NCBI GenBank assembly: GCA_016201275.1
Contig: JACQDB010000125.1
Span: 1 to 64,000 of the forward strand
Direction of reading: 5' to 3'
Length of the DNA: 64,000 nucleotides
Source: Acidobacteriota bacterium
GTDB lineage: Bacteria; Acidobacteriota; Blastocatellia; UBA7656
The notes beneath the pieces were generated by a model. That model had not been told where the DNA came from. It searched no databases and saw only the letters and a list, made by a program, of their open reading frames with translations. The position numbers and the translations under genes are program-made. Numbering within the stretch: the stretch's first letter is position 1; each line of letters opens with the position of its first letter. Positions 1 through 64,000 of this stretch are shown here, one piece after another.

Positions 1-118
1 CCTAGAATGATTGAACTTCACCTCAACAAGCTGAGGTTCAATCATTCCAAGCGCGAACCGCAACGTCAGCGCTTGATTGGTGTGGTTCAATTTGAAATTG
101 TACAAAGTCGAGATTAGA

Positions 119-211
119 GGGTGTCGCAGAAATGGATTTTCTGCCTAGATATTGTGTGTGATGGTTTAACCATCCACAACATATGGGCAGTTTCTGGAGT
201 TTTGCGACACG
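119..211. repeat. Palindromic repeat family A, copy 1
   Basis: About 90 bp bounded by inverted ends GTGTCGCAGAA and TTTTGCGACAC, with a central palindrome ATGGTTTAACCAT. A second copy lies at 46679-46772 in the opposite orientation and matches along nearly its whole length, with scattered substitutions. There is no coding capacity. It looks like a non-autonomous mobile palindrome (MITE-like) just downstream of the DUF4349 pseudogene. It could also act as a terminator hairpin. Confidence 0.8.
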
Positions 212-217
212 CTTTAA

Positions 218-1234
218 TTACCCCTTTTCTGCCTCAGTAGGTGGGATGTCGGCAGTTGCTGAACGGGTAAGCTGGCGCTTGGAAAAACGCTTTCGCGCAA
301 GGCGGAACGGATAGACCACAAACAGCAGTAAAGGGATGGCGGCAAACAACAGGCGCAGCAACAGCAGGGTGATGCCAACCGCGATGTGAATACCGTCGGC
401 AAAGGCTCTGCTGATTTTGTCGCCAATGCCGTAAGTCGAGGCTGCAACGATGGCGGCAGGAGTTTGCAAAAGCACCGTGATGGTTGATAGCGCCGCTTGG
501 TTCTCCAAATACTGGCTACGACCGATTAGTTTTTCGATTTCGGTGCGTACATTGGTGATCTCCCTCTGCACTTCCATAGCGCTTGAGACGCTGGTGGTTT
601 TCTTCATGAGTTGCAACAACTGTTCTTCAAGCGCCTGCTGCGTTCGTCTTCTTGCCTGTAGGTCAAGGAACTCTTCGGTGACATCCTCGCCGCTGAGGTT
701 TTCAAAAACCAGACGAGCGCCGACCGCATGAACTGCCGCCAAGGTGTCGTCGAATTGAGTTGCCGGAACGCGCACTGTGATGGTGACCTCTTGATTGGCC
801 TGCGCGTTGTTGAAGTGCGAGAATTCGGAAGTGATGACAAAGCCTTGATGGGCGGCGACGATGGCGGCAATCTGCTGCTGCCCAGCGGCGGGATTATCAA
901 GCTCTAAAGTCAATTTGCCATGACGAACGATTTTGCGTGGCAGGGCCGGAGCGGTCGTGGTCGGCGTCTCCGGGGGATTGGTGGAAGCGTTGAGGGGTGT
1001 CGGCACAGGGCTTTTGGGCGGGCTGACTTGCGGTATCAAATTCGGCGGCGTGGACGATTCATACGAAAAATCACAGCCTATGCCAAACGTCCAATCCATT
1101 TTTCGCGTCATTCCCAGCAAAGAAAAATCTTCTTCCTTGACGCTGCTCAGGCCCTGAGCGCGCTACGATTCGACCGCGCAGCCGCAATGCAAACAGGCAA
1201 CAGCGATAATGAAAACCAGCAAGGTTTTATGCAT
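218..1234 (-). pseudogene. DUF4349 lipoprotein, split by in-frame TAG
   Basis: The product resembles its neighbour at 1458-2453: a lipoprotein with a periplasmic DUF4349 domain, a coiled coil and a C-terminal membrane helix. The best start is ATG at 1234, with a GAGGTGG ribosome site. It encodes a 23-residue lipoprotein signal (MHKTLLVFIIAVACLHCGCA...) and is then stopped by TAG at 1163-1165. The same frame then runs open to 218 through the conserved domain: ITVRVPATQFDDTLAAV, the coiled coil around EEQLLQLMKKTTSVSSAMEV, and a hydrophobic segment near the C-terminus followed by a basic tail. A leaderless product from a TTG or ATG near 1100-1120 would lack export. One base change would restore the gene. 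Function of DUF4349 proteins is poorly known. Either a real nonsense mutation or an assembly error explains the stop. Confidence 0.75.
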
Positions 1235-1457
1235 GGCCCACCTCGGAAATTTTGTGGTGCAAGATACGACGCTTGTGTGTATAGAAACCGCCGCAGAGAA
1301 TTTTGTTCCCAATTCCGGTGGCTAAAAAAATGAAGGCGGTTTGCTGGGAAAGAAAAAAAGGGGCAAGCTTTTTGCGCTCGCCCCGAATAAAAAAGGTTTT
1401 TCGCTAACGGTTATAGTCTAGCGAATCGTTGTGGAAAAATCACGTTCGCCAAAAAAC

Positions 1458-2453
1458 TTATGATGCTTCCGCGACCGGCACGGCCTTGCGATTGGCGCGC
1501 CAGCGGCGCACCATCAAGCGCACGATCAATCCCAGCGGTAAAAAGATAAACAGGGTCAGCGGAATCAACACGATGACCAATCGAATCAAACCTACAATGA
1601 TGTTCATGGCGAGGTCTATGCCGTCGCCGAACGCTTCTTTGATGCTCTGCGTGAACCCTCTGGTCGAAGCCATCACGATGGGCGCAGAGGTTTGCAAAAC
1701 GATGGTGATGGTCGAAAGTTCGGATTGATTTTGCAGGTAGCGTTTGCGGCCTTCCATGCGCTCGATCTCGGTGCGGACGTTAGAAATTTCGTTCTGCACT
1801 TCGAGGGCGTCGGAAACATTTTTCGCCTGTTTCATGATGGTGAGAAATTGTTCTTCAAGCGCGTGCTTGGTTTTGATGCGTGCTTCCAGATCAAGAAACT
1901 CTTCGGTCACGTCCTGGCCGGTGACATTTTCGTTGACGAGGCGATCACCGACCTGGCGAATTTTTTCCAGCGCTTCGTTGAATTGCAAGGCCGGAACGCG
2001 CACCGTGATGGTGACGGTTTCGCTTGTATTTGCGCCGCCCTGTTTGTAATCGGAGGTGATGACAAAACCGCCGAGGGATTCGGCAATCGAAGTGATTTTC
2101 TGTTGGCCTGTGGTGGGCGAAGCGGTTTCGATGGTCAGCTTGCTGTTGCGAATAATTTTGCGCTCGATGGCCTGCGTAGCCGACTGCGCGCTGTCGGCTT
2201 TGGCGAGCGACGGGTCAGGCGCTTGCGCCTTTACGGGCTGCATACTTGCCGGAGCCTTGCTATCACCTGCATAGGTTGATCCCCTTGCACTTTTGTCATA
2301 GGACATTTCGGATGGTTTTTCCGGCTGCGCTAGATTTGGCGTAGAGTTGCTTTCACGATTTGGCTGTTGAGTAACCGAGCTTGAGTTTTTTTCGCTGCAT
2401 CCCGAAAACACCAGTAGATTGACGAACAACAAACACGCGGTAAGGAATTTCAT
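1458..2453 (-). CDS. DUF4349 domain lipoprotein
   Basis: 331 residues. The signal peptide ends in lipobox FSGC (Cys about 19), so the protein is predicted to be a membrane-anchored lipoprotein. A Ser/Pro/Ala-rich linker (20-95) leads to the DUF4349 region with ITVRVPALQFNEALEKI, then a coiled coil (about 190-240), a transmembrane segment (about 290-315) and an Arg-rich tail (LMVRRWRANRK). The start has a GAGGTG site a few bases upstream. It is a tandem paralog of the interrupted gene downstream on the same strand, with closely matching domains but unrelated N-terminal linkers. Role unknown; the family is widespread in cell envelopes. Confidence 0.85.
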   Translation of the reverse strand: MKFLTACLLFVNLLVFSGCSEKNSSSVTQQPNRESNSTPNLAQPEKPSEMSYDKSARGSTYAGDSKAPASMQPVKAQAPDPSLAKADSAQSATQAIERKIIRNSKLTIETASPTTGQQKITSIAESLGGFVITSDYKQGGANTSETVTITVRVPALQFNEALEKIRQVGDRLVNENVTGQDVTEEFLDLEARIKTKHALEEQFLTIMKQAKNVSDALEVQNEISNVRTEIERMEGRKRYLQNQSELSTITIVLQTSAPIVMASTRGFTQSIKEAFGDGIDLAMNIIVGLIRLVIVLIPLTLFIFLPLGLIVRLMVRRWRANRKAVPVAEAS

Positions 2454-3215
2454 GATTCACCTCTTCTGTTCTGAATGCGTAAGCTTTATCAAACTTACTT
2501 CATAATTACAACGCAAAGGCACGAGCTTTATCATTCGCGTTGCGATGTTGCCGATCTCGTAAAACTTTTTCAGTCACCGGTTTTTTTAACCGCTCAGTCG
2601 GCATAGGTTTCGCAACAGCCGCTTTTGGTTGCACGGTGATAGATCGTCCATGCGGTTTCGTCTTGCAGATTTTTGTGAATGGCTCTTTTGAGGCGCGCTT
2701 AGAGCGGTTTGCATATGTGTGTACGGAACCCCCTATGGTTGAGCAGCGGTCTTCGACCGTGCGAAGGTCTTCGACCGCCGCTCAACGGGTTTGAGGTTTC
2801 CGTAATCTCAAACAAAAACCGCTCTAATGGCGAAGACCGCAGCGATTATACGATGGAGATTTCGGCAGGCGTTGGCGATGCGATTAATGAAGTTTCCTCT
2901 GCACCTCGCCGAAAGAGTGGGTCGGCAATTACACGATCATCAACGCGGGTTGCAGAGAAAGGTGATTTGAATGATTCAAGAAGGTCGGCAAATTCATGGC
3001 GTCGAGGCCAATTATGAAACGGCCAACGCTTACTCTTTGACGCCGAAAATGTATCCACGAAGGACGGCACGCGACTCAGCTTTTCCCCAAGCTTGAGCGC
3101 GCCGCCTTCGTGGAAAGCGTGACAACCGGTCAGCACATCGCCGCAAAATTTTCAGGCCGCAGGAAAGTCGAGAGACTTGATGAAGGGCGCTGCCTGTGGG
3201 TTTTGGTCTGGCGGC
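2454..3215. other. Gene-poor stretch with repeat B copy
   Basis: No convincing gene. It holds repeat B copy 1 (2699-2827). From about 2870 to 3180 there are short open frames on both strands (for example a 96-codon minus frame ending at 2846) that I could not link to any family and that lack a ribosome site. This may be a decayed gene. Confidence 0.5.
2699..2827 (-). repeat. Palindromic repeat family B, copy 1
   Basis: Ends are TTAGAGCGGTTT and AAACCGCTCTAA, so a TA dinucleotide abuts both termini. The interior carries a hairpin of the form GTTGAGCGGCGGTC...GACCGCTGCTCAAC and a tandem partial duplication of GGTCGAAGACC. Copies at 11597-11705 and 58412-58538 share the whole structure, and copy 2 lacks the internal duplication. 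No transposase is present. Flanking TA suggests mobilisation by a Tc1/mariner/IS630-type enzyme elsewhere in the genome (inference). Confidence 0.85.
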
Positions 3216-3665
3216 TTATTGCCCGACGATGTCTTTTTTGAGGCCGGAGATGGCGGTCAAGACTTCGCCTTTCTCTTTCGCCGGGACGTTGAATTTATCG
3301 AGCGTTGCGGTCAGGTGCTTGACCGAAATATCCCAGTCTTTTTCGGTAATCTTCAAGCCTGTATGCACCGTCTTCATGTCTCTGCCGGTATAGACACAGG
3401 GGCCGCCTGTGGCGTTGCAGAGAAAATCTATGACCAATTGGCGTATGCGTTTTTGCGAACTTTGGCTGGCTCCCACAAAAAAACGGCCTACCTGTTTGTC
3501 GGTTGCCAGTCGTCCGATGAAATCATCGGTGACCGCTGCCAGAGCGTCATAGCCGCCCAATCTTTTATAGAGCGAATCGCCACCTTGCGCTTGGGCCGTG
3601 GTCAGGTTCACCGTCAGCATCGTCAGCAACATTATTGAGCAAAAGAGAGAAGTGATTTTTTTCAA
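3216..3665 (-). CDS. Exported group I truncated hemoglobin
   Basis: 149 residues counted from a TTG at 3665, preceded by AGGAGG at 7-bp spacing. An upstream in-frame extension has no such site. Residues 1-24 form a signal peptide ending in AQA, so the globin is predicted to be periplasmic, which is unusual because most truncated globins are cytosolic. The globin fold runs from SLYKRLGGYDALAAV to the end. Visible marks are FIGRLATDKQVGRFF, the proximal-His region KTVHTGLKI and the C-terminal helix AKEKGEVLTAISGLKKDIV. Two Cys residues (FLCNATGGPC) could form a disulfide after export. Likely role is haem-based binding of O2 or NO, or redox chemistry. It is monocistronic. Confidence 0.85.
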   Translation of the reverse strand: MKKITSLFCSIMLLTMLTVNLTTAQAQGGDSLYKRLGGYDALAAVTDDFIGRLATDKQVGRFFVGASQSSQKRIRQLVIDFLCNATGGPCVYTGRDMKTVHTGLKITEKDWDISVKHLTATLDKFNVPAKEKGEVLTAISGLKKDIVGQ

Positions 3666-3882
3666 GGTAAGTCCTCCTGATGGAAATTGGATGAAAGAAT
3701 TTGCGCCTGGGGTAACCAACCAGACGCGCCGCCTGAATCTGCGCTCAAGCCGGTAGGGTCTGCCTGCTTTGCGGTGGCAATGCCGGTTTGACAACCCCAA
3801 CGGCAATGGACGCTTTGAAGTGAGGTACTACGCAGAAAAAAATTGAGCGGTTTTGGCAGAAGAAAATTTCCTGTGGAAATAA

Positions 3883-4086
3883 AGAAAGCACGAAGAACCC
3901 TGTGTTTCCTCGTGCTTTCTGTTGGAGCCTCCCGGTTTTCAGGCGAAAACCGAAAATGGGCAGGATAACGAGGCTCCCCCTTGACTGCGGCGAGGGGATA
4001 TCTCTGCAGTCAGGAATTTGCGGCTGATGAACGGTGTTCAGCCAAGCTGTGGTGGCCTTGTTGCTTGAGCGGGAGGGGTTGCCACC
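3883..4086 (-). ncRNA. Candidate structured RNA, five consecutive stems
   Basis: Five perfect or near-perfect stems lie end to end: GGTGGC/GCCACC (4051-4086), GGCTGA/TCAGCC (4022-4043), TGACTGC/GCAGTCA (3982-4012), GGAGCCTC/GAGGCTCC (3924-3977, enclosing an inner GGTTTTC/GAAAACC helix), and a 10-bp AGAAAGCACG/CGTGCTTTCT stem (3883-3920). Read on the minus strand, the last stem is followed by TTTATTT like an intrinsic terminator, which favours that strand. It could be a riboswitch or leader for the globin gene about 220 bp downstream, or an independent small RNA. I do not recognise the family. Confidence 0.45.
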
Positions 4087-4281
4087 ATTTTCAAAAAGCC
4101 CGATGCATAAATCGTGTTCTACGAATAATGCTCAAATTCTTTCCCTGAGTTGAGGGACGGAAAAAAAATCAAAAAGCGTACAAAAATTTTTTTATTTTGA
4201 ATTTTTTTTTTAAGCAGAAAGAAGCAAGAATATTTAAGAAATTGCCGGTTGGGGCTGCGACTGATAAACCGTCAAAAAATG

Positions 4282-4562
4282 GTAGTGGAGCAATGCGGAG
4301 AGAGGGAGTTTGGCGTTGCGCCTTCCGACGGTTTTATGGTTTGCGACAGCCGCCGCCTTCGGGCCAATGGCGTTAAGTTGTACCGCAGACTGTCTAGTCT
4401 GCGGCTGACAGCAGCAAGCTAAGACTGGGATTTTGCACGCTTCTGCCACCAAGCCCGCCGCCGGCTAGACCGCCTGCGGTACATCTATGCCGCTTCACTT
4501 CATGCCATTGGCCTGTAGGCGCAACGCCAAACTTTTCTTTTCTCTCCTCTTTGACCCACTAC
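4282..4562. repeat. Long palindromic repeat family C, copy 1
   Basis: About 280 bp, beginning GTAGTGGAGCAATGCGG and ending TTTGACCCACTAC. Large parts are self-complementary, including GCAGACTGTCTAGTCTGC and GGCTAGACCGCCTGCGG. Copy 2 at 13215-13505 shares the same blocks in the same order, with small insertions and deletions. No coding capacity. It resembles a MITE or a degraded insertion-sequence derivative. Confidence 0.75.
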
Positions 4563-4722
4563 AAAAAAAATAATGACCGCCCGTAGCGCTTTGCGCCATC
4601 TTTGCCGGAAGTAGCGCATCAGCAGCGGCGTGAGATTGCCGACAACTCCGAAATGAAAAGAGGGGCTTACGCTTTGCCGAAAATCTGGTGAGATCAAGTC
4701 GGTTGCGATAGAATGGCGTGGC

Positions 4723-5391
4723 ATGATTGATGAAGCAGGCTTCTGCCTTACCGAAGCGGTTTTATCGCCCAATGAATGCGACCGCTTGAGCGAAAAATTG
4801 TTGACCGGCCTTTCAACACGGGGGCGCGCTGGCGCTCGTCATTTGATGGCCAATCCCGATATTGCGGCACTTGCTTTTGATGACCGCCTGATGGAGATCG
4901 CCCGGAAATCGTTGGGCGCTCAAGCGGTGCCTTACCGCGCTACGCTATTCGAGAAATCCGGTCGCGCCAACTGGCTGGTGGTCTGGCATCAGGATACGGC
5001 TTTACCGCTGGCCGCACGAGTGACCTCCGATGAATGGGGGCCGTGGGCAACGAAGGCAGGAGTTTGCTATGCTCACGCGCCGACCTGGGCTTTGCAACGC
5101 ATCCTCGCCTTGCGTCTGCATCTGGATGCCTCAACGCCGCAAAACGGTGGGCTGCGAGTGATTCCCGAATCGCATCGTCTGGGAGTGCTGACGGATGACG
5201 CCGTATTTGAAAGAGCGCGTCAGCAACCAGCCGTTGCTTGTCTGGTTGGTCGTGGTGGCGTATTGGCGATGCGTCCACTGCTCATTCATTCCTCGTCAAA
5301 AGCCGTGGTTGATCTGCCGCGTCGGGTGATTCATATTGAATACGCCGAGACGCTTAATCTCGGCCAAGGGGTTCGTCTGGCAATCACCTAA
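4723..5391 (+). CDS. Phytanoyl-CoA dioxygenase (PhyH)-like protein
   Basis: 222 residues, cytosolic, with a double-stranded beta-helix 2-oxoglutarate/Fe(II) oxygenase pattern. The iron site is visible as H-x-D in VVWHQDTALPL (about 90) and the distal His in MRPLLIHSSSKAV (about 185), followed by an Arg-containing strand (PRRVIHIEY) that would hold 2-oxoglutarate. The usual RLHLDASTPQNGGLRVIPESH segment is recognisable around 140-160. Substrate unknown; the family hydroxylates diverse small molecules. The ribosome site is weak. The gene stands alone and converges on the VPS10-type gene, with a strong hairpin (5473-5524) between them. Confidence 0.8.
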   Translation: MIDEAGFCLTEAVLSPNECDRLSEKLLTGLSTRGRAGARHLMANPDIAALAFDDRLMEIARKSLGAQAVPYRATLFEKSGRANWLVVWHQDTALPLAARVTSDEWGPWATKAGVCYAHAPTWALQRILALRLHLDASTPQNGGLRVIPESHRLGVLTDDAVFERARQQPAVACLVGRGGVLAMRPLLIHSSSKAVVDLPRRVIHIEYAETLNLGQGVRLAIT

Positions 5392-5472
5392 ACTTGCGCG
5401 CAAACTTTTGCCTTGGTAACAACTCAGACAATGATGATAGCGACTTCCACTTGCCCACGACCACAACACCTA

Positions 5473-5524
5473 GTTGAGAGGCGGTCTGTGACCACTGCAT
5501 AGCGATCACAGACCGCCTCTCAAC
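5473..5524. repeat. Hairpin repeat family D, copy 1
   Basis: Perfect 19-bp stem GTTGAGAGGCGGTCTGTGA / TCACAGACCGCCTCTCAAC with a 14-nt loop, placed between two convergent genes. It could serve as a two-way terminator even without a T-run. The same design with different bases occurs twice in tandem at 14798-14918, and a shorter form lies at the heart of repeat B. Confidence 0.75.
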
Positions 5525-5557
5525 TCATCGGTTTTGATTCTGCCATTCAGGGTTATT

Positions 5558-8500
5558 CTAGCGGTCTTTCCATTCGGGAAAGCGCCCCGGCGTGTACGGC
5601 GCGCCAGCCGCTTCCAGAGCTTTTTCTAACTTTGCCATGTCGGTTTCGACCAGCGTTCGTAACTTGGTCAGCACTTGCTCGAACTCCTGCGCTGCAATAT
5701 TGTACTGGTCCATCTGGGTTTGCGTAGGCGGTTGAATGCTGAAGGCCAGACTAGCGGCAGCCGCTTGCACGCGCTCATTGATGCCCGGTGCGGCGTTTTC
5801 ATTGCGCGCCGCCATCGCTGCATCGCCTCTGAGCGCACGCAGCAGATCGTTGACGCGGTTATCAAGCGCCGCTACCTCATCCAATAATTTCGTGTCGGCA
5901 CTGGGCGCTTCGATAACCGCCCGGCGCATCAAGCCGAGCCGCGTCTTCGCCGTATTCGCCACATCCAACGCGCCGGTCAGAGCGCGTTGCAAGCGCGCCA
6001 CTTTGCGTTGAAATTCCACCAGCGCAGCGCGGTCGGCTGTGTTCATCTGCGCCAACCCATCAACCGTGACGGTGAATTCCTGTGCGGTAGCGAGTGGCGT
6101 CAACACGCCGCCAACACGCTTCATCATTTTGACAGTGTATATGCCGGGCATCACCAAGCCGCCTGTAGGTGGTTCAAAGAACGGATTTTCGTCCGGGTTA
6201 GGCAGTTGCGGTATCAAGATCGGCGCGGGATAACGCAGATTCCAGGTCAGGCGATTGAGGCCGGGTGCCACGGGCGCGCTCAAATGCCGCACCACATTGC
6301 CTTGCGCGTCGGTGATGGTAAACAACAAGGTGGGCGCTTCTTCTTCGTCTTCGGCGCGCAATTCGTTCTGGCTCGGATAGGTTGTCACACCGCGTCGCTC
6401 GGCCTCTTGGCGCAGTTGCTTTTTCGTCTTATAGCTTTCTTTCAAATAATAGGTGAAGGTCGCGCCAAACGGCGGATTCGGCGCGGTGTAAAACGATTCG
6501 CCTTGAAACGATTTGCCGCGTCCGCCCAAGGGTTGCGATTCTATGTACATCAAGGTCTCTTTGACGGGGAAGAGTTGGGCTTCTTGTTCAAGCATCTCCG
6601 GCTTCAACAAACGCAGCGGCGAATAATCGTCCAGCACATAAAAGCCGCGCCCGAAAGTCGCCACTACCAAATCGTTCTCGCGTTTTTGAATCGCCAGATC
6701 GCGCACCGCTATGATCGGCAGATTGCCTTTCAGTTGCGTCCATTTCTGTCCACCGTCAAGGGTAAAGAACAGGCCGAATTCCGTACCCACAAACAGCAGT
6801 TGCGGATTCACATGGTCTTCGGCGATGGCATACAACGGCTGCGCCGGAAGATTGCCTTTCAACGAAGTCCACGATTTACCGGCATCCGTGCTTTTCAAAA
6901 TGTAGGCATTGAAGTCGGCGTTCTTGTGATTTTCAAACGTCGCATAAACGGTGTTGGCGTCGTGTTGCGAAGCCAGTATGCGGCTCACATAAGTCATATC
7001 GGGAACGCCGGGAAACTTCTCTACGCGCCGCCAGGTCTTGCCGCTGTCTTCGGTGATATTGATGACGCCATCATCGGTGCCTACATAAATCAAGCCCTCT
7101 TTTTTTGGCGATTCGGCCAGCGCTATAGAGTTGCCGAACAACGAGGTGGATTGATTTTTAGCGACCGCATCCGGTCCCCAGATTTTGCCCATCACCGGCA
7201 GGCTGTTGCGGTCTATGTTGCGCGACAACTCGCCGCTGACAAGTTTCCAGCTATTGCCACGGTCATCGCTGCGATAGAGTTTGTTGGCGGCGTAATAGAG
7301 GCGCGTGTGTGAATGCGGACTGATGATAAAAGGGGTGTCCCAATTGTAACGCAAAGGGGCTTCGTCTTTGCCTATCAGCGGCTGTATGCTGACGCGCTCG
7401 CCGGTGCGTTTGTCGAAGCGCACCAGTACGCCGTACTGCAAAGCCGAATAGACGGTGTTGGGGTCTGCTGGGTCAACTTGCGAATGAAAGCCATCGCCGC
7501 CCAAGGTGACGTACCAATCGGCATTCACTATGCCGGAGGCCGAGCGCGTGCGCGACGGGCCGCCGAAACTGTAATTGTCCTGCGTGCCGCCGTAGATGTT
7601 ATAAAACGGTTTGTCATTATCAACCGTCACATCATAAAACTGCGGGATAGGCATATTCGCTTTGAAATTCCAGTTTTCACCACGGTCGAAACTTTCATAC
7701 AAACCCCCGTCGCAACCGACTAAATAATGCCGGGTGTCGTCGGGGTCAACCCAGATGACGTGATTATCAACGTGTTTATTGCGTTCGCCCAGCGCATGAA
7801 AAGTTTTGCCGCCATCATCGGAAACTTGAAAGACGACGTTCGGCAGATAAACGCGGTCGCCATTTTTCGGGTCAACCGAAATTTGCGCGTAGTACATGGC
7901 CTGCGCGACGTTCGGGCTGCGGCGTTCCCACGAGCCGCCCTTGTCGGTCGAGCGATAGATGCCGCTGCGATTGTCCGCCGCTTCGATGGTGGCATAAACG
8001 ACGTTGGCATCCACGGGCGAAATCGCCAAGCCTATGCGCCCCATATCCACCGTGGGCAAACCGGCGCGCAGTTTGTTCCAGGTCGCGCCCGCGTCTGTGG
8101 ATTTATAGATGGCGCTTTCGGGACCACCGTTGATGAGCGTGAAGACGTGACGACGGCGTTGCCACGATGCGGCATACAGAATGTCGGGGTTGCTGTGGTC
8201 AAGGACGACATCGGTGACGCCTGTGTTGTCGCTGATGTTCAGAATTTTGTTCCAGGTCTTGCCGCCATCGGTGGTTTGATACAAGCCACGGTCGCCGCCT
8301 GCGCCCCATAGCGGCCCTTGTGCCGCTACATAAACGTGGTCGCTGTTGCGCGGGTCTATGACGATGCGGCCTATATGTTCGGAAGTTTTCAAGCCGACGT
8401 TCTTCCAACTTTTGCCGCCGTCATCGGAACGATAGACGCCATCGCCGTAAGCGACGCTGCGTTGCGAATTGTTTTCGCCAGTGCCTACCCATAGGGTCAA

Positions 8501-8878
8501 AGGATTTTTCTGGTCAACGACGACGACGCCGATGGAGTACGAGCCTTCATTATCAAAGATGGGCGTCCAAGTGACGCCAGCGTTGGTGGTTTTCCAGACG
8601 CCGCCCGAAGCCGCGCCAATGTACCAGCGCGATTTGTCTGTGGGATCAACGGCGATGGCAACGATGCGACCGGAAGTGAAAGCCGGGCCGATGCCGCGCA
8701 ACTTCAGTCCGGCAAACGTGCCGGGGTTCAGGCGGTCGGCGTTGCGGCGCTCTTCCTGCGGTGTGGCCGCGTCTTCTTTTTTCGGCTCCTGTTGGGTTGC
8801 TTGAGCAAAGGTTGCAAGCGGTGTTGCCAGCAGAGCAAGGGCTAAGAAAATTGGTAAAAAGCTACGGTATGACTTCAA
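5558..8878 (-). CDS. Large exported VPS10/BNR-repeat beta-propeller protein
   Basis: About 1,106 residues from TTG at 8878, which has GGAGG 8 bp upstream; the ATG at 8893 overlaps that site and has none of its own. The signal peptide ends in ATFAQA. Residues about 60-760 hold many BNR/Asp-box units (S/T-x-D-G-G-x-T/S-W, such as SDDGGKSWKNVG, TTDGGKTWNKIL, SEDSGKTWRRV-like) forming two sortilin-type propellers. A Gly/Pro-rich junction follows, then an Ig-like segment (TWNLRYPAPILIP) and a helical tail rich in Arg/Ala. Annotated relatives are called glycosyl hydrolase or sortilin-like, but no catalytic site is evident. Likely periplasmic or outer-surface, with a binding or peptidase-associated role (inference). 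Confidence 0.8.
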   Translation of the reverse strand: MKSYRSFLPIFLALALLATPLATFAQATQQEPKKEDAATPQEERRNADRLNPGTFAGLKLRGIGPAFTSGRIVAIAVDPTDKSRWYIGAASGGVWKTTNAGVTWTPIFDNEGSYSIGVVVVDQKNPLTLWVGTGENNSQRSVAYGDGVYRSDDGGKSWKNVGLKTSEHIGRIVIDPRNSDHVYVAAQGPLWGAGGDRGLYQTTDGGKTWNKILNISDNTGVTDVVLDHSNPDILYAASWQRRRHVFTLINGGPESAIYKSTDAGATWNKLRAGLPTVDMGRIGLAISPVDANVVYATIEAADNRSGIYRSTDKGGSWERRSPNVAQAMYYAQISVDPKNGDRVYLPNVVFQVSDDGGKTFHALGERNKHVDNHVIWVDPDDTRHYLVGCDGGLYESFDRGENWNFKANMPIPQFYDVTVDNDKPFYNIYGGTQDNYSFGGPSRTRSASGIVNADWYVTLGGDGFHSQVDPADPNTVYSALQYGVLVRFDKRTGERVSIQPLIGKDEAPLRYNWDTPFIISPHSHTRLYYAANKLYRSDDRGNSWKLVSGELSRNIDRNSLPVMGKIWGPDAVAKNQSTSLFGNSIALAESPKKEGLIYVGTDDGVINITEDSGKTWRRVEKFPGVPDMTYVSRILASQHDANTVYATFENHKNADFNAYILKSTDAGKSWTSLKGNLPAQPLYAIAEDHVNPQLLFVGTEFGLFFTLDGGQKWTQLKGNLPIIAVRDLAIQKRENDLVVATFGRGFYVLDDYSPLRLLKPEMLEQEAQLFPVKETLMYIESQPLGGRGKSFQGESFYTAPNPPFGATFTYYLKESYKTKKQLRQEAERRGVTTYPSQNELRAEDEEEAPTLLFTITDAQGNVVRHLSAPVAPGLNRLTWNLRYPAPILIPQLPNPDENPFFEPPTGGLVMPGIYTVKMMKRVGGVLTPLATAQEFTVTVDGLAQMNTADRAALVEFQRKVARLQRALTGALDVANTAKTRLGLMRRAVIEAPSADTKLLDEVAALDNRVNDLLRALRGDAAMAARNENAAPGINERVQAAAASLAFSIQPPTQTQMDQYNIAAQEFEQVLTKLRTLVETDMAKLEKALEAAGAPYTPGRFPEWKDR

Positions 8879-9238
8879 GTTTTTTTCCTCCATTGCAAAA
8901 GGATTGAGCCACTGAAAATAGCGAATGCCAATCATTTGCATTGCGGAGAAGATGCTCCGCTCAAGATGTCTGTCCACTGGATAGAGAATATTTCAGGTTG
9001 AATCGTTTTGCATATCGCGGCTTGTTGAAGGCAACCGATGGGAAGAAAAAAAATTCGTACAGTTGCTGGAAAATCGAGTTATCTTTCACAATTGACGCGG
9101 CGATATGAAAAAGCATCTTGGCGAATCTTGGCGGCTTGGCGACGGGGCGCGAAACCTGTTGGTTGGCTCGCCCTTGAGCCGTCTCGCGCCCAGCCGCCAA
9201 GATTCGCCAAGTCAGAAGCACGCACAGATGCCGGATGA
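8879..9238. repeat. Noncoding gap with inverted CTTGGCG array
   Basis: No gene. At 9117-9136 and 9192-9211 there is a perfect 20-bp inverted repeat made of repeated phrases (CTTGGCGAAT, CTTGGCGG, CTTGGCGA on the left; the complement on the right). It fits the paired-array pattern seen at other gene junctions in this window. The rest shows nothing recognisable. Confidence 0.65.
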
Positions 9239-10297
9239 TTATTTCGATTTTATTTTCTTCGGCGGCTTCTTGACTTGAATCTTTGGACTCAAGCGCTTGA
9301 CGGTAACTTTATCGGGACTGGAGCGCGTCACTTCATAAGCGACCGCTACGGTCTTGCCGTTTTCATCGAGTTCCTGAATCGTGAAGCCTTTGCGTCCCGA
9401 AGGTGTTCCCAGCGTTACCGGCAACACGCCGCGCAAACCGTCATCCAGACCACCATTGACATAACGCCCCACTTCGGGCGAGTAATTCAAAAACCACAGG
9501 CGCGTGAAATCTATAGGCCCTTCGGTGGTCACGCTCTTCATCAAGCCGATGTAGTTATTTTTTATCTCGCCTTTTTTAGTTCTCGACTGATCGTACACCA
9601 CCCAGCCGGTGAAGCGTCGCCCGTCGCCTTCGAGATGCAGAATCTCGTCCGGCACGTCCAGTTCAACCTGCTGCGCGCCAATCCACCCGGCGCGTAACAC
9701 TTCCGAATCGGGCATACGCACCTGCAACCACAATTGCGTCTTGACCCCCGTATCATCATCGGCGTCATCGGCGTCGGCGTTGTCCGTGGCGGCTTCCGGC
9801 TTCACCGTGGTGCGGGCTTTGCCGACGATCTCGACAATCGTGCCGCGATTCAAGTACGTCACCACATCGCCGCCTGCGTTGATGCGAAGTTTGGCCTGCA
9901 CCTTCAAACGCCCTTGGCCTTGCGAAGGCAAATCTTTGGTCTGTTGAAAGAGCGCTTCTATGCGGTCTATTACCGATTTATTGACCACATAACGGGCTTC
10001 AATCCAGCCGCTGTCGCCTTTGACGGTTTTGACTTTGTACCACTCTTCAATGCGCGTGGGAGTTTTGACTTCGGCCTGTTCGTAGATGTCCAAACGGTCG
10101 CCGCGTTTTAATTCGGCAACCGGCAAGGCCACCATAGCCGTAGAAGAGCGCAGGATCGCTTTCGGTGCGATAACCACGCCATCATTAATCTTGGCGCTGC
10201 TGCCGACCAGGTTGCAGCTCGTCAACAGCAGGCTACAGAATACGAGTGACAAACCGGCGAGAGAGAAATTTTTTATGCGCGAAACATTCAATGACAT
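9239..10297 (-). CDS. SH3-domain lipoprotein
   Basis: 352 residues. The signal peptide ends in lipobox LLTSC (Cys about 28). Two bacterial SH3-type segments follow: residues about 45-105 (SSTAMVALPVAELKRGDRL...WYKVKTVKGDSGWIEARYV) and about 130-205 (LRINAGGDVVTYLNRGTIVEI...RAGWIGAQQVEL), split by an acidic insert. The C-terminal half (about 215-335) is unassigned and ends in a Lys/Pro-rich tail (VKKPPKKIKSK). SH3b modules usually bind peptidoglycan peptides or partners, so an envelope role is inferred. The ribosome site is weak. It may be read from the promoter of the gene upstream (10432-10887) past a hairpin. Confidence 0.75.
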   Translation of the reverse strand: MSLNVSRIKNFSLAGLSLVFCSLLLTSCNLVGSSAKINDGVVIAPKAILRSSTAMVALPVAELKRGDRLDIYEQAEVKTPTRIEEWYKVKTVKGDSGWIEARYVVNKSVIDRIEALFQQTKDLPSQGQGRLKVQAKLRINAGGDVVTYLNRGTIVEIVGKARTTVKPEAATDNADADDADDDTGVKTQLWLQVRMPDSEVLRAGWIGAQQVELDVPDEILHLEGDGRRFTGWVVYDQSRTKKGEIKNNYIGLMKSVTTEGPIDFTRLWFLNYSPEVGRYVNGGLDDGLRGVLPVTLGTPSGRKGFTIQELDENGKTVAVAYEVTRSSPDKVTVKRLSPKIQVKKPPKKIKSK

Positions 10298-10370
10298 AGG
10301 ATAAATTCACTACAAACAGAATTGCTGAGGCCAGGCGTTGGGGACGCACAGGCGCGGGTGCAAAGCGCCT

Positions 10371-10413
10371 GACGAAAAGCGACAAGACGGTGAGCGGCTT
10401 ATCGCTTTTCGCC
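10371..10413 (-). terminator. Hairpin after small secreted protein gene
   Basis: Stem CGAAAAGCGA / TCGCTTTTCG with a 19-nt loop, just downstream of the minus-strand gene ending at 10432. There is no clear T-run, so terminator function is tentative. Confidence 0.4.
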
Positions 10414-10431
10414 TGATGGGGAAACCCTGCT

Positions 10432-10887
10432 TCAGGATTGCGGAGCCGCGCTCTTCAACTCCTGTAACAGCGAACGCACCGCCGCCGCATCTTTCTTGCG
10501 CCAGGCGTCGGCCACGGCAGCCGCCTTTTTGCGTAACTCCACATCCGTGCCGAGCGAGCAACGGGATTTCGTATCATTCCACAACAAGCCGCCATTGATG
10601 ATCTCTTCGGGGCGACCTTCATAAGCCATCAAGGGGTCTTTTTCCGCCATTTTGACGAGATGATCCAGGCACGCCTGCACGCCTTTGGGGACACCGGCCA
10701 TGTGCATAGACGCGGCTTTTTTGGCTTTGGGCTTTTTGGCTTTGGCTTTTTGGGGCGCAGCCGTTTTGGCCGGTTCAGCCGGTTTCATCTGATCTGCCTG
10801 ATTGGTTCCAGCATTGGCGACTACAGCAACACCAAGTAAGAAGACTACACTTAGGCTCAACAACACTTTCATCATTTTATCCTTCAT
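10432..10887 (-). CDS. Small secreted Lys/Ala-rich protein
   Basis: 151 residues. The signal peptide (MKDKMMKVLLSLSVVFLLGV...) ends near VANAG, and the ATG has GGAGG at 7-8 bp. A low-complexity PAKTAAPQKAKAKKPKAKK linker leads to a helical domain with two Cys (VQACLDHLVKM and SRCSLGTDV) that could pair. I do not recognise the family. The basic linker could contact the cell wall or nucleic acid outside the membrane, but this is speculation. Confidence 0.75.
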   Translation of the reverse strand: MKDKMMKVLLSLSVVFLLGVAVVANAGTNQADQMKPAEPAKTAAPQKAKAKKPKAKKAASMHMAGVPKGVQACLDHLVKMAEKDPLMAYEGRPEEIINGGLLWNDTKSRCSLGTDVELRKKAAAVADAWRKKDAAAVRSLLQELKSAAPQS

Positions 10888-11753
10888 TGAGAAACCTCCA
10901 TTAGTGATTGTGCAGCCGCGCTAGAGCTACGATTGGCTATAGTGAGGCCGACAGTTTACGGTTCAGCTATAAAGATAGCGCAATGCTGCGAAAATCTCCA
11001 TTTACAGAAAGCAAAATCCGCCTGATGACAGCGATGATTTTATCAGCGTCTCCGCCCGCCGCCCGCCGCAACAGCTTTTCGCACACCAAGGTAACAGCAA
11101 GCTCTGTGCGGCGAAACTTTGCTTTCCTCTGCAACGAGAGCCGCGCTTGCGACGCCTTGCCGTAGCTTGATCGGTCATAAAATTTCTACTGCCTGAGCAG
11201 GGAAACTTACACAATCCGCGACCGCTGCGCTGTTAGCTGTCAAGGTGCGGGGTTGCTTGCACCAATGATTGGCGACCGTCATAGCGAATGCTTGGTGCGG
11301 TAGCGCATGGGCGAGGGCGTACTAGCGCTTCTTCAAACGATAGGAACTTGACATGAAATTTACGCGACCATAAAATTGAGGCAATCAAGTGAGATTAAAA
11401 TGACTTATTCGTTCGATACTTGATTGAACCAGCATGGGAAGCCACTGCGCCTGAAATTTTGCACAACTTGATTGTCACAAGTTAGGCAAGATGCTTATTA
11501 AGAAATTGCTGAAGCTGTTTAACCATGGCTTCACCCTCCTGACACCAACGAAACAGGTGTTAGGAGCGAAGAGATTTTCCGGGTCATCTTAACTTCTAGA
11601 GCGGTTTTTGTTTGAGATTACGGAAACCTCAAACCCGTTGAGCGGCGGTCGAAGACCGCTGCTCAACGATAGGGGGTTCAGTACACCCATATGAAAACCG
11701 CTCTAAGAGCGTTCAATAGAATACGCCTGTGATTTCAGTGGATAGGAGCAACC
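10888..11753. other. Noncoding region with repeat B copy 2
   Basis: No convincing gene on either strand; short open frames near 10908-11214 lack ribosome sites and recognisable sequence. It holds repeat B copy 2 (11597-11705). The 3' part feeds the small HTH gene at 11754. Confidence 0.5.
11597..11705 (+). repeat. Palindromic repeat family B, copy 2
   Basis: Begins TAGAGCGGTTTTTG and ends AAAACCGCTCTA. It carries the GTTGAGCGGCGGTC / GACCGCTGCTCAAC hairpin without the internal duplication found in copies 1 and 3. It lies 48 bp upstream of the small HTH gene and may supply or disturb its promoter. Confidence 0.85.
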
Positions 11754-11987
11754 ATGATTCGCAATATCCAAAATGAGGAAATCTGTCCCAGATGTAAAAG
11801 CCAATTGCAATTACTAAGGATTTCAAAAGCGGCCAAGCTGGTGGATGTCCGAGAAAAGACAATTTACGGCTATATTGAAGAAGGCAGCGTCTATTCGGTA
11901 AAGATCGCCGGAAAAACTCTTCGTATCTGCAAAGGTTGTTTGATAAACCCCTACGATCCCTTTGCGGTGAAAAAAAAAGCTCTTTGA
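11754..11987 (+). CDS. Small zinc-ribbon protein with embedded HTH
   Basis: 77 residues, with AGGAG 6 bp before ATG. Residues 11-14 (CPRC) and about 60-63 (CKGC) look like the two knuckles of one zinc ribbon. Between them lies a MerR/excisionase-like helix-turn-helix-17 segment: LRISKAAKLVDVREKTIYGY followed by the wing IEEGSVYSVKIAGKTLRI. It probably binds DNA as a small regulator or excisionase-like protein. The last codons and TGA lie inside the left end of repeat F, so the C-terminus may have been rewritten by that insertion. Neighbouring repeats suggest an accessory locus. Confidence 0.65.
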   Translation: MIRNIQNEEICPRCKSQLQLLRISKAAKLVDVREKTIYGYIEEGSVYSVKIAGKTLRICKGCLINPYDPFAVKKKAL

Positions 11988-12096
11988 TAGTTGTCGGAAA
12001 AAATGGATAAGGTATCCAATGGAGTGTAGTCGCTCTCTTCCTGTTGCCCATATTTAGTGTGCAGTTTGGGGTTTCCCCGACAACTATCCAAGAGCC
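11978..12096. repeat. Palindromic repeat F (TIR GCTCTTGGATAGTTGTCGG)
   Basis: Left end GCTCTTTGATAGTTGTCGG (11979-11997) and right end CCGACAACTATCCAAGAGC form a 19-bp terminal inverted repeat with one mismatch. The ends sit next to A-runs and enclose about 75 bp with no coding capacity. This fits a MITE or solo insertion-sequence remnant. It supplies the stop codon of the preceding HTH gene. Confidence 0.65.
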
Positions 12097-12199
12097 AAAA
12101 AAATTCGGAAGGTGAAAAATATATTCTTAAAACGTTACCTTTGGAGTTGAATTGATTGAACGATGAGAATACTCTAGGAGGCTATAAGTCCTAAATCTA

Positions 12200-12342
12200 A
12201 GAAGCTGTTTTAAAAGTTATAGATTGAATGAATTCTCAGAACTTAGAGTCCAGGAATGTCGCTAATTATGGACTGCTTAGTTCTGTAAGCCCTTTGAAAT
12301 CATTGAGCCTGTTTTTACTCCTTGGCTTTTAAAACAGCTTCT
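12200..12342. repeat. Palindromic repeat G (16-bp TIR)
   Basis: Perfect terminal inverted repeat GAAGCTGTTTTAAAAG (12201-12216) / CTTTTAAAACAGCTTC (12326-12341) enclosing about 110 bp of noncoding DNA. It ends 28 bp before the start of the next gene and probably carries part of its leader. No second copy is seen in the window. Confidence 0.65.
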
Positions 12343-12369
12343 AACAAAAATCATAAGGAAGATTGCCAA

Positions 12370-13161
12370 ATGAGTGAGACACAAAGATTGCAAAAAACAT
12401 CCTTTTTTCCTGTAGTTATATTTTTTATTTGTGGTGCCTTATTCAGTTTAGGGATATGGACATCTAAAGCTAAATCTAAACAGCCTCAAAATGATATTCC
12501 AAAGGTAAAAAATGAAACTGAATCATTTTACCTTGAAAATATTGAACGGCGTGAAAAAAGGCTCATTCTAAAGATGAAAAATATTTCGGGTAAAGGTATA
12601 ACTGCATATTCTTTCTCCACAAATGAAAATGAAAAACAGGATTTCGATTACAGCATAAGCGGTCATGTAATTAAACCGGGCGAAATTGAGGAAATAGAAA
12701 TTTCTTTAGATAATTTATCGCCTAGAGATGGGGTTGCCAATAAGAATTCAACAATTCGCATTTTAGCCATAGTATTCGAGGATCATTCTAGTGAGGGCGA
12801 TTTCAATATTGCCAATGAGATCAGAGACCATCGCTTAGGTGAAAAAAATTATATTCAGCGTATTAATCAATATATCGAAGAGGTTCTAACTTCACCTAAA
12901 CTTGATCCTTCTACAGCTCTGAAGATGCTGAAATCACACATCGCTTTAGTTTCAGAAGATACATATCCAAAATTCTCTTTCGCTTATCGTATGGGGCTCC
13001 GGTCTGCAAAACGCAATATCCTCTATTTACTTGAAAATCTTGAGCAACAAGAAAAAAAGGGGAAATTCCAAACTCAAACCTTAAATAATACTGGAAGCAG
13101 TTTTCGGCAAGAAATAAACAAAATAAAAAGTCAAATGGAAGGGTGGCTTTCTAGGTATTAA
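12370..13161 (+). CDS. Membrane-anchored protein of unknown function
   Basis: 263 residues from ATG 12370, with AAGGAAG about 8 bp upstream; the in-frame ATG at 12322 lies in repeat G. One transmembrane helix at residues 13-30 (FFPVVIFFICGALFSLGIW) is followed by an outside region. Residues about 55-145 look like an Ig-like beta domain (RLILKMKNISGKGITAYSF, IKPGEIEEIEISL). The rest is helical and rich in Lys/Glu/Gln. Base composition is clearly more AT-rich than the neighbours, which suggests acquired DNA. Family not recognised. Confidence 0.7.
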   Translation: MSETQRLQKTSFFPVVIFFICGALFSLGIWTSKAKSKQPQNDIPKVKNETESFYLENIERREKRLILKMKNISGKGITAYSFSTNENEKQDFDYSISGHVIKPGEIEEIEISLDNLSPRDGVANKNSTIRILAIVFEDHSSEGDFNIANEIRDHRLGEKNYIQRINQYIEEVLTSPKLDPSTALKMLKSHIALVSEDTYPKFSFAYRMGLRSAKRNILYLLENLEQQEKKGKFQTQTLNNTGSSFRQEINKIKSQMEGWLSRY

Positions 13162-13214
13162 GATCTCATTTCTCTGTTTTTACAAAAAGCTTCGGGTTTC
13201 AATCTTCAATTCAG

Positions 13215-13505
13215 GTAGTGGGTCAAGGAGGAGAGAAAAGAAAGGTTTGGCGTACCGCCTTCAGGCCAATGGCGTTAAGTTAAGAAAAACGGTACCGCAG
13301 ACTGTCTAGTCTGCGGCTGACAGCGGCAAGCTAAGACTTGGATTGCGCGCGCTTCTGCCACCAAGTCCGCCGCAGGCTAGACCGCCTGCGGTACCTCTAT
13401 GCCGCTTAACTTCATGCCATTGGCCTTCAGGCGGCGGCTGCCACAAACTATAAAACCGTCGGAAGGCGGTACGCCAACCTCCCTCTCTCCTCCTTGACCC
13501 ATTAC
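13215..13505. repeat. Long palindromic repeat family C, copy 2
   Basis: Begins GTAGTGGGTCAAGGAGGAG and ends CTCCTCCTTGACCCATTAC, so the outer ends are a near-perfect inverted repeat. The interior shares the GCAGACTGTCTAGTCTGC and CTAGACCGCCTGCGG blocks with copy 1 (4282-4562). It ends 26 bp before the start codon at 13532. Confidence 0.75.
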
Positions 13506-13531
13506 CCAATTCAATCATTTAGGAGGTATTT

Positions 13532-13678
13532 ATGAAACGGAAGGCAATTATTGCTTTAATGCTGGTGGTGTGTTTAGTGGGAGCTTATAATGCGAATCAA
13601 GAGTTGAAAATTGCCTGTGTTGAAAACAAGAGGCTTACAAAAACGATTTTGATGCTTTTGCTTTTGCGCCGCCTGTAA
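13532..13678 (+). CDS. Short signal-peptide ORF ahead of Cys-rich protein
   Basis: 48 codons with a very strong AGGAGG 5-6 bp before ATG. Residues 1-20 (MKRKAIIALMLVVCLVGAYN) are a textbook signal peptide, but the tail is odd (TKTILMLLLLRRL). The next frame (13710-14723) encodes a secreted-looking protein without a signal, so this is probably the detached export signal of that gene. A 20-bp inverted repeat (13590-13609 / 13701-13720) begins inside it. It may be a functional small peptide or the 5' part of a broken gene. Confidence 0.5.
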   Translation: MKRKAIIALMLVVCLVGAYNANQELKIACVENKRLTKTILMLLLLRRL

Positions 13679-13720
13679 ATTGTTGATTCTTCATATCTGA
13701 TTTCAACTCTTGATTCGCAT
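13590..13720. repeat. Inverted repeat flanking a 91-bp segment
   Basis: ATGCGAATCAAGAGTTGAAA (13590-13609) recurs perfectly as its reverse complement at 13701-13720, around 91 bp. The left arm lies in the signal-peptide ORF and the right arm overlaps the first codons of the next ORF. It could be an invertible segment, a template-switch scar or an RNA hairpin. Confidence 0.6.
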
Positions 13721-14723
13721 TTATAGTAAAGTACAAGGTCAATGTACAGCAAATTACTGGACGGCTAGATCCGATTCATTTGATACTAGAGGCTGCTATG
13801 ACATTTTCCCAAGTTTTATGCTTTCTAAAACTTCACATTGGTTTATCTCTTGGAATGGTCAGGTTCCAGTCAACGCAGACCCTAAGGGTAAGGGATGGTG
13901 CAATCCTCAGTTTCAATGTTGGCCTCTTTTTGATCCTCCTGTTACCGGAAACGGTGCTTGGTATCAAGAGATTGTTGATCTCAAGATGAATTGCGATACT
14001 GCTTGGAGTTCCGCCTGTACCACCTGTGTGTTCTGGTCCCAGCATGCAACTACCATAGTAGCGCCAACCGGATGCGATGGTGGCGGCCTTGGGCAATGCT
14101 ATACTCCCTTCACTCCAAATAGCTGTTATTATGGGACAACTTATAATTTCGCCACCAATACCTGCTGCTACGGTTCTCCAATCCTCATAGATATAGACGG
14201 CAATGGCTTCGACCTGACGGATGCTTATAATGGGGTAAACTTCGACTTCGGCGGCGCTGGCTATCCTAACCAAGCCTCTTGGACGGCGCGCGGCAGCGAT
14301 GATGCTTGGCTGGTCTTGGATCGCAATGGCAACGGCAGCATAGACAATGGCGCAGAGTTGTTTGGCAACTTCACGCCGCAGCCGCCATCCACAGAAGCCA
14401 ACGGCTTCCTCGCGCTCGCGGTATTTGACCAAGCGGCTGAGGGGGGCAACGGCGATGGTCAAATAGATAGCCGTGATGCGATCTTCGCAAGCCTGCGTTT
14501 ATGGCAGGACAGCAATCATAACGGCATCTCGGAAGTTTCTGAATTGCATACACTCCCATCCTTGAACGTCAGTGCGATAAGCGTGGATTACAAAGAATCA
14601 AAACGCACAGACCCCTACGGCAATCGCTTCCGCTATCGGGCGAAGGTGTTTGACTCGCGAGGCGCACACGTAGGGCGATGGGCTTGGGATGTCTTTCTGG
14701 TGACGAACCCTCCGCCTCGATAA
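13710..14723 (+). pseudogene. Cys-rich secreted protein with Ca-binding repeats, signal detached
   Basis: The open frame of about 337 codons has no ribosome site or signal of its own. Its first possible start is a TTG inside the inverted repeat. The N-terminal half has many Cys ([41 protein letters not shown]). The C-terminal half carries EF-hand/dockerin-like calcium loops ([53 protein letters not shown]). Such proteins are normally exported, and the signal peptide lies just upstream in another frame (13532). I therefore read it as a frameshifted or rearranged gene, although coupled expression of two pieces is possible. Confidence 0.55.
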
Positions 14724-14797
14724 CAAGCTTTGTAAGGATCGTGGATGTAAAGTGCAAGTTGAGAGTTACGCTTTGCGGGAGGCGGAAAGAAATAGCA

Positions 14798-14918
14798 CCC
14801 CGTTGAGAAGCGGTCTCTGACCGCCAGCCTCGCGGTCAGAGACCGCTTCTCAACGGGAAAGGTAGTCAGAGACTGCTTCTGCCAGTCTCGCGGTCAAAGA
14901 CCGCTTCTCAACGGGAAA
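14798..14918. repeat. Hairpin repeat family D, tandem pair
   Basis: A perfect 25-bp stem starting CCCGTTGAGAAGCGGTCTCT pairs with AGAGACCGCTTCTCAACGGG (to 14857) around a 9-nt loop. A second, imperfect copy follows at once (to 14918). It is the same design as 5473-5524 and lies between tandem genes. It may act as a terminator or as a REP-like element. Confidence 0.75.
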
Positions 14919-14958
14919 TAGAGGATTTGATTTTCTTCCCCTCACAAAATTGAGAGCT

Positions 14959-17511
14959 ATGGTAAAGTTACGCTCTAAGCTTGTACAGCTTTTCTATCGT
15001 CTTTTTCCAGTCGCCATCGTCACCGCGCTTCCTCTAGCAATCAATACCAAACTTTGGATGGTAGTTTGGCACGGCGGTAGATCAAGAGCCTGGGACGGCA
15101 CAGGGCATTACGCGCTGGCTCAGATTTACGATTAAACGATATTCCCTGACACTTTCGGCTGGACGCAGGCATACTTTGCCGGGATGCCTTTCCCGAACTT
15201 CTACCCACCACTTTTTTATTGGTGCGTAGCTCTGCTTCATCACACTCATCTGGTTTCTTTTGGCACCGCTTTCAAACTGATGGTTGCCTTACCCGTACTG
15301 CTTTTGCCAGCCGCTGTATGGCTTTTGGCGTGGGCGGTTTCAGATAAAAATCGCCTTGTCGCAATCAGTGCGGCGCTGGCGATTATTCCCCTGCTCATTG
15401 ATTTCAGATTCTATTCGATAGGTCTCAGCTATCATAGCACCTTTCTGATAGGGCTTTACACGCAACCGCTGGGCTTTGTCTTGTTGGTAGCCTGGTGCGT
15501 TACTTATCTGAAATCCCAACTTCACCGATGGCGGTTCACGCTGTCTTGTTTACTACTTGCGCTGACCGTTCTCACCAATTTTTTTAATGCGATTACTGCC
15601 ATATTGTTTGTCTTGGCAATTCTCACCAACGACTTGGTGAAATATCAGCGAACCAAAAAACCGGAAGAACGCTTAGAGATAAAAAACGCCTTCGCGGCTC
15701 ATCTTTGCTCTCCTCTGATAGCTGTTTTACTAACCCTGTTTTGGCTTGTGCCGATGTTCAACGATTATGACTATTTTGTTACTCGTCCTCAGTCTGTTCC
15801 TCTAAAAGAAATGATTCCGTTCGCTTTGTGGGTATGGTATGCCATCTCATTGATAGGAATTTTTTGTTGGTTGCGACGACCAACAAAAGAGGTAGCGCCA
15901 TTTTTGTCAGTCTGCTTTGCCCTGATAATTGGCGTGATCTTTACCGCGACAGTTTCACCTAGATGGTTTCCGCTGCAAGCGCCGCGCTTCGTTGCTACTC
16001 TCAATGTTTTGCTTGCCGTCCCGGTTGGACATTTACTGGCAGCCGCTTATCACTGGCTAGAGCGTGTGATCGTCAGGATGCTGCCCCAAAATCAAAGTGC
16101 CGCAAATAAACGTAAGGCGCAGCACAAGGTAAGAGAGTCCTTTCGCTTACCAATCGCCAATATCATCGCCCTCACTTTAATAGTCGTAGGCTTCGCCTTC
16201 ATCCAGAAGCCGTCTTACAAATGGGCTTTTCATGAAACTAATGATAGCGAGCGCATTGATGGTGTGCTACGTTTCGCCAGCCAACATCGAGATGGACGCT
16301 ACTTGGTTGAAGTGCCGGAATTCTTATATGGCGCAGCAGCCCTTGATGGACGAGGTCTCAATTCATATCTCGGAGCGCAGGGCAACGAAGCCGTGAGTGT
16401 GGTCTTTCGTGAAGCGTCACCAAACGCCATATTTTTCAATCCCCTGGTGAATACTCTTTCGGCATTTCCAGACAGTTTTGGTATTAGTTCCATGCTTGCA
16501 GACGACCTTGATTTTGTTGAGCAACCTCTGGCGCGTCACTTGGAGCGCGCCAGGCTTGTCGGCGTAAGGTATGTCGTAATCGTCTCCCCAAATGTAAAGA
16601 TTCGGCTGGCACGGGAGCCGGGCGTCAAAGTTGTGTTTGACTCGCAAGGTGGTTGGAGCATTTTTGAAATAGCCTCTGAGTCAATACCACAAGTTCGTCC
16701 ACTGAAATATCGTCCGGCGCTTGTGGTCAGCAACTTTTCGCTCAAGCTGCGACAGCGCAATGAATACGATTTCGTCAGGCTCGCTGAAGAACAGTTCGCT
16801 GAAGCTTGGTTCGATGTGGCGCTGGTTCGCTCAACAGAAAGAAAAATTGACCGCCTTCAAGAGCTTAACGATTTTGGAGCCCTCATTCTCGATGTCTATG
16901 CTTATGATGATGAGAACGTAGCCTTTGAGCGGTTGCGCGAATTCGCACAATATCGCCCGTTACTATTGCTCTCAAGCGATGCCACACTATTTCATCGCAT
17001 CAAGGCAGCGATTGCCGATTTCCCATTTGCTACGGTTATTGAGCGTGTAGAGGAAGGCTCAAGTGAATGGCTGGAAGCGAATTCACCAAGCTTTCATTAT
17101 GCATCAAGTTCAGTTCGGAAGACCTGGCAAGCAATTCGATACGAGTTGGAGCGACAAAAAATTGCTATAGACCCAACAGCGATTTCCATAGCAAGCCAGA
17201 GCAATCAAAATCGCATAAGCATAAATCTTGCAGCGCCAACCAGCGTCGGGAAAATACCCGTATTGATTGAAACCACCTATCACCCGAACTGGCGCAGAGA
17301 AGATGGCGAAGTTATTTACGCCACCACGCCATTTTTTATGCTCACGTTTGTTGGCGAAACGACGAGCTTGATTTATGAGCGCCGAGCCAGCGAGCGTATC
17401 GCGCTCAATATTTCAGCGCTGATGTTTCTCATTTTATGCTGCCTCAATCTCTGGTTGTCCGTTTCTTCTCATACTGAACTTGGTCAAACCAATTTCCTAA
17501 AGCGTCCGTGA
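14959..17511 (+). pseudogene. GT-C-like multi-pass membrane protein, split by TAA
   Basis: From ATG 14959 the frame is open except for a single TAA at 15133-15135, between ...GHYALAQIYD and TIFPDTFGWTQAYFAGMPFP. Both sides are in the same frame and read as one conserved N-terminal block. The remainder has about 10-11 membrane helices (for example VALPVLLLPAAVWLLAWAV), then a soluble C-terminal region (about 400-740) and a last helix near the end. It resembles the intact protein at 36404-38119 in topology and in the GMPFPNFYPPLFYW-type motif, a class of polyprenol-sugar transferases or '6-pyruvoyl-tetrahydropterin-synthase-related' membrane proteins. CAA to TAA would explain the stop. Confidence 0.7.
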
Positions 17512-17681
17512 GCAACCGACGACTCGCTTCTGAGCCGAGCTATATCCGGTGTTGATGCGCCATGCATCGCTTATCGTCCTTGCAGCGATTTCACCACAAA
17601 TTGAATGCTGGTATTGCATTTGCTCTGCTTCGCATTTAGCATGAGGGCGGCGTTGCAAACGCTTGAGCGGAGGTGGACGGA

Positions 17682-19178
17682 ATGATTGGCAAAATAATCG
17701 GCACCTACAAAATTACTGATAAAATTGGCGAAGGCGGTATGGGCGCGGTCTTCAAGGGCGTGGACACTATGCTGGAACGCGAGGTCGCGATTAAAATGCT
17801 GCGCCCCGATTTCACCCGCGATGCTGAAATTGTTGAACGCTTTCGCGCTGAAGCTATCACCTTGGCCAAACTGAATCACCCGAATATCGCTACGCTGCAT
17901 AATTTCTTCCGCCACGAAGAAGACTTCTTCATGGTCATGGAATTCGTGCGCGGCAACACGCTCGAAAGCCTGATTAAACAGCACGGCGCGTTTGCGGTGG
18001 AGCGCGCCGTGCTGCTTTTCGGCCAAGCCCTAGAAGGCATAGGTCACGCGCACACGATGGGCATCATTCATCGCGACATCAAACCCGCGAATATGATGTT
18101 GACCGAAAAAGGCTCGCTCAAGGTGATGGACTTTGGCATTGCTCGCGTTTTAGGGACGACGCGCATGACGCGGCAGGGCATGATTATCGGCACGGTGGAT
18201 TATATGGCTCCTGAACAAATCAAGGGGCAGGACTCCGACAGCCGCACCGATATTTATTCGCTAGGCATATTGCTTTATGAAATGTTGACCGGGCGCGTGC
18301 CGTTTGCGAGCGATTCCGAATACGGCATGATGATGGCGCAAATCAATGAAGCGCCGCCGCCACCACGCACCATAGCGCCACATCTGCCGCTGCATATCGA
18401 ACAGGCGGTTATGCGTAGCCTGGCCAAAAATCCTACTGCACGCTTTCAAAGTGTAGGCGAATTTCGCATGGCCTTGATGGCGAACAATGCCTTGCCGACA
18501 GTGATACAGGAAAGCAAAACCGCCGTTGCGCCCACCTTGATTCTGGATACTGCCAAGCAGGACGCCGCCATCACGAATCGCCTGGACACGGCACCTGCGA
18601 CTTCGCCGGCAACCCTGGCAACTCCGGCGTTTGGCAATTATCAAAAGCCGGGCGGCACACAGGTGGTGATGCCAGCGGCAGGCGGCGCGCCGTCTTCGCC
18701 TTACGGACAACCTTACACGGCAAATCCGCAGAGCCATTATCCGGTCACCTCTGCCCAGGTTGCGCCCGCCAGAAAATGGAACTGGAGCCATGTGGCGGTT
18801 GGTGTGATTTTGCTTGCCGTGCTTATCGGCGTGCCGACCTATTTCATCACTGCTAACCGGCGACCGGCAGTCGTCAACGACAATCCTGTACAACCAGCGG
18901 CCAGCCCTTCTATGCCCAAACCGGCAAGAGAGGTAGAAGGCGAAGTGGTGCCGCAACCGCCGCCGCCACAACCCGCACAGCCGACGACAACCAACAAGAA
19001 ACCGGAATCGCCTGCCGCTGCCGAAAAGCCTTCGCCGCCGGAGACAGCGGCAAGCGATGACAGCGGCGATGATCCCGCCGCTTCTGCCGAAAAACGTCAG
19101 GCGCGCAAAGAAGCCCTTGCGCGCGAGCGTGAACGCGAACGCAAACGCCGTCTGGCTAGAAAATTATTAGACCAATGA
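17682..19178 (+). CDS. Membrane Ser/Thr protein kinase (Pkn type)
   Basis: 498 residues from ATG 17682 (GGAGG 8 bp upstream; a GTG three codons earlier overlaps that site). Kinase domain 9-270: Gly loop GEGGMG (16-21), catalytic Lys in VAIK (38), HRDIKPANMM (130-139), DFG (150-152), and a TVDYMAPEQIKG activation/P+1 segment. A Pro/Ala/Thr-rich linker leads to one transmembrane helix (about 367-390), then an extracytoplasmic Pro-rich tail ending in a dense Arg/Lys/Glu helix. No PASTA domain. It is followed after 33 bp by the repeat/TPR gene and then by a paralogous kinase, so the three probably form a signalling set. Confidence 0.93.
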   Translation: MIGKIIGTYKITDKIGEGGMGAVFKGVDTMLEREVAIKMLRPDFTRDAEIVERFRAEAITLAKLNHPNIATLHNFFRHEEDFFMVMEFVRGNTLESLIKQHGAFAVERAVLLFGQALEGIGHAHTMGIIHRDIKPANMMLTEKGSLKVMDFGIARVLGTTRMTRQGMIIGTVDYMAPEQIKGQDSDSRTDIYSLGILLYEMLTGRVPFASDSEYGMMMAQINEAPPPPRTIAPHLPLHIEQAVMRSLAKNPTARFQSVGEFRMALMANNALPTVIQESKTAVAPTLILDTAKQDAAITNRLDTAPATSPATLATPAFGNYQKPGGTQVVMPAAGGAPSSPYGQPYTANPQSHYPVTSAQVAPARKWNWSHVAVGVILLAVLIGVPTYFITANRRPAVVNDNPVQPAASPSMPKPAREVEGEVVPQPPPPQPAQPTTTNKKPESPAAAEKPSPPETAASDDSGDDPAASAEKRQARKEALARERERERKRRLARKLLDQ

Positions 19179-19211
19179 TGCGTTTTATCGCTGCCCGAAG
19201 GAGAACGAACG

Positions 19212-20414
19212 ATGACAACGCTATATCGCAAGCCGCTTGCCCACAAGCGACCCGCATCTTCCCGTGCGGCATTCCCAATCGTGTTGACGACCTTGTTGTT
19301 GGCGCTGTTGATGACGGGCGCGGCGCATATGCAGTCGGCGAAAAATCCGTATGACAAAGAGCGTTTGCTCAAGGTCGTGCGCTTGAACGCGCTTTCGACG
19401 CAGGAGATTGTGCAGGCGATTCAACAACGCGGCGTGGATTTTCAAATGACCGCCGACATTGAAGCCGAATTTAATCAAGTGGGCGCAAGGCCGGAAATGC
19501 TCGAAGCGATGCGGCAGAATTTTCGCGGCGCGAAAACGGCGTCCACCAAAACTACGGCCAACCCTGCGACCAATCCGACAAACAATTCATCAACTTCACC
19601 GCGCAGCAATCCCAATACGACCAGCGGCAAAGTGCCGCCTGGAGCGCCGCTGTCGAAAAATGAAATCGTGACGCTGTTGCAGAGCGGCGTTCCGGTAACT
19701 CGCGTCGAAGAGTTTGTCGAAGTGCGCGGCGTCAACTTCACTTTGAACGCGCAAGTCGCCAAAGAGATCACCACGGCGGGCGGCAATCGCTCATTGCTTG
19801 GCGCGATTGGCGAAAAAGCGCCTACCAACAGCACTGCATCAACGCCAAATAACTCGACAAATTCGCCCGTGAGGAATAGCATAACGCCTGCGGTCAACGA
19901 ACCGGATTATGACGATTTGACCGATCAGGCGATTTCGGCTATGCAGTCCAACAATGCTGCCGGAGCCATTCGCCTGCTGCAAAAAGCCGTGGCGATGGAT
20001 TCGTCAAAGCCAACCGCTTATCAGTTGCTGGGCTTCGCTTATCTGTACGGTAATCAAAATATCGCCTCTGCGGAAACCTATATGCGCGCCGCTTTGGAAC
20101 GCAACGGCGCGGCTACCTTTCGCGTCTATCATGACCACGACGGTTTTTTCAAAACCTATTGTCAAGGCACGTTTTTCGTGAACCGTATGGGCGTGACCTT
20201 TAAGGCCGATGATGGCAATCATACCTTTGAAGCCGAGAAGGTGAAAATCAAAGAAGTGGCGTTAAATGATTTCGTCGGCTCCGAATATGGCGCGTTTCAT
20301 GTGAAGGTCTTTCAAGATGATAAGAAGAAATCCTCGAAGACTTTTAACTTCGCTCCGGCGACGACGAAAAAAGACGAATCCCGCTTGGTGGTGACTTTGG
20401 TCAAGAGTTATTAA
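19212..20414 (+). CDS. Secreted/anchored repeat and TPR protein between two kinases
   Basis: 400 residues, with AAGGAGAACG upstream of ATG. A hydrophobic segment at about 21-38 (FPIVLTTLLLALLMTGAA) is a signal peptide or anchor. Two related modules of about 60 residues follow: LNALSTQEIVQAIQQRGVDF (55-75) and PLSKNEIVTLLQSGVPVTRVEEFVEVRGVNF (about 145-180), separated by Ser/Thr/Asn-rich linkers. A TPR pair (about 235-300) and a C-terminal beta-rich domain (about 300-395) complete it. The duplicated VRGV(D/N)F module is a known companion of acidobacterial kinases in my experience of these genomes, with function unknown. Likely co-transcribed with the kinase 33 bp upstream. Confidence 0.75.
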   Translation: MTTLYRKPLAHKRPASSRAAFPIVLTTLLLALLMTGAAHMQSAKNPYDKERLLKVVRLNALSTQEIVQAIQQRGVDFQMTADIEAEFNQVGARPEMLEAMRQNFRGAKTASTKTTANPATNPTNNSSTSPRSNPNTTSGKVPPGAPLSKNEIVTLLQSGVPVTRVEEFVEVRGVNFTLNAQVAKEITTAGGNRSLLGAIGEKAPTNSTASTPNNSTNSPVRNSITPAVNEPDYDDLTDQAISAMQSNNAAGAIRLLQKAVAMDSSKPTAYQLLGFAYLYGNQNIASAETYMRAALERNGAATFRVYHDHDGFFKTYCQGTFFVNRMGVTFKADDGNHTFEAEKVKIKEVALNDFVGSEYGAFHVKVFQDDKKKSSKTFNFAPATTKKDESRLVVTLVKSY

Positions 20415-20644
20415 ATCAACTTGGCGCTTCTGATACTTTGGGTGCAGGCTCCCTAGATGTTGTGCGCCATTGCAATGCACAACACAATATATTGAGGCCT
20501 TTTACGCCAGCTACCGGAGAGCCATAACCGTCAAGAATCCATACAGGCAAGCCAGCCCGTATGCCGTTTCTGGTTTCCCACTGGCTCACCAGAGTGTAGG
20601 AATTTTACCAACCGTGTGAAGTTTCAGGTTTGGAGGTATCCGTA

Positions 20645-22417
20645 ATGATTGGCAATATCGTAGGCCCCTACAAGATCACCGAAAAAATTGGTGAAGGCGG
20701 TATGGGTGCGGTTTTCAAGGGCATTGATACGATGCTCGAACGCGAAGTGGCGATCAAGATGCTGCGCCCCGAACTGGCGCGGCAACCCGAAGTGCTGGAG
20801 CGCTTTCGTACCGAAGCCGTCACCCTGGCCAAGCTCAATCATCCGAACATCGCTACGCTGTACAGCTTTCTGCGCCACGAAGACGATTATTTCATGGTCA
20901 TGGAATTTGTGCGCGGCAGCACCTTGGAAACGATTATTCAAAGTTTCGGAGCGCTTGCTTACGAACGCGCCATACCGCTGTTTTGTCAGGCCTTGGAAGG
21001 CATAGACCACGCCCATAAACAGGGCATCGTGCATCGAGACATCAAACCGGCAAACGTCATGGTGATGGAATCCGGCGCGGTCAAGGTGATGGATTTTGGC
21101 ATCGCCCGCGTTCTGGGCAGCGCCCGTATGACGCGCCAAGGCAACGTCGTCGGCACTGTCGAATATATGTCGCCCGAACAGATTCGCGGCGAAGATTCCG
21201 ATGCGCGCTCCGATATTTATTCGCTGGGCATACTGCTTTATGAAATGCTGACCGGGCGCGTGCCGTTCAACAGCACCAGCGAATACGAAATCATGAAGTT
21301 GCAAATCGAGGAAGCGCCGCCGCCGCCGACCTTGTATTCGGCGCAATTGCCGCTGGTGGTCGAACAGGCGATTATGCGTTCGCTGGCGAAAAAAGCTTCG
21401 GCGCGTTACCAGTCCGCCGGAGAATTTCGCGCCGTGTTGTTGGGCGCTTTGTCGGCGACCTCTTCGCTTAATGCGCCCACCGCTCATTACGCCGCGCCGG
21501 TAACCAAATTTGACCGCGAAGCTTTGCCCAGCGGCTTGTTTGCGGACGCGCCGAAAGGCACTATGGTGGCAGGCAGCCTCAATCAATCGCCGCTGCCCGC
21601 GCCTCCCTCAGCGGCGGAAACTCACACGGCTCAACCTTCGCAATCCGGTTCCACACAGACATTTGCTTCACCAACCAAACCCACCAATACAGGTGAGCAA
21701 GCGCCGACGTTGATGCAGCAGACACAAGCTTATTATCAAACCGGCAAAGCGCCGAACGCCCAACCGGCAGGCGGAAATTTTACCGGCGACGCGGCTTCGC
21801 AAACTTCGCCGCCGATAATTGTCGAGCCAAATCCTGCGGCCTTTCAACCGCCAGGTCAACGGCAAGGCTCGTTCTTTGGCAAGCTGAATTGGAAACATTA
21901 TGCAGTGGTCGGTGTCTTGTTGATTGGTCTGGTCAGCGTCCCTGTGGCCATGCGTATGAGAAAAGCCAGCGCCCCGCCGCCTACGGTTGTAGAGACGCCG
22001 CCAGGCGCAGAGGCGACCACGCCGGAAACTCCCGCCGATCCGAACGCGACGCCTGCGCCTGTGGATGGCGAAAACGCCAATGTGTTAGACCCGGAGGCGA
22101 CCGATAAAACTACGTCAAACAGCAATACGGCGGACGCCAGTAAAACGGCGCGCAAAAATCGCAACGAGAAAGTAGAAGAGACGAGCGCCGCTCCTGCCGA
22201 CCAGACCAAACCGGCGGAGACCACGCAAACACCGCCTCAACAAGAGACCAAACCGGCAGAAAATCCTCCGGCCAAAGATGAGAAAGCCGCCGCCAATAGC
22301 GAAGCGGAAAAGAAAGACGGCGAGAAAAAAGAGAAGAAGAAAGGCGGTGGCTTCGGCGGCTTCTTTAAAAAGATTTTTGGCGCTGGCGATAAAAAGAAAG
22401 AAGAGAAGAAACCGTAA
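20645..22417 (+). CDS. Membrane Ser/Thr protein kinase, paralog
   Basis: 590 residues from ATG 20645 (GGAGG at 8 bp). The kinase domain is nearly collinear with that at 17682: GEGGMG, VAIKMLRPEL, HRDIKPANVMVM, MDFGIARV, TVEYMSPEQIRG. A long Pro/Thr/Gln-rich linker (about 270-410) precedes one transmembrane helix (about 418-438). The outer tail is highly charged and ends GGFGGFFKKIFGAGDKKKEEKK, with a Gly/Phe/Lys motif. The kinase domains of the two genes are far more alike than their tails, which fits a recent duplication with tail divergence. No PASTA repeats. Substrates unknown. Confidence 0.93.
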   Translation: MIGNIVGPYKITEKIGEGGMGAVFKGIDTMLEREVAIKMLRPELARQPEVLERFRTEAVTLAKLNHPNIATLYSFLRHEDDYFMVMEFVRGSTLETIIQSFGALAYERAIPLFCQALEGIDHAHKQGIVHRDIKPANVMVMESGAVKVMDFGIARVLGSARMTRQGNVVGTVEYMSPEQIRGEDSDARSDIYSLGILLYEMLTGRVPFNSTSEYEIMKLQIEEAPPPPTLYSAQLPLVVEQAIMRSLAKKASARYQSAGEFRAVLLGALSATSSLNAPTAHYAAPVTKFDREALPSGLFADAPKGTMVAGSLNQSPLPAPPSAAETHTAQPSQSGSTQTFASPTKPTNTGEQAPTLMQQTQAYYQTGKAPNAQPAGGNFTGDAASQTSPPIIVEPNPAAFQPPGQRQGSFFGKLNWKHYAVVGVLLIGLVSVPVAMRMRKASAPPPTVVETPPGAEATTPETPADPNATPAPVDGENANVLDPEATDKTTSNSNTADASKTARKNRNEKVEETSAAPADQTKPAETTQTPPQQETKPAENPPAKDEKAAANSEAEKKDGEKKEKKKGGGFGGFFKKIFGAGDKKKEEKKP

Positions 22418-22460
22418 AGCGCTTGCGCCACGCGGATCGGTAAACCCACGAATCGAGGGA

Positions 22461-22634
22461 ATGATCATTGAAAACCAACGTCTGACTGGACTTCTGGCGG
22501 CGCTGATGATGGTTTGTGCGGTCACCGGTTTTGCCGTCTCTGGGCAACCAGCGGATGAGGCAGCGAAGCTTGGCGGCAGAGCCTTTGAGCGGCGCAGCCG
22601 CAAGGGTGGGAGCGTCGTTTGCGGAGAGTTATAG
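22461..22634 (+). CDS. Possible small secreted peptide after kinase
   Basis: 57 codons from ATG 22461, preceded by GAGGGA. It has a hydrophobic segment typical of a signal peptide (LTGLLAALMMVCAVTGFAVS) and a short basic tail. The tail overlaps a duplicated GC(A/G)CAGCCGCAAG phrase and the GGAGAGT/ACTCTCC hairpin at 22621-22640. It may be a remnant of a longer gene. Confidence 0.35.
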   Translation: MIIENQRLTGLLAALMMVCAVTGFAVSGQPADEAAKLGGRAFERRSRKGGSVVCGEL

Positions 22635-22725
22635 ACTCTCCGCACCTCAAAGCGGCACAGCCGCAAGCACTGGCTGGGTAGCGACGATTTTTATGGCTTA
22701 TCCAAAACGCTGTCGTCGCGTTGCA

Positions 22726-24120
22726 TCAGGTCAATTCAATCTTTTCCAGATAATCGGGAACCACGACATTCCAGCCTAGGTCTTTCTGTATGCGCTGGCT
22801 TAATGCTGCCGATGAATTCGGCTCGCCGTGAACGATAAAGGTCGTGCGCGGCGGCTTGGTGAAATTGCCCAACCAGCGTAGCAATTCGTTGGCATCGGCG
22901 TGCGCCGACAAACTCCCTATGCTTTCGATGTGGGCGCGCACGGGGATAAATTGCCCGAAAATCTTGATCTCCGCTTCGCCGTCCTGCAAGCGTCTGCCGC
23001 GTGTGCCTATACCTTGATAGCCGACAAAGATGACCGCGCTGGCTGGGTCGGGCAGATGTTGCGCCAAGTGATGCAGAACGCGCCCACCGGTCGCCATGCC
23101 GGAAGCGGAAATGATAATCGCCGGCCCCTGCAAATCGTTCAAGGCTTTCGAATCACTGCGTCCCGAAACCAGCGAAAAGTTTTTCGTCGCCAGCGGATTG
23201 TGTCCGCTCTTTTCTACCTTCTGCATATCTACATCATGATCATCTTTATGTTTGGTGTAGAGCCGCGTCGCCGCAGCCGCCATCGGCGAATCCACCATCA
23301 CCGGCAACACCGGTATGCGGCCTTCCTCTTCAAGTTCGCGCAGAAAATAGACCAGCGTCTGGGTGCGCCCTACGGCAAAAGCCGGAATGATGACTTTGCC
23401 GCCGCGTTCTGCTGTGGCGTTGATAATTTCTGCCAGCCGTTCTTTGGGGTTGCTGTGTTCGTGCAGGCGGTCGCCGTAAGTGGATTCGACGAGCAGAAAA
23501 TCGGCGTCAAAAGCCGGTGATGGGTCATTCAAAATCGGCTCGTCATATCGCCCGATGTCGCCCGAAAAAATAATCTTGAGGGGCGCTTGATTCGGCTCGC
23601 TGATTTCCGCTTCGATGTAGGAAGAGCCTAAAATATGGCCTACGGAAACAAAACGAATCTTGATGAATTTATTCAGCGTCACCGTTTCGTTGTAGTTGAC
23701 GCCGCGCAGCCGTTTGAGCGCCGCACGGGCGTCGGTTTCGGTGTACAACGGCAGCGCCGGTTGATGTTTGGAATAGCCTTTGCGGTTGGCGTATTCGGCC
23801 TCTTCTTCCTGTAGCCTGGCAGAATCGGGGAGCAGGATTTGCAGCAGGTCGGCGGTCGCCTCGGTCGCATAGACCGCGCCGTGAAAGCCCTCGCGCACCA
23901 GGCGCGGCAGATAGCCGGTATGGTCTATGTGGGCGTGCGTCAGCAACACCCAGTTGATGGACTCGGCGTTGAGCGGCAATGGCTGCCAGTTGCGTTGGCG
24001 CAGTTCTTTCAGACCTTGAAACAAGCCGCAATCAATCAGGGCGCGACTGCCGTTGACTTCCAGAACGAATTTCGAGCCAGTGACCGATTGCGCTGCGCCT
24101 AAAAATTGAATGCTTGCCAT
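22726..24120 (-). CDS. MBL-fold beta-CASP RNA hydrolase-like protein
   Basis: 464 residues from ATG 24120; an earlier in-frame start runs into the divergent promoter. The metallo-beta-lactamase core has LTHAHIDHTGYLPRL (zinc motif HxHxDH, about 54-59), FSGDIGRYDEPIL (about 185) and ESTYGDRLHEH (about 210). The beta-CASP insert and C-terminal motifs IISASGMATGGRVLHHL and FVGYQGIGTRGRRL place it with YsxC/CPSF73-like ribonucleases. Expected role is cytosolic RNA processing. It is transcribed away from the TetR gene across a 123-bp shared regulatory region. Confidence 0.88.
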   Translation of the reverse strand: MASIQFLGAAQSVTGSKFVLEVNGSRALIDCGLFQGLKELRQRNWQPLPLNAESINWVLLTHAHIDHTGYLPRLVREGFHGAVYATEATADLLQILLPDSARLQEEEAEYANRKGYSKHQPALPLYTETDARAALKRLRGVNYNETVTLNKFIKIRFVSVGHILGSSYIEAEISEPNQAPLKIIFSGDIGRYDEPILNDPSPAFDADFLLVESTYGDRLHEHSNPKERLAEIINATAERGGKVIIPAFAVGRTQTLVYFLRELEEEGRIPVLPVMVDSPMAAAATRLYTKHKDDHDVDMQKVEKSGHNPLATKNFSLVSGRSDSKALNDLQGPAIIISASGMATGGRVLHHLAQHLPDPASAVIFVGYQGIGTRGRRLQDGEAEIKIFGQFIPVRAHIESIGSLSAHADANELLRWLGNFTKPPRTTFIVHGEPNSSAALSQRIQKDLGWNVVVPDYLEKIELT

Positions 24121-24171
24121 AATGCTTGTGAGCCTAGCAGAGCCGCTCCGGTTTCTCCAATAAAAAAAGGT

Positions 24172-24200
24172 TTGACAGAGCCTCGGCAAAAGAATATATT
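24172..24200 (+). promoter_or_regulatory. Sigma70-type promoter of tetR
   Basis: TTGACA (24172-24177), 17-bp spacer, TATATT (24195-24200). It points at the TetR gene; the start point would be near 24207. The -10 overlaps the left half of the operator palindrome. Confidence 0.75.
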
Positions 24201-24229
24201 AACGGCGTTAAGTGAAATGACGCTGTTAA
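24199..24229. promoter_or_regulatory. Putative TetR operator palindrome
   Basis: Inverted repeat TTAACGGCGT - 11 bp - ACGCTGTTAA overlapping the -10 and start point, placed for autorepression. The central GTTAAGTGAAA recurs in reverse at about 24873-24887, just past the tetR stop. Confidence 0.65.
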
Positions 24230-24243
24230 ACAAAGAATTGAAC

Positions 24244-24855
24244 ATGGGACCAAAAGCCAGACGCGAACGGGAAAAAGTGCAATTGCGCCAGGAGATACTG
24301 GACGCCGCACGCGAGTTGTTCGTCAAAGAGGGCTATGAAAATGTCTCCATGCGGCGGATCGCCGACAAGATTGAATACTCGCCGACGACTATCTATCTCT
24401 ATTTTGAAGATAAGACGGAACTCTTTTTCGCCATTTGCGAAGAGACCTTTGCCAAGCTCTCGAAAAAGCTGGAAGTGCTGGCCAAAGAGGGCAAAGATCC
24501 GGTTGAAAATTTGCGGAAAGGCTGTCGCTCGTATGTGGACTTTGGCCTCAAGCATCCGAATCACTACAAACTGACCTTCATCAATTTCCCGGCGCTTCAG
24601 GTTGGCAAAGAACATTACCTGCGCGAGGAATCGGCGGGCATGAAGGCTTACGAGCATATGCGCCAAGCGGTGCAGGAATGCATTGACAAAAAAAAGCTGC
24701 GGGACAGCAATGCGGATGCTGTCAGTCAGGCGTTGTGGGCGGTCATACATGGCCTCACCTCGCTGTTGGTTACCAAGCCGGATTTCCCCTGGGTGAAAAA
24801 AGATCAGCTCATTGAGTTGACCATAAATTCTGTCATCAAAGGGCTACTGCTCTGA
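24244..24855 (+). CDS. TetR/AcrR-family transcriptional regulator
   Basis: 203 residues from ATG 24244; the in-frame ATG at 24217 lies within the operator and only about 10 nt from the expected transcription start, so it is less likely. The N-terminal HTH is clear: QEILDAARELFVKEGYENVS, MRRIADKIEYSPTTIYLYF, EDKTELFFAI. The C-terminal domain (about 60-200) is helical with a lone Cys and resembles the TetR_C_33/WHG-like ligand domain (SYVDFGLKHPNHYKLTFIN). It probably represses its own gene and possibly the divergent RNase-like gene. Ligand unknown. The next genes on the strand are a small secreted protein and a TolC-type porin, plausible targets. Confidence 0.9.
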   Translation: MGPKARREREKVQLRQEILDAARELFVKEGYENVSMRRIADKIEYSPTTIYLYFEDKTELFFAICEETFAKLSKKLEVLAKEGKDPVENLRKGCRSYVDFGLKHPNHYKLTFINFPALQVGKEHYLREESAGMKAYEHMRQAVQECIDKKKLRDSNADAVSQALWAVIHGLTSLLVTKPDFPWVKKDQLIELTINSVIKGLLL

Positions 24856-24870
24856 GTTGAAATTTTTTTG

Positions 24871-24912
24871 GGTTTTCACTTAACAGTGTAAACTTTTTTA
24901 AGTGTGTTTACG
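24871..24912. promoter_or_regulatory. Second TetR-like site downstream of tetR
   Basis: Contains TTTTCACTTAACAGTGTAAAC and TTAAGTGTGTTTAC. The 11-bp core TTTCACTTAAC is the reverse complement of the core of the upstream operator. It could bring the small secreted-protein gene at 25152 under the same regulator (inference). Confidence 0.4.
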
Positions 24913-25151
24913 TACAAAGCGCTGTTCAGAGAGAAAACGGCATTTAGAGGTGAAGAGGGTAAGCGTTATCTTTCGGGCTTCTGACGAGGATTAGATTTTT
25001 TACTTGAAGAGGTTAGTGACCGTCGCGGTGGAACGGGGTTCTAGCCGGGTAGAAAGAAAAAGCGGCACTCATAGATTGCGAATGATTTGCCAATTGATAA
25101 CCGCCCGGATGTGATGTGGGCACTAGCAAAAAAATATCAGGAGTAAGAATT

Positions 25152-25505
25152 ATGAAAAAGATCATCAGCGGAATGTTTTTGAGTTTAGCAATGGTGTTGT
25201 CACTGGCGTTGCCGGGTTTAGCCGGAGGTGATGTGACCAAATCTTTCATGCTCACCCGAGACAGCAAATTGAATGGCACGGCCTTGACCAAGGGCGACTA
25301 CTCCGTAAAGTTCACGGATGATAAAGAAGGCGAATTGGTGGTGATGCGCGGCAAGAATGAAGTGGCCAAGGTGAAATATAAAATTATGGAGTTGGCAAAA
25401 TCGGCGGCAGACAACGCTGTAGCTTACGTGTTGGCCGAAGATGGCTCGTATCAAGTCAAGCGCATAGAGTTTAAAGGCATGAAAGCCGCTCTCGTTTTTG
25501 AATAA
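25152..25505 (+). CDS. Small secreted beta-rich protein
   Basis: 117 residues with AGGAG about 9 bp before ATG. The signal peptide ends near LPGLAGG. The mature part (about 92 residues) alternates short beta strands (LTKGDYSVKFTDDKEGELVVM, VAYVLAEDGSYQVKRIEFKG) and has no Cys. Similar small proteins are common in acidobacterial genomes as lone secreted domains; function unknown. It is monocistronic and lies downstream of the second TetR-like site. Confidence 0.75.
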   Translation: MKKIISGMFLSLAMVLSLALPGLAGGDVTKSFMLTRDSKLNGTALTKGDYSVKFTDDKEGELVVMRGKNEVAKVKYKIMELAKSAADNAVAYVLAEDGSYQVKRIEFKGMKAALVFE

Positions 25506-26048
25506 CGCGAGGCGGCGCGCTGAACAGAATTGGGCGACCGCAAGCCGCGCTAGGGAGCGCGCCACAAGGCGTTCCGGCATGGCACGCACGCGGCAAGGAT
25601 TAACAGGGATGCCAAGGATAGACAGAGGTTTTTCTCGAACTTTTTACGCTGGTCTTCCTGCATCCCTGTTATATTTCTGAGCGTCTGACCAGAGCAAACG
25701 ATTGAGGAAGAGCGATTTCGGAAACGGACAGCAACTGTTCGTTTCCGGTCGCTCTTTTTGCATGAGCGAAGGGCAAAAAATTTCGCCAGCCGATTTCCTA
25801 CAGGAATTTACGCGGTACAACCGCTCACGCCTAATTGTGGCACGCTGATTGACTTGCTCAACCGTTGATGATTGGCAAATCAGCGCCGAATCTGTAAATT
25901 TAGTGCTGGCAAGAAAAGATGAAACGATACTTTGCCAGGAGTCGTAGTAGGCTGTGGTTCAAAAGCACCAAGGCGGGAAAAACAGTTTCATTTGGTTCAT
26001 TCGTGCCATTCCCCATAGGCTTTTTGATTTTCGTATCGAGAGGAAAAT
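25506..26048. other. Noncoding gap with array pair and terminator
   Basis: No gene. It contains short inverted phrases AACAGGGATG (25602-25611) / CATCCCTGTT (25661-25670) within a GGAT-rich repeated stretch, and an intrinsic terminator at 25709-25761. Nothing else recognised before the TolC-family gene. Confidence 0.5.
25709..25761 (+). terminator. Intrinsic terminator
   Basis: GAGCGA-TTT-CGGAAACG pairs with CGTTTCCG-G-TCGCTC and is followed by TTTTT. A long, strong stem in the plus direction after the small secreted-protein gene. Confidence 0.7.
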
Positions 26049-27950
26049 ATGAATTTGGTATCCCGAAAAGTTCGTCAATCCATAAAATTTGTAATCGTGA
26101 CCGGGTTGTCCATGATGATGATGAGCGCCGCGATGCCGCTGACCCTCTTGGCTCAGGAAGGCGTCATCGTCCGCGACAACCGCATCGCCCAGGCCGCCAG
26201 CGCCAAGCCTGCGGCAGCCACGCCGCAAAAAGATGTCAAGCCTGCGGCAGCCAAAGCTGAAGACAAGGCTGCAAGCGCCAGCGCTTCCGCCAGCAGCACT
26301 CCGGCAACCGCTCTGGTGAAAGCCGACGACGGCAGACAGGATGCCAAACCCGAAGCGCAGAATTCCATCACCCAGCCGCTGGCGCTCTCTCCCGAAGTCG
26401 GCACTCAAAGAGTCGGCGTCAGAGAAGACCAGAAGCAAACCCTCGCATTACAGGAAGCCATAGCGATGGCTTTGCAAAATAATCTGGACGTTGAATCCTT
26501 TCGCCAGGGCGTACAGATTTCGCAATACAATTTGTTTTCCTCATACGGCGTTTACGATTTAACTTCGAGCGCCAGTATCAACTATCGCAGTCAAACTTTT
26601 CCGGTGTCGTCCATCTTTCAAGGCGGCGATACCAAAACCGCATCCTTAACGCAGCGCGTCTTAACCTATAATTTCACCACCACGAAACAGGTAGAGCGAA
26701 CTGGCGGATTTTATGAAGTGGATTTTAACAATGGGCGCACCAATACCAGTTCCACGGCGGCAACTTTAACTACCCAATATACGCCGACGCTCACCTTTAA
26801 TTTCACGCAACCGTTGATGCGGAATTTCAAGATTGACGCCAATCGTCGAGCGATTCAAATCAACAAAAGAAATTTAGACCTTTCCGACAGCCAGTTCCGC
26901 CAGCGCGTCATTGAAATCATCAGCGCGGTGCAGCGTGCTTATTGGGATTTGGTGTTCGCTATACAGAATGAACGCATCGCCCGCGATACGGTGGAATTGA
27001 CGCGCACCCAATTAAGCAACAATCAGAAACAGGTGGAAGCCGGAACCCTTGCGCCTATCGAATTGCGCTCAACGGAAGCGGCGCTGGAAGCGCGCAAAGG
27101 CGATGTGATTTTGGCTTTGCAGGCCATCACCACGGCGGAGAATACTTTGAAAGGATTGTTGAGCAAAGACCCCAACGACAAGATGTGGTATTCGCAACTC
27201 GTTCCTACGGATGACCCAACCTTGACGCCGCCAGCCTATTCGCTTGAAGATTCCGTAGCCTTGGCTTTGAAGAATCGCCCGGAATTGGAACAAATGAGAT
27301 TGCAAGTGCAGCAGAAAGAGATAGACCTGGCTTATTTCAATAATCTCAGTAAGCCGCAGGTTGATTTGATAGGCATCTACACCAACACGGGATTGGCGGG
27401 AACGCCTTCAACGGTGGTTTCAACAGGTGGAAACATACCGGCTTCGGCCTTGGTGCCGGAGCGTTTCAAGGGCGGATATTTCAAGGCGTTGAGAAATCTG
27501 TTCAGCCAGGATTTCAAGACCTATCAATTCGGCGTCAGCATCAGTTTCCCGTGGCGCAATCGCACCGCCGAAGGCAACATCGGGCGTGTGCTTGCAGAGA
27601 CCAGACAACTCGATACCCGCCAACGCCAGCTTGTGCAAAATATTCAGATAGATGTCCGCAACGCTTTGCAAGCGGTGGTCGCCGCCAAGCAGCGCTTTGA
27701 AGCGCAGCAGGCAAATCGTATTGCTGCCGATGCTCAGTATAAAGGGGAGTTGGAAAAATTCCGCGCCGGTTTATCCACTAACTTCTTCGTGCTGCAACGG
27801 CAAACCGATTTATCGGTAGCGCGTGGCAACGAAATACGCGCTTTGACCGACTACAACAAAGCGCTGGCAGATTTGCAGCGCGTCACCGGCTTGACGCTGG
27901 TTTCCAACAATGTGCAGGTCGTATCGCCCGAAAAGAGCGACATCAAGTAG
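26049..27950 (+). CDS. TolC-family outer membrane efflux porin
   Basis: 633 residues, with AGAGGAAAAT before ATG. The signal peptide ends in LTLLAQ. An Ala/Lys-rich low-complexity stretch (about 45-110) precedes two OEP repeats: LALQEAIAMALQNNLDVESFR (about 135) and SLEDSVALALKNRPELEQMRL (about 395), each followed by long coiled-coil helices (RQRVIEIISAVQRAYWDLVFA, QIDVRNALQAVVAAKQRFEAQ). As known for TolC proteins it would form a trimeric outer-membrane and periplasmic channel. No partner inner-membrane pump or adaptor is in the window. A terminator follows directly. Confidence 0.92.
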   Translation: MNLVSRKVRQSIKFVIVTGLSMMMMSAAMPLTLLAQEGVIVRDNRIAQAASAKPAAATPQKDVKPAAAKAEDKAASASASASSTPATALVKADDGRQDAKPEAQNSITQPLALSPEVGTQRVGVREDQKQTLALQEAIAMALQNNLDVESFRQGVQISQYNLFSSYGVYDLTSSASINYRSQTFPVSSIFQGGDTKTASLTQRVLTYNFTTTKQVERTGGFYEVDFNNGRTNTSSTAATLTTQYTPTLTFNFTQPLMRNFKIDANRRAIQINKRNLDLSDSQFRQRVIEIISAVQRAYWDLVFAIQNERIARDTVELTRTQLSNNQKQVEAGTLAPIELRSTEAALEARKGDVILALQAITTAENTLKGLLSKDPNDKMWYSQLVPTDDPTLTPPAYSLEDSVALALKNRPELEQMRLQVQQKEIDLAYFNNLSKPQVDLIGIYTNTGLAGTPSTVVSTGGNIPASALVPERFKGGYFKALRNLFSQDFKTYQFGVSISFPWRNRTAEGNIGRVLAETRQLDTRQRQLVQNIQIDVRNALQAVVAAKQRFEAQQANRIAADAQYKGELEKFRAGLSTNFFVLQRQTDLSVARGNEIRALTDYNKALADLQRVTGLTLVSNNVQVVSPEKSDIK

Positions 27951-27977
27951 TCCCCATGAAACTCTCCATGTAATTCA

Positions 27978-28008
27978 GGGCGAAGGCAAAAGCTTTCGCC
28001 CTTTTTTC
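27978..28008 (+). terminator. Intrinsic terminator of TolC-family gene
   Basis: GGGCGAAGGC-AAA-AGCTTTCGCCC stem followed by TTTTTT, 28 bp after the porin stop. Confidence 0.8.
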
Positions 28009-28041
28009 TATTGGAATGACAAGTGGAGAACAGGGAACTGA

Positions 28042-28356
28042 CTAGCGAATAAAGTTGCGGATCTGTTCGCGGTCTTTAAGCGAAAGATTAACGAAATCAA
28101 CATGGAATCCCGATTTGAATTGGTGTCTGGTAACGATACCGGAGGTGAGAACTTGATGTCCGTTGGGTAAGTGGAACGACAGATTGATTCGGGAATCGGT
28201 AATTGCCGGAACGAAACTCTCAACAAACAGGCCGCTTTCATTGAGGTTGGTCACCCGGCAATCGCGATTCATTCCATTGACCAGGCATTGCGCTCGCAGA
28301 ACACTCTGCTCGTGCGCGACGCGCTCGACTGCTTTTAAAACTCCTATCGCGCTCAT
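28042..28356 (-). CDS. Small PilZ-domain protein
   Basis: 104 residues from ATG 28356 with AAGGAG upstream. A PilZ barrel is suggested by VLRAQCLVNGMNRDCRVTN, LNESGLFVESFVPAI (the D/N-x-S-x-x-G motif as NLNESG) and GIVTRHQFKSGFHVDFVNL. The N-terminal RxxxR motif needed for canonical c-di-GMP binding is not visible (the region reads ERVAHEQSVLR). It may therefore be a degenerate PilZ that does not bind c-di-GMP, or binds weakly. It converges on the TolC-type gene. Confidence 0.75.
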   Translation of the reverse strand: MSAIGVLKAVERVAHEQSVLRAQCLVNGMNRDCRVTNLNESGLFVESFVPAITDSRINLSFHLPNGHQVLTSGIVTRHQFKSGFHVDFVNLSLKDREQIRNFIR

Positions 28357-28680
28357 ACTTTGCTCCTTATGGTTGAATCTCAAACGTGCTTTATCAATTT
28401 CTGTAAAGCCCTTTAGAATACCGCGCCAGTGAGCAGAAAACAATCTTTATTTGATGAAAATTTGCCGACTATGTTTCCGGCTTTCCAGAGTAAGAGAAGG
28501 CGCGATGCACGCGGAAGAAAAGCGCAGGGTAAACGTGGCGTCGCCATTTGAGATTGGCCAGCACCAATCCAGAGCTTACGTTGCAGTTAGCGCCTGGAAG
28601 TGAGGTTTACTATTTCCAAGGAATGAAAGTAAAAAGTGGATTCACTCTGGGTGCTGCGCCGCTGAGAAGTTTACCAACGG
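28357..28680. other. Noncoding stretch with possible coding remnant
   Basis: Nothing certain. A plus frame around 28548-28680 (NPELTLQLAPGSEVYYFQGM...) looks protein-like but has no start context and runs into the repeat E cluster, so it may be a fragment of a lost gene. Confidence 0.35.
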
Positions 28681-28985
28681 AGAGTCGAGGCGGTTTGGCC
28701 ATTCGTCTGAATCCCCTCAATAGAGAGTCGAGGCGGTTTGGCCATTCGTCTCAATCCCCCCAACGGCAGTTGGGGGATGCTTAAAGTCCAGCCTACACAC
28801 CCAGCAAGCAAAGTTTTCTTCAATCCCCCCAACGGCAGTTGGGGGATAGTTAAAGTCCAGCCTTGAGCTTCGAGCAAGGTTGGATTTTAACCATCCCCCG
28901 ATTTCCATCGGGGGGATTCGTTATCTTTAGCAGCGTTTCGTAGGTTGGATTTTAAGCATCCCCCGATTTCCATCAGTGGGATTGG
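28681..28985. repeat. Repeat family E cluster (REP-like)
   Basis: Two direct copies of AATCCCCCCAACGGCAGTTG with a GGGGAT..TTAAAGTCCAGCC tail (28752-28793, 28820-28862) are followed by two inverted copies with a variant loop (GGTTGGATTTTAA..CATCCCCCGATTTCCATC, 28876-28918 and 28941-28983). A separate direct repeat AGAGTCGAGGCGGTTTGGCC occurs at 28681 and 28724. Each unit can fold as a short hairpin. The arrangement resembles REP/BIME clusters. Spacing and orientation do not fit CRISPR. Confidence 0.8.
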
Positions 28986-29054
28986 CAAGGTTGGTTCGCC
29001 GCTGGAAAATACACAAGGTCGAGCTAAGGCAGCGAGGTAATCAGCCGTCGCGTC

Positions 29055-29621
29055 TTACTTTTTCCGCTCTCCTTCAACGTCTTCGGCAGCGCTTTGGTCG
29101 GCGGCATTGCTGCCTTGTAAGGCGCGCTTGGTGACACGCAAAGCGGTGCGGACAAAGCCGTGTTTGGGCGGCTCTTCATCGGGGTCGTGGTTGGCTTCGA
29201 CTTCAATGGCCGCGAAAAATTGCGCCACCATCATTCTTGCAGCGCCTTGAATCATGCGTTGCCCGACGCCGGCAATCGTGCCGCCAATCTGCGCGTCACC
29301 AGCATAGCTGACCATCGTCTGACCATCTTTTTCTTCGAGGTCGAGCGTGCCTGTGCCTTTCAAAAAACCCGGTTGCCCTTTGCCATCAATGACTATTCGA
29401 TAATGCGAAGGAGGTTGCAACTCTTCCAACTTGATCTGGCCTGTGAAGACGCCTTTGATGGAGCCAACCCCGGCGCGCAAGGTCGCCGCATAAGCATGGT
29501 CGCCGGTCTGTTCGAGTTTTTCGCAGCCCGGTATGCAGCGCTGCAAAACCTCTGGGTCAAGCAATGCTTGAAACACGCGCTCACGCGGGGCGCGCACCTC
29601 CTGTGTTCCTTCAATTTTCAT
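29055..29621 (-). CDS. coxG: CoxG-like SRPBCC protein
   Basis: 188 residues. The SRPBCC/CoxG family is recognisable from EGTQEVRAPRERVFQALLDP, LQRCIPGCEKLEQTG, GSIKGVFTGQIKL and DAQIGGTIAGVGQRMIQG. CoxG proteins are small START-like proteins of molybdenum CO-dehydrogenase and related operons, linked to maturation or membrane anchoring. After the fold (about 150) there is an Ala/Glu-rich tail. It is the last gene of the cox cluster, separated from coxM by two stem-loops (29673-29751) that may tune read-through. Confidence 0.88.
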   Translation of the reverse strand: MKIEGTQEVRAPRERVFQALLDPEVLQRCIPGCEKLEQTGDHAYAATLRAGVGSIKGVFTGQIKLEELQPPSHYRIVIDGKGQPGFLKGTGTLDLEEKDGQTMVSYAGDAQIGGTIAGVGQRMIQGAARMMVAQFFAAIEVEANHDPDEEPPKHGFVRTALRVTKRALQGSNAADQSAAEDVEGERKK

Positions 29622-29672
29622 AAGCTACTTGTCGAAGCCCTTTGTCAGAGGTGGGCTTGAAAAATCCCTTCG

Positions 29673-29751
29673 CCTTGAAACCGGCTACAGGAGCGGGTTT
29701 CAAGGTTTCACCGCAGCAATAAAACCTTGCATCGCGAGGTTTTATTGCTGC
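29673..29751 (-). promoter_or_regulatory. Two stem-loops between coxM and coxG
   Basis: A 15-bp perfect stem GCAGCAATAAAACCT / AGGTTTTATTGCTGC (29713-29751) overlaps the coxM stop. A second stem CCTTGAAACC / GGGTTTCAAGG (29673-29705) follows. There is no T-run, so they may be mRNA-stability or processing elements rather than a terminator. Confidence 0.5.
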
Positions 29752-30599
29752 GCTGCAGCGATAGCGCGACGCACATAAACCTGAATCAGATGACGGCGAT
29801 AATCTGCCGAAGCATACAGGTCGCCGTTCAAATCCACACCGTCTGCCGCGTGTGATGCCGCACTAGCAATCGCCGCGTCATCAAGTGTAGTGCCTACGAG
29901 GGCGCATTCCACGCCCGTCGCTCGATAGGCTTTTGAAGCCACGCCGGTTACGCCTATGCTTGCCGATTCGCAATTGCCATTAGCATCGCGGGTGAGATGC
30001 GCGGCGACGCCGACCACGGCAAAACCCGAAGCCGGCTGCGCGGCTTTGGCGTAGGCTTGGCCGAAATTACCGGTCGGAATATTGATGCGAACTTCGCGCA
30101 ATATCTCGCCCGGTTCCAGCGCCGTAGTGAGCATATCCACAAAGAAATCGTCGGCTTTGATAAGACGTTCGCCGCTGCTGCCGACGACGACGATGTCGGC
30201 CTGAAGCGCCAGCATCACGGCAGGCCAATCCGCCGCCGGGTCTGCGTGAGCGAGGCTGCCGCCAATCGTGCCTTTGTTGCGAACTTGTACATCGCCGATG
30301 GTTGAGGCGGCCTGCGGCAAAATGGGGCAGAGGTCTTTGAGCCGCGCCGACGATTCGATTTGATAATGTGTGGTCATCGCGCCTATGCGAAGTTGCGAAC
30401 CCTCTTCGTTGATGTAGGCGAGGTCTTTGATGCGGCCTATGTCAATCAACATCTGCGGCATCGCCAGCCTCAGTTTCATAGCCGGAATCAGGCTATGTCC
30501 ACCCGCCAGAATTTTCGCGTCATCCTGATGTTCTGCCAGTAGCGCCAAGGCTTCGTTGAGCGTTGCCGGAGTCACATAATCAAATTGTGCCGGAATCAT
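29742..30599 (-). CDS. coxM: CoxM-like FAD-binding medium subunit
   Basis: 285 residues. FAD-binding motifs of the molybdenum hydroxylase medium subunit are visible: AKILAGGHSLIPAMKLRLA (about 30-48) and NKGTIGGSLAHADPAAD (about 108-124). The C-terminal CO_deh_flav_C domain (SGFAVVGVAAHLTRD...) completes it. It would pass electrons from the 2Fe-2S small subunit to an acceptor. In this cluster it follows a HicB/HicA pair rather than coxL. Confidence 0.93.
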   Translation of the reverse strand: MIPAQFDYVTPATLNEALALLAEHQDDAKILAGGHSLIPAMKLRLAMPQMLIDIGRIKDLAYINEEGSQLRIGAMTTHYQIESSARLKDLCPILPQAASTIGDVQVRNKGTIGGSLAHADPAADWPAVMLALQADIVVVGSSGERLIKADDFFVDMLTTALEPGEILREVRINIPTGNFGQAYAKAAQPASGFAVVGVAAHLTRDANGNCESASIGVTGVASKAYRATGVECALVGTTLDDAAIASAASHAADGVDLNGDLYASADYRRHLIQVYVRRAIAAAQQ

Positions 30600-30625
30600 A
30601 TTTCCCTCCTAATGACGATGCTGTG

Positions 30626-30838
30626 TTAGAGCAGCTTTTTGAATTCCTCAACAGTTAATCCCGCATCTCGCGCAATACCGCCCATCGTAAACGCATTGAC
30701 GGGATTGTGACGCGGGATGGTTACAATGCGAACCCCATTGGTCAGGACAATGTGTTTGCCTTGCCGAATGATATAAAAGCCAACTTTCTCTAATGCCCTG
30801 ACGGCCTCAAGATGATTGATGCCCGGAATCTTTGGCAT
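30626..30838 (-). CDS. hicA: HicA-like toxin (mRNA interferase family)
   Basis: 70 residues, a double-stranded RNA-binding-like fold. HicA marks are the start KIPGINHLEAVRALEKVGFY, the catalytic-His strand RQGKHIVLTN and VTIPRHNPVNAFTMGGIARDAGLTVEEF. The G-x-H (GKH) element is present, so it may be active. It lies 2 bp after hicB, giving an antitoxin-first HicBA order inside the cox cluster. Confidence 0.9.
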   Translation of the reverse strand: MPKIPGINHLEAVRALEKVGFYIIRQGKHIVLTNGVRIVTIPRHNPVNAFTMGGIARDAGLTVEEFKKLL

Positions 30839-30840
30839 AA

Positions 30841-31038
30841 TTAAATTGCCACCTCTACTTCTCGCACATCGGAGTCTTTGACCAATTCATCAACGGCTGA
30901 TAAGTACTCCCTGATGGCATCCTGGATATTTTCAATCGCTTCTTTTTCACTGTCGCCTTGCGACCAGCAGCCAGGCAGAGCCGGACAAGAGACGCTGTAG
31001 CCTTCATCGGATTTGTTGAGAACGATTTTATATTTCAT
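30841..31038 (-). CDS. hicB: HicB-like antitoxin
   Basis: 65 residues with the partial RNase-H fold typical of HicB: KIVLNKSDEGYSVSCPALPG, CWSQGDSEKEAIENIQDAI, REYLSAVDEL. It has no C-terminal DNA-binding domain, so autoregulation would need another protein. It forms a pair with the HicA gene (2-bp gap) and starts 9 bp after the Ycf48-like gene. Confidence 0.9.
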   Translation of the reverse strand: MKYKIVLNKSDEGYSVSCPALPGCWSQGDSEKEAIENIQDAIREYLSAVDELVKDSDVREVEVAI

Positions 31039-31047
31039 ACCTTGTGT

Positions 31048-32103
31048 TTACTCTTTCCTGTGTTCTTTTGCCGCTGAAAATTTTGCCATACGTCCGCCCG
31101 GCCCCGCAGCCCAGCCGACCTTCGTAGCGTTTACAAAACTGACGGCATTGTAATTCTCTTTGTCCAGTGCTATCCACGACGCGCCGTTGTCGGTTGAATA
31201 TTCGGAACCCGAAGTACCGACGACAACGATTATTGCATTGCGCCCGCTACCCGCATACGCCACGCACGACCGGAAGCCTGCGGCATTGCCAGCCAGTTTC
31301 CATGACTTGCCACCATCACTGGTCACCGCTACGCTTCTGTCCGCTTCGTTCGGCTTATCGTAAGTGCCGCCGATGATGATGCCATGTTTTGCGTCTGTAA
31401 ACGCGATGGAAAAAATTCCTGCCGCCGCAACCCCGCTAATGATCGGCGTAGCGCTTACCGTCCAACTCTTGCCACGGTCGGTTGAGCGAAACACTCGCGC
31501 CGCTTTGCCGCCGGTGGCAAACCAGGCATTCGTTTTGCCCTGCACGGTGATGCAGGTTCCGCTGGCCGCAAAGCCGCCTTCGCCATCAATTGCCGCAGGC
31601 AGTTTTTCCGGCGCTATGGGGGTCCAATTCCTGCCGCCGTCCTCGGTTATGATGATAAGAAATTTGCCGTTCACAGGGTCGCTCATAGCGATGCCGTGAT
31701 TTTTGTCCCAAAATGCCATCGCGTCAAAAAAGGCGTCTTTATTGGTGTTTTTGAATTGCAAAGACCAGCTCTTGCCGCCATCTGTAGTCTTGTAAATCCG
31801 CGAAGCCTCGCCGTTGCCTATGCTCAAAATGTAAGCCGTGCTGGCATCGAAAGCGTCTATGTCGCGGAAGTCCAAATCTTCAGCGCCCGCGACGTTGCCG
31901 ACTTCCCAACTCTTGCCGCCATCGGTGGTTTTTACGAATGTGCCTTTCGTGCCGCTGGCCCAGGCGACTTCGTCGCTTACCGCCGAGAGTCCGCGAAAGT
32001 CCGCTTTTGTGCCGCTCGTCTGTTGCTGCCATTGCGCGCTGCCGAACATTGCCGCGACCAAAACGAAGAGGATGCAAAAGACTCCTTCAAACAATTTTCT
32101 CAT
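31048..32103 (-). CDS. Secreted Ycf48/BNR-like beta-propeller
   Basis: 351 residues. The signal peptide ends in MFGSAQ. BNR/Asp-box repeats are scattered through the protein (TTDGGKSWEVG, TTDGGKSWSLQF, TEDGGRNWTPI, STDRGKSWTV, TSDGGKSWKL, STDNGASWIAL), forming a seven-bladed Ycf48-type propeller. Ycf48 proteins act as assembly factors in photosynthetic organisms. Here the role is unknown, and many soil bacteria have such genes. Its ATG overlaps the TGA of the coxL 3' remnant (ATGA), so it was translationally coupled to coxL before the BrnT/BrnA module arrived (inference). Confidence 0.85.
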   Translation of the reverse strand: MRKLFEGVFCILFVLVAAMFGSAQWQQQTSGTKADFRGLSAVSDEVAWASGTKGTFVKTTDGGKSWEVGNVAGAEDLDFRDIDAFDASTAYILSIGNGEASRIYKTTDGGKSWSLQFKNTNKDAFFDAMAFWDKNHGIAMSDPVNGKFLIIITEDGGRNWTPIAPEKLPAAIDGEGGFAASGTCITVQGKTNAWFATGGKAARVFRSTDRGKSWTVSATPIISGVAAAGIFSIAFTDAKHGIIIGGTYDKPNEADRSVAVTSDGGKSWKLAGNAAGFRSCVAYAGSGRNAIIVVVGTSGSEYSTDNGASWIALDKENYNAVSFVNATKVGWAAGPGGRMAKFSAAKEHRKE

Positions 32104-32193
32104 TGAGCTTCACTTTGATTGACCGCCTGCCAAATCTTTTCCGGCCTCAAGGGCATATCCAGATGACGCACGCCGAAAGGCGGCCACGAATGC
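32104..32193 (-). pseudogene. coxL 3'-end remnant
   Basis: About 90 bp encodes FGVRHLDMPLRPEKIWQAVN plus a short tail and TGA, matching the C-terminus of the intact coxL (YGVRHLDMPLRPEKIWQAVN). The DNA blocks GATTGACCGCCTGCCAAATC and GCATATCCAGATGACGCACG are identical in both. It starts right after the BrnA-like stop. It marks the duplicated border of the module between it and coxL. Confidence 0.8.
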
Positions 32194-32511
32194 TCAAGCG
32201 CGACTTTGGGCAAGCGGGGCTTTGCGTTTGGTTTTCCGCTTTTTTGGAACCAGCGGAATCAGACAGCGCAACGCTTTGTTGACGGATTCCGAATCGGGAA
32301 AATATTCGCGCACATCGCGCTCCAACATCACTGCGCCATCTTCCAGCGTGAAATGCTGCACGATGGTCGAGCCGTCGTTTTGGTGAATGGTTACCGTGTG
32401 ACCTTGGCGATAGGCTTTATAGTGCTTGCCACGAACGCCGCCTCTGAAATCATATTCGGGCAGCATTTCATCAACCTCTTCTGCTATTGGTTTAGAATCT
32501 TTTTTCTTCAT
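32194..32511 (-). CDS. BrnA-like antitoxin candidate
   Basis: 105 residues from ATG 32511, overlapping the end of brnT by 20 bp. The sequence EMLPEYDFRGGVRGKHYKAY, FPDSESVNKALRCLIPLVPK is typical of the protein that follows BrnT-like toxins in cyanobacteria and other phyla. The FPDSESVNKALR end is a ribbon-helix-helix-like DNA-binding segment. It should bind and neutralise BrnT and repress the pair (known for BrnA, inferred here). A basic tail is encoded up to the coxL remnant. Confidence 0.65.
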   Translation of the reverse strand: MKKKDSKPIAEEVDEMLPEYDFRGGVRGKHYKAYRQGHTVTIHQNDGSTIVQHFTLEDGAVMLERDVREYFPDSESVNKALRCLIPLVPKKRKTKRKAPLAQSRA

Positions 32512-32776
32512 ATATTTCTCGTTCCCATTCAGTTGCCTTGCGACCACTGATGAGTCGAATACGATCTCCGCGCTGCGTATAAACGACCACTAGGATTCGC
32601 CCCTTTGTAGAGGTTCCTATATCAACAAATCGTTCTTCAATCCTCGAATGTTTGGGGTCATCTATCGTGATGGTGAAGGGGTCGTCAAAAACGGTTTTCG
32701 CCTCGTCAAAACTGATCTTATGGCGTTTGAGATTCGCTTTGGCTTTCTCTTCGTCCCATTCAAAATTCAAATCCAT
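32492..32776 (-). CDS. BrnT-family toxin
   Basis: 94 residues from ATG 32776. BrnT hallmarks are FEWDEEKAKANLKRHKISFD, EAKTVFDDPFTITIDDPKHS, RIEERFVDIGTSTKGRILVV, VYTQRGDRIRLISGRKATEW, EREIYEE. This RelE-like fold is a ribosome-independent or ribosome-linked RNase in known members. It sits 61 bp downstream of coxL and in the same direction, before its overlapping partner. Confidence 0.9.
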   Translation of the reverse strand: MDLNFEWDEEKAKANLKRHKISFDEAKTVFDDPFTITIDDPKHSRIEERFVDIGTSTKGRILVVVYTQRGDRIRLISGRKATEWEREIYEEKRF

Positions 32777-32836
32777 TGCAAACAACCTGAATCATTATCA
32801 GCTTCTTTATCGAGGCATTTCAACTGTGAGCGACCA

Positions 32837-35239
32837 TCAAGCCTGATTGACCGCCTGCCAAATCTTTTCCGGCCTGAGTGGCATATCCAGATGACGCACG
32901 CCATACGGCGACAGCGCATCTACGACTGCGCCGACTACAGCGGGAGTTGCACCAATCGTTCCGGCTTCGCCTACGCCTTTGACACCCATAGGATTGACCG
33001 GCGAAGGCGTCTCCGTTCGGTCCAGTTCCAGATGCGGAATCATCGCCGCTTTCGGCAGCGCGTAATCCATCAGGGTTCCGGTGATGAGTTGGCCTTGCTC
33101 GTCATAGACCACTTCTTCATAGAGCGCCTGGCCGATGGCCTGCACGATGCCGCCGTGAATTTGGCCTTCGACGATCATCGGATTGATGACCTTGCCGCAA
33201 TCGTCAACCGCTACGTACTTCACAATCTTAATGTCGCCGGTCTCTTTATCTATTTCGACCACGCAGATGTGTGTGCCGAACGGAAAGGTGAAATTCGTCG
33301 GCTCGAAGAAATGCGTAGCCGACATTCCCGGCTCCATTCCCGGCGGCAATTCTCTGGCGATGTGCGCCGCCAGCGCGATGTCTTGAATCGAGATTTGCTT
33401 GTCTTCAACATTCGGTTCCGGCAAGGCTGCGGCGGGTGCTTCGCTGACCGGCACATCTGGGTCGGAAACCCCGCCTGCCACAGAAGCGGCTCTGGTAGCC
33501 GGTTTCGAGAACTTGCCTTCTTTGAACGTCACACTTGAAGCATCGGCTCCGAGCATATGCGCGGCGATTTGTTTGGCTTTCTCTTTCAATTTTTCAACCG
33601 CCAGAAATACCGCTGTACCGCCTACGGCGATGCCGCGACTGCCGAACGTGCCTATGCCGTATTGCACGATTGCCGTGTCGCCATGAATCACCGTCACATC
33701 TTCAAGCGCGATGCCAAATTCATCGGCGACGATCTGCGCGAACGATGTCTCTTCGCCTTGACCGTGCGGCGAAATGCCCGTCAACACGGTGACTTTGCCA
33801 GTCGGTTCGATTCGTACAGTGGCGCTTTCCCAACCGCCTGCGGGCATCGCCTGCGACGGGCCGAGGGCGCAGATTTCTACATAAGTCGAAACGCCTATGC
33901 CGACGATGCGGCCTGCGTCGCGGGCTTGTTTCTGCATCTGGCGCAAGCCCGTATAATCGGCCATCGCCAAGGCTTTATCGAGCGCGCCTTGATAATTGCC
34001 GCTGTCATAAGACAAGCCAGTTTTGGTGGCAAATGGGAATTCATCGGGCTGCGGAAAATTCCTGCGCCGCACCTCAACCACATCCATGCCCAATTCGGCA
34101 GCGACCAGGTCAACGGCGCGTTCGATGACATAGGTCGCTTCGGGGCGACCCGCGCCGCGATACGCATCGGTAGCCATTTTGTTGGTGAAGCAGGCGGTGA
34201 TGTTCATCTGTATTGCAGGGATTTTGTAACAGCCCGACAGCATCAAACCGGTCAAGGTAGGAATCGCCGGAGTTAGCAATTGAAGATACGCGCCCATGTC
34301 TGCGAAGACGTTATAGCGCAGTCCGGTAATTTCGCCATCGTTCTTGCAGCCGATTTCGATGTAGCCAACTTGACCGCGTCCGTGAATCGTCGCCTGCATA
34401 TTTTCGCGCCGCGTTTCAATCCATTTCACCGGCTTATTCAGTTGCATGGCAATCCAGCCGAGCAAGGCTTCTTCGGCATAGACGTTGAGTTTCGAGCCGA
34501 AGCCGCCGCCGACCTCCGGGGTGATGACGCGCAGTTTGTTTTCCGGTATGCCAATCATAATGGCAAGCTGTGTGCGTAAGAGATGCGGAATTTGTGTCGA
34601 AGACCAGACGGTGAGTTCCTGTTCGCCGGGAAAGTAACGCGCCAATACGCCTCGCGGTTCCATAGCGATGGGTGCAAGGCGTTGATGCACGACGCGCTGC
34701 TTAATAATTTTGTCGGCTGCACCGAGCGCCGCTTCGATGTCGCCTTCGCCGGAGGTTAAGCGATAAGCGATGTTGTCGCCATATTCTTCATACACCAAAG
34801 GCGAGCCTTCTTTGGCGGCTTCTTCGACATCAACGACAGCGGGTAGTTCTTCATAATCCACCATGATTAAATCAATCGCATCACGCGCCGCATACTTGTC
34901 GGTAGCGACGACGGCGGCGAGGGGTTGACCGACGAACACCGCATGGTCATTGGCGAGTACGCGATAATCCGGCACTTTCAAATCCGGCAAGGCCCCTGCA
35001 CAAGGCACTGCGCCGACTTTATCGGCCACGTCTTTGCCTGTATAAACGGCGACGACGCCGGGCGCGGCAAGCGCTTCGCTGGTGTCTATGCCGGTGATGT
35101 GGGCGTGAGCGTACATCGAGCGCAGAAAGGCGACGTGCAGGGTGTCCGGCAATTTGATGTCATCCACATAATGCCCTATGCCTTGAATCAAGCGCGGGTC
35201 TTCGGTGCGTTTTATTTTTTCTCCAACATATTTCGCCAT
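32837..35239 (-). CDS. coxL: Form II CoxL-like molybdenum hydroxylase large subunit
   Basis: 800 residues. Molybdopterin-binding motifs include VGGGFGSK (243-250), the active-site loop AYRGAGR (359-365) and VKGVGEAGTIGATPAV near the C-terminus with the catalytic Glu. AYRGAGR marks form II; CO-oxidising form I has AYxCSFR. The substrate is therefore probably an aldehyde, purine or other small molecule rather than CO. A Pro/Ala-rich insert (VPVSEAPAAALPEPNVED) lies near 590-610. The C-terminal codons are duplicated beyond the BrnT/BrnA pair. It is preceded by the four-helix-bundle gene and its heptamer array. Confidence 0.93.
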   Translation of the reverse strand: MAKYVGEKIKRTEDPRLIQGIGHYVDDIKLPDTLHVAFLRSMYAHAHITGIDTSEALAAPGVVAVYTGKDVADKVGAVPCAGALPDLKVPDYRVLANDHAVFVGQPLAAVVATDKYAARDAIDLIMVDYEELPAVVDVEEAAKEGSPLVYEEYGDNIAYRLTSGEGDIEAALGAADKIIKQRVVHQRLAPIAMEPRGVLARYFPGEQELTVWSSTQIPHLLRTQLAIMIGIPENKLRVITPEVGGGFGSKLNVYAEEALLGWIAMQLNKPVKWIETRRENMQATIHGRGQVGYIEIGCKNDGEITGLRYNVFADMGAYLQLLTPAIPTLTGLMLSGCYKIPAIQMNITACFTNKMATDAYRGAGRPEATYVIERAVDLVAAELGMDVVEVRRRNFPQPDEFPFATKTGLSYDSGNYQGALDKALAMADYTGLRQMQKQARDAGRIVGIGVSTYVEICALGPSQAMPAGGWESATVRIEPTGKVTVLTGISPHGQGEETSFAQIVADEFGIALEDVTVIHGDTAIVQYGIGTFGSRGIAVGGTAVFLAVEKLKEKAKQIAAHMLGADASSVTFKEGKFSKPATRAASVAGGVSDPDVPVSEAPAAALPEPNVEDKQISIQDIALAAHIARELPPGMEPGMSATHFFEPTNFTFPFGTHICVVEIDKETGDIKIVKYVAVDDCGKVINPMIVEGQIHGGIVQAIGQALYEEVVYDEQGQLITGTLMDYALPKAAMIPHLELDRTETPSPVNPMGVKGVGEAGTIGATPAVVGAVVDALSPYGVRHLDMPLRPEKIWQAVNQA

Positions 35240-35256
35240 AAAAACCTCCAGATTTG

Positions 35257-35286
35257 TTACTGGTTACTGGTTACTGGTTACTGGTT
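35257..35286. repeat. Heptamer array TTACTGG x4
   Basis: Four exact TTACTGG units between coxL and the four-helix-bundle gene. The minus-strand reading supplies the last codons and TAA of that gene (EPVTSNQ-stop). Its inverted partners lie at 35665-35693 and 35700-35738. Confidence 0.85.
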
Positions 35287-35653
35287 CTTCTATCTTCTGC
35301 GAGATTGAACGTAAAAAAGCATTTAATTTAGGGGAAAGTTCTTCAAGCAAAGGCTTGAGTTCAGTGATTTGCTCATCGTTTAAGAGATTTCTTTTGTATG
35401 CGCGTCGTAACCAATGTCTCGTTTCGTATAAAGAGCCTCGGGCGATTCTGACAAATCGGCGATTATCCTGATAACTTCCGCGCCCGTTACCTTCGGCAAT
35501 ATTAGCTCCAATACTATCGGCGGCTTTGACGATTTGCTTGCCAACGGTGTCTTTGGCGAAAGAGTCCCATTTGACAACTGTTTTCCAAATATTATCTGCC
35601 AACTTCTCAGCCAGTTGGTAAACCTGCAAATTTTCAAAGCTATTATTGGGCAT
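35264..35653 (-). CDS. Four-helix-bundle protein (IVP/S23 family)
   Basis: 129 residues. The family signature is SFENLQVYQLAEKLADNIWK, GKQIVKAADSIGANIAEGNG, RFVRIARGSLYETRHWLRRA and a last helix with LKPLLEELSPKLNAFLRS. Relatives were first seen in 23S rRNA intervening sequences and near diversity-generating retroelements. The molecular role is unclear; basic patches suggest RNA or nucleoprotein binding. It lies inside the cox cluster between coxS and coxL, flanked on both sides by facing heptamer arrays. Its final codons are array sequence, which suggests it arrived with them. Confidence 0.88.
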   Translation of the reverse strand: MPNNSFENLQVYQLAEKLADNIWKTVVKWDSFAKDTVGKQIVKAADSIGANIAEGNGRGSYQDNRRFVRIARGSLYETRHWLRRAYKRNLLNDEQITELKPLLEELSPKLNAFLRSISQKIEEPVTSNQ

Positions 35654-35664
35654 ACCTGTCTCCT

Positions 35665-35738
35665 GATTGGTTATTGATTACGGGTTATTCATTCAAAAGC
35701 CAATAACCAGTAACCAATAACCAGTAACCAATAACTAA
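35665..35738. repeat. Facing heptamer arrays next to coxS stop
   Basis: 35665-35693 reads TGATTGG/TTATTGA/TTACGGG/TTATTCA. 35700-35738 reads CCAATAA/CCAGTAA alternating and ends at the coxS TAG (35735-35737). The two arrays are inverted relative to each other and can pair. Confidence 0.8.
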
Positions 35739-36223
35739 TCGCCGGAGGCGGCTTGCGTGTTGATTTTTCCGGCAGCGTATTTCACCGCTGCGACGATGTT
35801 TTGATAGCCCGTGCAGCGGCACAGATTGCCTTCCAAGCCGTGGCGTATCTCGTCGTCGCTGGCGTGTGGGTTGCGTAACAGAATTTGCGCTCCGGCGACA
35901 ATCATGCCCGGTGTGCAATAGCCGCATTGCAGGCCATGCTTTTCCCAGAAGCCTTCCTGCACCGGATGCAGCACGCCGTTGGCCGCCAGTCCTTCGATAG
36001 TGGTGACCGATGAACCATCGGCTTGAATGGCGAGGATCGTGCAGGACTTCACCGCTTGTCCGTCAAGCATGACCGTGCAAGCGCCGCAGATGGAGGTTTC
36101 GCAACCGACGTGCGTGCCGGTCAGTCCCAAGACATCGCGCAGGTAATGAACCAGTAATAAGCGCGGCTCGATTTCCGCCGTGTGAGCCGTGCCGTTGACT
36201 TTGATGCTGACAGCTTTGTTCAT
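35735..36223 (-). CDS. coxS: CoxS-like [2Fe-2S] small subunit
   Basis: 162 residues from ATG 36223 (GAGGTGG site; an in-frame ATG three codons upstream overlaps it). It has an N-terminal plant-type ferredoxin domain with [16 protein letters not shown] and KSC, and a C-terminal helical domain with [12 protein letters not shown] and [13 protein letters not shown], giving the two [2Fe-2S] clusters of the xanthine-oxidase family. It is the first gene of the cluster. Its TAG is the edge of a heptamer array. Confidence 0.95.
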
Positions 36224-36403
36224 AAAAGCCACCTCTTGTAGTTTGAAATACGGGGGTGAAACATTAAAAAGAACGAAAAACGAGCAACAGTTTTATACAT
36301 CCGAAATGGTTGGCTGACAAATGAAATTCAACCGAAAATTGCGGCTTCAGAAAACTTCGCTTGCAGCCGGAAGCGAAATTCGATTTTGCGAAGCGCGGCG
36401 GCC

Positions 36404-38119
36404 TCACGCTTTTTTGCGAAGTGAAAAAAACGCGAGAGCGCACCAGCCGAGCCAGCCGAAAAGCGACAGATATTTACCAATGGTGCGCGGCGGTGTGTCT
36501 TCAAAATTTAAGGTCAAGCGCTGGTCGCCGGGTTCGACCGTGACTTCAATCGTGCCTTCTTTACCGGGCGCAACGTCAAGGGGATTGCCCTCTACGCGAG
36601 CCACCCAGCCGGGAAAATAGAGGGTTCGCAGTTTGATGGTTGAGGTCGTGGCGGCGTGAATTTGGTAACTTTGCTGATAGCCGAAATCATCAAGCGGTTG
36701 CACCTCGGCGTTGCCGTCAATCTCCAGCACCGGCGGCTTCTCGAATTCATCCAGGCGTTTCTGCCGATCCAGAAAAATGGTGCGGTATTCGGCGACTTCC
36801 AGAGCCGAAAGCCCGGCATCAAGTTCCTGCCGGTTATAACTCGCACGCACCACCAGCAACGCGCTGATGCCGAGCATCATCACCAGCGTCAGCGCCAGCG
36901 CGAGGCTGAAAATCGTCCGTTGTTTTTTTTCGCCTGCAAGCAACGCCGCCGCGCCGCCCACAAGCATAGCGACCGACAGAATCGTGATGGTCAACCAGCG
37001 AAAAGGAAATTGAATGTAAGCAAACTGCGAAAGATTTTCCCACAACAGTGCGCTCAATCGCGTGGTGAACAACAGACTGATGGCGGAGACTACGAAGGCG
37101 GCAAGCAAGGATTTTTTTACACTTGTATTTGGTTTTACTCTCTGACGATTGCGCCAGATGATCGCGGCGCTGACGATAAAGAGAAGCGCTACACTCAAGG
37201 CCGTCAGATTGACGCTGTCCAAATAGTAGAAGCGTCTGCCTTCGGGCGGCGGAAAAAAATCGGCGCGCCACAGACTGCGCCATTGCTCGAAGAGAAAGAA
37301 TTTTGTGAAAGGAATTCTCAGAGCGCGATCAATGCGTATGTATTTCACTTCAAAGATGAGCGGCACAAGAAACATCGCGCTCATCAAAATGCTCAATGCC
37401 GAAGCCCCTGCGGCTTGCAGGCTGCGCCGCCAGTCTCTGGTCAGCAATAAAAAAAAGAGCGGCAGAAACAGCGTCATCTCGAAAGCGATGGTCACATGAG
37501 TCAACAGCAGCAGCGCATAGCTGAAGGCGAAATAAAGACTCGCTCGCAAGCCGCCAACTGTTGCCAAACGCCAGGCGGCAGCCGCGACCAGCGGTAGCCA
37601 CGCAAACGCCCAGAACTCTGAAAGCGCCGACCGATGATACAGATCAAACAGATGATATGGCGCGATTGTATAAACTACAGCCGCCAGCAAACTGCACCCC
37701 GGTGCAAGCACGGTGCGGCTGAAGCGGTACATGGTCAAGCCGGAAATCGTCAGCGCAAACCAACACCCAAGACAGACCGCAAACATCGGATTGCGTACAA
37801 CCAGATGGAACGCCGCGACGACGTAATAAGGCAGAGGCGGATAGTACAGCATCACCGGATTGCCCTGCTTGTAATTGGAATTGGGCAACCAGCGCGGATA
37901 GAGTTGGCCTTCGCGCAAAGCTTCGATGAAATCATTGGCGCGACGATAGTGCATCGCCGCATCGTCGCCGTTTGGTAGTCCGCGAATCAGTATCGGCAAG
38001 GTAAAAAGCGTGGCCACAAAGACGATGATGAACAAGGCTCGCGTGTCGTTGAGCCAAGGGAATTGCCAGTCGGCGGGTTCAACATATGGCTTGGGTGTCA
38101 CTACTGTCTCTTGGATCAT
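36404..38119 (-). CDS. GT-C-like multi-pass membrane protein
   Basis: About 571 residues from ATG 38119; a TTG at 38209 would add 30 residues but overlaps the next gene. About 11-12 membrane helices (for example LFIIVFVATLFTLPILIRGL, ALYRFS..LLAAVVYTIAPYHL) are followed by a soluble C-terminal domain and a last helix near the end (FGWLGWCALAFFSL). The loop PNGDDAAMHYRRANDFIEAL with acidic residues after helix 1 is typical of GT-C polyprenol-phosphate glycosyltransferases. It resembles the interrupted gene at 14959-17511. The substrate cannot be told. Confidence 0.8.
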   Translation of the reverse strand: MIQETVVTPKPYVEPADWQFPWLNDTRALFIIVFVATLFTLPILIRGLPNGDDAAMHYRRANDFIEALREGQLYPRWLPNSNYKQGNPVMLYYPPLPYYVVAAFHLVVRNPMFAVCLGCWFALTISGLTMYRFSRTVLAPGCSLLAAVVYTIAPYHLFDLYHRSALSEFWAFAWLPLVAAAAWRLATVGGLRASLYFAFSYALLLLTHVTIAFEMTLFLPLFFLLLTRDWRRSLQAAGASALSILMSAMFLVPLIFEVKYIRIDRALRIPFTKFFLFEQWRSLWRADFFPPPEGRRFYYLDSVNLTALSVALLFIVSAAIIWRNRQRVKPNTSVKKSLLAAFVVSAISLLFTTRLSALLWENLSQFAYIQFPFRWLTITILSVAMLVGGAAALLAGEKKQRTIFSLALALTLVMMLGISALLVVRASYNRQELDAGLSALEVAEYRTIFLDRQKRLDEFEKPPVLEIDGNAEVQPLDDFGYQQSYQIHAATTSTIKLRTLYFPGWVARVEGNPLDVAPGKEGTIEVTVEPGDQRLTLNFEDTPPRTIGKYLSLFGWLGWCALAFFSLRKKA

Positions 38120-38186
38120 CACGCTTGCGCTTTTGGCATCAATCCCGATTTTGCTCTCAGTTTCCAACGGGTTCGGGACAATGCCT

Positions 38187-38711
38187 TTAGTCTTCGGAAT
38201 CCATCGCAATCTCTGTGGCGCTTCTCAGGGGTTTGGGATGCAGCTTTTCATACTCTTTGCGAAACTCCTCAAGTAAGGGCAATTCAAGAGTGTCTTTCAT
38301 GCGGTTGGCGGCGCGTTTACTGGCAATCAAGTCGCGTAGATTAACAATTGGGAAGATGCCTTCACGATGCATACGAGCTTTGGCCTTCGCATAATCTTGG
38401 ATCCCATCCGGCGCAAAGATTAAATCTATATCGAAGGGGCCGCTTTTGATTTGAATGAAATCTTTACCGGCAATAATTTGCTGTTCAATCACTTCGTCTA
38501 ATGTGAAACCCAGCTGGTTTAACGCTCTGACAATGCGTTGTCCATTCTCAGGCGAGCGTGCCGGGAAGACATCTACATCTTGAGTGGTTCCGGGATACCC
38601 CAGTAGAATCGCGCCACTCTTGCCGATAAACATATAATCAACCCCTTCGGCATTGAAAGCTTGAGCCAATTCCTGAGCTTGCGCCGGATAGAAATTTGGT
38701 CGTTTCGTCAT
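38187..38711 (-). CDS. Nucleotidyltransferase-fold protein (AbiEii/DUF6036-like)
   Basis: 174 residues. A minimal nucleotidyltransferase fold is shown by YMFIGKSGAILLGYPGTTQD followed by VDVFPAR (D-x-D metal site) and FDIDLIFAPD as third acidic strand, with a helical C-terminal part (LRDLIASKRAANRMKDTLEL). Such proteins form toxins or antitoxins in AbiE- or MNT/HEPN-type pairs. It starts 2 bp after the small gene at 38714-38938, so the two form a bicistron. Activity is unknown. Confidence 0.75.
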   Translation of the reverse strand: MTKRPNFYPAQAQELAQAFNAEGVDYMFIGKSGAILLGYPGTTQDVDVFPARSPENGQRIVRALNQLGFTLDEVIEQQIIAGKDFIQIKSGPFDIDLIFAPDGIQDYAKAKARMHREGIFPIVNLRDLIASKRAANRMKDTLELPLLEEFRKEYEKLHPKPLRSATEIAMDSED

Positions 38712-38713
38712 GA

Positions 38714-38938
38714 TTACTCATTCTCTTGATGCGGATCAGCAGGTTGATAGCCGAGATAAGCCGGTAGATGAGTCGCGCACCATTCCCGATATTCTGCCGT
38801 GGAGTTAAAGATGCGATAATCGGCATCATCCAGCACGGGTTTATAGACATAACAAAAACCATACTTGATACGCTCTTCAAGAGAGCGTTGTAGATTGCGA
38901 CGGCATTGCTCTCGAAACTCCTGCAAATCATTTTTCAT
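38714..38938 (-). CDS. Small protein paired with nucleotidyltransferase
   Basis: 74 residues from ATG 38938, with GGGGGAG about 5-7 bp upstream. It overlaps the end of mazG by 11 bp. The sequence is helical and rich in Arg/Glu/Tyr (LQEFREQCRRNLQRSLEERI, DYRIFNSTAEYREWC). Family not recognised. Tight coupling to the nucleotidyltransferase gene suggests a two-gene unit such as a toxin-antitoxin pair (inference). Confidence 0.6.
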   Translation of the reverse strand: MKNDLQEFREQCRRNLQRSLEERIKYGFCYVYKPVLDDADYRIFNSTAEYREWCATHLPAYLGYQPADPHQENE

Positions 38939-39776
38939 GACCATCTCCCCCGGATTTTTCTAAGGTTTTCGCTTCGTCCCAATACCTGTTCATTTCTACA
39001 TGATCGGAATCGGCGGGCTTGCGACCCGATTCGCGCAGACGGTCTTCGATGTAGCGGAAGCGGCGGCGGAATTTGCGATTCGACGACTTCAAGGCGCTTT
39101 CCGGGTCAACGCCCAACAAGCGCGCCACATTGACGGCGACGAATAATAAATCGCCGACTTCATCGCTGATGCGTTGATGATTGTTGGCGTCGGTTTCGAT
39201 CTCGTGCTTCAACTCGTTGACCTCTTCATCGAGTTTGTCCAGCACTTCGCCAACATTCGGCCAATCGAAATCCACGCGGGAAACTTTCGTGGTCATCTGA
39301 AAAGCTTCCATCATCGCCGGAAGCTTTTTCGACACGCTATCAAGCATAGAGCCTTGCGCGTCGGGCTTTTTGCCTTTGGCAATTAATTCGGCTTCCTTGA
39401 TGGCTTCCCAGTTTCGCAGCACTTCGCCCGATGTTGCGGATTTGTCATCGCCGAAAACGTGCGGATGGCGGTTGATCATCTTCGCCGAGACGCGCTCGAT
39501 GACATCGGCAATGGTGAAGCGATTTTCTTCTATGGCAATCTGCGAATGAAATATTACCTGCAACAACAGGTCGCCGAGTTCGCCGGTGAACTCTTCATCA
39601 TCGCCTTCGTCTATGGCTTCCAACACCTCGTAGGCTTCTTCGATTAACATCGGCTTTAGGCTTGCGTGGGTCTGCTCGCGGTCCCAAGGGCAACCGTCGG
39701 GAGCGCGCAAGCGGGCGATTAACTCAATCAATTGCGCGAACCGTTCCGCGCCTTTCTGACTTGCTGAATTGTGCAT
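38928..39776 (-). CDS. mazG: Nucleoside triphosphate pyrophosphohydrolase MazG
   Basis: 282 residues, all-alpha NTP pyrophosphatase with two MazG domains. The N-terminal domain has LRAPDGCPWDREQTHASLKP and the EEAYEVLEAIDEGDDEEFTG metal-binding helix, then GELGDLLLQVIFHS. The C-terminal domain has LDKLDEEVNELKHEIE and ISDEVGDLLFVAVNVARLLG. As known, it hydrolyses house-cleaning dNTPs/NTPs and affects ppGpp levels. It overlaps the small nucleotidyltransferase-paired gene downstream. Confidence 0.95.
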   Translation of the reverse strand: MHNSASQKGAERFAQLIELIARLRAPDGCPWDREQTHASLKPMLIEEAYEVLEAIDEGDDEEFTGELGDLLLQVIFHSQIAIEENRFTIADVIERVSAKMINRHPHVFGDDKSATSGEVLRNWEAIKEAELIAKGKKPDAQGSMLDSVSKKLPAMMEAFQMTTKVSRVDFDWPNVGEVLDKLDEEVNELKHEIETDANNHQRISDEVGDLLFVAVNVARLLGVDPESALKSSNRKFRRRFRYIEDRLRESGRKPADSDHVEMNRYWDEAKTLEKSGGDGHEK

Positions 39777-39794
39777 AAGCAGACTCTAGCGAAA

Positions 39795-39949
39795 GAAAAA
39801 GTAAAAAGGCAAAAGGAAAAAGTAAAAAGGCAAAAGGAAAAAATTTTATCGGGTGGATGCTGACCGATTGATGGGGGCGGCAAAAATGAGTCAGACGTTT
39901 TATGGTACGCAGGCGAAATCGTCCTTTGCCTTTTGCCTTTTTACTTTTA
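39795..39949. repeat. Facing AAAAGG heptamer arrays
   Basis: Left (39795-39843): repeated AAAAAGT/AAAAAGG/CAAAAGG. Right (39922-39949): CCTTTTG/CCTTTTT/ACTTTT. The 20-mer AAAAGTAAAAAGGCAAAAGG occurs on the left and its reverse complement on the right. The gap of about 80 bp carries no gene. The pair lies between the divergent mazG and DUF1844 genes. Confidence 0.8.
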
Positions 39950-40025
39950 TATCCTGCCTTGTTAGCATTGAGATTTTTAGAACACCGAATAGAACTATCT
40001 GGACGAAAGGTTTGATGCAAACGCT

Positions 40026-40736
40026 ATGACAGACGAAAAAGAATCAGGATTCAAAGTTGCCGACCGCCGCCGCTACAACCCCGATGGCTCGTTACGCGAG
40101 CCGCTTGCCGAAGAGCCGATACCGGAAGAACCGACTGCGACAAGCGAAAGCGTCGCGGCTGCCGAACTGGAGGTCGCCAATACGGAGGCGGTTGCCGCGC
40201 ATCCCTTTGGCGAAACGCACACAGCGGGAAATGCTGCGGAACCGGAGACCACAGGCAACACCGATAATGTCGTGAGTTTTCCGGGGGCGACCAATAAACC
40301 ACCGACTGAGGAAGAGAAGCCAGAAGGCGACAAGCCGAAATCCGCAGCGGCCAAAGCCACTGCCGCAAGCGCTGTCTCGGCTTCGCAAGCCGCTTCGCAA
40401 CAGGCCGCTCAAGCAACACAATCGGCGCAGCAAGCGGCCATTGAAAACGCCTACAATCAAGCCTCCGGCCCCGCCAATCCGCGTTTGCCGCAGGCCTCGT
40501 TTTTAAGCCTGCTCAATATGCTGGGCGTCGAAGCCGCCATGCATCTGGGCTTGATGGAGATGCAGGATGGGCAACGCACGCCAGTGGATTTGGAAGCCGC
40601 TCGTCACATGATTGACATGATCGGAATGTTGAAAGAGAAGACAAGCGGCAATCTCAAATCCGATGAAGAGGCGTTGCTGGAAAACGTGCTGGCCGATTTG
40701 CGTATGCAGTTCGTGGCGCTCTCAAGAAAAGGATAA
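40026..40736 (+). CDS. DUF1844 domain protein
   Basis: 236 residues. A long Ala/Glu/Pro/Thr-rich disordered region (about 20-150) precedes the DUF1844 core: QASFLSLLNMLGVEAAMHLG, HMIDMIGMLKEKTSGNLKSD and EEALLENVLADLRMQFVAL. The domain is about 80 residues, cytosolic and helical; no biochemical role is known to me. The disordered head is much longer than usual. A heptamer array begins 1 bp after its stop. Confidence 0.85.
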   Translation: MTDEKESGFKVADRRRYNPDGSLREPLAEEPIPEEPTATSESVAAAELEVANTEAVAAHPFGETHTAGNAAEPETTGNTDNVVSFPGATNKPPTEEEKPEGDKPKSAAAKATAASAVSASQAASQQAAQATQSAQQAAIENAYNQASGPANPRLPQASFLSLLNMLGVEAAMHLGLMEMQDGQRTPVDLEAARHMIDMIGMLKEKTSGNLKSDEEALLENVLADLRMQFVALSRKG

Positions 40737-40737
40737 A

Positions 40738-40865
40738 TTAGTCCGTAGTCCTTAGTCTCTAGTCCTTCGCAGTTGGTTTCTTGATTCGCCGTTTGGTTGA
40801 AACAGCGATCTTCGGAAGACCTTGCCGGTAAACTAAGGACTAAGGACCAGGGACTAAGGACTAAG
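40738..40865. repeat. Facing TAGTCCT heptamer arrays
   Basis: Left (40738-40767): TAGTCCG/TAGTCCT/TAGTCTC/TAGTCCT. Right (40831-40865): ACTAAGG/ACTAAGG/ACCAGGG/ACTAAGG. They are inverted relative to each other and fill the whole gap between the DUF1844 stop and the next start (ATG 40869), which leaves that gene without a normal ribosome site. Confidence 0.85.
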
Positions 40866-40868
40866 TGA

Positions 40869-41624
40869 ATGAAAGTAACATTTCTGGGCACCGGCACCTC
40901 CGTAGGCATACCAAGCATCGGCTGTGATTGCGACACCTGTTTGTCGGATGACGAGCGCGATAAACGCTTGCGCGCTTCCATCTTGATCGAACACGAAGAG
41001 CGGAAAATTCTCGTTGATGCTTCGACAGACTTTCGCTATCAAGCCCTGCGCTGCGGCTTGAAACATCTGGACGCGATTCTCTTCACGCACGCCCACGCCG
41101 ATCATTGCTTCGGGCTGGATGACACGCGCCCGATTATGTTTCGCAATAAAATCGAAATCCCCTGCTATGCCACAGCGGTGACTTGGGAAGGTTTGCGGCG
41201 AGTCTATTCGTATGCCTTCGCGCCTGCGGTTTCCGGCGTGCCGCGCATCATTCCGCATACCATCAACGACCGCTTCAAGCTGTTCGGGCTGGAGATACTG
41301 CCGCTGACGGTGATGCACGGCCCTTTGCCGGTGACGGCGTTTCGCATCAACGATTTTGCTTACGTGACCGATTGCCACGAAATACCTGAAGCGGCGCTTG
41401 CCCAACTGCGCGGCCTGGAGGTCTTGGTGATTGATGCGCTGCGCTTCAAAAAACATCCGACCCACATGACACTTGACCAGGCGCTGGCCTACATCAAAAT
41501 AGTGAAGCCGCATCGCGCTCTGCTGACGCACATTTCGCACGACATCAAACACGCAGAGACCAGCGGCCATCTGCCGGAAAACGTCGAGATTGCTTACGAC
41601 GGTTTAGAGGTGACGAGTAGCTGA
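40869..41624 (+). CDS. PhnP-like MBL-fold phosphodiesterase
   Basis: 251 residues. The metallo-beta-lactamase core is seen in TFLGTGTSVGIPSIGCDCDT, ILVDASTDFRYQALR and ILFTHAHADHCFGLDD (HxHxDH), then VMHGPLPVTAFRI, AYVTDCHEIP and LTHISHDIKH. The GCDC pair in the N-terminus is typical of the PhnP/Lipo-associated subgroup. Likely a cyclic or linear phosphodiesterase. ribF starts within its stop codon (TGATG), so the two are translationally coupled. Confidence 0.88.
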   Translation: MKVTFLGTGTSVGIPSIGCDCDTCLSDDERDKRLRASILIEHEERKILVDASTDFRYQALRCGLKHLDAILFTHAHADHCFGLDDTRPIMFRNKIEIPCYATAVTWEGLRRVYSYAFAPAVSGVPRIIPHTINDRFKLFGLEILPLTVMHGPLPVTAFRINDFAYVTDCHEIPEAALAQLRGLEVLVIDALRFKKHPTHMTLDQALAYIKIVKPHRALLTHISHDIKHAETSGHLPENVEIAYDGLEVTSS

Positions 41625-42580
41625 TGAAAATTTGCCACGACATCGAATCCTGTGAGTTGAAGACTCCGACCATCGTCACCTTTGGCGTCTTTGATGGCTT
41701 GCATCTGGGACATCAAACCATCATGAAACAAGTGGTCGAACGCGCCAAAGCGACGGGCTTGGCCGCCACCGTTGTGACCTTTGATCCGCACCCACGCGCC
41801 GTATTGCACCCAGAAAGTGCGCCGCCCTTGCTGCATACTTTCGAGCAGAAGATGGAAGCCATAGCGCGGCTGGGCATCGAGCAGGTGGTGGTGTTGACTT
41901 TCACCAAAGAGCTGGCCGAAGAGAGCGCCGAAGAATTTTTATTGCAGACGATCTTTGGCCGACTCGATGCGCGTGAGGTTTATTTAGGCAAAGGCTTTGC
42001 GTTCGGCAATCGGCGGGAAGGGAATTTCGAGTTGTTGAAAGCGGTTGCCGATAAATTGCAACGTCTTGCCGATGAAGTCCCCGAAGTCATGTTGCGCGGT
42101 CGCAGGGTGAGTTCAACGGCCATCCGGAAATTATTGAATGACGGGCGCATCAATGTGGCGCGTCGTATGCTCGGTCGCCCGTATGGCGTCGAGAGTCGCG
42201 TCATCGAAGGCCACAAAGTCGGCAGAGAAAAACTCACTTATGCGACGGCGAATTTGAAACCGCACAACCGTGTGTTGCCCGCCAAAGGCGTCTATATCAC
42301 CTTGACGCTGGTAGAAGGAGAGTGGCGACGGTCGCTGACCAACATCGGCGTGCGGCCTACGTTTGGCGGCGATGCGGAGGTGTCTGTGGAAACTCATCTG
42401 ATGAATTTCGACCGCGAGATTTATGGCGAAAAGATTCGCGTGCGCTTTCTGCATCGTCTGCGCGGCGAAAAAAAATTTGAATCTATAGAGGCGTTGAAGG
42501 CGCAGATTGATAAAGATTACAAGCGCGCTGTCCGCTATTTTGACCGCGCCGCCGTCAAACGCAACATCAGGTTTGTGTAG
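41624..42580 (+). CDS. ribF: Bifunctional riboflavin kinase/FAD synthetase
   Basis: 318 residues. The N-terminal FAD synthetase has VTFGVFDGLHLGHQTIMKQV (H-x-G-H) and FTFDPHP-like VTFDPHPRAVLHP, plus the R-x-S-S-T motif GRRVSSTAIRKLL. The C-terminal riboflavin kinase starts at RPYGVESRVIEGHKVGREKL. The usual PTAN phosphate motif reads ATAN here (YATANLKPHNRVLP), with GVRPTFGG and ETHLMNFDREIYG intact. Makes FMN and FAD in the cytosol. It starts in overlap with the MBL gene. Confidence 0.95.
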   Translation: MKICHDIESCELKTPTIVTFGVFDGLHLGHQTIMKQVVERAKATGLAATVVTFDPHPRAVLHPESAPPLLHTFEQKMEAIARLGIEQVVVLTFTKELAEESAEEFLLQTIFGRLDAREVYLGKGFAFGNRREGNFELLKAVADKLQRLADEVPEVMLRGRRVSSTAIRKLLNDGRINVARRMLGRPYGVESRVIEGHKVGREKLTYATANLKPHNRVLPAKGVYITLTLVEGEWRRSLTNIGVRPTFGGDAEVSVETHLMNFDREIYGEKIRVRFLHRLRGEKKFESIEALKAQIDKDYKRAVRYFDRAAVKRNIRFV

Positions 42581-42689
42581 GCTTGGCGGTTAAAGCCCGG
42601 AGCCTGTAGTGCCAAAGCATCGGAAACTTTCCGTGTCAGTGGTTGAGAAAAAATTGACGCGACTTCACGCCACGAAATATCATCCTCGT

Positions 42690-42977
42690 ATGAGCGATTC
42701 AGTAATCATTGAAGACTTGCCGATGACGCCGGAGATGGCGTTGTTGTTCGAGAAGGCGAAACGCAATGTGAAATGGTTCAACGACCACGCGATGGAACTC
42801 GAAGTGTTCAAGCGGTATCGCGGCCAGTATGTCGCCTCTTCGGGCGGCGAACTGTTTGTCGCCGACACTGCCGAAGAAGTCGAGCGCCTTGCGAAAGAAA
42901 AACACCCTGACGATTTGCCGCATATTAGATATATCCCGAAAGAAAAGTTGAGCCGAATCTATGCGTGTAAACGGTGA
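42690..42977 (+). CDS. DUF5678-family small protein
   Basis: About 95 residues from ATG 42690. A GTG at 42609 with GGAG upstream would add 27 residues, so the start is uncertain. The core WFNDHAMELEVFKRYRGQYV, ASSGGELFVADTAEEVERLA follows the DUF5678 pattern. Such proteins are usually paired with an aspartyl-protease-like protein, as here: the next start lies 17 bp before this stop. Role unknown. Confidence 0.75.
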   Translation: MSDSVIIEDLPMTPEMALLFEKAKRNVKWFNDHAMELEVFKRYRGQYVASSGGELFVADTAEEVERLAKEKHPDDLPHIRYIPKEKLSRIYACKR

Positions 42978-43398
42978 ATGGCTGCTTTGTGATGATGGCA
43001 TAATTCGACCAAGCGTTTCCGGGTTAGTTCGAGCCTTAGATGACCAATGGGTGGAAGTTACATTCTTGCTGGACTGTGGAGCAGACCGGACGGTTTTTAG
43101 TTCGAGATTCCTTCATCGGCTTCGAGGCCTGGAAGTAGGCGAAGGGCAACAAGTGTACCTGGCAGGGGTTGGGGGACGGGTCGGCTCAATTACTGTGGAG
43201 ACCACTATTGGGTTAATTCGAGATGATGAACGAATCGTGCAGGTGCATGGGCATTTTGGCGTTTTCACAGAAAGCGAGAGCGGTGATTTGTCTGTGCTGG
43301 GTCGGGATGTGACGAATAATTTCAGCGCGATTTATGATTACCTGAATCAAGCGGTCACGTTGCTTGCACTCCCTCATCATTACGAAATCAAGCCTTGA
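42961..43398 (+). CDS. Retropepsin-like aspartyl protease-fold protein
   Basis: 145 residues overlapping the preceding gene by 17 bp. One pepsin-like half-fold is visible: VTFLLDCGADRTVFSSRFLH (the D-T-G-A active-site motif reads D-C-G-A), VYLAGVGGRVGSI and GDLSVLGRDVTNNFSAIYDY. Clan AA proteins of this size dimerise to form the active site. The Thr to Cys change may weaken catalysis. The DUF5678/aspartyl-protease pair is a recurrent two-gene unit whose function is not established. Confidence 0.75.
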   Translation: MRVNGEWLLCDDGIIRPSVSGLVRALDDQWVEVTFLLDCGADRTVFSSRFLHRLRGLEVGEGQQVYLAGVGGRVGSITVETTIGLIRDDERIVQVHGHFGVFTESESGDLSVLGRDVTNNFSAIYDYLNQAVTLLALPHHYEIKP

Positions 43399-43437
43399 TT
43401 TTTCTGCAACCATTTCGGCAAGGAGTCATAAAATCTC

Positions 43438-44289
43438 ATGTTCCAAGCGGATGTATTAAAAGACAAAGTTATCATCATCACTGGCGGTGGCACGGGATTG
43501 GGGCGGGCGATGGGCGAACGGTTTTTAGAATTGGGCGCGAAGCTCGCCATCACCAGTCGTAACCTGGCGCGGCTTGAACAATCTGCCGCAGAGATGCGCG
43601 AAGCCACAGGCGGCGAGGTCTTCGCCGTGCCTTGCGATGTGCGCGATGCCGCGCAGGTCGAGCAGATGATTGAGCAAATCTGGCAGCATTACGGCACTGT
43701 GGATGTGCTGGTCAATAACGCCGCAGGAAATTTCGCCGCGCCTACCGAAAGGCTTTCGACACGCGCTGTTGATGCGGTGTTAGGCATTGTGCTGCACGGC
43801 ACGTTTTATTGCACGCTGGCTTTGGGAAAAAAATGGATCGCCGAAAAACGCGGCGGCACGATGCTGAATCTACTGGCGACGTATGCGTGGACGGGTTCGG
43901 CTTATGTCGTACCATCGGCGGCGGCAAAGGCCGGAGTGATGGCGTTGACGCAATCGCTGGCGGTCGAATGGGCAAAGTACGGCATACGCATGAACGGCAT
44001 CGCGCCGGGGCCGTTTCCGACAGCGGGCGCGCAACAGGGCTTAACGCTTGGCGGCGATTTCAGCCAGTTTGTCGTTGACCGCAACCCGTTAAAGCGTGTA
44101 GGCCAGTTGCGCGAGTTGGCGAATCTGGCGACCTATTTAATTTCCGATTATTCGGCATACATCAACGGCGAAGTCGTGGTCATTGATGGCGGCGAATGGC
44201 TGGCCGGGGCTGGCGAATTCAGTATGCTCGATAAATTGTCGGACGAAGATTGGGACAAACTGGAAGCGCAGGCGCGCAGCCGCAAATAG
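43438..44289 (+). CDS. SDR oxidoreductase, 2,4-dienoyl-CoA reductase type
   Basis: 283 residues. Rossmann start VIIITGGGTGLGRAMGERFL (TGGxxxLG), VLVNNAAGNF (NNAAG). The catalytic region TGSAYVVPSAAAKAGVMALT has Ser-x-x-x-Lys in place of Tyr-x-x-x-Lys, as in mammalian-type peroxisomal and mitochondrial dienoyl-CoA reductases. GPFPTAGAQ and YINGEVVVIDGG follow. Likely acts on unsaturated fatty acyl-CoA with NADPH. It stands at the end of the ribF group; a facing array follows its stop. Confidence 0.88.
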   Translation: MFQADVLKDKVIIITGGGTGLGRAMGERFLELGAKLAITSRNLARLEQSAAEMREATGGEVFAVPCDVRDAAQVEQMIEQIWQHYGTVDVLVNNAAGNFAAPTERLSTRAVDAVLGIVLHGTFYCTLALGKKWIAEKRGGTMLNLLATYAWTGSAYVVPSAAAKAGVMALTQSLAVEWAKYGIRMNGIAPGPFPTAGAQQGLTLGGDFSQFVVDRNPLKRVGQLRELANLATYLISDYSAYINGEVVVIDGGEWLAGAGEFSMLDKLSDEDWDKLEAQARSRK

Positions 44290-44339
44290 AATCGTGATGC
44301 CGTAATGCTTGTGCGGATGCTGTTCAAATCGAATTGAAT

Positions 44340-44434
44340 CTTTGCGTGACTTTGCGTCTTTGCAGCTTGGCGCAAGAAAAGAGTGGTGCAGCGCCAACCG
44401 AAGTTCACGCAAAGCCGCAAAGTCACGCAAAGCG
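44340..44434. repeat. Facing TTTGCGTGAC arrays
   Basis: CTTTGCGTGACTTTGCGTC (44340-44358, extending to 44363) and TCACGCAAAGCCGCAAAGTC plus ACGCAAAGCG (44405-44434) are inverted copies, 23 of 24 bases matching. An inner stem TTGGCGC/GCGCCAA lies between them. Confidence 0.8.
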
Positions 44435-44570
44435 TACAGGCGGAAATTTTTTCTCAAGCTCAGGAAGCAGGATGTGGATTGCCATCGCTCGTGAAGCTCG
44501 TGATGAAGGCCGAAGGCGCGGTGACTCGTTGCAGCTTGGCGTTCAAAGCCTATTGATAGAGGTTGTTTTG

Positions 44571-45731
44571 ATGATTGTAAAAGCCATGAAATATTTTTCG
44601 GTTGCCCTTCTCTTCAATCTGTTGCTTGCGTTTTCTATCTCTGCACAACAACTGCCGGACAAAGATTATCTGGTTTATGTGGTCTGCGAATCGGCGGACA
44701 AAATCGCTTTGATTCGCTTTGGCGCAACCGGCGCAAAGGTCGAGCGCGAAATTCCCACGGGACTGATGCCCAACGACATTGACGGGCCGCACGGCATCGT
44801 GGTGTCGCCCGATAAACAGTTCTATTATGTATCGCTCGGTCACGGCAGACCGTTTGGTTCGGTGTGGAAATATTCAACCAGAGACGACACGGTAATCGGG
44901 CGCGTCACCTTGGGCTTGTTTCCGGCGACGATGGACATCACACCCGATGGCGAATTTCTTTACGTCGTCAATTTCAATCTGCACGGCGATATGGTTCCAT
45001 CTTCAGTTTCCGTAGTCGCTACCGATTCGATGATGGAAGTCAAACGCCTGACCACTTGCACCATGCCGCATGGGTCGCGGCTCAACCCGCAAGGCGACAA
45101 ACAATATTCGGCCTGCATGATGGACGATATGCTGGTCGAAATTGACGCCAGTAATTTTCAAGTGGCGCGGCACTTTCTCTTGACCAGAGGCAAAGAGTTG
45201 GGAATGTTCGGCGCGCCCGTAAGCAAAGGAAACTCTATGTCGCACGACCTGGGTGGTCACGGAATGGAGCCGCCCAAACCGGGCGATGTCGGTTGTTCGC
45301 CGACCTGGGCGCAGCCTTCCAGCGACGGCAAATCAATTTTTGTGGCCTGCAACAAGAGCGATGAAATTGTCGAAGTAGATGCGGCAAGCTGGAAAGTCAA
45401 ACGCCGCATGGCAGCGCGTGGCGGCGTTTATAATTTAGCCGTGACCAGAGACGACCGCTTGATTTCAACCAACAAACGCGACCAGTCGGTTTCGATTATG
45501 GATTTGCAGACCGGCAAAGAATTGGCGCGCATTCCTACGAAACGCCGTGTGGTTCACGGTGCAGTAGTGTCTTCGGATAATCGCTATGCGTTCATTTCGG
45601 TTGAAGGCGTAGGCGCAGACCCCGGCACTGTTGAAGTCATAGACCTCGCCGCCTTGAAGACAGTGGCGACAGTTGATGTTCCTGCACAGGCCGCCGGAAT
45701 TGATTTTTATAAAACCGAACCGACGAAGTAA
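44571..45731 (+). CDS. Secreted YVTN-type beta-propeller
   Basis: 386 residues from ATG 44571 (GAGG about 8 bp upstream). The signal peptide ends in SISAQQ. Repeated blades match the YVTN/cytochrome d1-like pattern: VVSPDKQFYYVSLGHGRPFG, ITPDGEFLYVVNFNLHGDM, QPSSDGKSIFVACNKSDEIV, VSSDNRYAFISVEGVGADPG. Several Cys-His pairs (MPHGSRL, DVGCSPTW) are present, but no c-type haem motif. Likely periplasmic; ligand unknown. The next gene follows 43 bp later. Confidence 0.82.
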   Translation: MIVKAMKYFSVALLFNLLLAFSISAQQLPDKDYLVYVVCESADKIALIRFGATGAKVEREIPTGLMPNDIDGPHGIVVSPDKQFYYVSLGHGRPFGSVWKYSTRDDTVIGRVTLGLFPATMDITPDGEFLYVVNFNLHGDMVPSSVSVVATDSMMEVKRLTTCTMPHGSRLNPQGDKQYSACMMDDMLVEIDASNFQVARHFLLTRGKELGMFGAPVSKGNSMSHDLGGHGMEPPKPGDVGCSPTWAQPSSDGKSIFVACNKSDEIVEVDAASWKVKRRMAARGGVYNLAVTRDDRLISTNKRDQSVSIMDLQTGKELARIPTKRRVVHGAVVSSDNRYAFISVEGVGADPGTVEVIDLAALKTVATVDVPAQAAGIDFYKTEPTK

Positions 45732-45774
45732 AATCTTCCTTCAATCATCAATCCAAAATTTGAGTCAAAGAAAA

Positions 45775-46632
45775 ATGGCAGATAACAAAAACCAAAAAGC
45801 GAAACCCGTAGAGCCAAAATCGAACAACGTCGTATGGATTGCCGTCGGCGTTATTGCTGTGCTGGCAATCATCGGCATCCTTTATATCACCAACAAAGCG
45901 GACAGAAACTCTCTGGCGAATGCCAACGTGAGAACGCCGCCTGCGACTACGCCGACAGTGACGCCGCCCGTAACGGCGACAACTAACAACAACGCTGCGC
46001 CCGTGACCAACCCCGAAACCAAAGGCGAACCGGAGTTGACGACGATGGACGTAGCCAAAGCGGTGATGGTCACGGTTGAAGAAGACTTCGGCAAAAACGC
46101 GACGATTGCCTCGGCGTTGAAACAGGTCGAGCGGCGCTATCAACCCGATGACGGCAAAGGTCGGACGTTTGCGGTACTCGATGCCTACGGCGAAACCTTG
46201 CCGGACGGCAAAGTGCATATGTCCATGCACATCAGCAGCGAAAAACCCGGAACCGCGCAATTGATTGACAAAAAAACCGGCAAGGTTTTGTGGAAGGCGA
46301 GAATCAATCCCGTCAACACGCCGCCGCCGCCGAAAGCTTTACGCATGATTATTGAATCAAGCCCCGGCAATGGCTTCAATGTGGATGTTGCCAGCGCCAA
46401 CAATGTGTTGAGCGCCACGGCCAGCGGCAAAGGCGTGCCGGTGGCGAACCTGTGGCCGGATGGCGAAGTGATGGAAGTCACCTTCATCTACAGTATGTGC
46501 GGTTGCCCGGTGAAAGCGAAAGTCAAGCGCGTCGGTGACAAGACCATGCGAATCAATGATCTGCCGGTGATGTTTCCCGATGACCCTGATGCTTTGCAGA
46601 CCATAGCGAAATTTATGAAGTGGTCTTCGTAA
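45775..46632 (+). CDS. Single-pass membrane protein, unknown function
   Basis: 285 residues. A hydrophilic Lys-rich head (1-19) precedes one transmembrane helix (VVWIAVGVIAVLAIIGILYI, 19-40), then a Pro/Thr/Asn-rich linker and a domain starting about 95 (ELTTMDVAKAVMVTVEEDF). The end has a CGCPV motif (IYSMCGCPVKAKVKRVGDK) that could bind metal or be a redox pair. I do not recognise the family. It may act with the upstream propeller. Confidence 0.75.
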   Translation: MADNKNQKAKPVEPKSNNVVWIAVGVIAVLAIIGILYITNKADRNSLANANVRTPPATTPTVTPPVTATTNNNAAPVTNPETKGEPELTTMDVAKAVMVTVEEDFGKNATIASALKQVERRYQPDDGKGRTFAVLDAYGETLPDGKVHMSMHISSEKPGTAQLIDKKTGKVLWKARINPVNTPPPPKALRMIIESSPGNGFNVDVASANNVLSATASGKGVPVANLWPDGEVMEVTFIYSMCGCPVKAKVKRVGDKTMRINDLPVMFPDDPDALQTIAKFMKWSS

Positions 46633-46678
46633 TGTAGCGGGGGTGCAAAACCGTAGGTCGTTTTCAGGGGTATCTAGC

Positions 46679-46772
46679 GCGTGTCGCAGAATTTCAGAAA
46701 CCGTCTATATGTTGTAGGTGGTTAAACCATCATACACAATATCTGGACAAAAAATTCATTTCTGCGACACGT
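46679..46772. repeat. Palindromic repeat family A, copy 2
   Basis: GTGTCGCAGAA...TTCTGCGACAC with the central GGTTAAACCATCATACACAA; it matches copy 1 (119-211) in reverse orientation. It starts 46 bp after the preceding stop codon. Confidence 0.8.
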
Positions 46773-47146
46773 TCTATTTACCGCGCTTGATGTTTCGGCA
46801 GGCGCAGCGGGTGCATAGCCACAGGCGGCACCCCTGCTCAACTTCTCGCCACTGCCTTGCGGCGAACGGCAAGTTATCAAGATGCGCTGCTTGATCTTGC
46901 CGCTTTCGATTGGGCGTGTGATTTCCCGCGACCGCAAAAGGCGCGTCCGCAACCAAAGCGGAACCGGCGACGTGACGAAAAAAAATGTATGTGTATAATT
47001 GCTGCGTCAAAGTGTGAGGTGAGGAGTAAGGCAAAAGGAAAAAGGCCAACGGCAAGCTGCCCCCTTGAGTGATGCGGTCACGGATTTTCTGCTGCCGCAC
47101 CGTCTTTGCCTGAAGCGTTCAGTCAGGTTTTTCAGGAGAATTCAAG
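46773..47146. other. Gap before DUF350 group
   Basis: No supported gene. Contains a short unpaired phrase GGCAAAAGGAAAAAGG (about 47030) of the heptamer-array type. The AGGAG ribosome site of the next gene is at its end. Confidence 0.5.
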
Positions 47147-47326
47147 ATGCTCGGTAAACTATATTTGTATGGCGGAATCGTTCTGCTCGCTTTGTGCGGT
47201 GTGATGATTCTTACAGGCTATGAACTGGGCGGCGGCAGACGCGATTTTATTCCCGCCGACAAGCGTTCGCAGGATGGCTATCGTTCGTTTCACATCTTTC
47301 ATTCAGGATACAGAGGAGGGAAATAA
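47147..47326 (+). CDS. 59-residue membrane peptide before DUF350
   Basis: Short gene with CAGGAGAATTCAAG before ATG. One transmembrane helix (YLYGGIVLLALCGVMILTGY) is followed by a Gly/Arg/Tyr-rich tail (GGGRRDFIPADKRSQDGYRS). Its TAA overlaps the ATG of the DUF350 gene (TAATG), so it is almost surely co-translated. It is probably a small subunit or regulator of the DUF350 protein. Confidence 0.7.
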   Translation: MLGKLYLYGGIVLLALCGVMILTGYELGGGRRDFIPADKRSQDGYRSFHIFHSGYRGGK

Positions 47327-47610
47327 TGCTCTTGGAACCACTCGCAAAATTTGCTGACGCGGGGTTGGCCACAGCGCAATTCGCTATGCTGGTGCCGCTC
47401 AATCAATTGACCGATTATGTGATTTCGACGCTTGTCTTCGTCGCCATCGGCCTGATCTTTTTCGCCATCGCCTTTCTGGTCATCGTCAAGTTCTCGCCGT
47501 TTTCGATTCGCAAAGAGATCGAAGACGACCAGAACACCTCCTTAGCGATTCTGATCGGCTCGGTCATCATCGGCATCGCTTTGATTGTCGCCGCCGCAGT
47601 TCACGGCTGA
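47326..47610 (+). CDS. DUF350 membrane protein
   Basis: 94 residues with two membrane helices (VISTLVFVAIGLIFFAIAFL and NTSLAILIGSVIIGIALIVA) and the acidic loop KEIEDDQNTSLA typical of DUF350. It is shorter than most relatives, which have about 130 residues and four helices, so it represents one half-unit. It belongs to a set of the 59-residue peptide, DUF350 and a membrane aminopropyltransferase. Function unknown; DUF350 genes recur next to spermidine-synthase-like genes. Confidence 0.85.
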   Translation: MLLEPLAKFADAGLATAQFAMLVPLNQLTDYVISTLVFVAIGLIFFAIAFLVIVKFSPFSIRKEIEDDQNTSLAILIGSVIIGIALIVAAAVHG

Positions 47611-47626
47611 AAGACTGTAAAGGGTA

Positions 47627-47797
47627 AATCGTGAATTGGGAATCGGGACACAGCGAGTACGAGGTTCTGCATCGCTGACGGGATTGGTGCAGCAAACGAA
47701 AAGCAGCCCGACCGCCAACTCACGAATTCCGCCGCACGATTCACGCTGCGATGTTTGTGCTTCACGATGCGTTCTTCCCTGTTCCCTGTTCACTGAC
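47627..47797. repeat. Heptamer-type arrays around short gap
   Basis: Left: AATCGTG/AATTGGG/AATCGGG (47627-47647). Right: CACGATTCACG and TTCCCTG/TTCCCTG/TTCACTG (47719-47797). Roughly inverted, less exact than other pairs. The right array ends 4 bp before the next start. Confidence 0.6.
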
Positions 47798-47801
47798 AAA
47801 G

Positions 47802-49307
47802 ATGAATCGCACACCGATTATTTTCCTCAATGTTCTGGTCATCGCCACTTGTGGACTGGTCTATGAACTGTTAGCCGGAACCCTAGCCAGTTATGTGCTG
47901 GGCGATTCGGTCACGCAATTTTCCCTGATCATCGGCATCTACCTTTCGGCTTTGGGCATTGGCGCATGGCTGTCGGGTTTTATTGATACGGGCTTGGCGC
48001 GGCGCTTCATCGAAGTTGAAATCGCGGTGGCACTGTTGGGCGGGTTTTCTGCGCCGCTGCTGTTTTTGAGTTTCGCCAGGCTGTCGTATTTTCAGGTCGT
48101 TCTTTACGCCATTGTCCTCGGCGTCGGCACCCTGGTCGGTTTAGAGTTGCCATTGTTGATGCGCCTGTTGAAGGACACGCTCGCTTTCAAAGATTTGGTG
48201 TCGCGGGTGTTGACCTTCGATTACATAGGCGCGCTGGTCGCTTCGTTATTGTTCCCGCTTTTTTTAGTGCCGAAACTGGGACTGGTTCGTACCTCTTTGG
48301 CGTTCGGTCTTCTCAATGCCGCCGTGGGCTTGTGGGCGACGTGGCTGCTTGCACCGCTGATGAAAGGCAAAGTCACGGGGCTGCGCCTGCGCGCCGTTGC
48401 GGTGATGGTGTTGTTGGTGATGGGCTTTATTAAAGCCGATTCGTTGACCAAACTGGCCGAAGAAGATTTGTTTGCTGACGAAATTATTTATACCAAAACG
48501 ACGGCCTATCAACGCATCGTCATCACGCGAAGCCGCGCCGGTTTTCAACTGTTCTTAAACGGCCATCTGCAATTCAGTTCGGCGGATGAATATCGGTATC
48601 ACGAAGCGCTGGTGCATCCGGCGATGATGGCCGCAGGCGGCAAGCCGCATCGCGTCTTGGTGCTGGGCGGCGGCGATGGTCTGGCGGTCAGAGAAATTCT
48701 GCGTTACCCGACCGTCGAATCGGTGACGCTGGTTGACCTGGACCCGGCGATGACCAAGCTTTCCGCCGCCTTTCCGCCGCTGGCCGAGTTGAACAAACAT
48801 TCGTTTGCCGACCCGCGCGTTCAGGTCATCAATCAGGACGCCATGATCTGGCTGGAAAATGCGGTTGCGCCTTTCGACATCGCCATCATAGATTTTCCCG
48901 ATCCCAATACCTTTGCTTTAGGCAAACTCTACACGACGCGATTTTATAAATTGCTGAAAGCGCGATTGACGCCGGAGGCAGCGCTGGCGATACAAAGCAC
49001 TTCGCCGTTGTTTGCGCGGCAATCGTACTGGTGCATTATGAAGACGCTCGAAGCGGCGGGCTTTGCCGTGCGTCCGTATCAAACCGCTGTGCCATCGTTC
49101 GGGGTGTGGGGCTTTGCGCTCGCCCGCTTGCAGGATTTCGCGCCGCCCACCGTTGCGCCGTCAGGCTTGCGCTTTCTCGACGACCGGGCGATGCAAGGGC
49201 TATTCGCCTCGTCAACCGACACCTCCCCGGTTCCGGTTGAAGTCAATCGTCTCGACAATCAAGCGCTGGTGCGCTACTACGAATCCGAATGGAAACGCTA
49301 TGAGTGA
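47802..49307 (+). CDS. Membrane-bound spermidine synthase-like protein
   Basis: 501 residues from ATG 47802. The N-terminal half has about six or seven membrane helices ([40 protein letters not shown] and others). The C-terminal half is an aminopropyltransferase/methyltransferase fold with [47 protein letters not shown] and [20 protein letters not shown]. Hallmark residues of polyamine synthases are present, though its substrate may differ. It is the last gene of the DUF350 set. Confidence 0.9.
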
Positions 49308-49499
49308 GGTTGGCAACTTGGTTGAGCCAATTGCTGTTCATCGGTTGCCGAGAAATCTCTTTGCCCGAACCAACCTGGAAAGGCAAGCGCAAACGGAGCA
49401 ACGCGGAATGTGATTGCCATCATCTTTCTTGAGCGTTTGGGGTGCAGTCCGAAAAGCTGATATTCTCAGCCTTCAACAAAAAAAAGAATTGGAGAGTTT

Positions 49500-50099
49500 A
49501 TGACTGAAATTTCAAAGACGTTGTCCCGCATGGTTTTCCTTTGCGTTTTGTTGGTTGGCGCGGCATCATCTGCCGTTGCTCAAGCCGGGAAGGTAGAGTA
49601 CAAATTGCTGGCGACTAACAAGACTTCGACTATGCAGAAAGAGATGAATGAAAGTGCTGCTGTGGGCTTTCGTTTTGGCGGCGTGATGGGCGGCGAAACC
49701 TCTTTCGGCGGCTCGGAAGTCGTCGTCATTATGACCAAAGACCCGCAACAAAAAACGGCATCGCGTTTCAAATATAAATTGCTGGCGACCAGTAAGACTT
49801 CGACCATGCAGAAAGAGTTACAGGAGGCCGGAGATGAAGGTTTCGAGTACAAAGGTCAAACCGTCTTTTCTTCAACCTTCGGCGGCAAAGAGGTCATAGT
49901 AATTTTAGAGCGCGACATGGAGGCGAAAGTTGACACTTGGGAGTATAAACTGCTCGCCACGAAAAAGACCGGCACGATGCAAAAAGAATTAGGCGAAGCC
50001 GGAGCGCAGGGCTTTGAATTCGTCGGCGTAACCGTCAGTGATACCGCATTCGGCGGCAAAGAGGTGGTCTCCATTTTGCGCCGCCCCATGCGCCGGTGA
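49500..50099 (+). CDS. Secreted protein with three DUF4177-like repeats
   Basis: 199 residues with GGAGAG upstream. The signal peptide ends in SAVAQA. Three copies of about 55 residues follow: VEYKLLATNKTSTMQKEMNE, FKYKLLATSKTSTMQKELQE, WEYKLLATKKTGTMQKELGE, each with GF.(F/Y).G and FGG(S/K)EVV.I. Each looks like a small alpha-beta DUF4177-type unit. The repeats are also alike at the DNA level (copy 1 to 3 share long identical blocks), so they arose by recent duplication. Function unknown. Confidence 0.82.
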   Translation: MTEISKTLSRMVFLCVLLVGAASSAVAQAGKVEYKLLATNKTSTMQKEMNESAAVGFRFGGVMGGETSFGGSEVVVIMTKDPQQKTASRFKYKLLATSKTSTMQKELQEAGDEGFEYKGQTVFSSTFGGKEVIVILERDMEAKVDTWEYKLLATKKTGTMQKELGEAGAQGFEFVGVTVSDTAFGGKEVVSILRRPMRR

Positions 50100-50102
50100 A
50101 GC

Positions 50103-50438
50103 GCGGAGACGCGGAGAAAGGGAGAAGGGGAGACGGGGAGTGAGGGAGCGGGGCTTGAACAAAGCCTCCGTCGGCAAGCAATAGATGAGAAGATCAAAAA
50201 AAAAATCAGTTGAAAAATCAGTAGAGGGCAAGCCAGCTTTGTCTCGTTTGAAAGCCACATTGCTACCGAGGCAAATATCATTGCCGTCAAAGGAACCCTC
50301 ATCGCAACTGAAACCAACGACCGTGGACTTGAATAAAATTTCACCCGGTGCAAAAGAGTCTTCCCCCAGTAAGCTTGAAAATCCGTTGCTCGATTCTCCC
50401 CCACTCCCCATCTCCCCATCTCCCCTTCTCCCCTCTGC
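50103..50438. repeat. Facing octamer arrays, GCGGAGAC and CTCCCCAT types
   Basis: Left (50103-50153): GCGGAGAC/GCGGAGAA/AGGGAGAA/GGGGAGAC. Right (50395-50438): CTCCCCCA/CTCCCCAT/CTCCCCAT/CTCCCCTT/CTCCCC. Inverted relative to each other around about 240 bp. The right array is translated inside the next gene (DSPPLPISPSPLLPSAS). Confidence 0.8.
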
Positions 50439-52056
50439 TTCGCTCACGCGCCGCGAACTCCTTGCGGCCTTTCTGGGTTTGCCAGTGGCGTTGGCGGCTT
50501 GCAGCGCAACTAAAACGCCGTCGTTGCCGCAAGGGGAAATTGTCGGCGCGTCTAACGACACCGGGCATCGTTTGCGCGACGGGCAGCACGTTGAAGTTGC
50601 CGCAGACCATTGGCAGCGCGTCAAAGTGGTGATTGTTGGCGGCGGCGTTGCAGGGCTTGCGGCAGCGCGAAAATTATTGCAGGCAGGCGTTGACGATTTT
50701 GTTTTACTGGAACTCGAACGCGAAGCCGGAGGCACGGCGCGTAGCGGCACTTCGCCGCTGGTGGCGTATCCGTGGGGGGCGCATTATCTGCCAGCGCCTA
50801 TGAAAGAAAATGTCGCGCTGGTCGGCTTGCTTGAGGAAATGGGTTTGCTTGAAGGCAAAGATCAAGACGGCGAACCAATCGTTGCCGAACAATTCCTTTG
50901 CCGCGACCCCGAAGAGCGCATCTTTTTCAAAGGCCGTTGGTATGAAGGCTTGTATCTGCGCGCCGGGGCGACGAGTGATGATCTGGCGCAATTCGACAGA
51001 TTTAATAACGAAGTGAAAAAATTGGTGGCGTGGCGTGATGCGAAAGGTCGTCGTGCTTTCGCGCTGCCGATTGCCAACAGTTCCGATGATGCAGAGATTA
51101 ATCAACTCGACCGCCTGACGATGGGCGAATGGTTGAACCGGCACTCGTTGACTTCGCCGCGTCTGCGCTGGTTGGTGGATTATGCCTGTCGTGACGATTA
51201 CGGCATGACGGTTGAACAGACTTCTGCCTGGGCAGGGCTTTTCTATTTTTGCTCGCGGGTGAAAAAGCCCGGCGATGACGCGGAGCCTTTGATTACTTTT
51301 CCTGAAGGCAACGGGCGCTTGGTCAATTATCTTTTTGATAAGGCGAAAGCCAAAGCGCGTTTGGGATTTGCTGCCGCTGAGATTATTCCTATCGAAACGA
51401 ACGGGCGCGCCGGTGTTGACGTGATTGCCGTGAGTCACGATGGCGAAACTTCGAGAGGCTTTCATGCGGAGCGCGTGATTTTTGCCGCGCCGCATTTTTT
51501 GAGTCGCTTTGTGATTCGCGATTATCGAGACCAGCCGCCAGCGCACGTTGCCGAATTTGAATATGGCGCGTGGCTGGTGGCGAATCTGTTTTTGCGCGAC
51601 CGCCCGAAAGATAAAGGCTTTCCGCTGTGCTGGGATAATGTGTTTTATGATAGCGATTCCTTGGGCTATGTAGTGGCGACGCATCAACGCGGTATTGATA
51701 GAGGCGCGACGGTCTTTACTTATTATTACCCGCTTTGCGATGAGGATCCGAAACAAGCGCGGCAGCGTTTGCTCGATAAAGATTGGGCGCAGTTGGCCGA
51801 TGTGGTGTTGACCGATATGAGCCGCGCGCATACGGAAATTCGTTCGCTGGTTGAAAGACTTGACGTGATGCGTTGGGGACACGCGATGATTCGCCCGCGC
51901 CCGAATTTTGTGCGAAGCGCGGCGCGCCGCGAAGCCGCAAAAGCGTATCGCAATATCCATTTCGCGCATACCGATTTAAGCGGCGTGGCATTATTTGAAG
52001 AGGCTTTTTATCACGGCAATCGCGCCGCTGAAGAGATCGTCGGCGGTAAGCAGTAA
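50185..52056 (+). CDS. Tat-exported FAD-dependent amine oxidase-like protein
   Basis: 623 residues from ATG 50185. An 88-residue head rich in Lys/Ser/Pro, partly encoded by the octamer array, precedes a Tat signal (SLTRRELLAAFLGLPVALAAC) ending in a lipobox-like LAAC. The FAD domain begins VKVVIVGGGVAGLAAARKLL (GxGxxG), then EREAGGTARSG, and has amine-oxidase motifs such as FPEGNGRLVNYL near 380 and HFAHTDLSGVALFEEAFYHG near the end. The true start may lie nearer the Tat signal, but I see no better start site. Substrate unknown. A truncated PIN gene and a membrane protein follow. Confidence 0.82.
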   Translation: MRRSKKKSVEKSVEGKPALSRLKATLLPRQISLPSKEPSSQLKPTTVDLNKISPGAKESSPSKLENPLLDSPPLPISPSPLLPSASLTRRELLAAFLGLPVALAACSATKTPSLPQGEIVGASNDTGHRLRDGQHVEVAADHWQRVKVVIVGGGVAGLAAARKLLQAGVDDFVLLELEREAGGTARSGTSPLVAYPWGAHYLPAPMKENVALVGLLEEMGLLEGKDQDGEPIVAEQFLCRDPEERIFFKGRWYEGLYLRAGATSDDLAQFDRFNNEVKKLVAWRDAKGRRAFALPIANSSDDAEINQLDRLTMGEWLNRHSLTSPRLRWLVDYACRDDYGMTVEQTSAWAGLFYFCSRVKKPGDDAEPLITFPEGNGRLVNYLFDKAKAKARLGFAAAEIIPIETNGRAGVDVIAVSHDGETSRGFHAERVIFAAPHFLSRFVIRDYRDQPPAHVAEFEYGAWLVANLFLRDRPKDKGFPLCWDNVFYDSDSLGYVVATHQRGIDRGATVFTYYYPLCDEDPKQARQRLLDKDWAQLADVVLTDMSRAHTEIRSLVERLDVMRWGHAMIRPRPNFVRSAARREAAKAYRNIHFAHTDLSGVALFEEAFYHGNRAAEEIVGGKQ

Positions 52057-52110
52057 GCCGTCTGTAGTTGGCAAAAAGCCGTCGGCAAAACAACACGCGA
52101 TGCGCGATAG

Positions 52111-52356
52111 ATGAATGACAGCGGCGCGCAAAGGATTATGGATGAGTTTCACAAACTCAATATTACTCTGGGTTGCTCTGCCACTCTTCTTCACGACGCG
52201 TATCGTATTGCCATAGAGCGGCGGCGGTCGGTTTACGATGCGCTCTATATCGCCTTGAGGGTGAAAGAAAATTGTCGTTTTGTAACCGCCGATGAAAGAT
52301 TGGTGAATGCGATTTCCACATCCATCCCGAATCTGATATGGCTTCCAAACTGGTGA
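52111..52356 (+). pseudogene. Truncated PIN-domain (VapC-like) remnant
   Basis: 81 codons correspond to the C-terminal part of a PIN RNase: SVYDALYIALRVKENCRFVT, ADERLVNAISTSIPNLIWLP. The first acidic residues and half of the fold are missing, and no VapB partner is near. Probably a decayed toxin gene. Confidence 0.7.
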
Positions 52357-52380
52357 ACGTGAAACCTTGAGCGCAGATTT

Positions 52381-53634
52381 ATGGCAAGTGTAACGCACAC
52401 CATAACAAAATCCGCAGACGCCGGACACCGGACATCGGACGCTGGACGAAAGGCGGTCTGGTTGTTTTCGCGCAATATTGATCTGTCGGTTTTTTTAGGC
52501 AGCGCGGTGTTGTCTTTCGTGGCTTTGTGGATTGGGGCGCGACTCGGCGTACTCAATTCGGATACGCCGGATTGGGCGTGGATTCCTGCGGTGTTGTTGA
52601 TAGATGTGGCGCACGTTTATTCGACCGGCTTTCGCGTCTATTTCGATAAACAGGAACTCAAGCGCAGACCTTGGCTGTATGCGCTGGTTCCGGTGATTGG
52701 TTTGACGCTTGGCGTGGCGCTGTATTCGGAAGGCGAGTTGGTGTTCTGGCGGGCGTTGGCTTATCTAGCGGTCTTTCATTTCGTGCGCCAACAATATGGT
52801 TGGGTAGCGCTCTATCGCGCCAAAGCAGGAGAGCGCGACGCCCTCGGCAAATGGATTGACAGCGCGGCGATTTATGCGGCGACCGTGTATCCATTGATTT
52901 ATTGGCACGCGCATCTGCCTAGGAAATTCTGGTGGTTTGTGGCCAATGATTTTTCGGCGCTGCCCGTTATCGTAGCGAAAGTTGCTGCGCCAATTTATTG
53001 GCTGGCGATGTGCGCTTACGCAGCGAAAGCGCTTTACCGGTGGCGCATCAAAAAGCAGATCAATCCCGGCAAAGATATTGTGGTCGCCACGACGGCGTTG
53101 TGTTGGTATCTGGGCATCGTCGCCTACAATTCCGATTACGCGTTCACGGTGACCAATGTCATCATCCACGGCGTGCCGTATCTGGCGTTGATTTATTGGT
53201 ACGGGCGCACACGCTGGCAACAGGAAGCGCAAAAGAAATCCACTGTCGGCAAGCGGCAAGCGGCAAGCGAAGCGTCCGCACTCCGCGCTCCGCAATCCGC
53301 AATCCAGGCCTCCGCACTCCGCGCTCCGCAATCCGCAATCCAGGCCTCCGCACTCCGCGCTCCGCACTCCGCAATCTCGATTTGGGGGTGGCGTTTGTTT
53401 GCTGGTAATCCTCTGTGGTTTTTATTTCTGTTGTGGGCGCTGGCTTATGTAGAAGAGTTGGTTTGGGATCGCGGCGTATGGCATGATCGTGCGTGGTTTT
53501 TCGGCAACGGCTGGGAAATCGCCTCGTTGAAAATCATCCTGGTGCCGTTGTTGGCCTTGCCGCAATTGACGCATTATGTGCTGGACGGCTTCGTTTGGCG
53601 ACGCCGCAACAACCCCGATTTTCCCCTTGGCTAA
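52381..53634 (+). CDS. Multi-pass membrane protein with array-coded insert
   Basis: 417 residues with about eight membrane helices (VFLGSAVLSFVALWIGARLG, WIPAVLLIDVAHVYSTGFRV and more). Near the end (about 295-335) a loop carries (ALRAPQSAIQAS)x2-3, coded by a heptamer array at 53259-53384, and another array codes the N-terminal ADAGHRTSDAGRK. The protein keeps its frame through both. The 12-residue units are hydrophilic and should lie in a loop. Family not named with confidence; similar proteins occur in acidobacteria as hypothetical membrane proteins. Confidence 0.8.
   Translation: MASVTHTITKSADAGHRTSDAGRKAVWLFSRNIDLSVFLGSAVLSFVALWIGARLGVLNSDTPDWAWIPAVLLIDVAHVYSTGFRVYFDKQELKRRPWLYALVPVIGLTLGVALYSEGELVFWRALAYLAVFHFVRQQYGWVALYRAKAGERDALGKWIDSAAIYAATVYPLIYWHAHLPRKFWWFVANDFSALPVIVAKVAAPIYWLAMCAYAAKALYRWRIKKQINPGKDIVVATTALCWYLGIVAYNSDYAFTVTNVIIHGVPYLALIYWYGRTRWQQEAQKKSTVGKRQAASEASALRAPQSAIQASALRAPQSAIQASALRAPHSAISIWGWRLFAGNPLWFLFLLWALAYVEELVWDRGVWHDRAWFFGNGWEIASLKIILVPLLALPQLTHYVLDGFVWRRRNNPDFPLG
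53259..53384. repeat. In-frame heptamer array inside CDS
   Basis: Units GGCAAGC then CACTCCG/CGCTCCG/CAATCCG/CAATCCA/GGCCTCCG, the last five repeated as a 36-bp higher-order unit. Thirty-six is a multiple of three, so the reading frame is kept. Confidence 0.8.
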
Positions 53635-54045
53635 AGCTCTTGGTAAAGCGATGGTCAAGCCGAACGTCGGCCTGATCTTGCTCGAACAGTACGGCTTGGG
53701 CCGTTTGCCAATGCGGAATCGAAACCCGTTGTTCCACTGAAGGTGTAATCAAAAACAGCTTGGTGGTCGCATAAAGATGCTTTGAACCGATTGGCAACCC
53801 GCTGGAAATTTGGCAATCCGCAGGCCAGAATCTACAGTGGTTTGGTTGCTTTGATTAAGTATTTGAATTCGACAAAGTTATTCGTTTCAAGATGCAATGG
53901 TGACCCGTAATGGTGATCAAACGACATCTGAAATTTTGAATGGCCATCCATTTTCTTGGATTTTTAATAACTGTTTAACCATGCTTTCAGGATTTTAACC
54001 GCTGGGTTCAAAGCACGAAAAAATACTATTTCTTTTATAAAAATA

Positions 54046-54074
54046 TTTACAGAGGGCGCTGCCCTGAATATAAT
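54046..54074 (+). promoter_or_regulatory. Sigma70-type promoter
   Basis: TTTACA (54046-54051), 17-bp spacer, TATAAT (54069-54074). About 100 bp before the ATG of the DUF3857/transglutaminase gene. Confidence 0.8.
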
Positions 54075-54108
54075 CTCGTGGCTGCCAATACTTCGGGTCT
54101 TTACGTTT

Positions 54109-54135
54109 GAGGCATTTGTCTGCCTCGGTTTTTTT
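54109..54135 (+). promoter_or_regulatory. Terminator-like hairpin in leader
   Basis: GAGGCA-TTTGTC-TGCCTC followed by GGTTTTTTT, about 30 bp into the predicted leader and 40 bp before the start codon. It looks like an attenuator. Confidence 0.55.
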
Positions 54136-54174
54136 AACTTCGAGCGCTCAATTTTTTAGTGGAAGGGAAGAACT

Positions 54175-56157
54175 ATGTTTGCTTACCGTTTATTAATAAA
54201 GCTTGCTTATTCTATTGTGGGTGTGCTGCTGTTGAGCGGCCTGGCTTGGGCTGGCGATGACTGGCGACCGGTCGAGCCTGCCCAGCTTGCCATGAAAACG
54301 CCTGTGGTGGAAAAGGACGCCGATGCCGAAGCGATTTTCTGGGAAGTACGGGTCAACGATTCCGACTTCGACCTGATTTTCAATCACTATGTCCGCATTA
54401 AAATATTTACCGAACGCGGCAGGGAAACGCAGAGCAAAATTGATATTCCCTATTTCGGCAAATATCACATCAAAGACATCGCCGGACGCACCATCAAACC
54501 CGATGGCACCATCGTCGAACTCAAGAAAGACGCGGTGTTTGAACGCACCATCGTCAAATTGAGCGGCCTCAAAGTGCAGGCCAAATCCTTTGCCATGCCG
54601 GCGGTCGAACCGGGCGCGATTATCGAATACCGCTGGAAAGAGGTGCGTCCGCAAAGTATGGCCGACAATCTGCAATTGCAATTTCAACGCGATATTCCGG
54701 TGCAGTTGGTGAAGTATTATCTCAAACCAGCGTCCGCCGATCTGGTTGGCGACCGTGGCATGAACACCATGACCTTTCATGGACAGAACACCGCTCTGGT
54801 CAAAGATAAAGATGGTTTCTATTCCATGACCATGACTAATATGCCGGCCTTTCGTGAAGAGCCGTTGATGCCGCCCGAAGATCAGGTGCGTACCTGGATG
54901 CTGATTTATTACACCAGGGAGGCCAAGCCGGTGCCGGAAAAATTCTGGGGCGATTTGGGCAAGCGCTATTACGACATCATCAAAGACCGTATGAAAGCTA
55001 ACGATGAAGTCAAGAAAGCGGCGGCAACCATCATCGGCGATGCCACCACCCCCGAAGAAAAACTCAAACGACTGTTCGATTATTGCCGCTATAAAATCAA
55101 AAACGTCAACGACGACGCGGCGGGGATGACCGACGAGCAACGCAAGAAATTGAAAGAGAATCATTCGCCTGCCGACACTTTGAAACGCGGTATGGGCAAT
55201 AGCGCCGATATAGATTTGTTGTTTGCGGCGCTGGCCAGTGCTGCCGGATTTGAAGCGCGTTTGGCGTTGTCGTCCTATCGTGACAGCTTCTTCTTTGATC
55301 CCGGTTTGCCGTTGAGCTATTTTATGCGCCCTTCGAGCATCGCGGTTCACCTCGGCGACAACTGGAAGTTCTTCAATCCCGGCACCACCTTAATTCCTTT
55401 CGGAATGTTGCGCTGGCAGGAGGAAGGCGTACCGGCGCTGGTGGCCGATGCCAAAGCCTCGAAGTTTGTTGATACGCCGATGGCTGCGCCGGACAAGTCA
55501 CTGGAAAAACGCGAAGCCCATCTGCATTTGAGCGAAGACGGCACTTTGGAAGGCGAGGTGAAAATCGTCTATACCGGCCATCTGGGCTACGAAAAGAAAG
55601 AGTACAACGACGACGATTCGCCGCAGCAGCGCGAAGCCAATTTGCGCGAGATGTTCCAGAAGCGCATGAGTACAGCGGAGCTTTCCAACATACGTATTGA
55701 AAACGTCACCGATCCCGATAAACCTTTCACCTATGCGTTCCACCTCAAAGTGCCGGGCTACGCACAGCGCACCGGCAAGCGTTTGTTCTTGCAACCGGGT
55801 TTCTTTCAACACGGCATCGCTTCGTTGTTTCAAACCAGCGAACGCAAATACGCCGTCTATTTTCATTACCCGTGGATGGAAGAAGATCAGGTGCTGATTG
55901 ACTTGCCCACCGGTTATGCGCTCGATCACGCCGATAGACCCGCACCGTTTGTCATCGAGAAAGTTGGCAAGCATGAAATCTATATAGGTATCTCGAAAGA
56001 TGGGCAAACTTTGGAATTCAAACGCCATTTCTTTTTTGGCGGACAAGACCGCATACTGTTTCCGGCGGCTTCTTATCCGACTTTGAAACAGATCTTCGAT
56101 ACCATACACGAAGCCGACAATCACACCCTCACCTTGAAACAGGCGGCGGTGAATTGA
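54175..56157 (+). CDS. DUF3857/transglutaminase-like protein, catalytic Cys missing
   Basis: 660 residues. The signal peptide ends in GLAWAG. The DUF3857 domain (about 40-220) includes FTERGRETQSKIDIPYFGKY and IKPDGTIVELKKDAVFERTI. The transglutaminase-like region (about 280-390) has PADTLKRGMGNSADIDLLFA and EARLALSS. The usual G-D-C-K-D motif reads G-N-S-A-D, so the nucleophilic Cys is replaced and catalysis is unlikely. A C-terminal beta domain follows. It precedes a full-length paralog that has the Cys, so this member may bind rather than cut or cross-link. Exported. Confidence 0.85.
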   Translation: MFAYRLLIKLAYSIVGVLLLSGLAWAGDDWRPVEPAQLAMKTPVVEKDADAEAIFWEVRVNDSDFDLIFNHYVRIKIFTERGRETQSKIDIPYFGKYHIKDIAGRTIKPDGTIVELKKDAVFERTIVKLSGLKVQAKSFAMPAVEPGAIIEYRWKEVRPQSMADNLQLQFQRDIPVQLVKYYLKPASADLVGDRGMNTMTFHGQNTALVKDKDGFYSMTMTNMPAFREEPLMPPEDQVRTWMLIYYTREAKPVPEKFWGDLGKRYYDIIKDRMKANDEVKKAAATIIGDATTPEEKLKRLFDYCRYKIKNVNDDAAGMTDEQRKKLKENHSPADTLKRGMGNSADIDLLFAALASAAGFEARLALSSYRDSFFFDPGLPLSYFMRPSSIAVHLGDNWKFFNPGTTLIPFGMLRWQEEGVPALVADAKASKFVDTPMAAPDKSLEKREAHLHLSEDGTLEGEVKIVYTGHLGYEKKEYNDDDSPQQREANLREMFQKRMSTAELSNIRIENVTDPDKPFTYAFHLKVPGYAQRTGKRLFLQPGFFQHGIASLFQTSERKYAVYFHYPWMEEDQVLIDLPTGYALDHADRPAPFVIEKVGKHEIYIGISKDGQTLEFKRHFFFGGQDRILFPAASYPTLKQIFDTIHEADNHTLTLKQAAVN

Positions 56158-56224
56158 GGCGGTAAGCCAAAACGCCTTTTGGCGCGAGGCAATGATCACG
56201 GCGCGAACACAAAAGGATACCAAC

Positions 56225-58264
56225 ATGAAAGCTTTCCGTAGGCACAGAACTTTCGCTGATCGGGTTAGCGGATTCGGCAAAGGGATTTCGGCGGCATTTT
56301 TTACGCGCCTGCTGGCGCTCTGCGCTTTGACGTTGCTCATCAATACCAGCGCCTTTGCCGGGGACGATTTGCCCGACTGGTTTCGCCAGGCGGCGAAATC
56401 CACTCCCTCCGTCTATGCCAAAGATGTTCCGGCAGTCGTGCTATTAAACGAACGCACCGTCAAGGTGGACGAAGAAGGCAAGATTACCACTTATGAACGC
56501 TATGTCATGCGGGTGCTGACTATGGAAGGTCGCCGCGAAGCGCATGGCTTGGCGACCTATACGACCGATTCCGGCAAGGTCAAAGAGATGCGCGGCTGGT
56601 TGCTGCGGCCTTCCGAAGAGGTTAAAAAATATGGCAAAGACCAAATTCTTGACATCGCGCTGGACAGCAACGATGTCTTTAACGAAGCTCGCGCCAGAGT
56701 CATAGAGGCAAGGGATGAAGCCGAAGTTGGCGCGGTCTTTGGCTATGAATACACTTCCGAAGAGCGCTCGGTGTTTACTCAGTTCGATTGGGACTTTCAA
56801 GATCGTATGCCGGCGCTGGTGTCGCGTTTTATCATGAATCTGCCCGCCGGTTGGCGTGCCGAAAGCGTCACCTTCAATCACGCCAAAATAGAAGCCAATG
56901 CGAACGGCTCAAATTATACCTGGGAATTGCGCGACCTTGCGCCCATCGAACCCGAACCCGCCAGTCCGCGTGTCACCAGTCTTGCGCCGCGCCTTGCGGT
57001 CAGTTATTTTCCCGCCGCCAATGCCAAAGCCGCTATCGGCAAATCGTTCGAGAAGTGGTCTGAGGTATCGCGCTGGCTCTTTGAGTTGAGCGATTCGCAA
57101 GCGGTCGCCGATAACGCGATGATCGCCAAAGTCCGCGACTTGACCGCCAACGCCAAAACCGAATTGGCAAAAATTCAAGCCATCGGTCGCTTCGTGCAAG
57201 GCGTCAATTATGTTTCGATTCAAACCGGCTTGGGACGCGGCGGCGGGTATCGTCCGCATTCCGCCATAGACGTTTTCAATAAGTCTTACGGCGATTGCAA
57301 AGACAAAGCCAATTTGATGCGCGCTTTGTTGAAAGCGCTGGGCATTCCGTCTTATCTGGTGAGCATTTATTCGGGCGACCCGACCTATGTGCGCGAAGAG
57401 TGGCCGTCGCCGCAGCAGTTCAATCACTGCATCATCGCTGTTAAAGTCAGCGACGAGACCAAAGCCGCCACCATCGTTACGCATCCTCAGCTTGGTCGTT
57501 TATTAATTTTCGACCCGACCGATGACAACACCCCCGTAGGCGATTTGCCCGATCACGAGCAGAACAGTTTGGCTTTGATAGTTGCCGCCGATGCCGGGGC
57601 GTTGTTGCGTATGCCCAGCACGCCGCCCGAAGCCAATCGCATGGAAAGACAGGTGGAAGCAATCTTGGGGGCCGACGGTTCGCTCAACGCCAAAGTGTTG
57701 GAGCGCACCGCCGGACAAGCGGCGGTCAACGAGCGGCAGGCCTTTCGCCGTCTATCGAAGCCCGATTATTTGAAGATGATCGAGCGCTGGATTACGCGAG
57801 GCGCTACGGGGGCCAGCGTTTCCAAAGTTGACCCACTGGACAACAACGCGGAAGGCAAGTTTGCGCTCAACGTAGAATTTACCGCAGCCCGTTATGCACA
57901 AGTGATGCAAGGGCATTTGCTGGTCTTCAAACCGACCATCGTCTCGCGCCGCGAGTCGTTGTTTTTAACCGAAGGCTTACGAAAACATCCGGTCATGCTC
58001 AACGCCCACGCCTATACGGAAACTGTAAAAGTGAAACTGCCCGATGGCTTCGTCGTGGATGAAATTCCCGATGCGGTGAAGATGGACACGCCGTTTGGCA
58101 ATTATGCGACGAGTTACGAAGTCAAAGACGGCACGTTATATTTTACTCGCAGTCTAGTGGTGCGCGGCGCTACCATTCCGGTAAGCGACTATGAAAAAGT
58201 GAAACACTTTTACTCGCTGATCTATGCCGCTGAACAAGCGCCGATTGTTTTAGCGAGGAAGTAA
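56225..58264 (+). CDS. DUF3857/transglutaminase protein
   Basis: 679 residues from ATG 56225 with AAGGAT upstream. The signal peptide ends in SAFAGD. DUF3857 region about 60-270 (EGKITTYERYVMRVLTMEGR, MRGWLLRPSEEVKKYGKDQI). Transglutaminase core with YRPHSAIDVFNKSYGDCKDK (Cys present), IPSYLVSIYSGDPTYV and a His/Asp strand (QQFNHCIIAVKV; LIFDPTDDNTPV). A C-terminal domain of about 200 residues follows. Predicted periplasmic protein-glutamine transferase or protease-like enzyme. Tandem with the catalytically altered paralog 67 bp upstream, likely one operon. Confidence 0.9.
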   Translation: MKAFRRHRTFADRVSGFGKGISAAFFTRLLALCALTLLINTSAFAGDDLPDWFRQAAKSTPSVYAKDVPAVVLLNERTVKVDEEGKITTYERYVMRVLTMEGRREAHGLATYTTDSGKVKEMRGWLLRPSEEVKKYGKDQILDIALDSNDVFNEARARVIEARDEAEVGAVFGYEYTSEERSVFTQFDWDFQDRMPALVSRFIMNLPAGWRAESVTFNHAKIEANANGSNYTWELRDLAPIEPEPASPRVTSLAPRLAVSYFPAANAKAAIGKSFEKWSEVSRWLFELSDSQAVADNAMIAKVRDLTANAKTELAKIQAIGRFVQGVNYVSIQTGLGRGGGYRPHSAIDVFNKSYGDCKDKANLMRALLKALGIPSYLVSIYSGDPTYVREEWPSPQQFNHCIIAVKVSDETKAATIVTHPQLGRLLIFDPTDDNTPVGDLPDHEQNSLALIVAADAGALLRMPSTPPEANRMERQVEAILGADGSLNAKVLERTAGQAAVNERQAFRRLSKPDYLKMIERWITRGATGASVSKVDPLDNNAEGKFALNVEFTAARYAQVMQGHLLVFKPTIVSRRESLFLTEGLRKHPVMLNAHAYTETVKVKLPDGFVVDEIPDAVKMDTPFGNYATSYEVKDGTLYFTRSLVVRGATIPVSDYEKVKHFYSLIYAAEQAPIVLARK

Positions 58265-58273
58265 TCACGCGGC

Positions 58274-58565
58274 GTTACCTTGCTGCGTGAGAGGCGAGAA
58301 TGGCTGGTGCAAAATATCGCCCTGACGAATCGAGGTGGAATAATTTCGATGAAGGATACATCAATACCGGAAGCGGATTGGAAAATCTGGCGGTGGCTGA
58401 AGAATTCGCCCTAGAGCGGTTTTGGTTTGAGATTACGGAAACCTCAAACCCGTTGAGCGGCGGTCGAAGACCTTCGCACGGTCGAAGACCGCTGCTCAAC
58501 CATAGGGGGTTCCGTACACACTTATGCAAACCGCTCTAGGTTTGGTGTCGCCACATGGGATTGAT
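58274..58565 (-). pseudogene. M14 peptidase 3'-end remnant split by repeat B
   Basis: On both sides of the repeat B copy, DNA matches the end of the intact M14 gene: GGTTTGGTGTCGCCACATGG on one side and GAATTCGCC on the other, reading NPMWRHQT and GEFF. Past GEFF the match fades, with a weak FHLD match in a shifted frame. It is a diverged, non-functional duplicate. Confidence 0.7.
58412..58538 (+). repeat. Palindromic repeat family B, copy 3
   Basis: TAGAGCGGTTTTGG...CAAACCGCTCTA with the internal GGTCGAAGACC duplication. It sits in the M14 remnant. Comparing with the intact M14 copy (GCCTTGGGTTTGG against GCCC-TA[element]TA-GGTTTGG) shows a TA target duplication. Confidence 0.9.
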
Positions 58566-58798
58566 GGCCCCTGTTCTTTTTTAAGATGAACCCCCAAGGG
58601 GCGCTCAATTCCTTTGCCTCGTGCCTGTTCAACAATCGGTACAGGGTTGTCTCCGTATCCAATAAGACGACCTCCATCAAGCCCCACCCACGGACCGGCA
58701 TATTCACTTTGAGGCTCGGCAATCCAAGCCATCTCACGCGAACGGTCAATGTAAGGCCAGCGTGATTTGCGAATTTCCGGCAAGGTTCTTTCCTGCAT
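58496..58798 (-). CDS. DUF5678-like protein with repeat-coded C-terminus
   Basis: About 100 residues from ATG 58798 (start uncertain; the frame is open to 58921). The core EYAGPWVGLDGGRLIGYGDN, PVPIVEQARGKGIERPLGVH follows the DUF5678 pattern also seen at 42690. The last 14 codons (RAVCISVYGTPYG and stop) are read from repeat B. The C-terminus has therefore been replaced after insertion. No aspartyl-protease-like partner is left. Confidence 0.6.
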   Translation of the reverse strand: MQERTLPEIRKSRWPYIDRSREMAWIAEPQSEYAGPWVGLDGGRLIGYGDNPVPIVEQARGKGIERPLGVHLKKEQGPSIPCGDTKPRAVCISVYGTPYG

Positions 58799-58931
58799 AA
58801 CCGTTGACTCCCCGTGCCAGTGTAAGACGAAACGCCGGTCACTGAAAAATAGAAAACTATTGGGGAAAAAGCGCGGCAAGCGAGCCTGCAACATCACTCT
58901 CTGCCGCACTTCATGCGTCAATAAAACTCAA

Positions 58932-61900
58932 TCACTGCTGGTTATCCTCGTTGATGCCAGCGGCAGCCGGTGGGCGAGCGCCTTTATCGCTGACGCCAGC
59001 ATCGAGGTGGTTGAAATTCAAGGCGGCGTTGAACAGCAAAAAGAATTCGCCTTGGGTTTGGTGTCGCCACATGGGATTGGTGGCGAACAGCACGACGTGG
59101 CCTTTGCCTACGGGAACGTCTATGACGGCGGGTCGGCTTACCAGTTCGCTGCCGCCCGCCAGCATTCCGCTGACCAACAAATTTCTTTCATCCGGGACGA
59201 AACGCAAGACCACACGCGGACGCATATTCGGTGGCGGCAGCGCTGCCGCGAATTGGCGAAACTCTTCGGGTATGCCGTCAGGGCTTGGCGCTTGCGGTTT
59301 TAATACTGGCGGCTGCGGCATCCCTTGAACAATGTCCGGGTCGGTCTTCGAGCCGCGACCGGAAACTCTGTCGCCGCCGCCTGCACCAACTTGAGCGCCG
59401 CCACCGCCACCACCACCAGCGCCAGCGAAGCCGCCAATACTGCCGACATTGAACAACGGCGCGCTGCTGAAATAGATCGCCAATGAATCGTCGTAGCCGT
59501 AAGCTATGGGACTCTTCTTATCAGTAAACGTGGCGTTGAATACAGAGCCTTGCGCTACGAGTTGCCGCGCCGGTTGAATCGTCACGCCCGAGGTGATGCC
59601 GTAATCAATGGTCAAACTTGCCATCGTGGTGATTGGCACGAACAAGCCGCCGTCTTCGATGAAGCGTTGCAGATTGGCCATGCCTTTCAACTCTATGCCG
59701 CCGCGCATATCGTTGGTGGTGTCTGGCGACATCCCTAAATTCGGCGTCAGGTCGGACTTCATCCAAGGAATCGGGTCGCCGGTTTTCGGCAGGCCATTGA
59801 CGATGGTCTGCGCCGTGCCGCCGACCGGCGGAAAAATAATCACATCGTATTTGTCGCGCAGGCTCAACGTATCACGAATTTCATGCACGGAGATGTACTT
59901 GTACGGAATGCCATACTTGTCGAATTCAATTCGAAACCAGCCTTCATTCTGGGTGTTCGTCCAAGTGTGCAAAATCGCTATACGCGGTACGGCCAGTTCA
60001 TGCGTTTTTACTTCGGGCGCTTTATCCACAGCGGTCGCCGTCAAACCTAAATCACTCACCGCCGCTTCAAGCTGTTGGCGCAAACCCGTCGCGTTGCCTT
60101 CAGACTTGATGATGAAAGAGCCTGCGTTGAATTGGCGGTCGCCGATTTTGAAGCTGTCTTCGGCGGCCAGCATCTTGACGTTCGGCAATTTGTAACGCAG
60201 CGTCATCAACGTATTGTCGGTGTTGTGATTGATGACGAAAGCGGCGGTGTGCGCGCCTTCCAACTTGCCTTTCACTTTGGCGTCGCTGGTCAACATCACC
60301 ATAGGCGCGTTCAGCACGCTCTTGTCGGTGACGCGAATGGTTTTGACATTCCGCATAGCGCCGAGCGTCCAGCCGGTGTCGTCATAAGGGCGCGGGTCGT
60401 TGACGTTGTAATACTGGGTGTCGAGCATCATATCGGCCATGCGCGAATAGGGCTGATCCATGCGTATGAGGTAAGACCCCGCCGGATATTTCTTGCCCAA
60501 GACCTCGAACTCTTTGGTCGCGGTGTTGACTTCAACGCCCATCAAGCGCAGCAGGTTAACCATGTCCGCCGCTTCAACCGGGCGCGTGTCGTTGCCCGGT
60601 ATGACGTAGGCATAAGGGCCTTCATTGGTGGCTTTCAAAATCGAGCGCTTGCTCTTGATATAAAAATTTTTGAGGAAGCGGTCTTTTTCGTTAGCGACTT
60701 CATTCATGGCAAACAGTATGGCCGATTGCTGCATATTGATGTTGTTGCGTATGGACCAGTTGACGCGGGCGAACGGCGGATTCGGGCGATACCAATCACG
60801 CGCTGCTTGCGCCCCGACATTGCGTATGCCGGTGTCTGCGCCGTTGCCGCCAAAGGTCTCGTAAAAACGGCCTATCGAATTATGCCCGTTGGCAACATAG
60901 AACATATAATTCGGTGCCCAGCCATCATAAAACCCATGCGTCCAGACGCCCGGCACGCCGCGCTTGGTCATCTCTTCAATCTCTTTGTAAGCCAGCGCGT
61001 GCCATTCATCAATCACCAACGGGTCAAGCCAGGCGTTGTACGGGCCAGTGCCTGTGGAGGTGTAGAGGAACGGCACAGACTCGTGCAAATCATGCAGCAC
61101 CTGCGGGTGATATTCCAGAAAGGTCTTCATCTGATTGCGCGACAACGCCAGCGCCATGCCTAAGCCGTCGCGGTTGTTGTCGTGCGCTACGTACTGGCCC
61201 CAGTACAACAGATTCGGCGCTGGTTTATTGGGATTGGCTTTGCGGTAGTTGTAGATGTCCACCATCTTGTCGCGCCCGTCCACCTCCAGTGTAGGCGTAA
61301 TCATCACGATGACGTTTTTGCGAATCTCATTGATGAACGGCGAGTCTTCAACGGCAAGGCGATAGGCCAACTCCATCAGCATTTCGGGCGAGCCGGTTTC
61401 CGGAGAATGAATCGAACCCGAAGCCCAGTAAAACGCTTTGCCTTCTTTAATCAAGGCTTCGGCTTCGGCGTCGTTGATGCGGCGCGGGTCTGCGAGTTTG
61501 CCGGTGATCTCTCTGTAGCGGTCAAGGCGCGCCAGATTGGCTTCATCGCCGACCAGAATCAATAACTGCTCGCGGCCTTCTTCGGATTTTTCCGGGGCCG
61601 TAAAGACACGCACACGCGGCGTGGCTTTTTCCAACTCACGATAATAGCGGTACTGGTCTTTGGTGTAGGTGAGTTTGTTGGGCGTGCCTATGGCATAGCC
61701 TAAGACTTTTTCCGGCGTCGGCACTTTGTCCGAAGCGGGCAGATGGTCAACCAGTTCGGTGAGAAAAAATTTCTCTGTGGTGTACTCTTTGATCTTTGCG
61801 GTGTAGGCGTCGTCCAGTTTTTGCGAGGCCGTGGGTTTGGCTTTGTCGGCCTTCTTTTGCGGCGGTTGGACGGCGTAGCCGATTACTGGAAAGGTGGTGA

Positions 61901-61952
61901 GCAGCACCAGGGCGCACGCTTGCCTGAGCGCAGATGAACGTCTTCGAGTCAT
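58932..61952 (-). CDS. Secreted M14-family metallopeptidase
   Basis: 1,006 residues from ATG 61952 (GGAGGAG 5 bp upstream). The signal peptide ends near GYAVQ. The carboxypeptidase domain carries zinc ligands HSPE (182-185) and the third His in VLHDLHES (287-292). A long C-terminal part follows with a Gly-run (AGGGGGGGAQ, about 880-890) and a GATase1-like segment (VPRIAILHTWTNTQNEGWFR, DVIIFPPVGGT). Its last codons are duplicated at 58274-58565 beyond a DUF5678 gene. Predicted periplasmic or extracellular exopeptidase. Confidence 0.88.
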   Translation of the reverse strand: MTRRRSSALRQACALVLLTTFPVIGYAVQPPQKKADKAKPTASQKLDDAYTAKIKEYTTEKFFLTELVDHLPASDKVPTPEKVLGYAIGTPNKLTYTKDQYRYYRELEKATPRVRVFTAPEKSEEGREQLLILVGDEANLARLDRYREITGKLADPRRINDAEAEALIKEGKAFYWASGSIHSPETGSPEMLMELAYRLAVEDSPFINEIRKNVIVMITPTLEVDGRDKMVDIYNYRKANPNKPAPNLLYWGQYVAHDNNRDGLGMALALSRNQMKTFLEYHPQVLHDLHESVPFLYTSTGTGPYNAWLDPLVIDEWHALAYKEIEEMTKRGVPGVWTHGFYDGWAPNYMFYVANGHNSIGRFYETFGGNGADTGIRNVGAQAARDWYRPNPPFARVNWSIRNNINMQQSAILFAMNEVANEKDRFLKNFYIKSKRSILKATNEGPYAYVIPGNDTRPVEAADMVNLLRLMGVEVNTATKEFEVLGKKYPAGSYLIRMDQPYSRMADMMLDTQYYNVNDPRPYDDTGWTLGAMRNVKTIRVTDKSVLNAPMVMLTSDAKVKGKLEGAHTAAFVINHNTDNTLMTLRYKLPNVKMLAAEDSFKIGDRQFNAGSFIIKSEGNATGLRQQLEAAVSDLGLTATAVDKAPEVKTHELAVPRIAILHTWTNTQNEGWFRIEFDKYGIPYKYISVHEIRDTLSLRDKYDVIIFPPVGGTAQTIVNGLPKTGDPIPWMKSDLTPNLGMSPDTTNDMRGGIELKGMANLQRFIEDGGLFVPITTMASLTIDYGITSGVTIQPARQLVAQGSVFNATFTDKKSPIAYGYDDSLAIYFSSAPLFNVGSIGGFAGAGGGGGGGAQVGAGGGDRVSGRGSKTDPDIVQGMPQPPVLKPQAPSPDGIPEEFRQFAAALPPPNMRPRVVLRFVPDERNLLVSGMLAGGSELVSRPAVIDVPVGKGHVVLFATNPMWRHQTQGEFFLLFNAALNFNHLDAGVSDKGARPPAAAGINEDNQQ

Positions 61953-62518
61953 AATCTCCTCCCTTGAATCAAGGTGGCGGAATCGGAAATTGCCAAGCAA
62001 GGAAAAGGTGAACGGTAGCGCTACGGAAAGCGACCAAAGCTTTTACTCAGTTTGCCTTTTACTTTTACCTTTTGCCTTTTTATGAGTGAAGTGGTCGAGC
62101 ACGCTCATGTCCGCGCCAGTGGAAGCACGGTCACGAACGCGCCCGTCTTGTGCCTAAGACTGAAAATGTTTTTCAGTGGTTACAAAATTTTTTTTCACGT
62201 CACAAATTTTTTTGGCGCAGCAAAATCCTGTCAGCCCTGACCACTTTTTGCAAGCCATAGACTTTCAGAAAAAGATTTCTTCTGCAACGATCTATACGGG
62301 CGACCCTGCGGTGGTTGCCCCTTCTTGAAATTGCATGACTTTGGGGCAGGGGCGACCACCGCAGGGTCGCCCATACAAGGCTGCGGTTGATTGCTCCAGA
62401 AAAACATTTTCTTAAAAGCTATAGATTGACAACGCCTACGCCTACGCCTTAGCGTATTTACCCCATCGCATATCATCTATGAAGTTGGCCTCGCGCACGC
62501 GCACGACAGGTAAAATTT
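61953..62518. other. Gap with repeat H and array
   Basis: No gene. Holds GCCTTTT/ACTTTT/ACCTTTT/GCCTTTTT (62049-62084), an array-like phrase with only a weak inverted partner (AAGGAAAAGGTGAA, about 62000), and repeat H. Confidence 0.5.
62296..62374. repeat. Palindromic repeat H
   Basis: Perfect 18-bp inverted repeat GGGCGACCCTGCGGTGGT (62298-62315) / ACCACCGCAGGGTCGCCC (62355-62372) with inner TGCCCC/GGGGCA. Similar GGGCGACC palindromes are known as dispersed repeats in other phyla. It may double as a hairpin upstream of the kinase gene. Confidence 0.7.
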
Positions 62519-64000
62519 ATGTCCCTGGCAAGAGGAACAAAATTACAGCAATACGAGATTCTCGCGCCGTTAGGGGTGGGCGGGATGGGCGAAGTTTATC
62601 GCGCCCGCGACACCCGGCTTAAACGCCAGGTCGCCATCAAAATTCTCCCCGAAAGCTGGACGCAGAATCCTTCGGCGGTCGAGCGCTTCATACGAGAAGC
62701 GCGTGCTGCTTCCGCTCTCAATCATCCCAACATCATCACCATTTTCGACATAGGGCAAAGCCACAACCTGCACTTTATGGCGACCGAACTGGTTGACGGT
62801 CACACCCTGCGCGACCACTTGAAACGAGCGCGGCTGCAATTATCCGAGACGTTGGAGATCGCCATTCAAATTGCTTATGCCTTAACTGCGGCGCACGCGG
62901 CGGGCATCGTGCATCGAGACATCAAGCCCGAAAATATCATGCTGCGGAAAGACGGCTATGTGAAGGTGCTGGATTTCGGCCTGGCCAAATTGACCGAGCG
63001 GGAAACTCGCACAGCCGCCGATGCGACAGCAACCTTGCTCAAAGCGGCAACCAATCCGGGGACGATTTTAGGCACGGCATATTATATGTCGCCCGAACAA
63101 GCTCGCGGCCTAGAGGTTGATGCGCGCAGCGACATCTTCAGTTTCGCCATAGTGGTGTATGAAATGGTTGCCGGAATGCAGCCGTTTTCCGGCGCGACCA
63201 CCAGCGATGTCATCGCGGCGTTGTTGCAAACCGAACCGCCGCCGTTGTCGCAATGCGTAGCGGATTGCCCTGCGGAACTGGCCTGGAGCGTCGGCAAAGC
63301 GCTGCAAAAAGACCGCGACGAACGCTATCAAACCATCAAGAGTCTGCTCGGCGATTTGAAGCGCCTCAAACAGCGGCTGGAATTTGAAGCCGAATTGGCG
63401 CGAGTCAATTCATCCAGCCATTCCGCCCTCAACGAAGCAACTAACGCAGCAAGCGGCACAAAGACGTTGGCAGAAGAACAGGTGACGTTGATTTTTCCGC
63501 CAAAGAATTTGCCGACCACTAACACGGCGCGTGCCGCTACGCGCAAAACGCGATTACGCAAAGCCATTGATTCGCTGGCGGTCTTGCCTTTGGTCAATGC
63601 CAGCCGCGACCCCAACGCCGAATATCTTTCCGATGGCCTCACCGAGTGCATTATTAATTCGTTGTCGAAGTTGCCCAAGTTGCGCGTCGTGCCGCGCAGC
63701 ACGGTCTTTCGCTACAAAGGCAGCGACGCCGACCCGCAGGAGATAGGCCGCGAGTTGGGCGTGCGCGCCGTGTTTGCCGGACGCGTTTTGCAGCACGGCG
63801 ATTCCTTGATTATCAAAACCGAGTTGATAGACATCGCGCAAGATTCGCATCTGTGGGGGGAACAGTATCGCCGCAAGATGACCGACATCTTTTCGTTGCA
63901 GGAAGAGATTGCCGAAGACATCAGCGAAAAACTGCGTTTGAAACTCAGCGGCGAAGAGAAGAAGCGCTTGGTGAAACGCTACACCGAAAACACCGATGCG
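62519..64000 (+). CDS. Ser/Thr protein kinase, C-terminus beyond window
   Basis: The first 494 residues are present and the gene runs off the edge. Kinase domain about 10-275: GVGGMGEVYRARDTRLKRQV, VAIKILPESW, HRDIKPENIMLRKDGYVKVL, DFGLAKL, GTAYYMSPEQARG. After a linker (about 285-345) comes an adenylate-cyclase-type 'CHAT/TolB-like' module: IDSLAVLPLVNASRDPNAEY, LSDGLTECIINSLSKLPKLR, VVPRSTVFRYKG and HLWGEQYRRKMTDIFSLQEE, typical of kinase-TPR proteins. TPR repeats are expected downstream. No membrane helix before the cut. Confidence 0.92.
   Translation, partial: MSLARGTKLQQYEILAPLGVGGMGEVYRARDTRLKRQVAIKILPESWTQNPSAVERFIREARAASALNHPNIITIFDIGQSHNLHFMATELVDGHTLRDHLKRARLQLSETLEIAIQIAYALTAAHAAGIVHRDIKPENIMLRKDGYVKVLDFGLAKLTERETRTAADATATLLKAATNPGTILGTAYYMSPEQARGLEVDARSDIFSFAIVVYEMVAGMQPFSGATTSDVIAALLQTEPPPLSQCVADCPAELAWSVGKALQKDRDERYQTIKSLLGDLKRLKQRLEFEAELARVNSSSHSALNEATNAASGTKTLAEEQVTLIFPPKNLPTTNTARAATRKTRLRKAIDSLAVLPLVNASRDPNAEYLSDGLTECIINSLSKLPKLRVVPRSTVFRYKGSDADPQEIGRELGVRAVFAGRVLQHGDSLIIKTELIDIAQDSHLWGEQYRRKMTDIFSLQEEIAEDISEKLRLKLSGEEKKRLVKRYTENTDA

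Follow-up and report, generated by a model that had tools for sequence, protein, structure and literature searches.

A conserved structured RNA of the Blastocatellia, most likely read from the minus strand and probably an independent small RNA

Results

The window analyzed here is a stretch of 64,000 nucleotides from a member of the class Blastocatellia (phylum Acidobacteriota), taken from contig JACQDB010000125.1 of assembly GCA_016201275.1. The element under study occupies positions 3883-4086 and is intergenic, the RNA on the minus strand being flanked by a PhyH gene that points in the opposite direction (4723-5391) and by a gene for a truncated globin (Bac_globin; PF01152, E 2.4e-15) on the minus strand at 3216-3665, which is its downstream neighbor and lies outside the RNA gene. 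The N-terminus of the globin has, judged by eye, the look of a signal peptide, in keeping with a first-pass annotation of this DNA that had placed an exported globin downstream of a candidate RNA. The same annotation had seen no coding potential in the stretch and this held up, in that the only overlapping open reading frame of at least 50 amino acids is a 55-residue frame on the plus strand and relatives are separated by indels within the stretch. Two adjacent DUF4349 genes running in the same direction (218-1120 and 1458-2453), perhaps a tandem duplication, were also observed in this part of the window.

Five stems had originally been described in about 200 bp. The stems are real and lie where they had been located; their number, in contrast, comes to six helices within 4088-3883, five of which (P1 to P5) make up the modeled core. 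This conserved core (3923-4088, minus strand) scored 84.6 bits (E 8e-19) with the covariance model R1, from which the window had been left out, and 125.3 bits with the later model R3, in whose training the window was included. On the minus strand, P1 is a stem-loop at 4051-4086 (strands 4086-4081/4056-4051) with the segments CCCCUCCC (4071-4078) and GCUCAAGC (4063-4070) in its loop, P2 is a stem-loop at 4022-4043 (strands 4043-4038/4027-4022), and P3 is a stem-loop at 3982-4012 (strands 4012-4006/3988-3982) displaying UCCCCU in its loop (3993-3998). P4 (3924-3977; strands 3977-3970/3931-3924) is a closing helix that encloses the P5 hairpin (3933-3952; strands 3952-3945/3940-3933), the joining segment carrying the C-rich sequence CCUGCC at 3959-3964. 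The sixth element, P6 with its T-rich tail (3877-3920, minus strand), resembles an intrinsic terminator: a hairpin of 15 pairs, 6 of them G-C (3920-3883), is followed by TTATTT, which bears out the T-rich end ascribed earlier to the last stem on the minus strand. A strong hairpin was found at the position of P6 in all seven genomes of the family of the source genome (hereafter f1) that carry the RNA, the T-rich tail behind it being clear in two of them, G000 and G005, and weak or absent in the other five.

On the 5′ side, a putative and weak promoter of the form TTTGY-N20-CGTC was located at 4156-4184 on the minus strand, 68-96 nt from the core, with its CGTC at 4156-4159. A motif sampler placed a promoter-like motif here or at a like place in 6/7 genomes, with a score of 19.5 vs 18.4 for a downstream control, and a TGC-N20-CGTC dyad was present in five of the seven, a count equaled or exceeded by 3 of 40 shuffled sets. 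None of the dyad tests was significant, whether position was disregarded (3+4 bases, 5 in the real set and at least 5 in 3/40 shuffles; 4+4 bases, 4 and 8/40; 3+3 bases, 6 and 9/40) or required (real counts of 4, 3 and 4, with 1/40, 1/40 and 7/40 shuffles, respectively). Since the preceding gene of the window, PhyH, points the other way, the RNA is likely to have a promoter of its own. About 210 nt upstream of the core lies one copy (4300-4545) of a dispersed intergenic repeat forming a long imperfect palindrome, the other copy being at 13232-13487 (88% identity over 179 nt).

The minus strand of the element folded with a minimum free energy z-score of -3.94, none of 200 shuffles being as stable; the fold of the plus strand, with a z-score of -3.11, was of lower energy than that of the minus strand. 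When 204-nt windows were slid over the same 64 kb, 21 of 626 equaled or surpassed the element once G+C content had been corrected for, the z-score of the element being -1.8 in this comparison. As long intergenic hairpins abound in the window, folding alone is thus weak evidence. It is the compensatory changes in relatives that carry the case. The same abundance of hairpins is what could be said for a chance structure or a palindromic repeat element, an explanation to which we attach a negligible probability: compensatory changes and single-copy conservation oppose it, and no second copy of the RNA was detected in the window, nor above chance level in the genome.

Several of the intergenic hairpins deserve mention in their own right. 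A dispersed palindromic repeat of ~135 nt, with ends AGAGCGGTTT and AAACCGCTCT and a nested GTTGAGC hairpin, is found at 2690-2835, 11597-11711 and 58405-58538 (83-97% identity) and has a MITE- or REP-like appearance. Near-perfect palindromes of the form GTTGAGA-GCGGTC...GACCGC-TCTCAAC lie at 5472-5525 and 14799-14857, and very stable inverted repeats at 28700-29000 and 62290-62380 count among the window's strongest fold outliers.

When 58 genomes were searched for DNA similarity to the stretch, only short pieces came up besides the window itself, and none of them was usable; the best of them (L009; E 1.4e-4, 46 bases) was rejected as it had no match to the RNA model. Globin matches were obtained in 23 of the 58 genomes, source genome included, and in five further f1 genomes the region upstream of the globin shared the architecture of the element but differed in its stem sequences. 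MAFFT alignments A1 to A3 misplaced helices, and alignment A4, consisting of three relatives without the window, was used to build R1. Model R2 was built from seven sequences, and R3 from the R2 set and one sequence (G083) from a second family of Blastocatellia (f3); alignments after A4 were made by the models and are thus biased towards the structure. A search of 17 sources with R1 returned, in addition to the three training sequences, the window core as well as G005 (E 6e-10) and G001 (E 2e-9), both from a further genus, with no match in the other 11 sources. Whole-genome searches identified exactly one copy of the RNA in each of the seven f1 genomes, including one that is not beside a globin (G003), and none in the one genome searched from another family of the same order. 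A pattern search of named genomes gave ten matches, four of which were true members; the named carriers are Blastocatellia bacterium AA13 (G001), Chersky_418 (G006) and nzgw74 (G005), and Chloracidobacterium sp. UBA7656 (G003).

In the R1 alignment of the seven f1 sequences, which was fitted to the structure and thereby favors it, and of which three rows had trained R1 and four had not, standard pairs filled 93.1% of 289 cells and both partners had changed in 24 of the 46 pairs. Partners slid out of register paired in 30-49% of cells, and none of 500 shuffles reached any of the five pairing measures. Thus, the covariance search in relatives that the first-pass annotation had proposed as a check revealed conserved pairing. 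Both-side changes affected 5/6 pairs of P1, 7/10 pairs of P2, 8/14 pairs of P3 and 3/8 pairs of P5. P4 was paired in 98.2% of cells, with six of its eight pairs invariant. Unpaired columns were not more conserved overall than paired ones (major-base share of 0.69 vs 0.75). As to the strand, f1 rows contained 32 G-U vs 4 A-C cells, and the four rows outside R1 training 16 vs 1, an excess that favors an RNA read from the minus strand over one read from the plus strand; f3 rows outside training, described below, showed a weaker excess (19 G-U vs 11 A-C).

The search was extended to 162 genomes of the class with R2, which retrieved the seven members, one f3 genome (G083; 30.9 bits, E 1.4e-4) and weaker matches in G040 and G027, where chance matches reach 26.5 bits (L081). 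With R3, applied to 39 genomes, a match was obtained in 8 of 25 f3 genomes, counting G083, which was part of its training. The scores were 58.4 bits in G082, from the same genus as G083, 50.9 in G058, 42 in G147 and 40 in G084, the lowest being 26.7. Because R3 also contains f1 rows, the link was rechecked with the f1-only models: R1 and R2 each recovered six of the eight f3 loci, and together all eight. Their matches coincided or overlapped with those of R3, and nothing else was hit in 23 kb at E up to 10, a check that is not fully independent given that the loci had been chosen by R3. Across the resulting 15 sequences, pairs form in 89.5% of 640 cells and both partners have changed in 34/46 pairs, among them three of the eight pairs of P4 and five of the eight of P5. 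Five of the eight P4 pairs never vary, and P5 is nearly identical throughout f3. The f3 matches are 130-162 nt long, and a T-run comes immediately after their P4/P5 hairpin, which is the anatomy of an intrinsic terminator; in 8/8 loci, at least four consecutive T residues occur within nine bases downstream of the last hairpin.

The class and phylum scans used strict filters, with 17 and 7 candidates scored per genome, such that the lack of a match there, as in the 17 of 25 f3 genomes without an R3 match, does not amount to absence. Two matches were rejected for lying inside long reading frames (L081, in a 463-residue frame with a MurD-like look; L086, in a 507-residue frame). Matches in G040, G051, G027 and G272, the pattern match L074 (21.2 bits), and weak matches in G026, G034, G014 and G032 scored no better than these two. 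At two f3 loci (L092 and L093; minus strand, below 1500), very long near-perfect hairpins were seen to start ~15 nt after the RNA copy.

We then compared the genes on either side of the RNA, their identities in f1 resting on Pfam for the window genes, L061 and L063 and on protein clustering for the others. The order in G000, G002, G004 and G006 is BNR gene, RNA, globin, with a DUF4349-type gene next in G000, G002 and G006; in the window, PhyH stands between the BNR gene and the RNA. G003 has a BNR gene, the RNA and a DUF4252 gene, and G001 and G005 have genes for tryptophan dioxygenase and kynureninase, then the RNA and the globin. A BNR gene is thus found upstream in 5/7 f1 genomes and tryptophan-degradation genes in 2/7, and the downstream gene encodes a globin in 6/7 and a DUF4252 protein in 1/7. 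The neighbors of the f3 copies were read from lists of reading frames, with Pfam searches limited to four L095 proteins and the L097 regulator. On this reading, two-component genes precede the RNA in the same direction at 7/8 loci (a kinase and an NtrC-like regulator at six, a small response regulator at five), and an SbcD-like phosphoesterase follows it in at least four loci and something else in two.

These arrangements bear on two cis-acting alternatives. The RNA could be a leader of the globin gene, a riboswitch or attenuator in which P1 to P5 would sense a signal and P6 would serve as a regulated terminator ~220 nt before the start codon. Such a role would accord with the terminator-like P6 of the window and with the co-directional position of the RNA upstream of the globin in six of the seven f1 genomes, G001 and G005 included despite the different genes on their other side. 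In G003, however, the RNA precedes the DUF4252 gene and the globin lies elsewhere without RNA; the RNA was missing from 10 of the 16 globin loci searched with R1, and no globin was recognized beside any of the eight f3 copies in the lists of reading frames. No neighbor being common to all copies, it is distinctly unlikely that the RNA acts in cis on the globin gene. The second alternative, an element of a 3′ untranslated region that in f3 would end the two-component operon and be released from, or stabilize, that mRNA, draws on the co-directional two-component genes at 7/8 f3 loci and on the terminator-like hairpin with which those copies end. Against it, the f1 copies follow unrelated genes, in the window one of opposite direction, and termination does not need P1 to P3; we consider it very unlikely. 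Neighbors on both sides thus change while the RNA stays, which, together with the globin loci devoid of it, favors an independent small RNA over a leader or riboswitch, two of the three possibilities that had been entertained from the outset for the minus strand.

C-rich segments recur along the RNA. In f1, CCCCUCC or a like sequence is present in the P1 loop, the exact form in 3/7 only, and CCUGCC or CCUACC separates P4 from P5 in all seven. CUCAAG in P1 is found in 7/7 f1 and 0/8 f3 sequences, and UCCCCU in P3 in 7/7 f1 and 5/8 f3 sequences. Predicted folds of the seven f1 RNAs gave mean unpaired probabilities of 0.80-1.00 for UCCCC and 0.60-1.00 for CCCCU in P3; in some of these folds, most of the G006 P1 segment and most of CCUCC in P3 are taken up by base pairs. 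The f1 globin genes beside the RNA start behind AGGAGG- or GGGAGG-like sites, a type of ribosome-binding site with which the C-rich segments could pair. Hfq was detected in 8/8 genomes tested, consisting of the seven f1 carriers and G007, which lacks the RNA; CsrA was found in none of these eight, the control genomes being positive in 3/14.

A further alternative is a structural or protein-binding RNA, either the core of a ribonucleoprotein or a protein sponge, with the near-invariant P4/P5 as the binding site. The five P4 pairs that never vary across the 15 sequences and the near-identity of P5 throughout f3 would suit such a function, as would the single copy in each f1 genome. On the other hand, several hairpins carry unpaired C-rich segments, a repetition for which a single protein site would have no use, and the version in which the RNA sponges CsrA calls for the plus strand and for CsrA, where the strand test points to the minus strand and the protein was found in none of the eight genomes. 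We regard this explanation as unlikely.

Discussion

The comparative evidence supports a conserved structured RNA, most likely read from the minus strand, that lies outside Rfam 15. No family of that release reached its gathering score in the window or in 15 related loci, in line with the first-pass annotation, which had not recognized a family. The best score at the element was 26 of 70 bits, for STnc420 on P6; matches below the gathering score at related loci were mostly to microRNA families on other hairpins, and one (ncr1175, 30.5 of 60) touches the L092 copy. None of the literature matches listed described an RNA of this sort from Blastocatellia.

In our best reading, held at a probability of about 0.6, the element is an independent, trans-acting small RNA that would pair with ribosome-binding sites through its C-rich loops. 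Independent small RNA genes of this type would form a family in the class, the window copy being read from the minus strand with a start somewhere before 4088 and an end at the P6 hairpin near 3877. Separate hairpins would present the C-rich segments (CCCCUCCC, UCCCCU and CCUGCC in the window copy), and these may pair in trans with the purine-rich ribosome-binding sites of several mRNAs, thereby blocking translation, perhaps with the assistance of Hfq. More tentatively, the RNA may have moved between chromosomal neighborhoods while keeping its fold, and could use its several loops to silence many ribosome-binding sites or, with its near-invariant P4/P5, form the core of an unknown ribonucleoprotein; we hold this wider proposal to be possible but doubtful.

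Acidobacteriota have few listed small RNAs, one review counting four distinct annotated ones for the phylum (PMC9029176), and the present one comes with strong comparative support. Together with a covariance model and four named carriers, this support makes the RNA searchable in metatranscriptomes and in cultured relatives.

The RNA is a new family of a known kind. Its array of hairpins is reminiscent of sponges of the CsrB/RsmZ type, and its plus strand would, by eye, show GGA in some loops, as such sponges do; it differs from them in that CsrA was found in none of the eight genomes tested and its covariation fits the minus strand better. The candidate non-coding RNAs Acido-1 (RF01686) and Acido-Lenti-1 (RF01687), reported from Acidobacteria in the part of the literature concerned with them (PMC2864571), are unlike the present RNA in that neither was among the matches listed for the window or the 15 related loci. 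Further parallels are found among small RNAs with anti-Shine-Dalgarno-like motifs. The alpha-r14/NfeR1 RNAs of Alphaproteobacteria, or 'cuckoo' RNAs, are described in sections of one study as three hairpins with variable stems and an identical CCUCCUCCC, exposing unpaired anti-Shine-Dalgarno-like motifs, NfeR1 being Hfq-independent (PMC10746234). The RNA studied here likewise has several hairpins, variable stems and unpaired C-rich motifs of this sort. Unlike in alpha-r14/NfeR1, the segment varies from one hairpin to the next and there is an additional two-helix P4/P5 domain; the RNA also belongs to another phylum and has no match in Rfam. Nor does the window copy contain CCUCCUCCC, and it therefore does not belong to the alpha-r14 family itself. 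In Staphylococcus, RsaE and other UCCC(C) small RNAs pair with Shine-Dalgarno sequences through a UCCCC seed, according to excerpts of a further article (PMC9217828). UCCCCU in the P3 loop recalls that seed in an RNA of different architecture and phylum. By analogy, then, the RNA could act in the manner of alpha-r14/NfeR1 and RsaE.

Follow-up and report, generated by a model that had tools for sequence, protein, structure and literature searches.

Second copies of gene ends flank small toxin-antitoxin and R-M modules in two genomes of an Acidobacteriota lineage

In an Acidobacteriota genome and in one of its relatives, small gene modules lie between an intact gene and a second copy of the end of that gene, and most of the modules found in this position carry toxin-antitoxin or R-M genes. 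The entry point to this pattern is an M14 zinc carboxypeptidase-like gene in a 64,000-nucleotide stretch of contig JACQDB010000125.1 (hereafter the window). As a single case the M14 locus is unimpressive, and it is the recurrence of the pattern that carries the value. The best explanation, which we hold at about even confidence, is that an anchored import of foreign DNA, through homology-facilitated illegitimate recombination (HFIR) or an equivalent, left the scar seen at the window locus, and that the same process has acted at many genes. It has long been asked how toxin-antitoxin modules that lack a transposase move between chromosomes. Should gene-end scars mark landings, each supplies an anchor gene, two joints and a record of donor versus recipient, and the process becomes countable and datable in any genome.

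The M14 gene and the second copy of its tail

The features of the M14 locus are as follows.

58932..62000, minus strand: M14 zinc carboxypeptidase-like gene, the intact anchor (Pfam PF00246, 30.6 bits)
59055..59084, minus strand: copy T of the repeated block, within the M14 3′ end (self-search of the window)
58569..58798, minus strand: DUF5678 gene, ending about four codons short of its natural end (Pfam, 15.3 bits; comparison with G006)
58539..58568, minus strand: remnant T′, first part, INPMWRHQT (match to 59055-59084)
58412..58538, no strand assigned: MITE of 127 bp within the remnant, with TA..TA ends and TIR TAGAGCGGTTTT../..CCGCTCTA (copies compared across the genome)
58265..58411, minus strand: remnant T′, second part, GGCGAATTC (GEFF) followed by decayed M14-tail-like sequence (alignment, p = 0.002)

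The M14 gene has orthologs in five relatives that are 74-77% identical to it. The initial annotation had described its 3′ end as duplicated beyond a DUF5678 gene, and a second copy is indeed present: in a self-search of the whole window, T′ matches T at 29 of 30 bp (97%, E = 4e-6), the repeat including its flanks extends to 37 bp at 89%, and the block translates on the minus strand to INPMWRHQT, which is the M14 motif. "Duplicated" is probably the wrong word, as the best-preserved cases elsewhere look like two alleles. Both of the remnants then reported, NPMWRHQT and GEFF (the latter at ~58403-58411), exist, but the 127-bp MITE between them had been missed. Because this element divides the remnant, a single unbroken remnant is ruled out. 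Past GEFF, the remnant aligns with the remaining M14 3′ end as far as ~58265, with a local score of 52 against 30.4 ± 5.5 in 500 shuffles, none of which reached 52; the entire M14 tail was therefore probably once present. An in-frame TAG already occurs in T′ at the point where the MITE landed.

The gene between the two ends was correctly recognized as DUF5678-like, but it is truncated, and its 15.3 bits fall below the Pfam (PF18929) cut-off of 23.2; a G006 protein with which its product shares 65% identity reaches 34.2 bits. The frame runs directly into the M14 remnant, so that the GGWL found at the C-terminus of its relatives is missing, and the join sits in GCCA(T/C)CAAT, a candidate microhomology common to both sequences at the window joint. 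The usual overlapping partner of DUF5678, a retropepsin-like gene in G006, is absent from the window locus. A search for DUF5678 neighbourhoods in named genomes returned only G006 (Chloracidobacterium sp. UBA7656 MAG), in which a DUF5678 and retropepsin-like (LDTGST motif) pair follows M14 together with a tandem copy at 78% (L036, 6877-8384, minus strand), and a C39-like peptidase gene then adjoins the tandem pairs. The two genes may together form a module that is so far uncharacterised.

An ancient tandem M14 paralog, which had been named as the finding that would overturn this reading, gains no support as the source of the remnant: T′ agrees with its own M14 gene at 29 of 30 bp, the other M14 paralogs found in the genome are only ~30% identical at the protein level, and this origin was rejected. 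The window M14 case is real, old and damaged. Alone it cannot separate the models, since T and T′ differ at a single base in the well-kept block and donor and native copies are consequently indistinguishable.

The M14 ortholog of the relative G001 (L033; 8867-9804 and 8787-10378) bears two nested gene-end scars, a younger one inside an older one. The inner scar pairs a C39-peptidase module with 58 bp of repeated gene end (97%), whereas the outer scar involves DUF5678 and a 51-bp end copy at 88%. This placement of the more diverged scar farther out is the pattern expected from successive imports at one anchor. At silent sites, the T′ of the window agrees with the window M14 gene and the T′ of G001 with the G001 gene (CCC/CAC/ACC versus CCG/CAT/ACA), which suggests that the two events are probably separate; a remnant inherited jointly by both genomes was judged unlikely on the same grounds. 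When the neighbours of M14 were matched against relatives, none was found except one upstream protein, 45% identical, in G001.

A matching arrangement at coxL

The same geometry had been noted at coxL in the window, and the comparison is borne out, with a BrnTA module lying between the intact coxL end and a coxL remnant.

32844..32910, minus strand: copy T, within the 3′ end of the coxL gene at 32837-35239 (window self-search)
32194..32776, minus strand: BrnT-BrnA toxin-antitoxin module, flanked by the two coxL ends (BrnT Pfam match 32522-32758, 99.8 bits)
32116..32182, minus strand: coxL remnant T′ (window self-search)

The remnant ends in NQSEAQ* and the intact gene in NQA*. Three of the four changed codons are synonymous, and at the nonsynonymous site the remnant has Phe, as do all relatives for which the tail was read, whereas the intact gene has Tyr. 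The remnant also overlaps the start of the next gene, so that the remnant side looks native. An empty site was sought in G001 and not found, the gene downstream of coxL there being unrelated. A fragment resembling the coxL C-terminus (47% identity, 50-aa frame) at G005:C407:1326-1433 is possibly another scar.

Gene-end scars recur around toxin-antitoxin and R-M modules

An unbiased scan for two-copy direct repeats 250-3500 bp apart covered 2.39 Mb of this genome (G000) and the relative G001, with tandem paralogs and repeat proteins set aside. The M14 geometry recurs repeatedly. The M14 and coxL loci apart, there are nine clear gene-end cases, eight of which carry toxin-antitoxin or R-M cargo.

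L058, G000: 5′ end; small gene and PIN toxin
L115, G000: 3′ end of a MoeB-like gene; BrnTA
L135, G000 C25: 3′ end of uvrB; small gene and MazF
L110, G000: 3′ end of a small gene; protease
L068, G001: 5′ end of hemW; MazEF
L070, G001: 5′ end; DUF433-DUF5615
L072, G001: 3′ end of an SDR gene; DUF433-DUF5615
L095, G001 9405-11438: 5′ end of an ABC ATPase gene, 102 bp, 82%; EcoRV-type endonuclease (PF09233, 371 bits) and D12 methylase
L157, G001: 5′ end of an SDR gene; small gene and PIN, VapBC-like

Across cases the scars measure ~40-115 bp. The inserts, of 0.4-2 kb, hold module genes only, and their insertion sites are unrelated; neither an integrase gene within the inserts nor a fixed attachment site or shared core sequence was seen. 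The proposal of a shared insertion route for small mobile gene units thus receives strong support from recurrence at many unrelated genes, mostly around toxin-antitoxin or R-M cargo. The route is not specific to 3′ ends, and a preference for them was rejected because 5′ cases are about equally frequent. At uvrB, the remnant is followed by a hairpin that appears terminator-like (judged by eye, unscored), which makes the remnant side look native here as well; 11 bases (TGGCAAGCGCA) are common to the start of the antitoxin and to the hairpin past the displaced uvrB end. The repeats L083, L069 and L106, also found in the scan, fall outside the clear gene-end class; at L106 (G000 C15, 3218-4438), a small gene and a gene for an HNH nuclease are enclosed by a non-coding direct repeat of 115 bp (97%).

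We also compared upstream with downstream flanks of the toxin gene BrnT, drawing on seven genomes from the family. Of 29 BrnT loci, 5 are bordered by direct repeats, against none of 29 AhpC/TSA loci (Fisher p = 0.026) and none of 145 mismatched flank pairs; excluding the window itself leaves 4/28 versus 0/29 (p = 0.052). This comparison added gnd/BrnTA in G001 and glyA/BrnTA in G003. The fifth BrnT case, L185 (G004 C30; 523-565, 1732-1774), is a 43-bp repeat at 95% with no obvious gene end.

The best-preserved copies resemble alleles

The copies cease to be similar at the start or stop codon in 9 of 11 cases, as would be expected of two alleles and not of a random stretch that had been self-duplicated or copied at a staggered break. 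In several cases, the differences between the copies point in the same direction. The glyA copies show 13 changes in 66 bases, 10 of them at third positions; of the 10 codons affected, 7 still encode the same residue, each frame is open, and the natural tails differ (NL* versus NKWVSVP*). The three differences between the gnd copies all fall at third positions, and allele-like differences are likewise seen in the coxL, ABC ATPase and hemW copies. When all cases are pooled, third positions account for 56% of the changes, a proportion that exceeds one third (p = 3e-5) but not the 50% possible for a constrained T paired with a neutral T′ (p = 0.19). Judged from these comparisons, the downstream copy is more likely a displaced native end than a self-copy, and the codon-edge stops and allele-like copies together favour, without proving, anchored import from a donor over self-duplication. 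The genomes examined yielded neither a donor nor an empty site nor a mosaic gene.

Mechanism and alternative explanations

Under the anchored-import reading, foreign DNA would have carried a homologous M14 end beside a small module made up of DUF5678 and perhaps a retropepsin-like partner. Homologous recombination within M14 would have given the resident gene the incoming 3′ end, while the non-homologous end of the incoming DNA would have been joined inside the resident M14 tail by illegitimate recombination, leaving the native tail stranded past the module. Such a scheme corresponds to HFIR, although Campbell-type integration of a small circle carrying the module and a gene end would give an identical product. 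The stranded tail would subsequently have decayed and received the MITE, the DUF5678 module is itself broken, and the same process would have inserted toxin-antitoxin and R-M modules at many other genes. The one-sided homology of HFIR is observed, with gene-end homology at the anchor and unrelated DNA past the codon edge. The intact copy would then be of donor origin, and natural transformation is a candidate route; the genome encodes ComEC and DprA, both of which also occur in most control genomes. Counting against import are the narrow range of scar lengths, which random illegitimate joining does not predict, and the uvrB copies, whose similarity continues for 11 bp beyond the stop codon.

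A rival account is long target duplication, in which a staggered break leads to copying of a 40-115 bp target, so that both copies are resident and the outer one decays. Long, variable target duplications of ~100 bp are documented for R-M modules, above all in Helicobacter pylori (PMC3874152, PMC3031569, PMC1643837), a mechanism credited, as cited in these articles, to Nobusato 2000 and Furuta 2010. The direct repeats of 40-115 bp that flank the inserts agree with those reports in geometry and length scale, the copies at the window M14 gene, L070 and G001 T1 are 96-98% identical, and the uvrB repeat extends 11 bp past the stop codon. Set against this are the codon-edge limit of homology in 9 of 11 cases, the allele-like glyA, coxL, ABC ATPase and hemW copies, and Ku, which was sought in G000 and not detected. 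We regard this account as possible but doubtful. The ~40-115 bp scar length combined with allele-like differences is poorly explained by HFIR and by long target duplication alike.

Ordinary tandem duplication with later deletion, whether it took in the M14 tail and DUF5678 or the M14 gene as a whole, appears improbable. Such duplication does occur, as the tandem DUF5678-retropepsin module of G006 (78%) demonstrates, but it leaves the recurrence around toxin-antitoxin or R-M cargo and the codon-edge boundaries unexplained, and the M14 paralogs in the genome are too distant.

Still less probable is insertion of an integrase-type element that restores the gene end, its integrase acting in trans or since lost. 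Integrative islands at gene 3′ ends (tRNA, icd, guaA) leave an intact gene, an insert and a distal duplicate of the gene end, the classical signature of this process, and the remnants of the two M14 orthologs begin within a few bases of each other. Unlike such islands, however, the inserts described here are far too small and carry no integrase, and they occur at both 5′ and 3′ ends of many unrelated genes with no fixed site or common core sequence seen. Chance similarity or an assembly artefact is very unlikely: the strongest block is only 30 bp, but it has E = 4e-6, an independent counterpart exists at the G001 M14 ortholog, and the copies differ from one another.

Relation to known systems

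The insertions resemble those of H. pylori R-M modules in that a small selfish module is bordered by direct repeats of ~100 bp without a transposase. They differ in that the cargo is mostly type II toxin-antitoxin modules, and in that most repeats stop at a start or stop codon and the well-preserved copies differ as alleles do, which points to imported homologous DNA.

In naturally transformable bacteria such as Neisseria, small gene units termed minimal mobile elements are exchanged through recombination in conserved neighbours. These exchanges involve double homologous recombination and displace no gene end.

In the T6SS immunity gene arrays of Vibrio cholerae, HFIR is the proposed source of displaced 3′ ends (Kirchberger 2017, PMC5361080). 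There, as is proposed here, a module anchored on one side displaces the old 3′ end downstream, and events stack. The Vibrio arrays are confined to T6SS effector loci, whereas the present scars lie at housekeeping genes and at both gene ends, with toxin-antitoxin or R-M cargo and an anchor gene that stays intact.

Long target duplication (R-M modules, H. pylori) and HFIR scars (Vibrio) are known; new are the wide toxin-antitoxin cargo and the allele evidence. A literature search, with most subscription journals outside its reach, found no paper connecting toxin-antitoxin modules to gene-end scars. We tentatively suggest, as a speculative extension, that in this lineage a short end of a neighbouring gene might serve as the vehicle on which type II toxin-antitoxin and R-M modules spread without transposase or integrase. 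Each scar would again form direct repeats, which could allow a module to depart and to re-insert at that gene in other species.

The MITE within the M14 remnant

At least 40 copies of the 127-bp element were scored in the genome; a first look gave 224 candidates. In twelve full copies TA is present at each end while the flanks are unrelated, which identifies the element as a TA-target MITE inserted into the remnant; its TIRs, the TA at both ends, the many copies and the lack of a transposase correspond to the IS630/Tc1-mariner type. When it is excised in silico, the remnant reads ..CAAACC-TA-GGGCGAATTC.. against ..CAAACC-CA-AGGCGAATTC.. in M14, with length unchanged. The family (~127 bp) is represented further in the window at 2700-2826, and a shorter variant, ~81% identical, lies at 11597-11705. 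A repeat of ~170 bp (88%) at 4353-4521 and 13255-13433, which is also self-complementary, is likely another MITE family.
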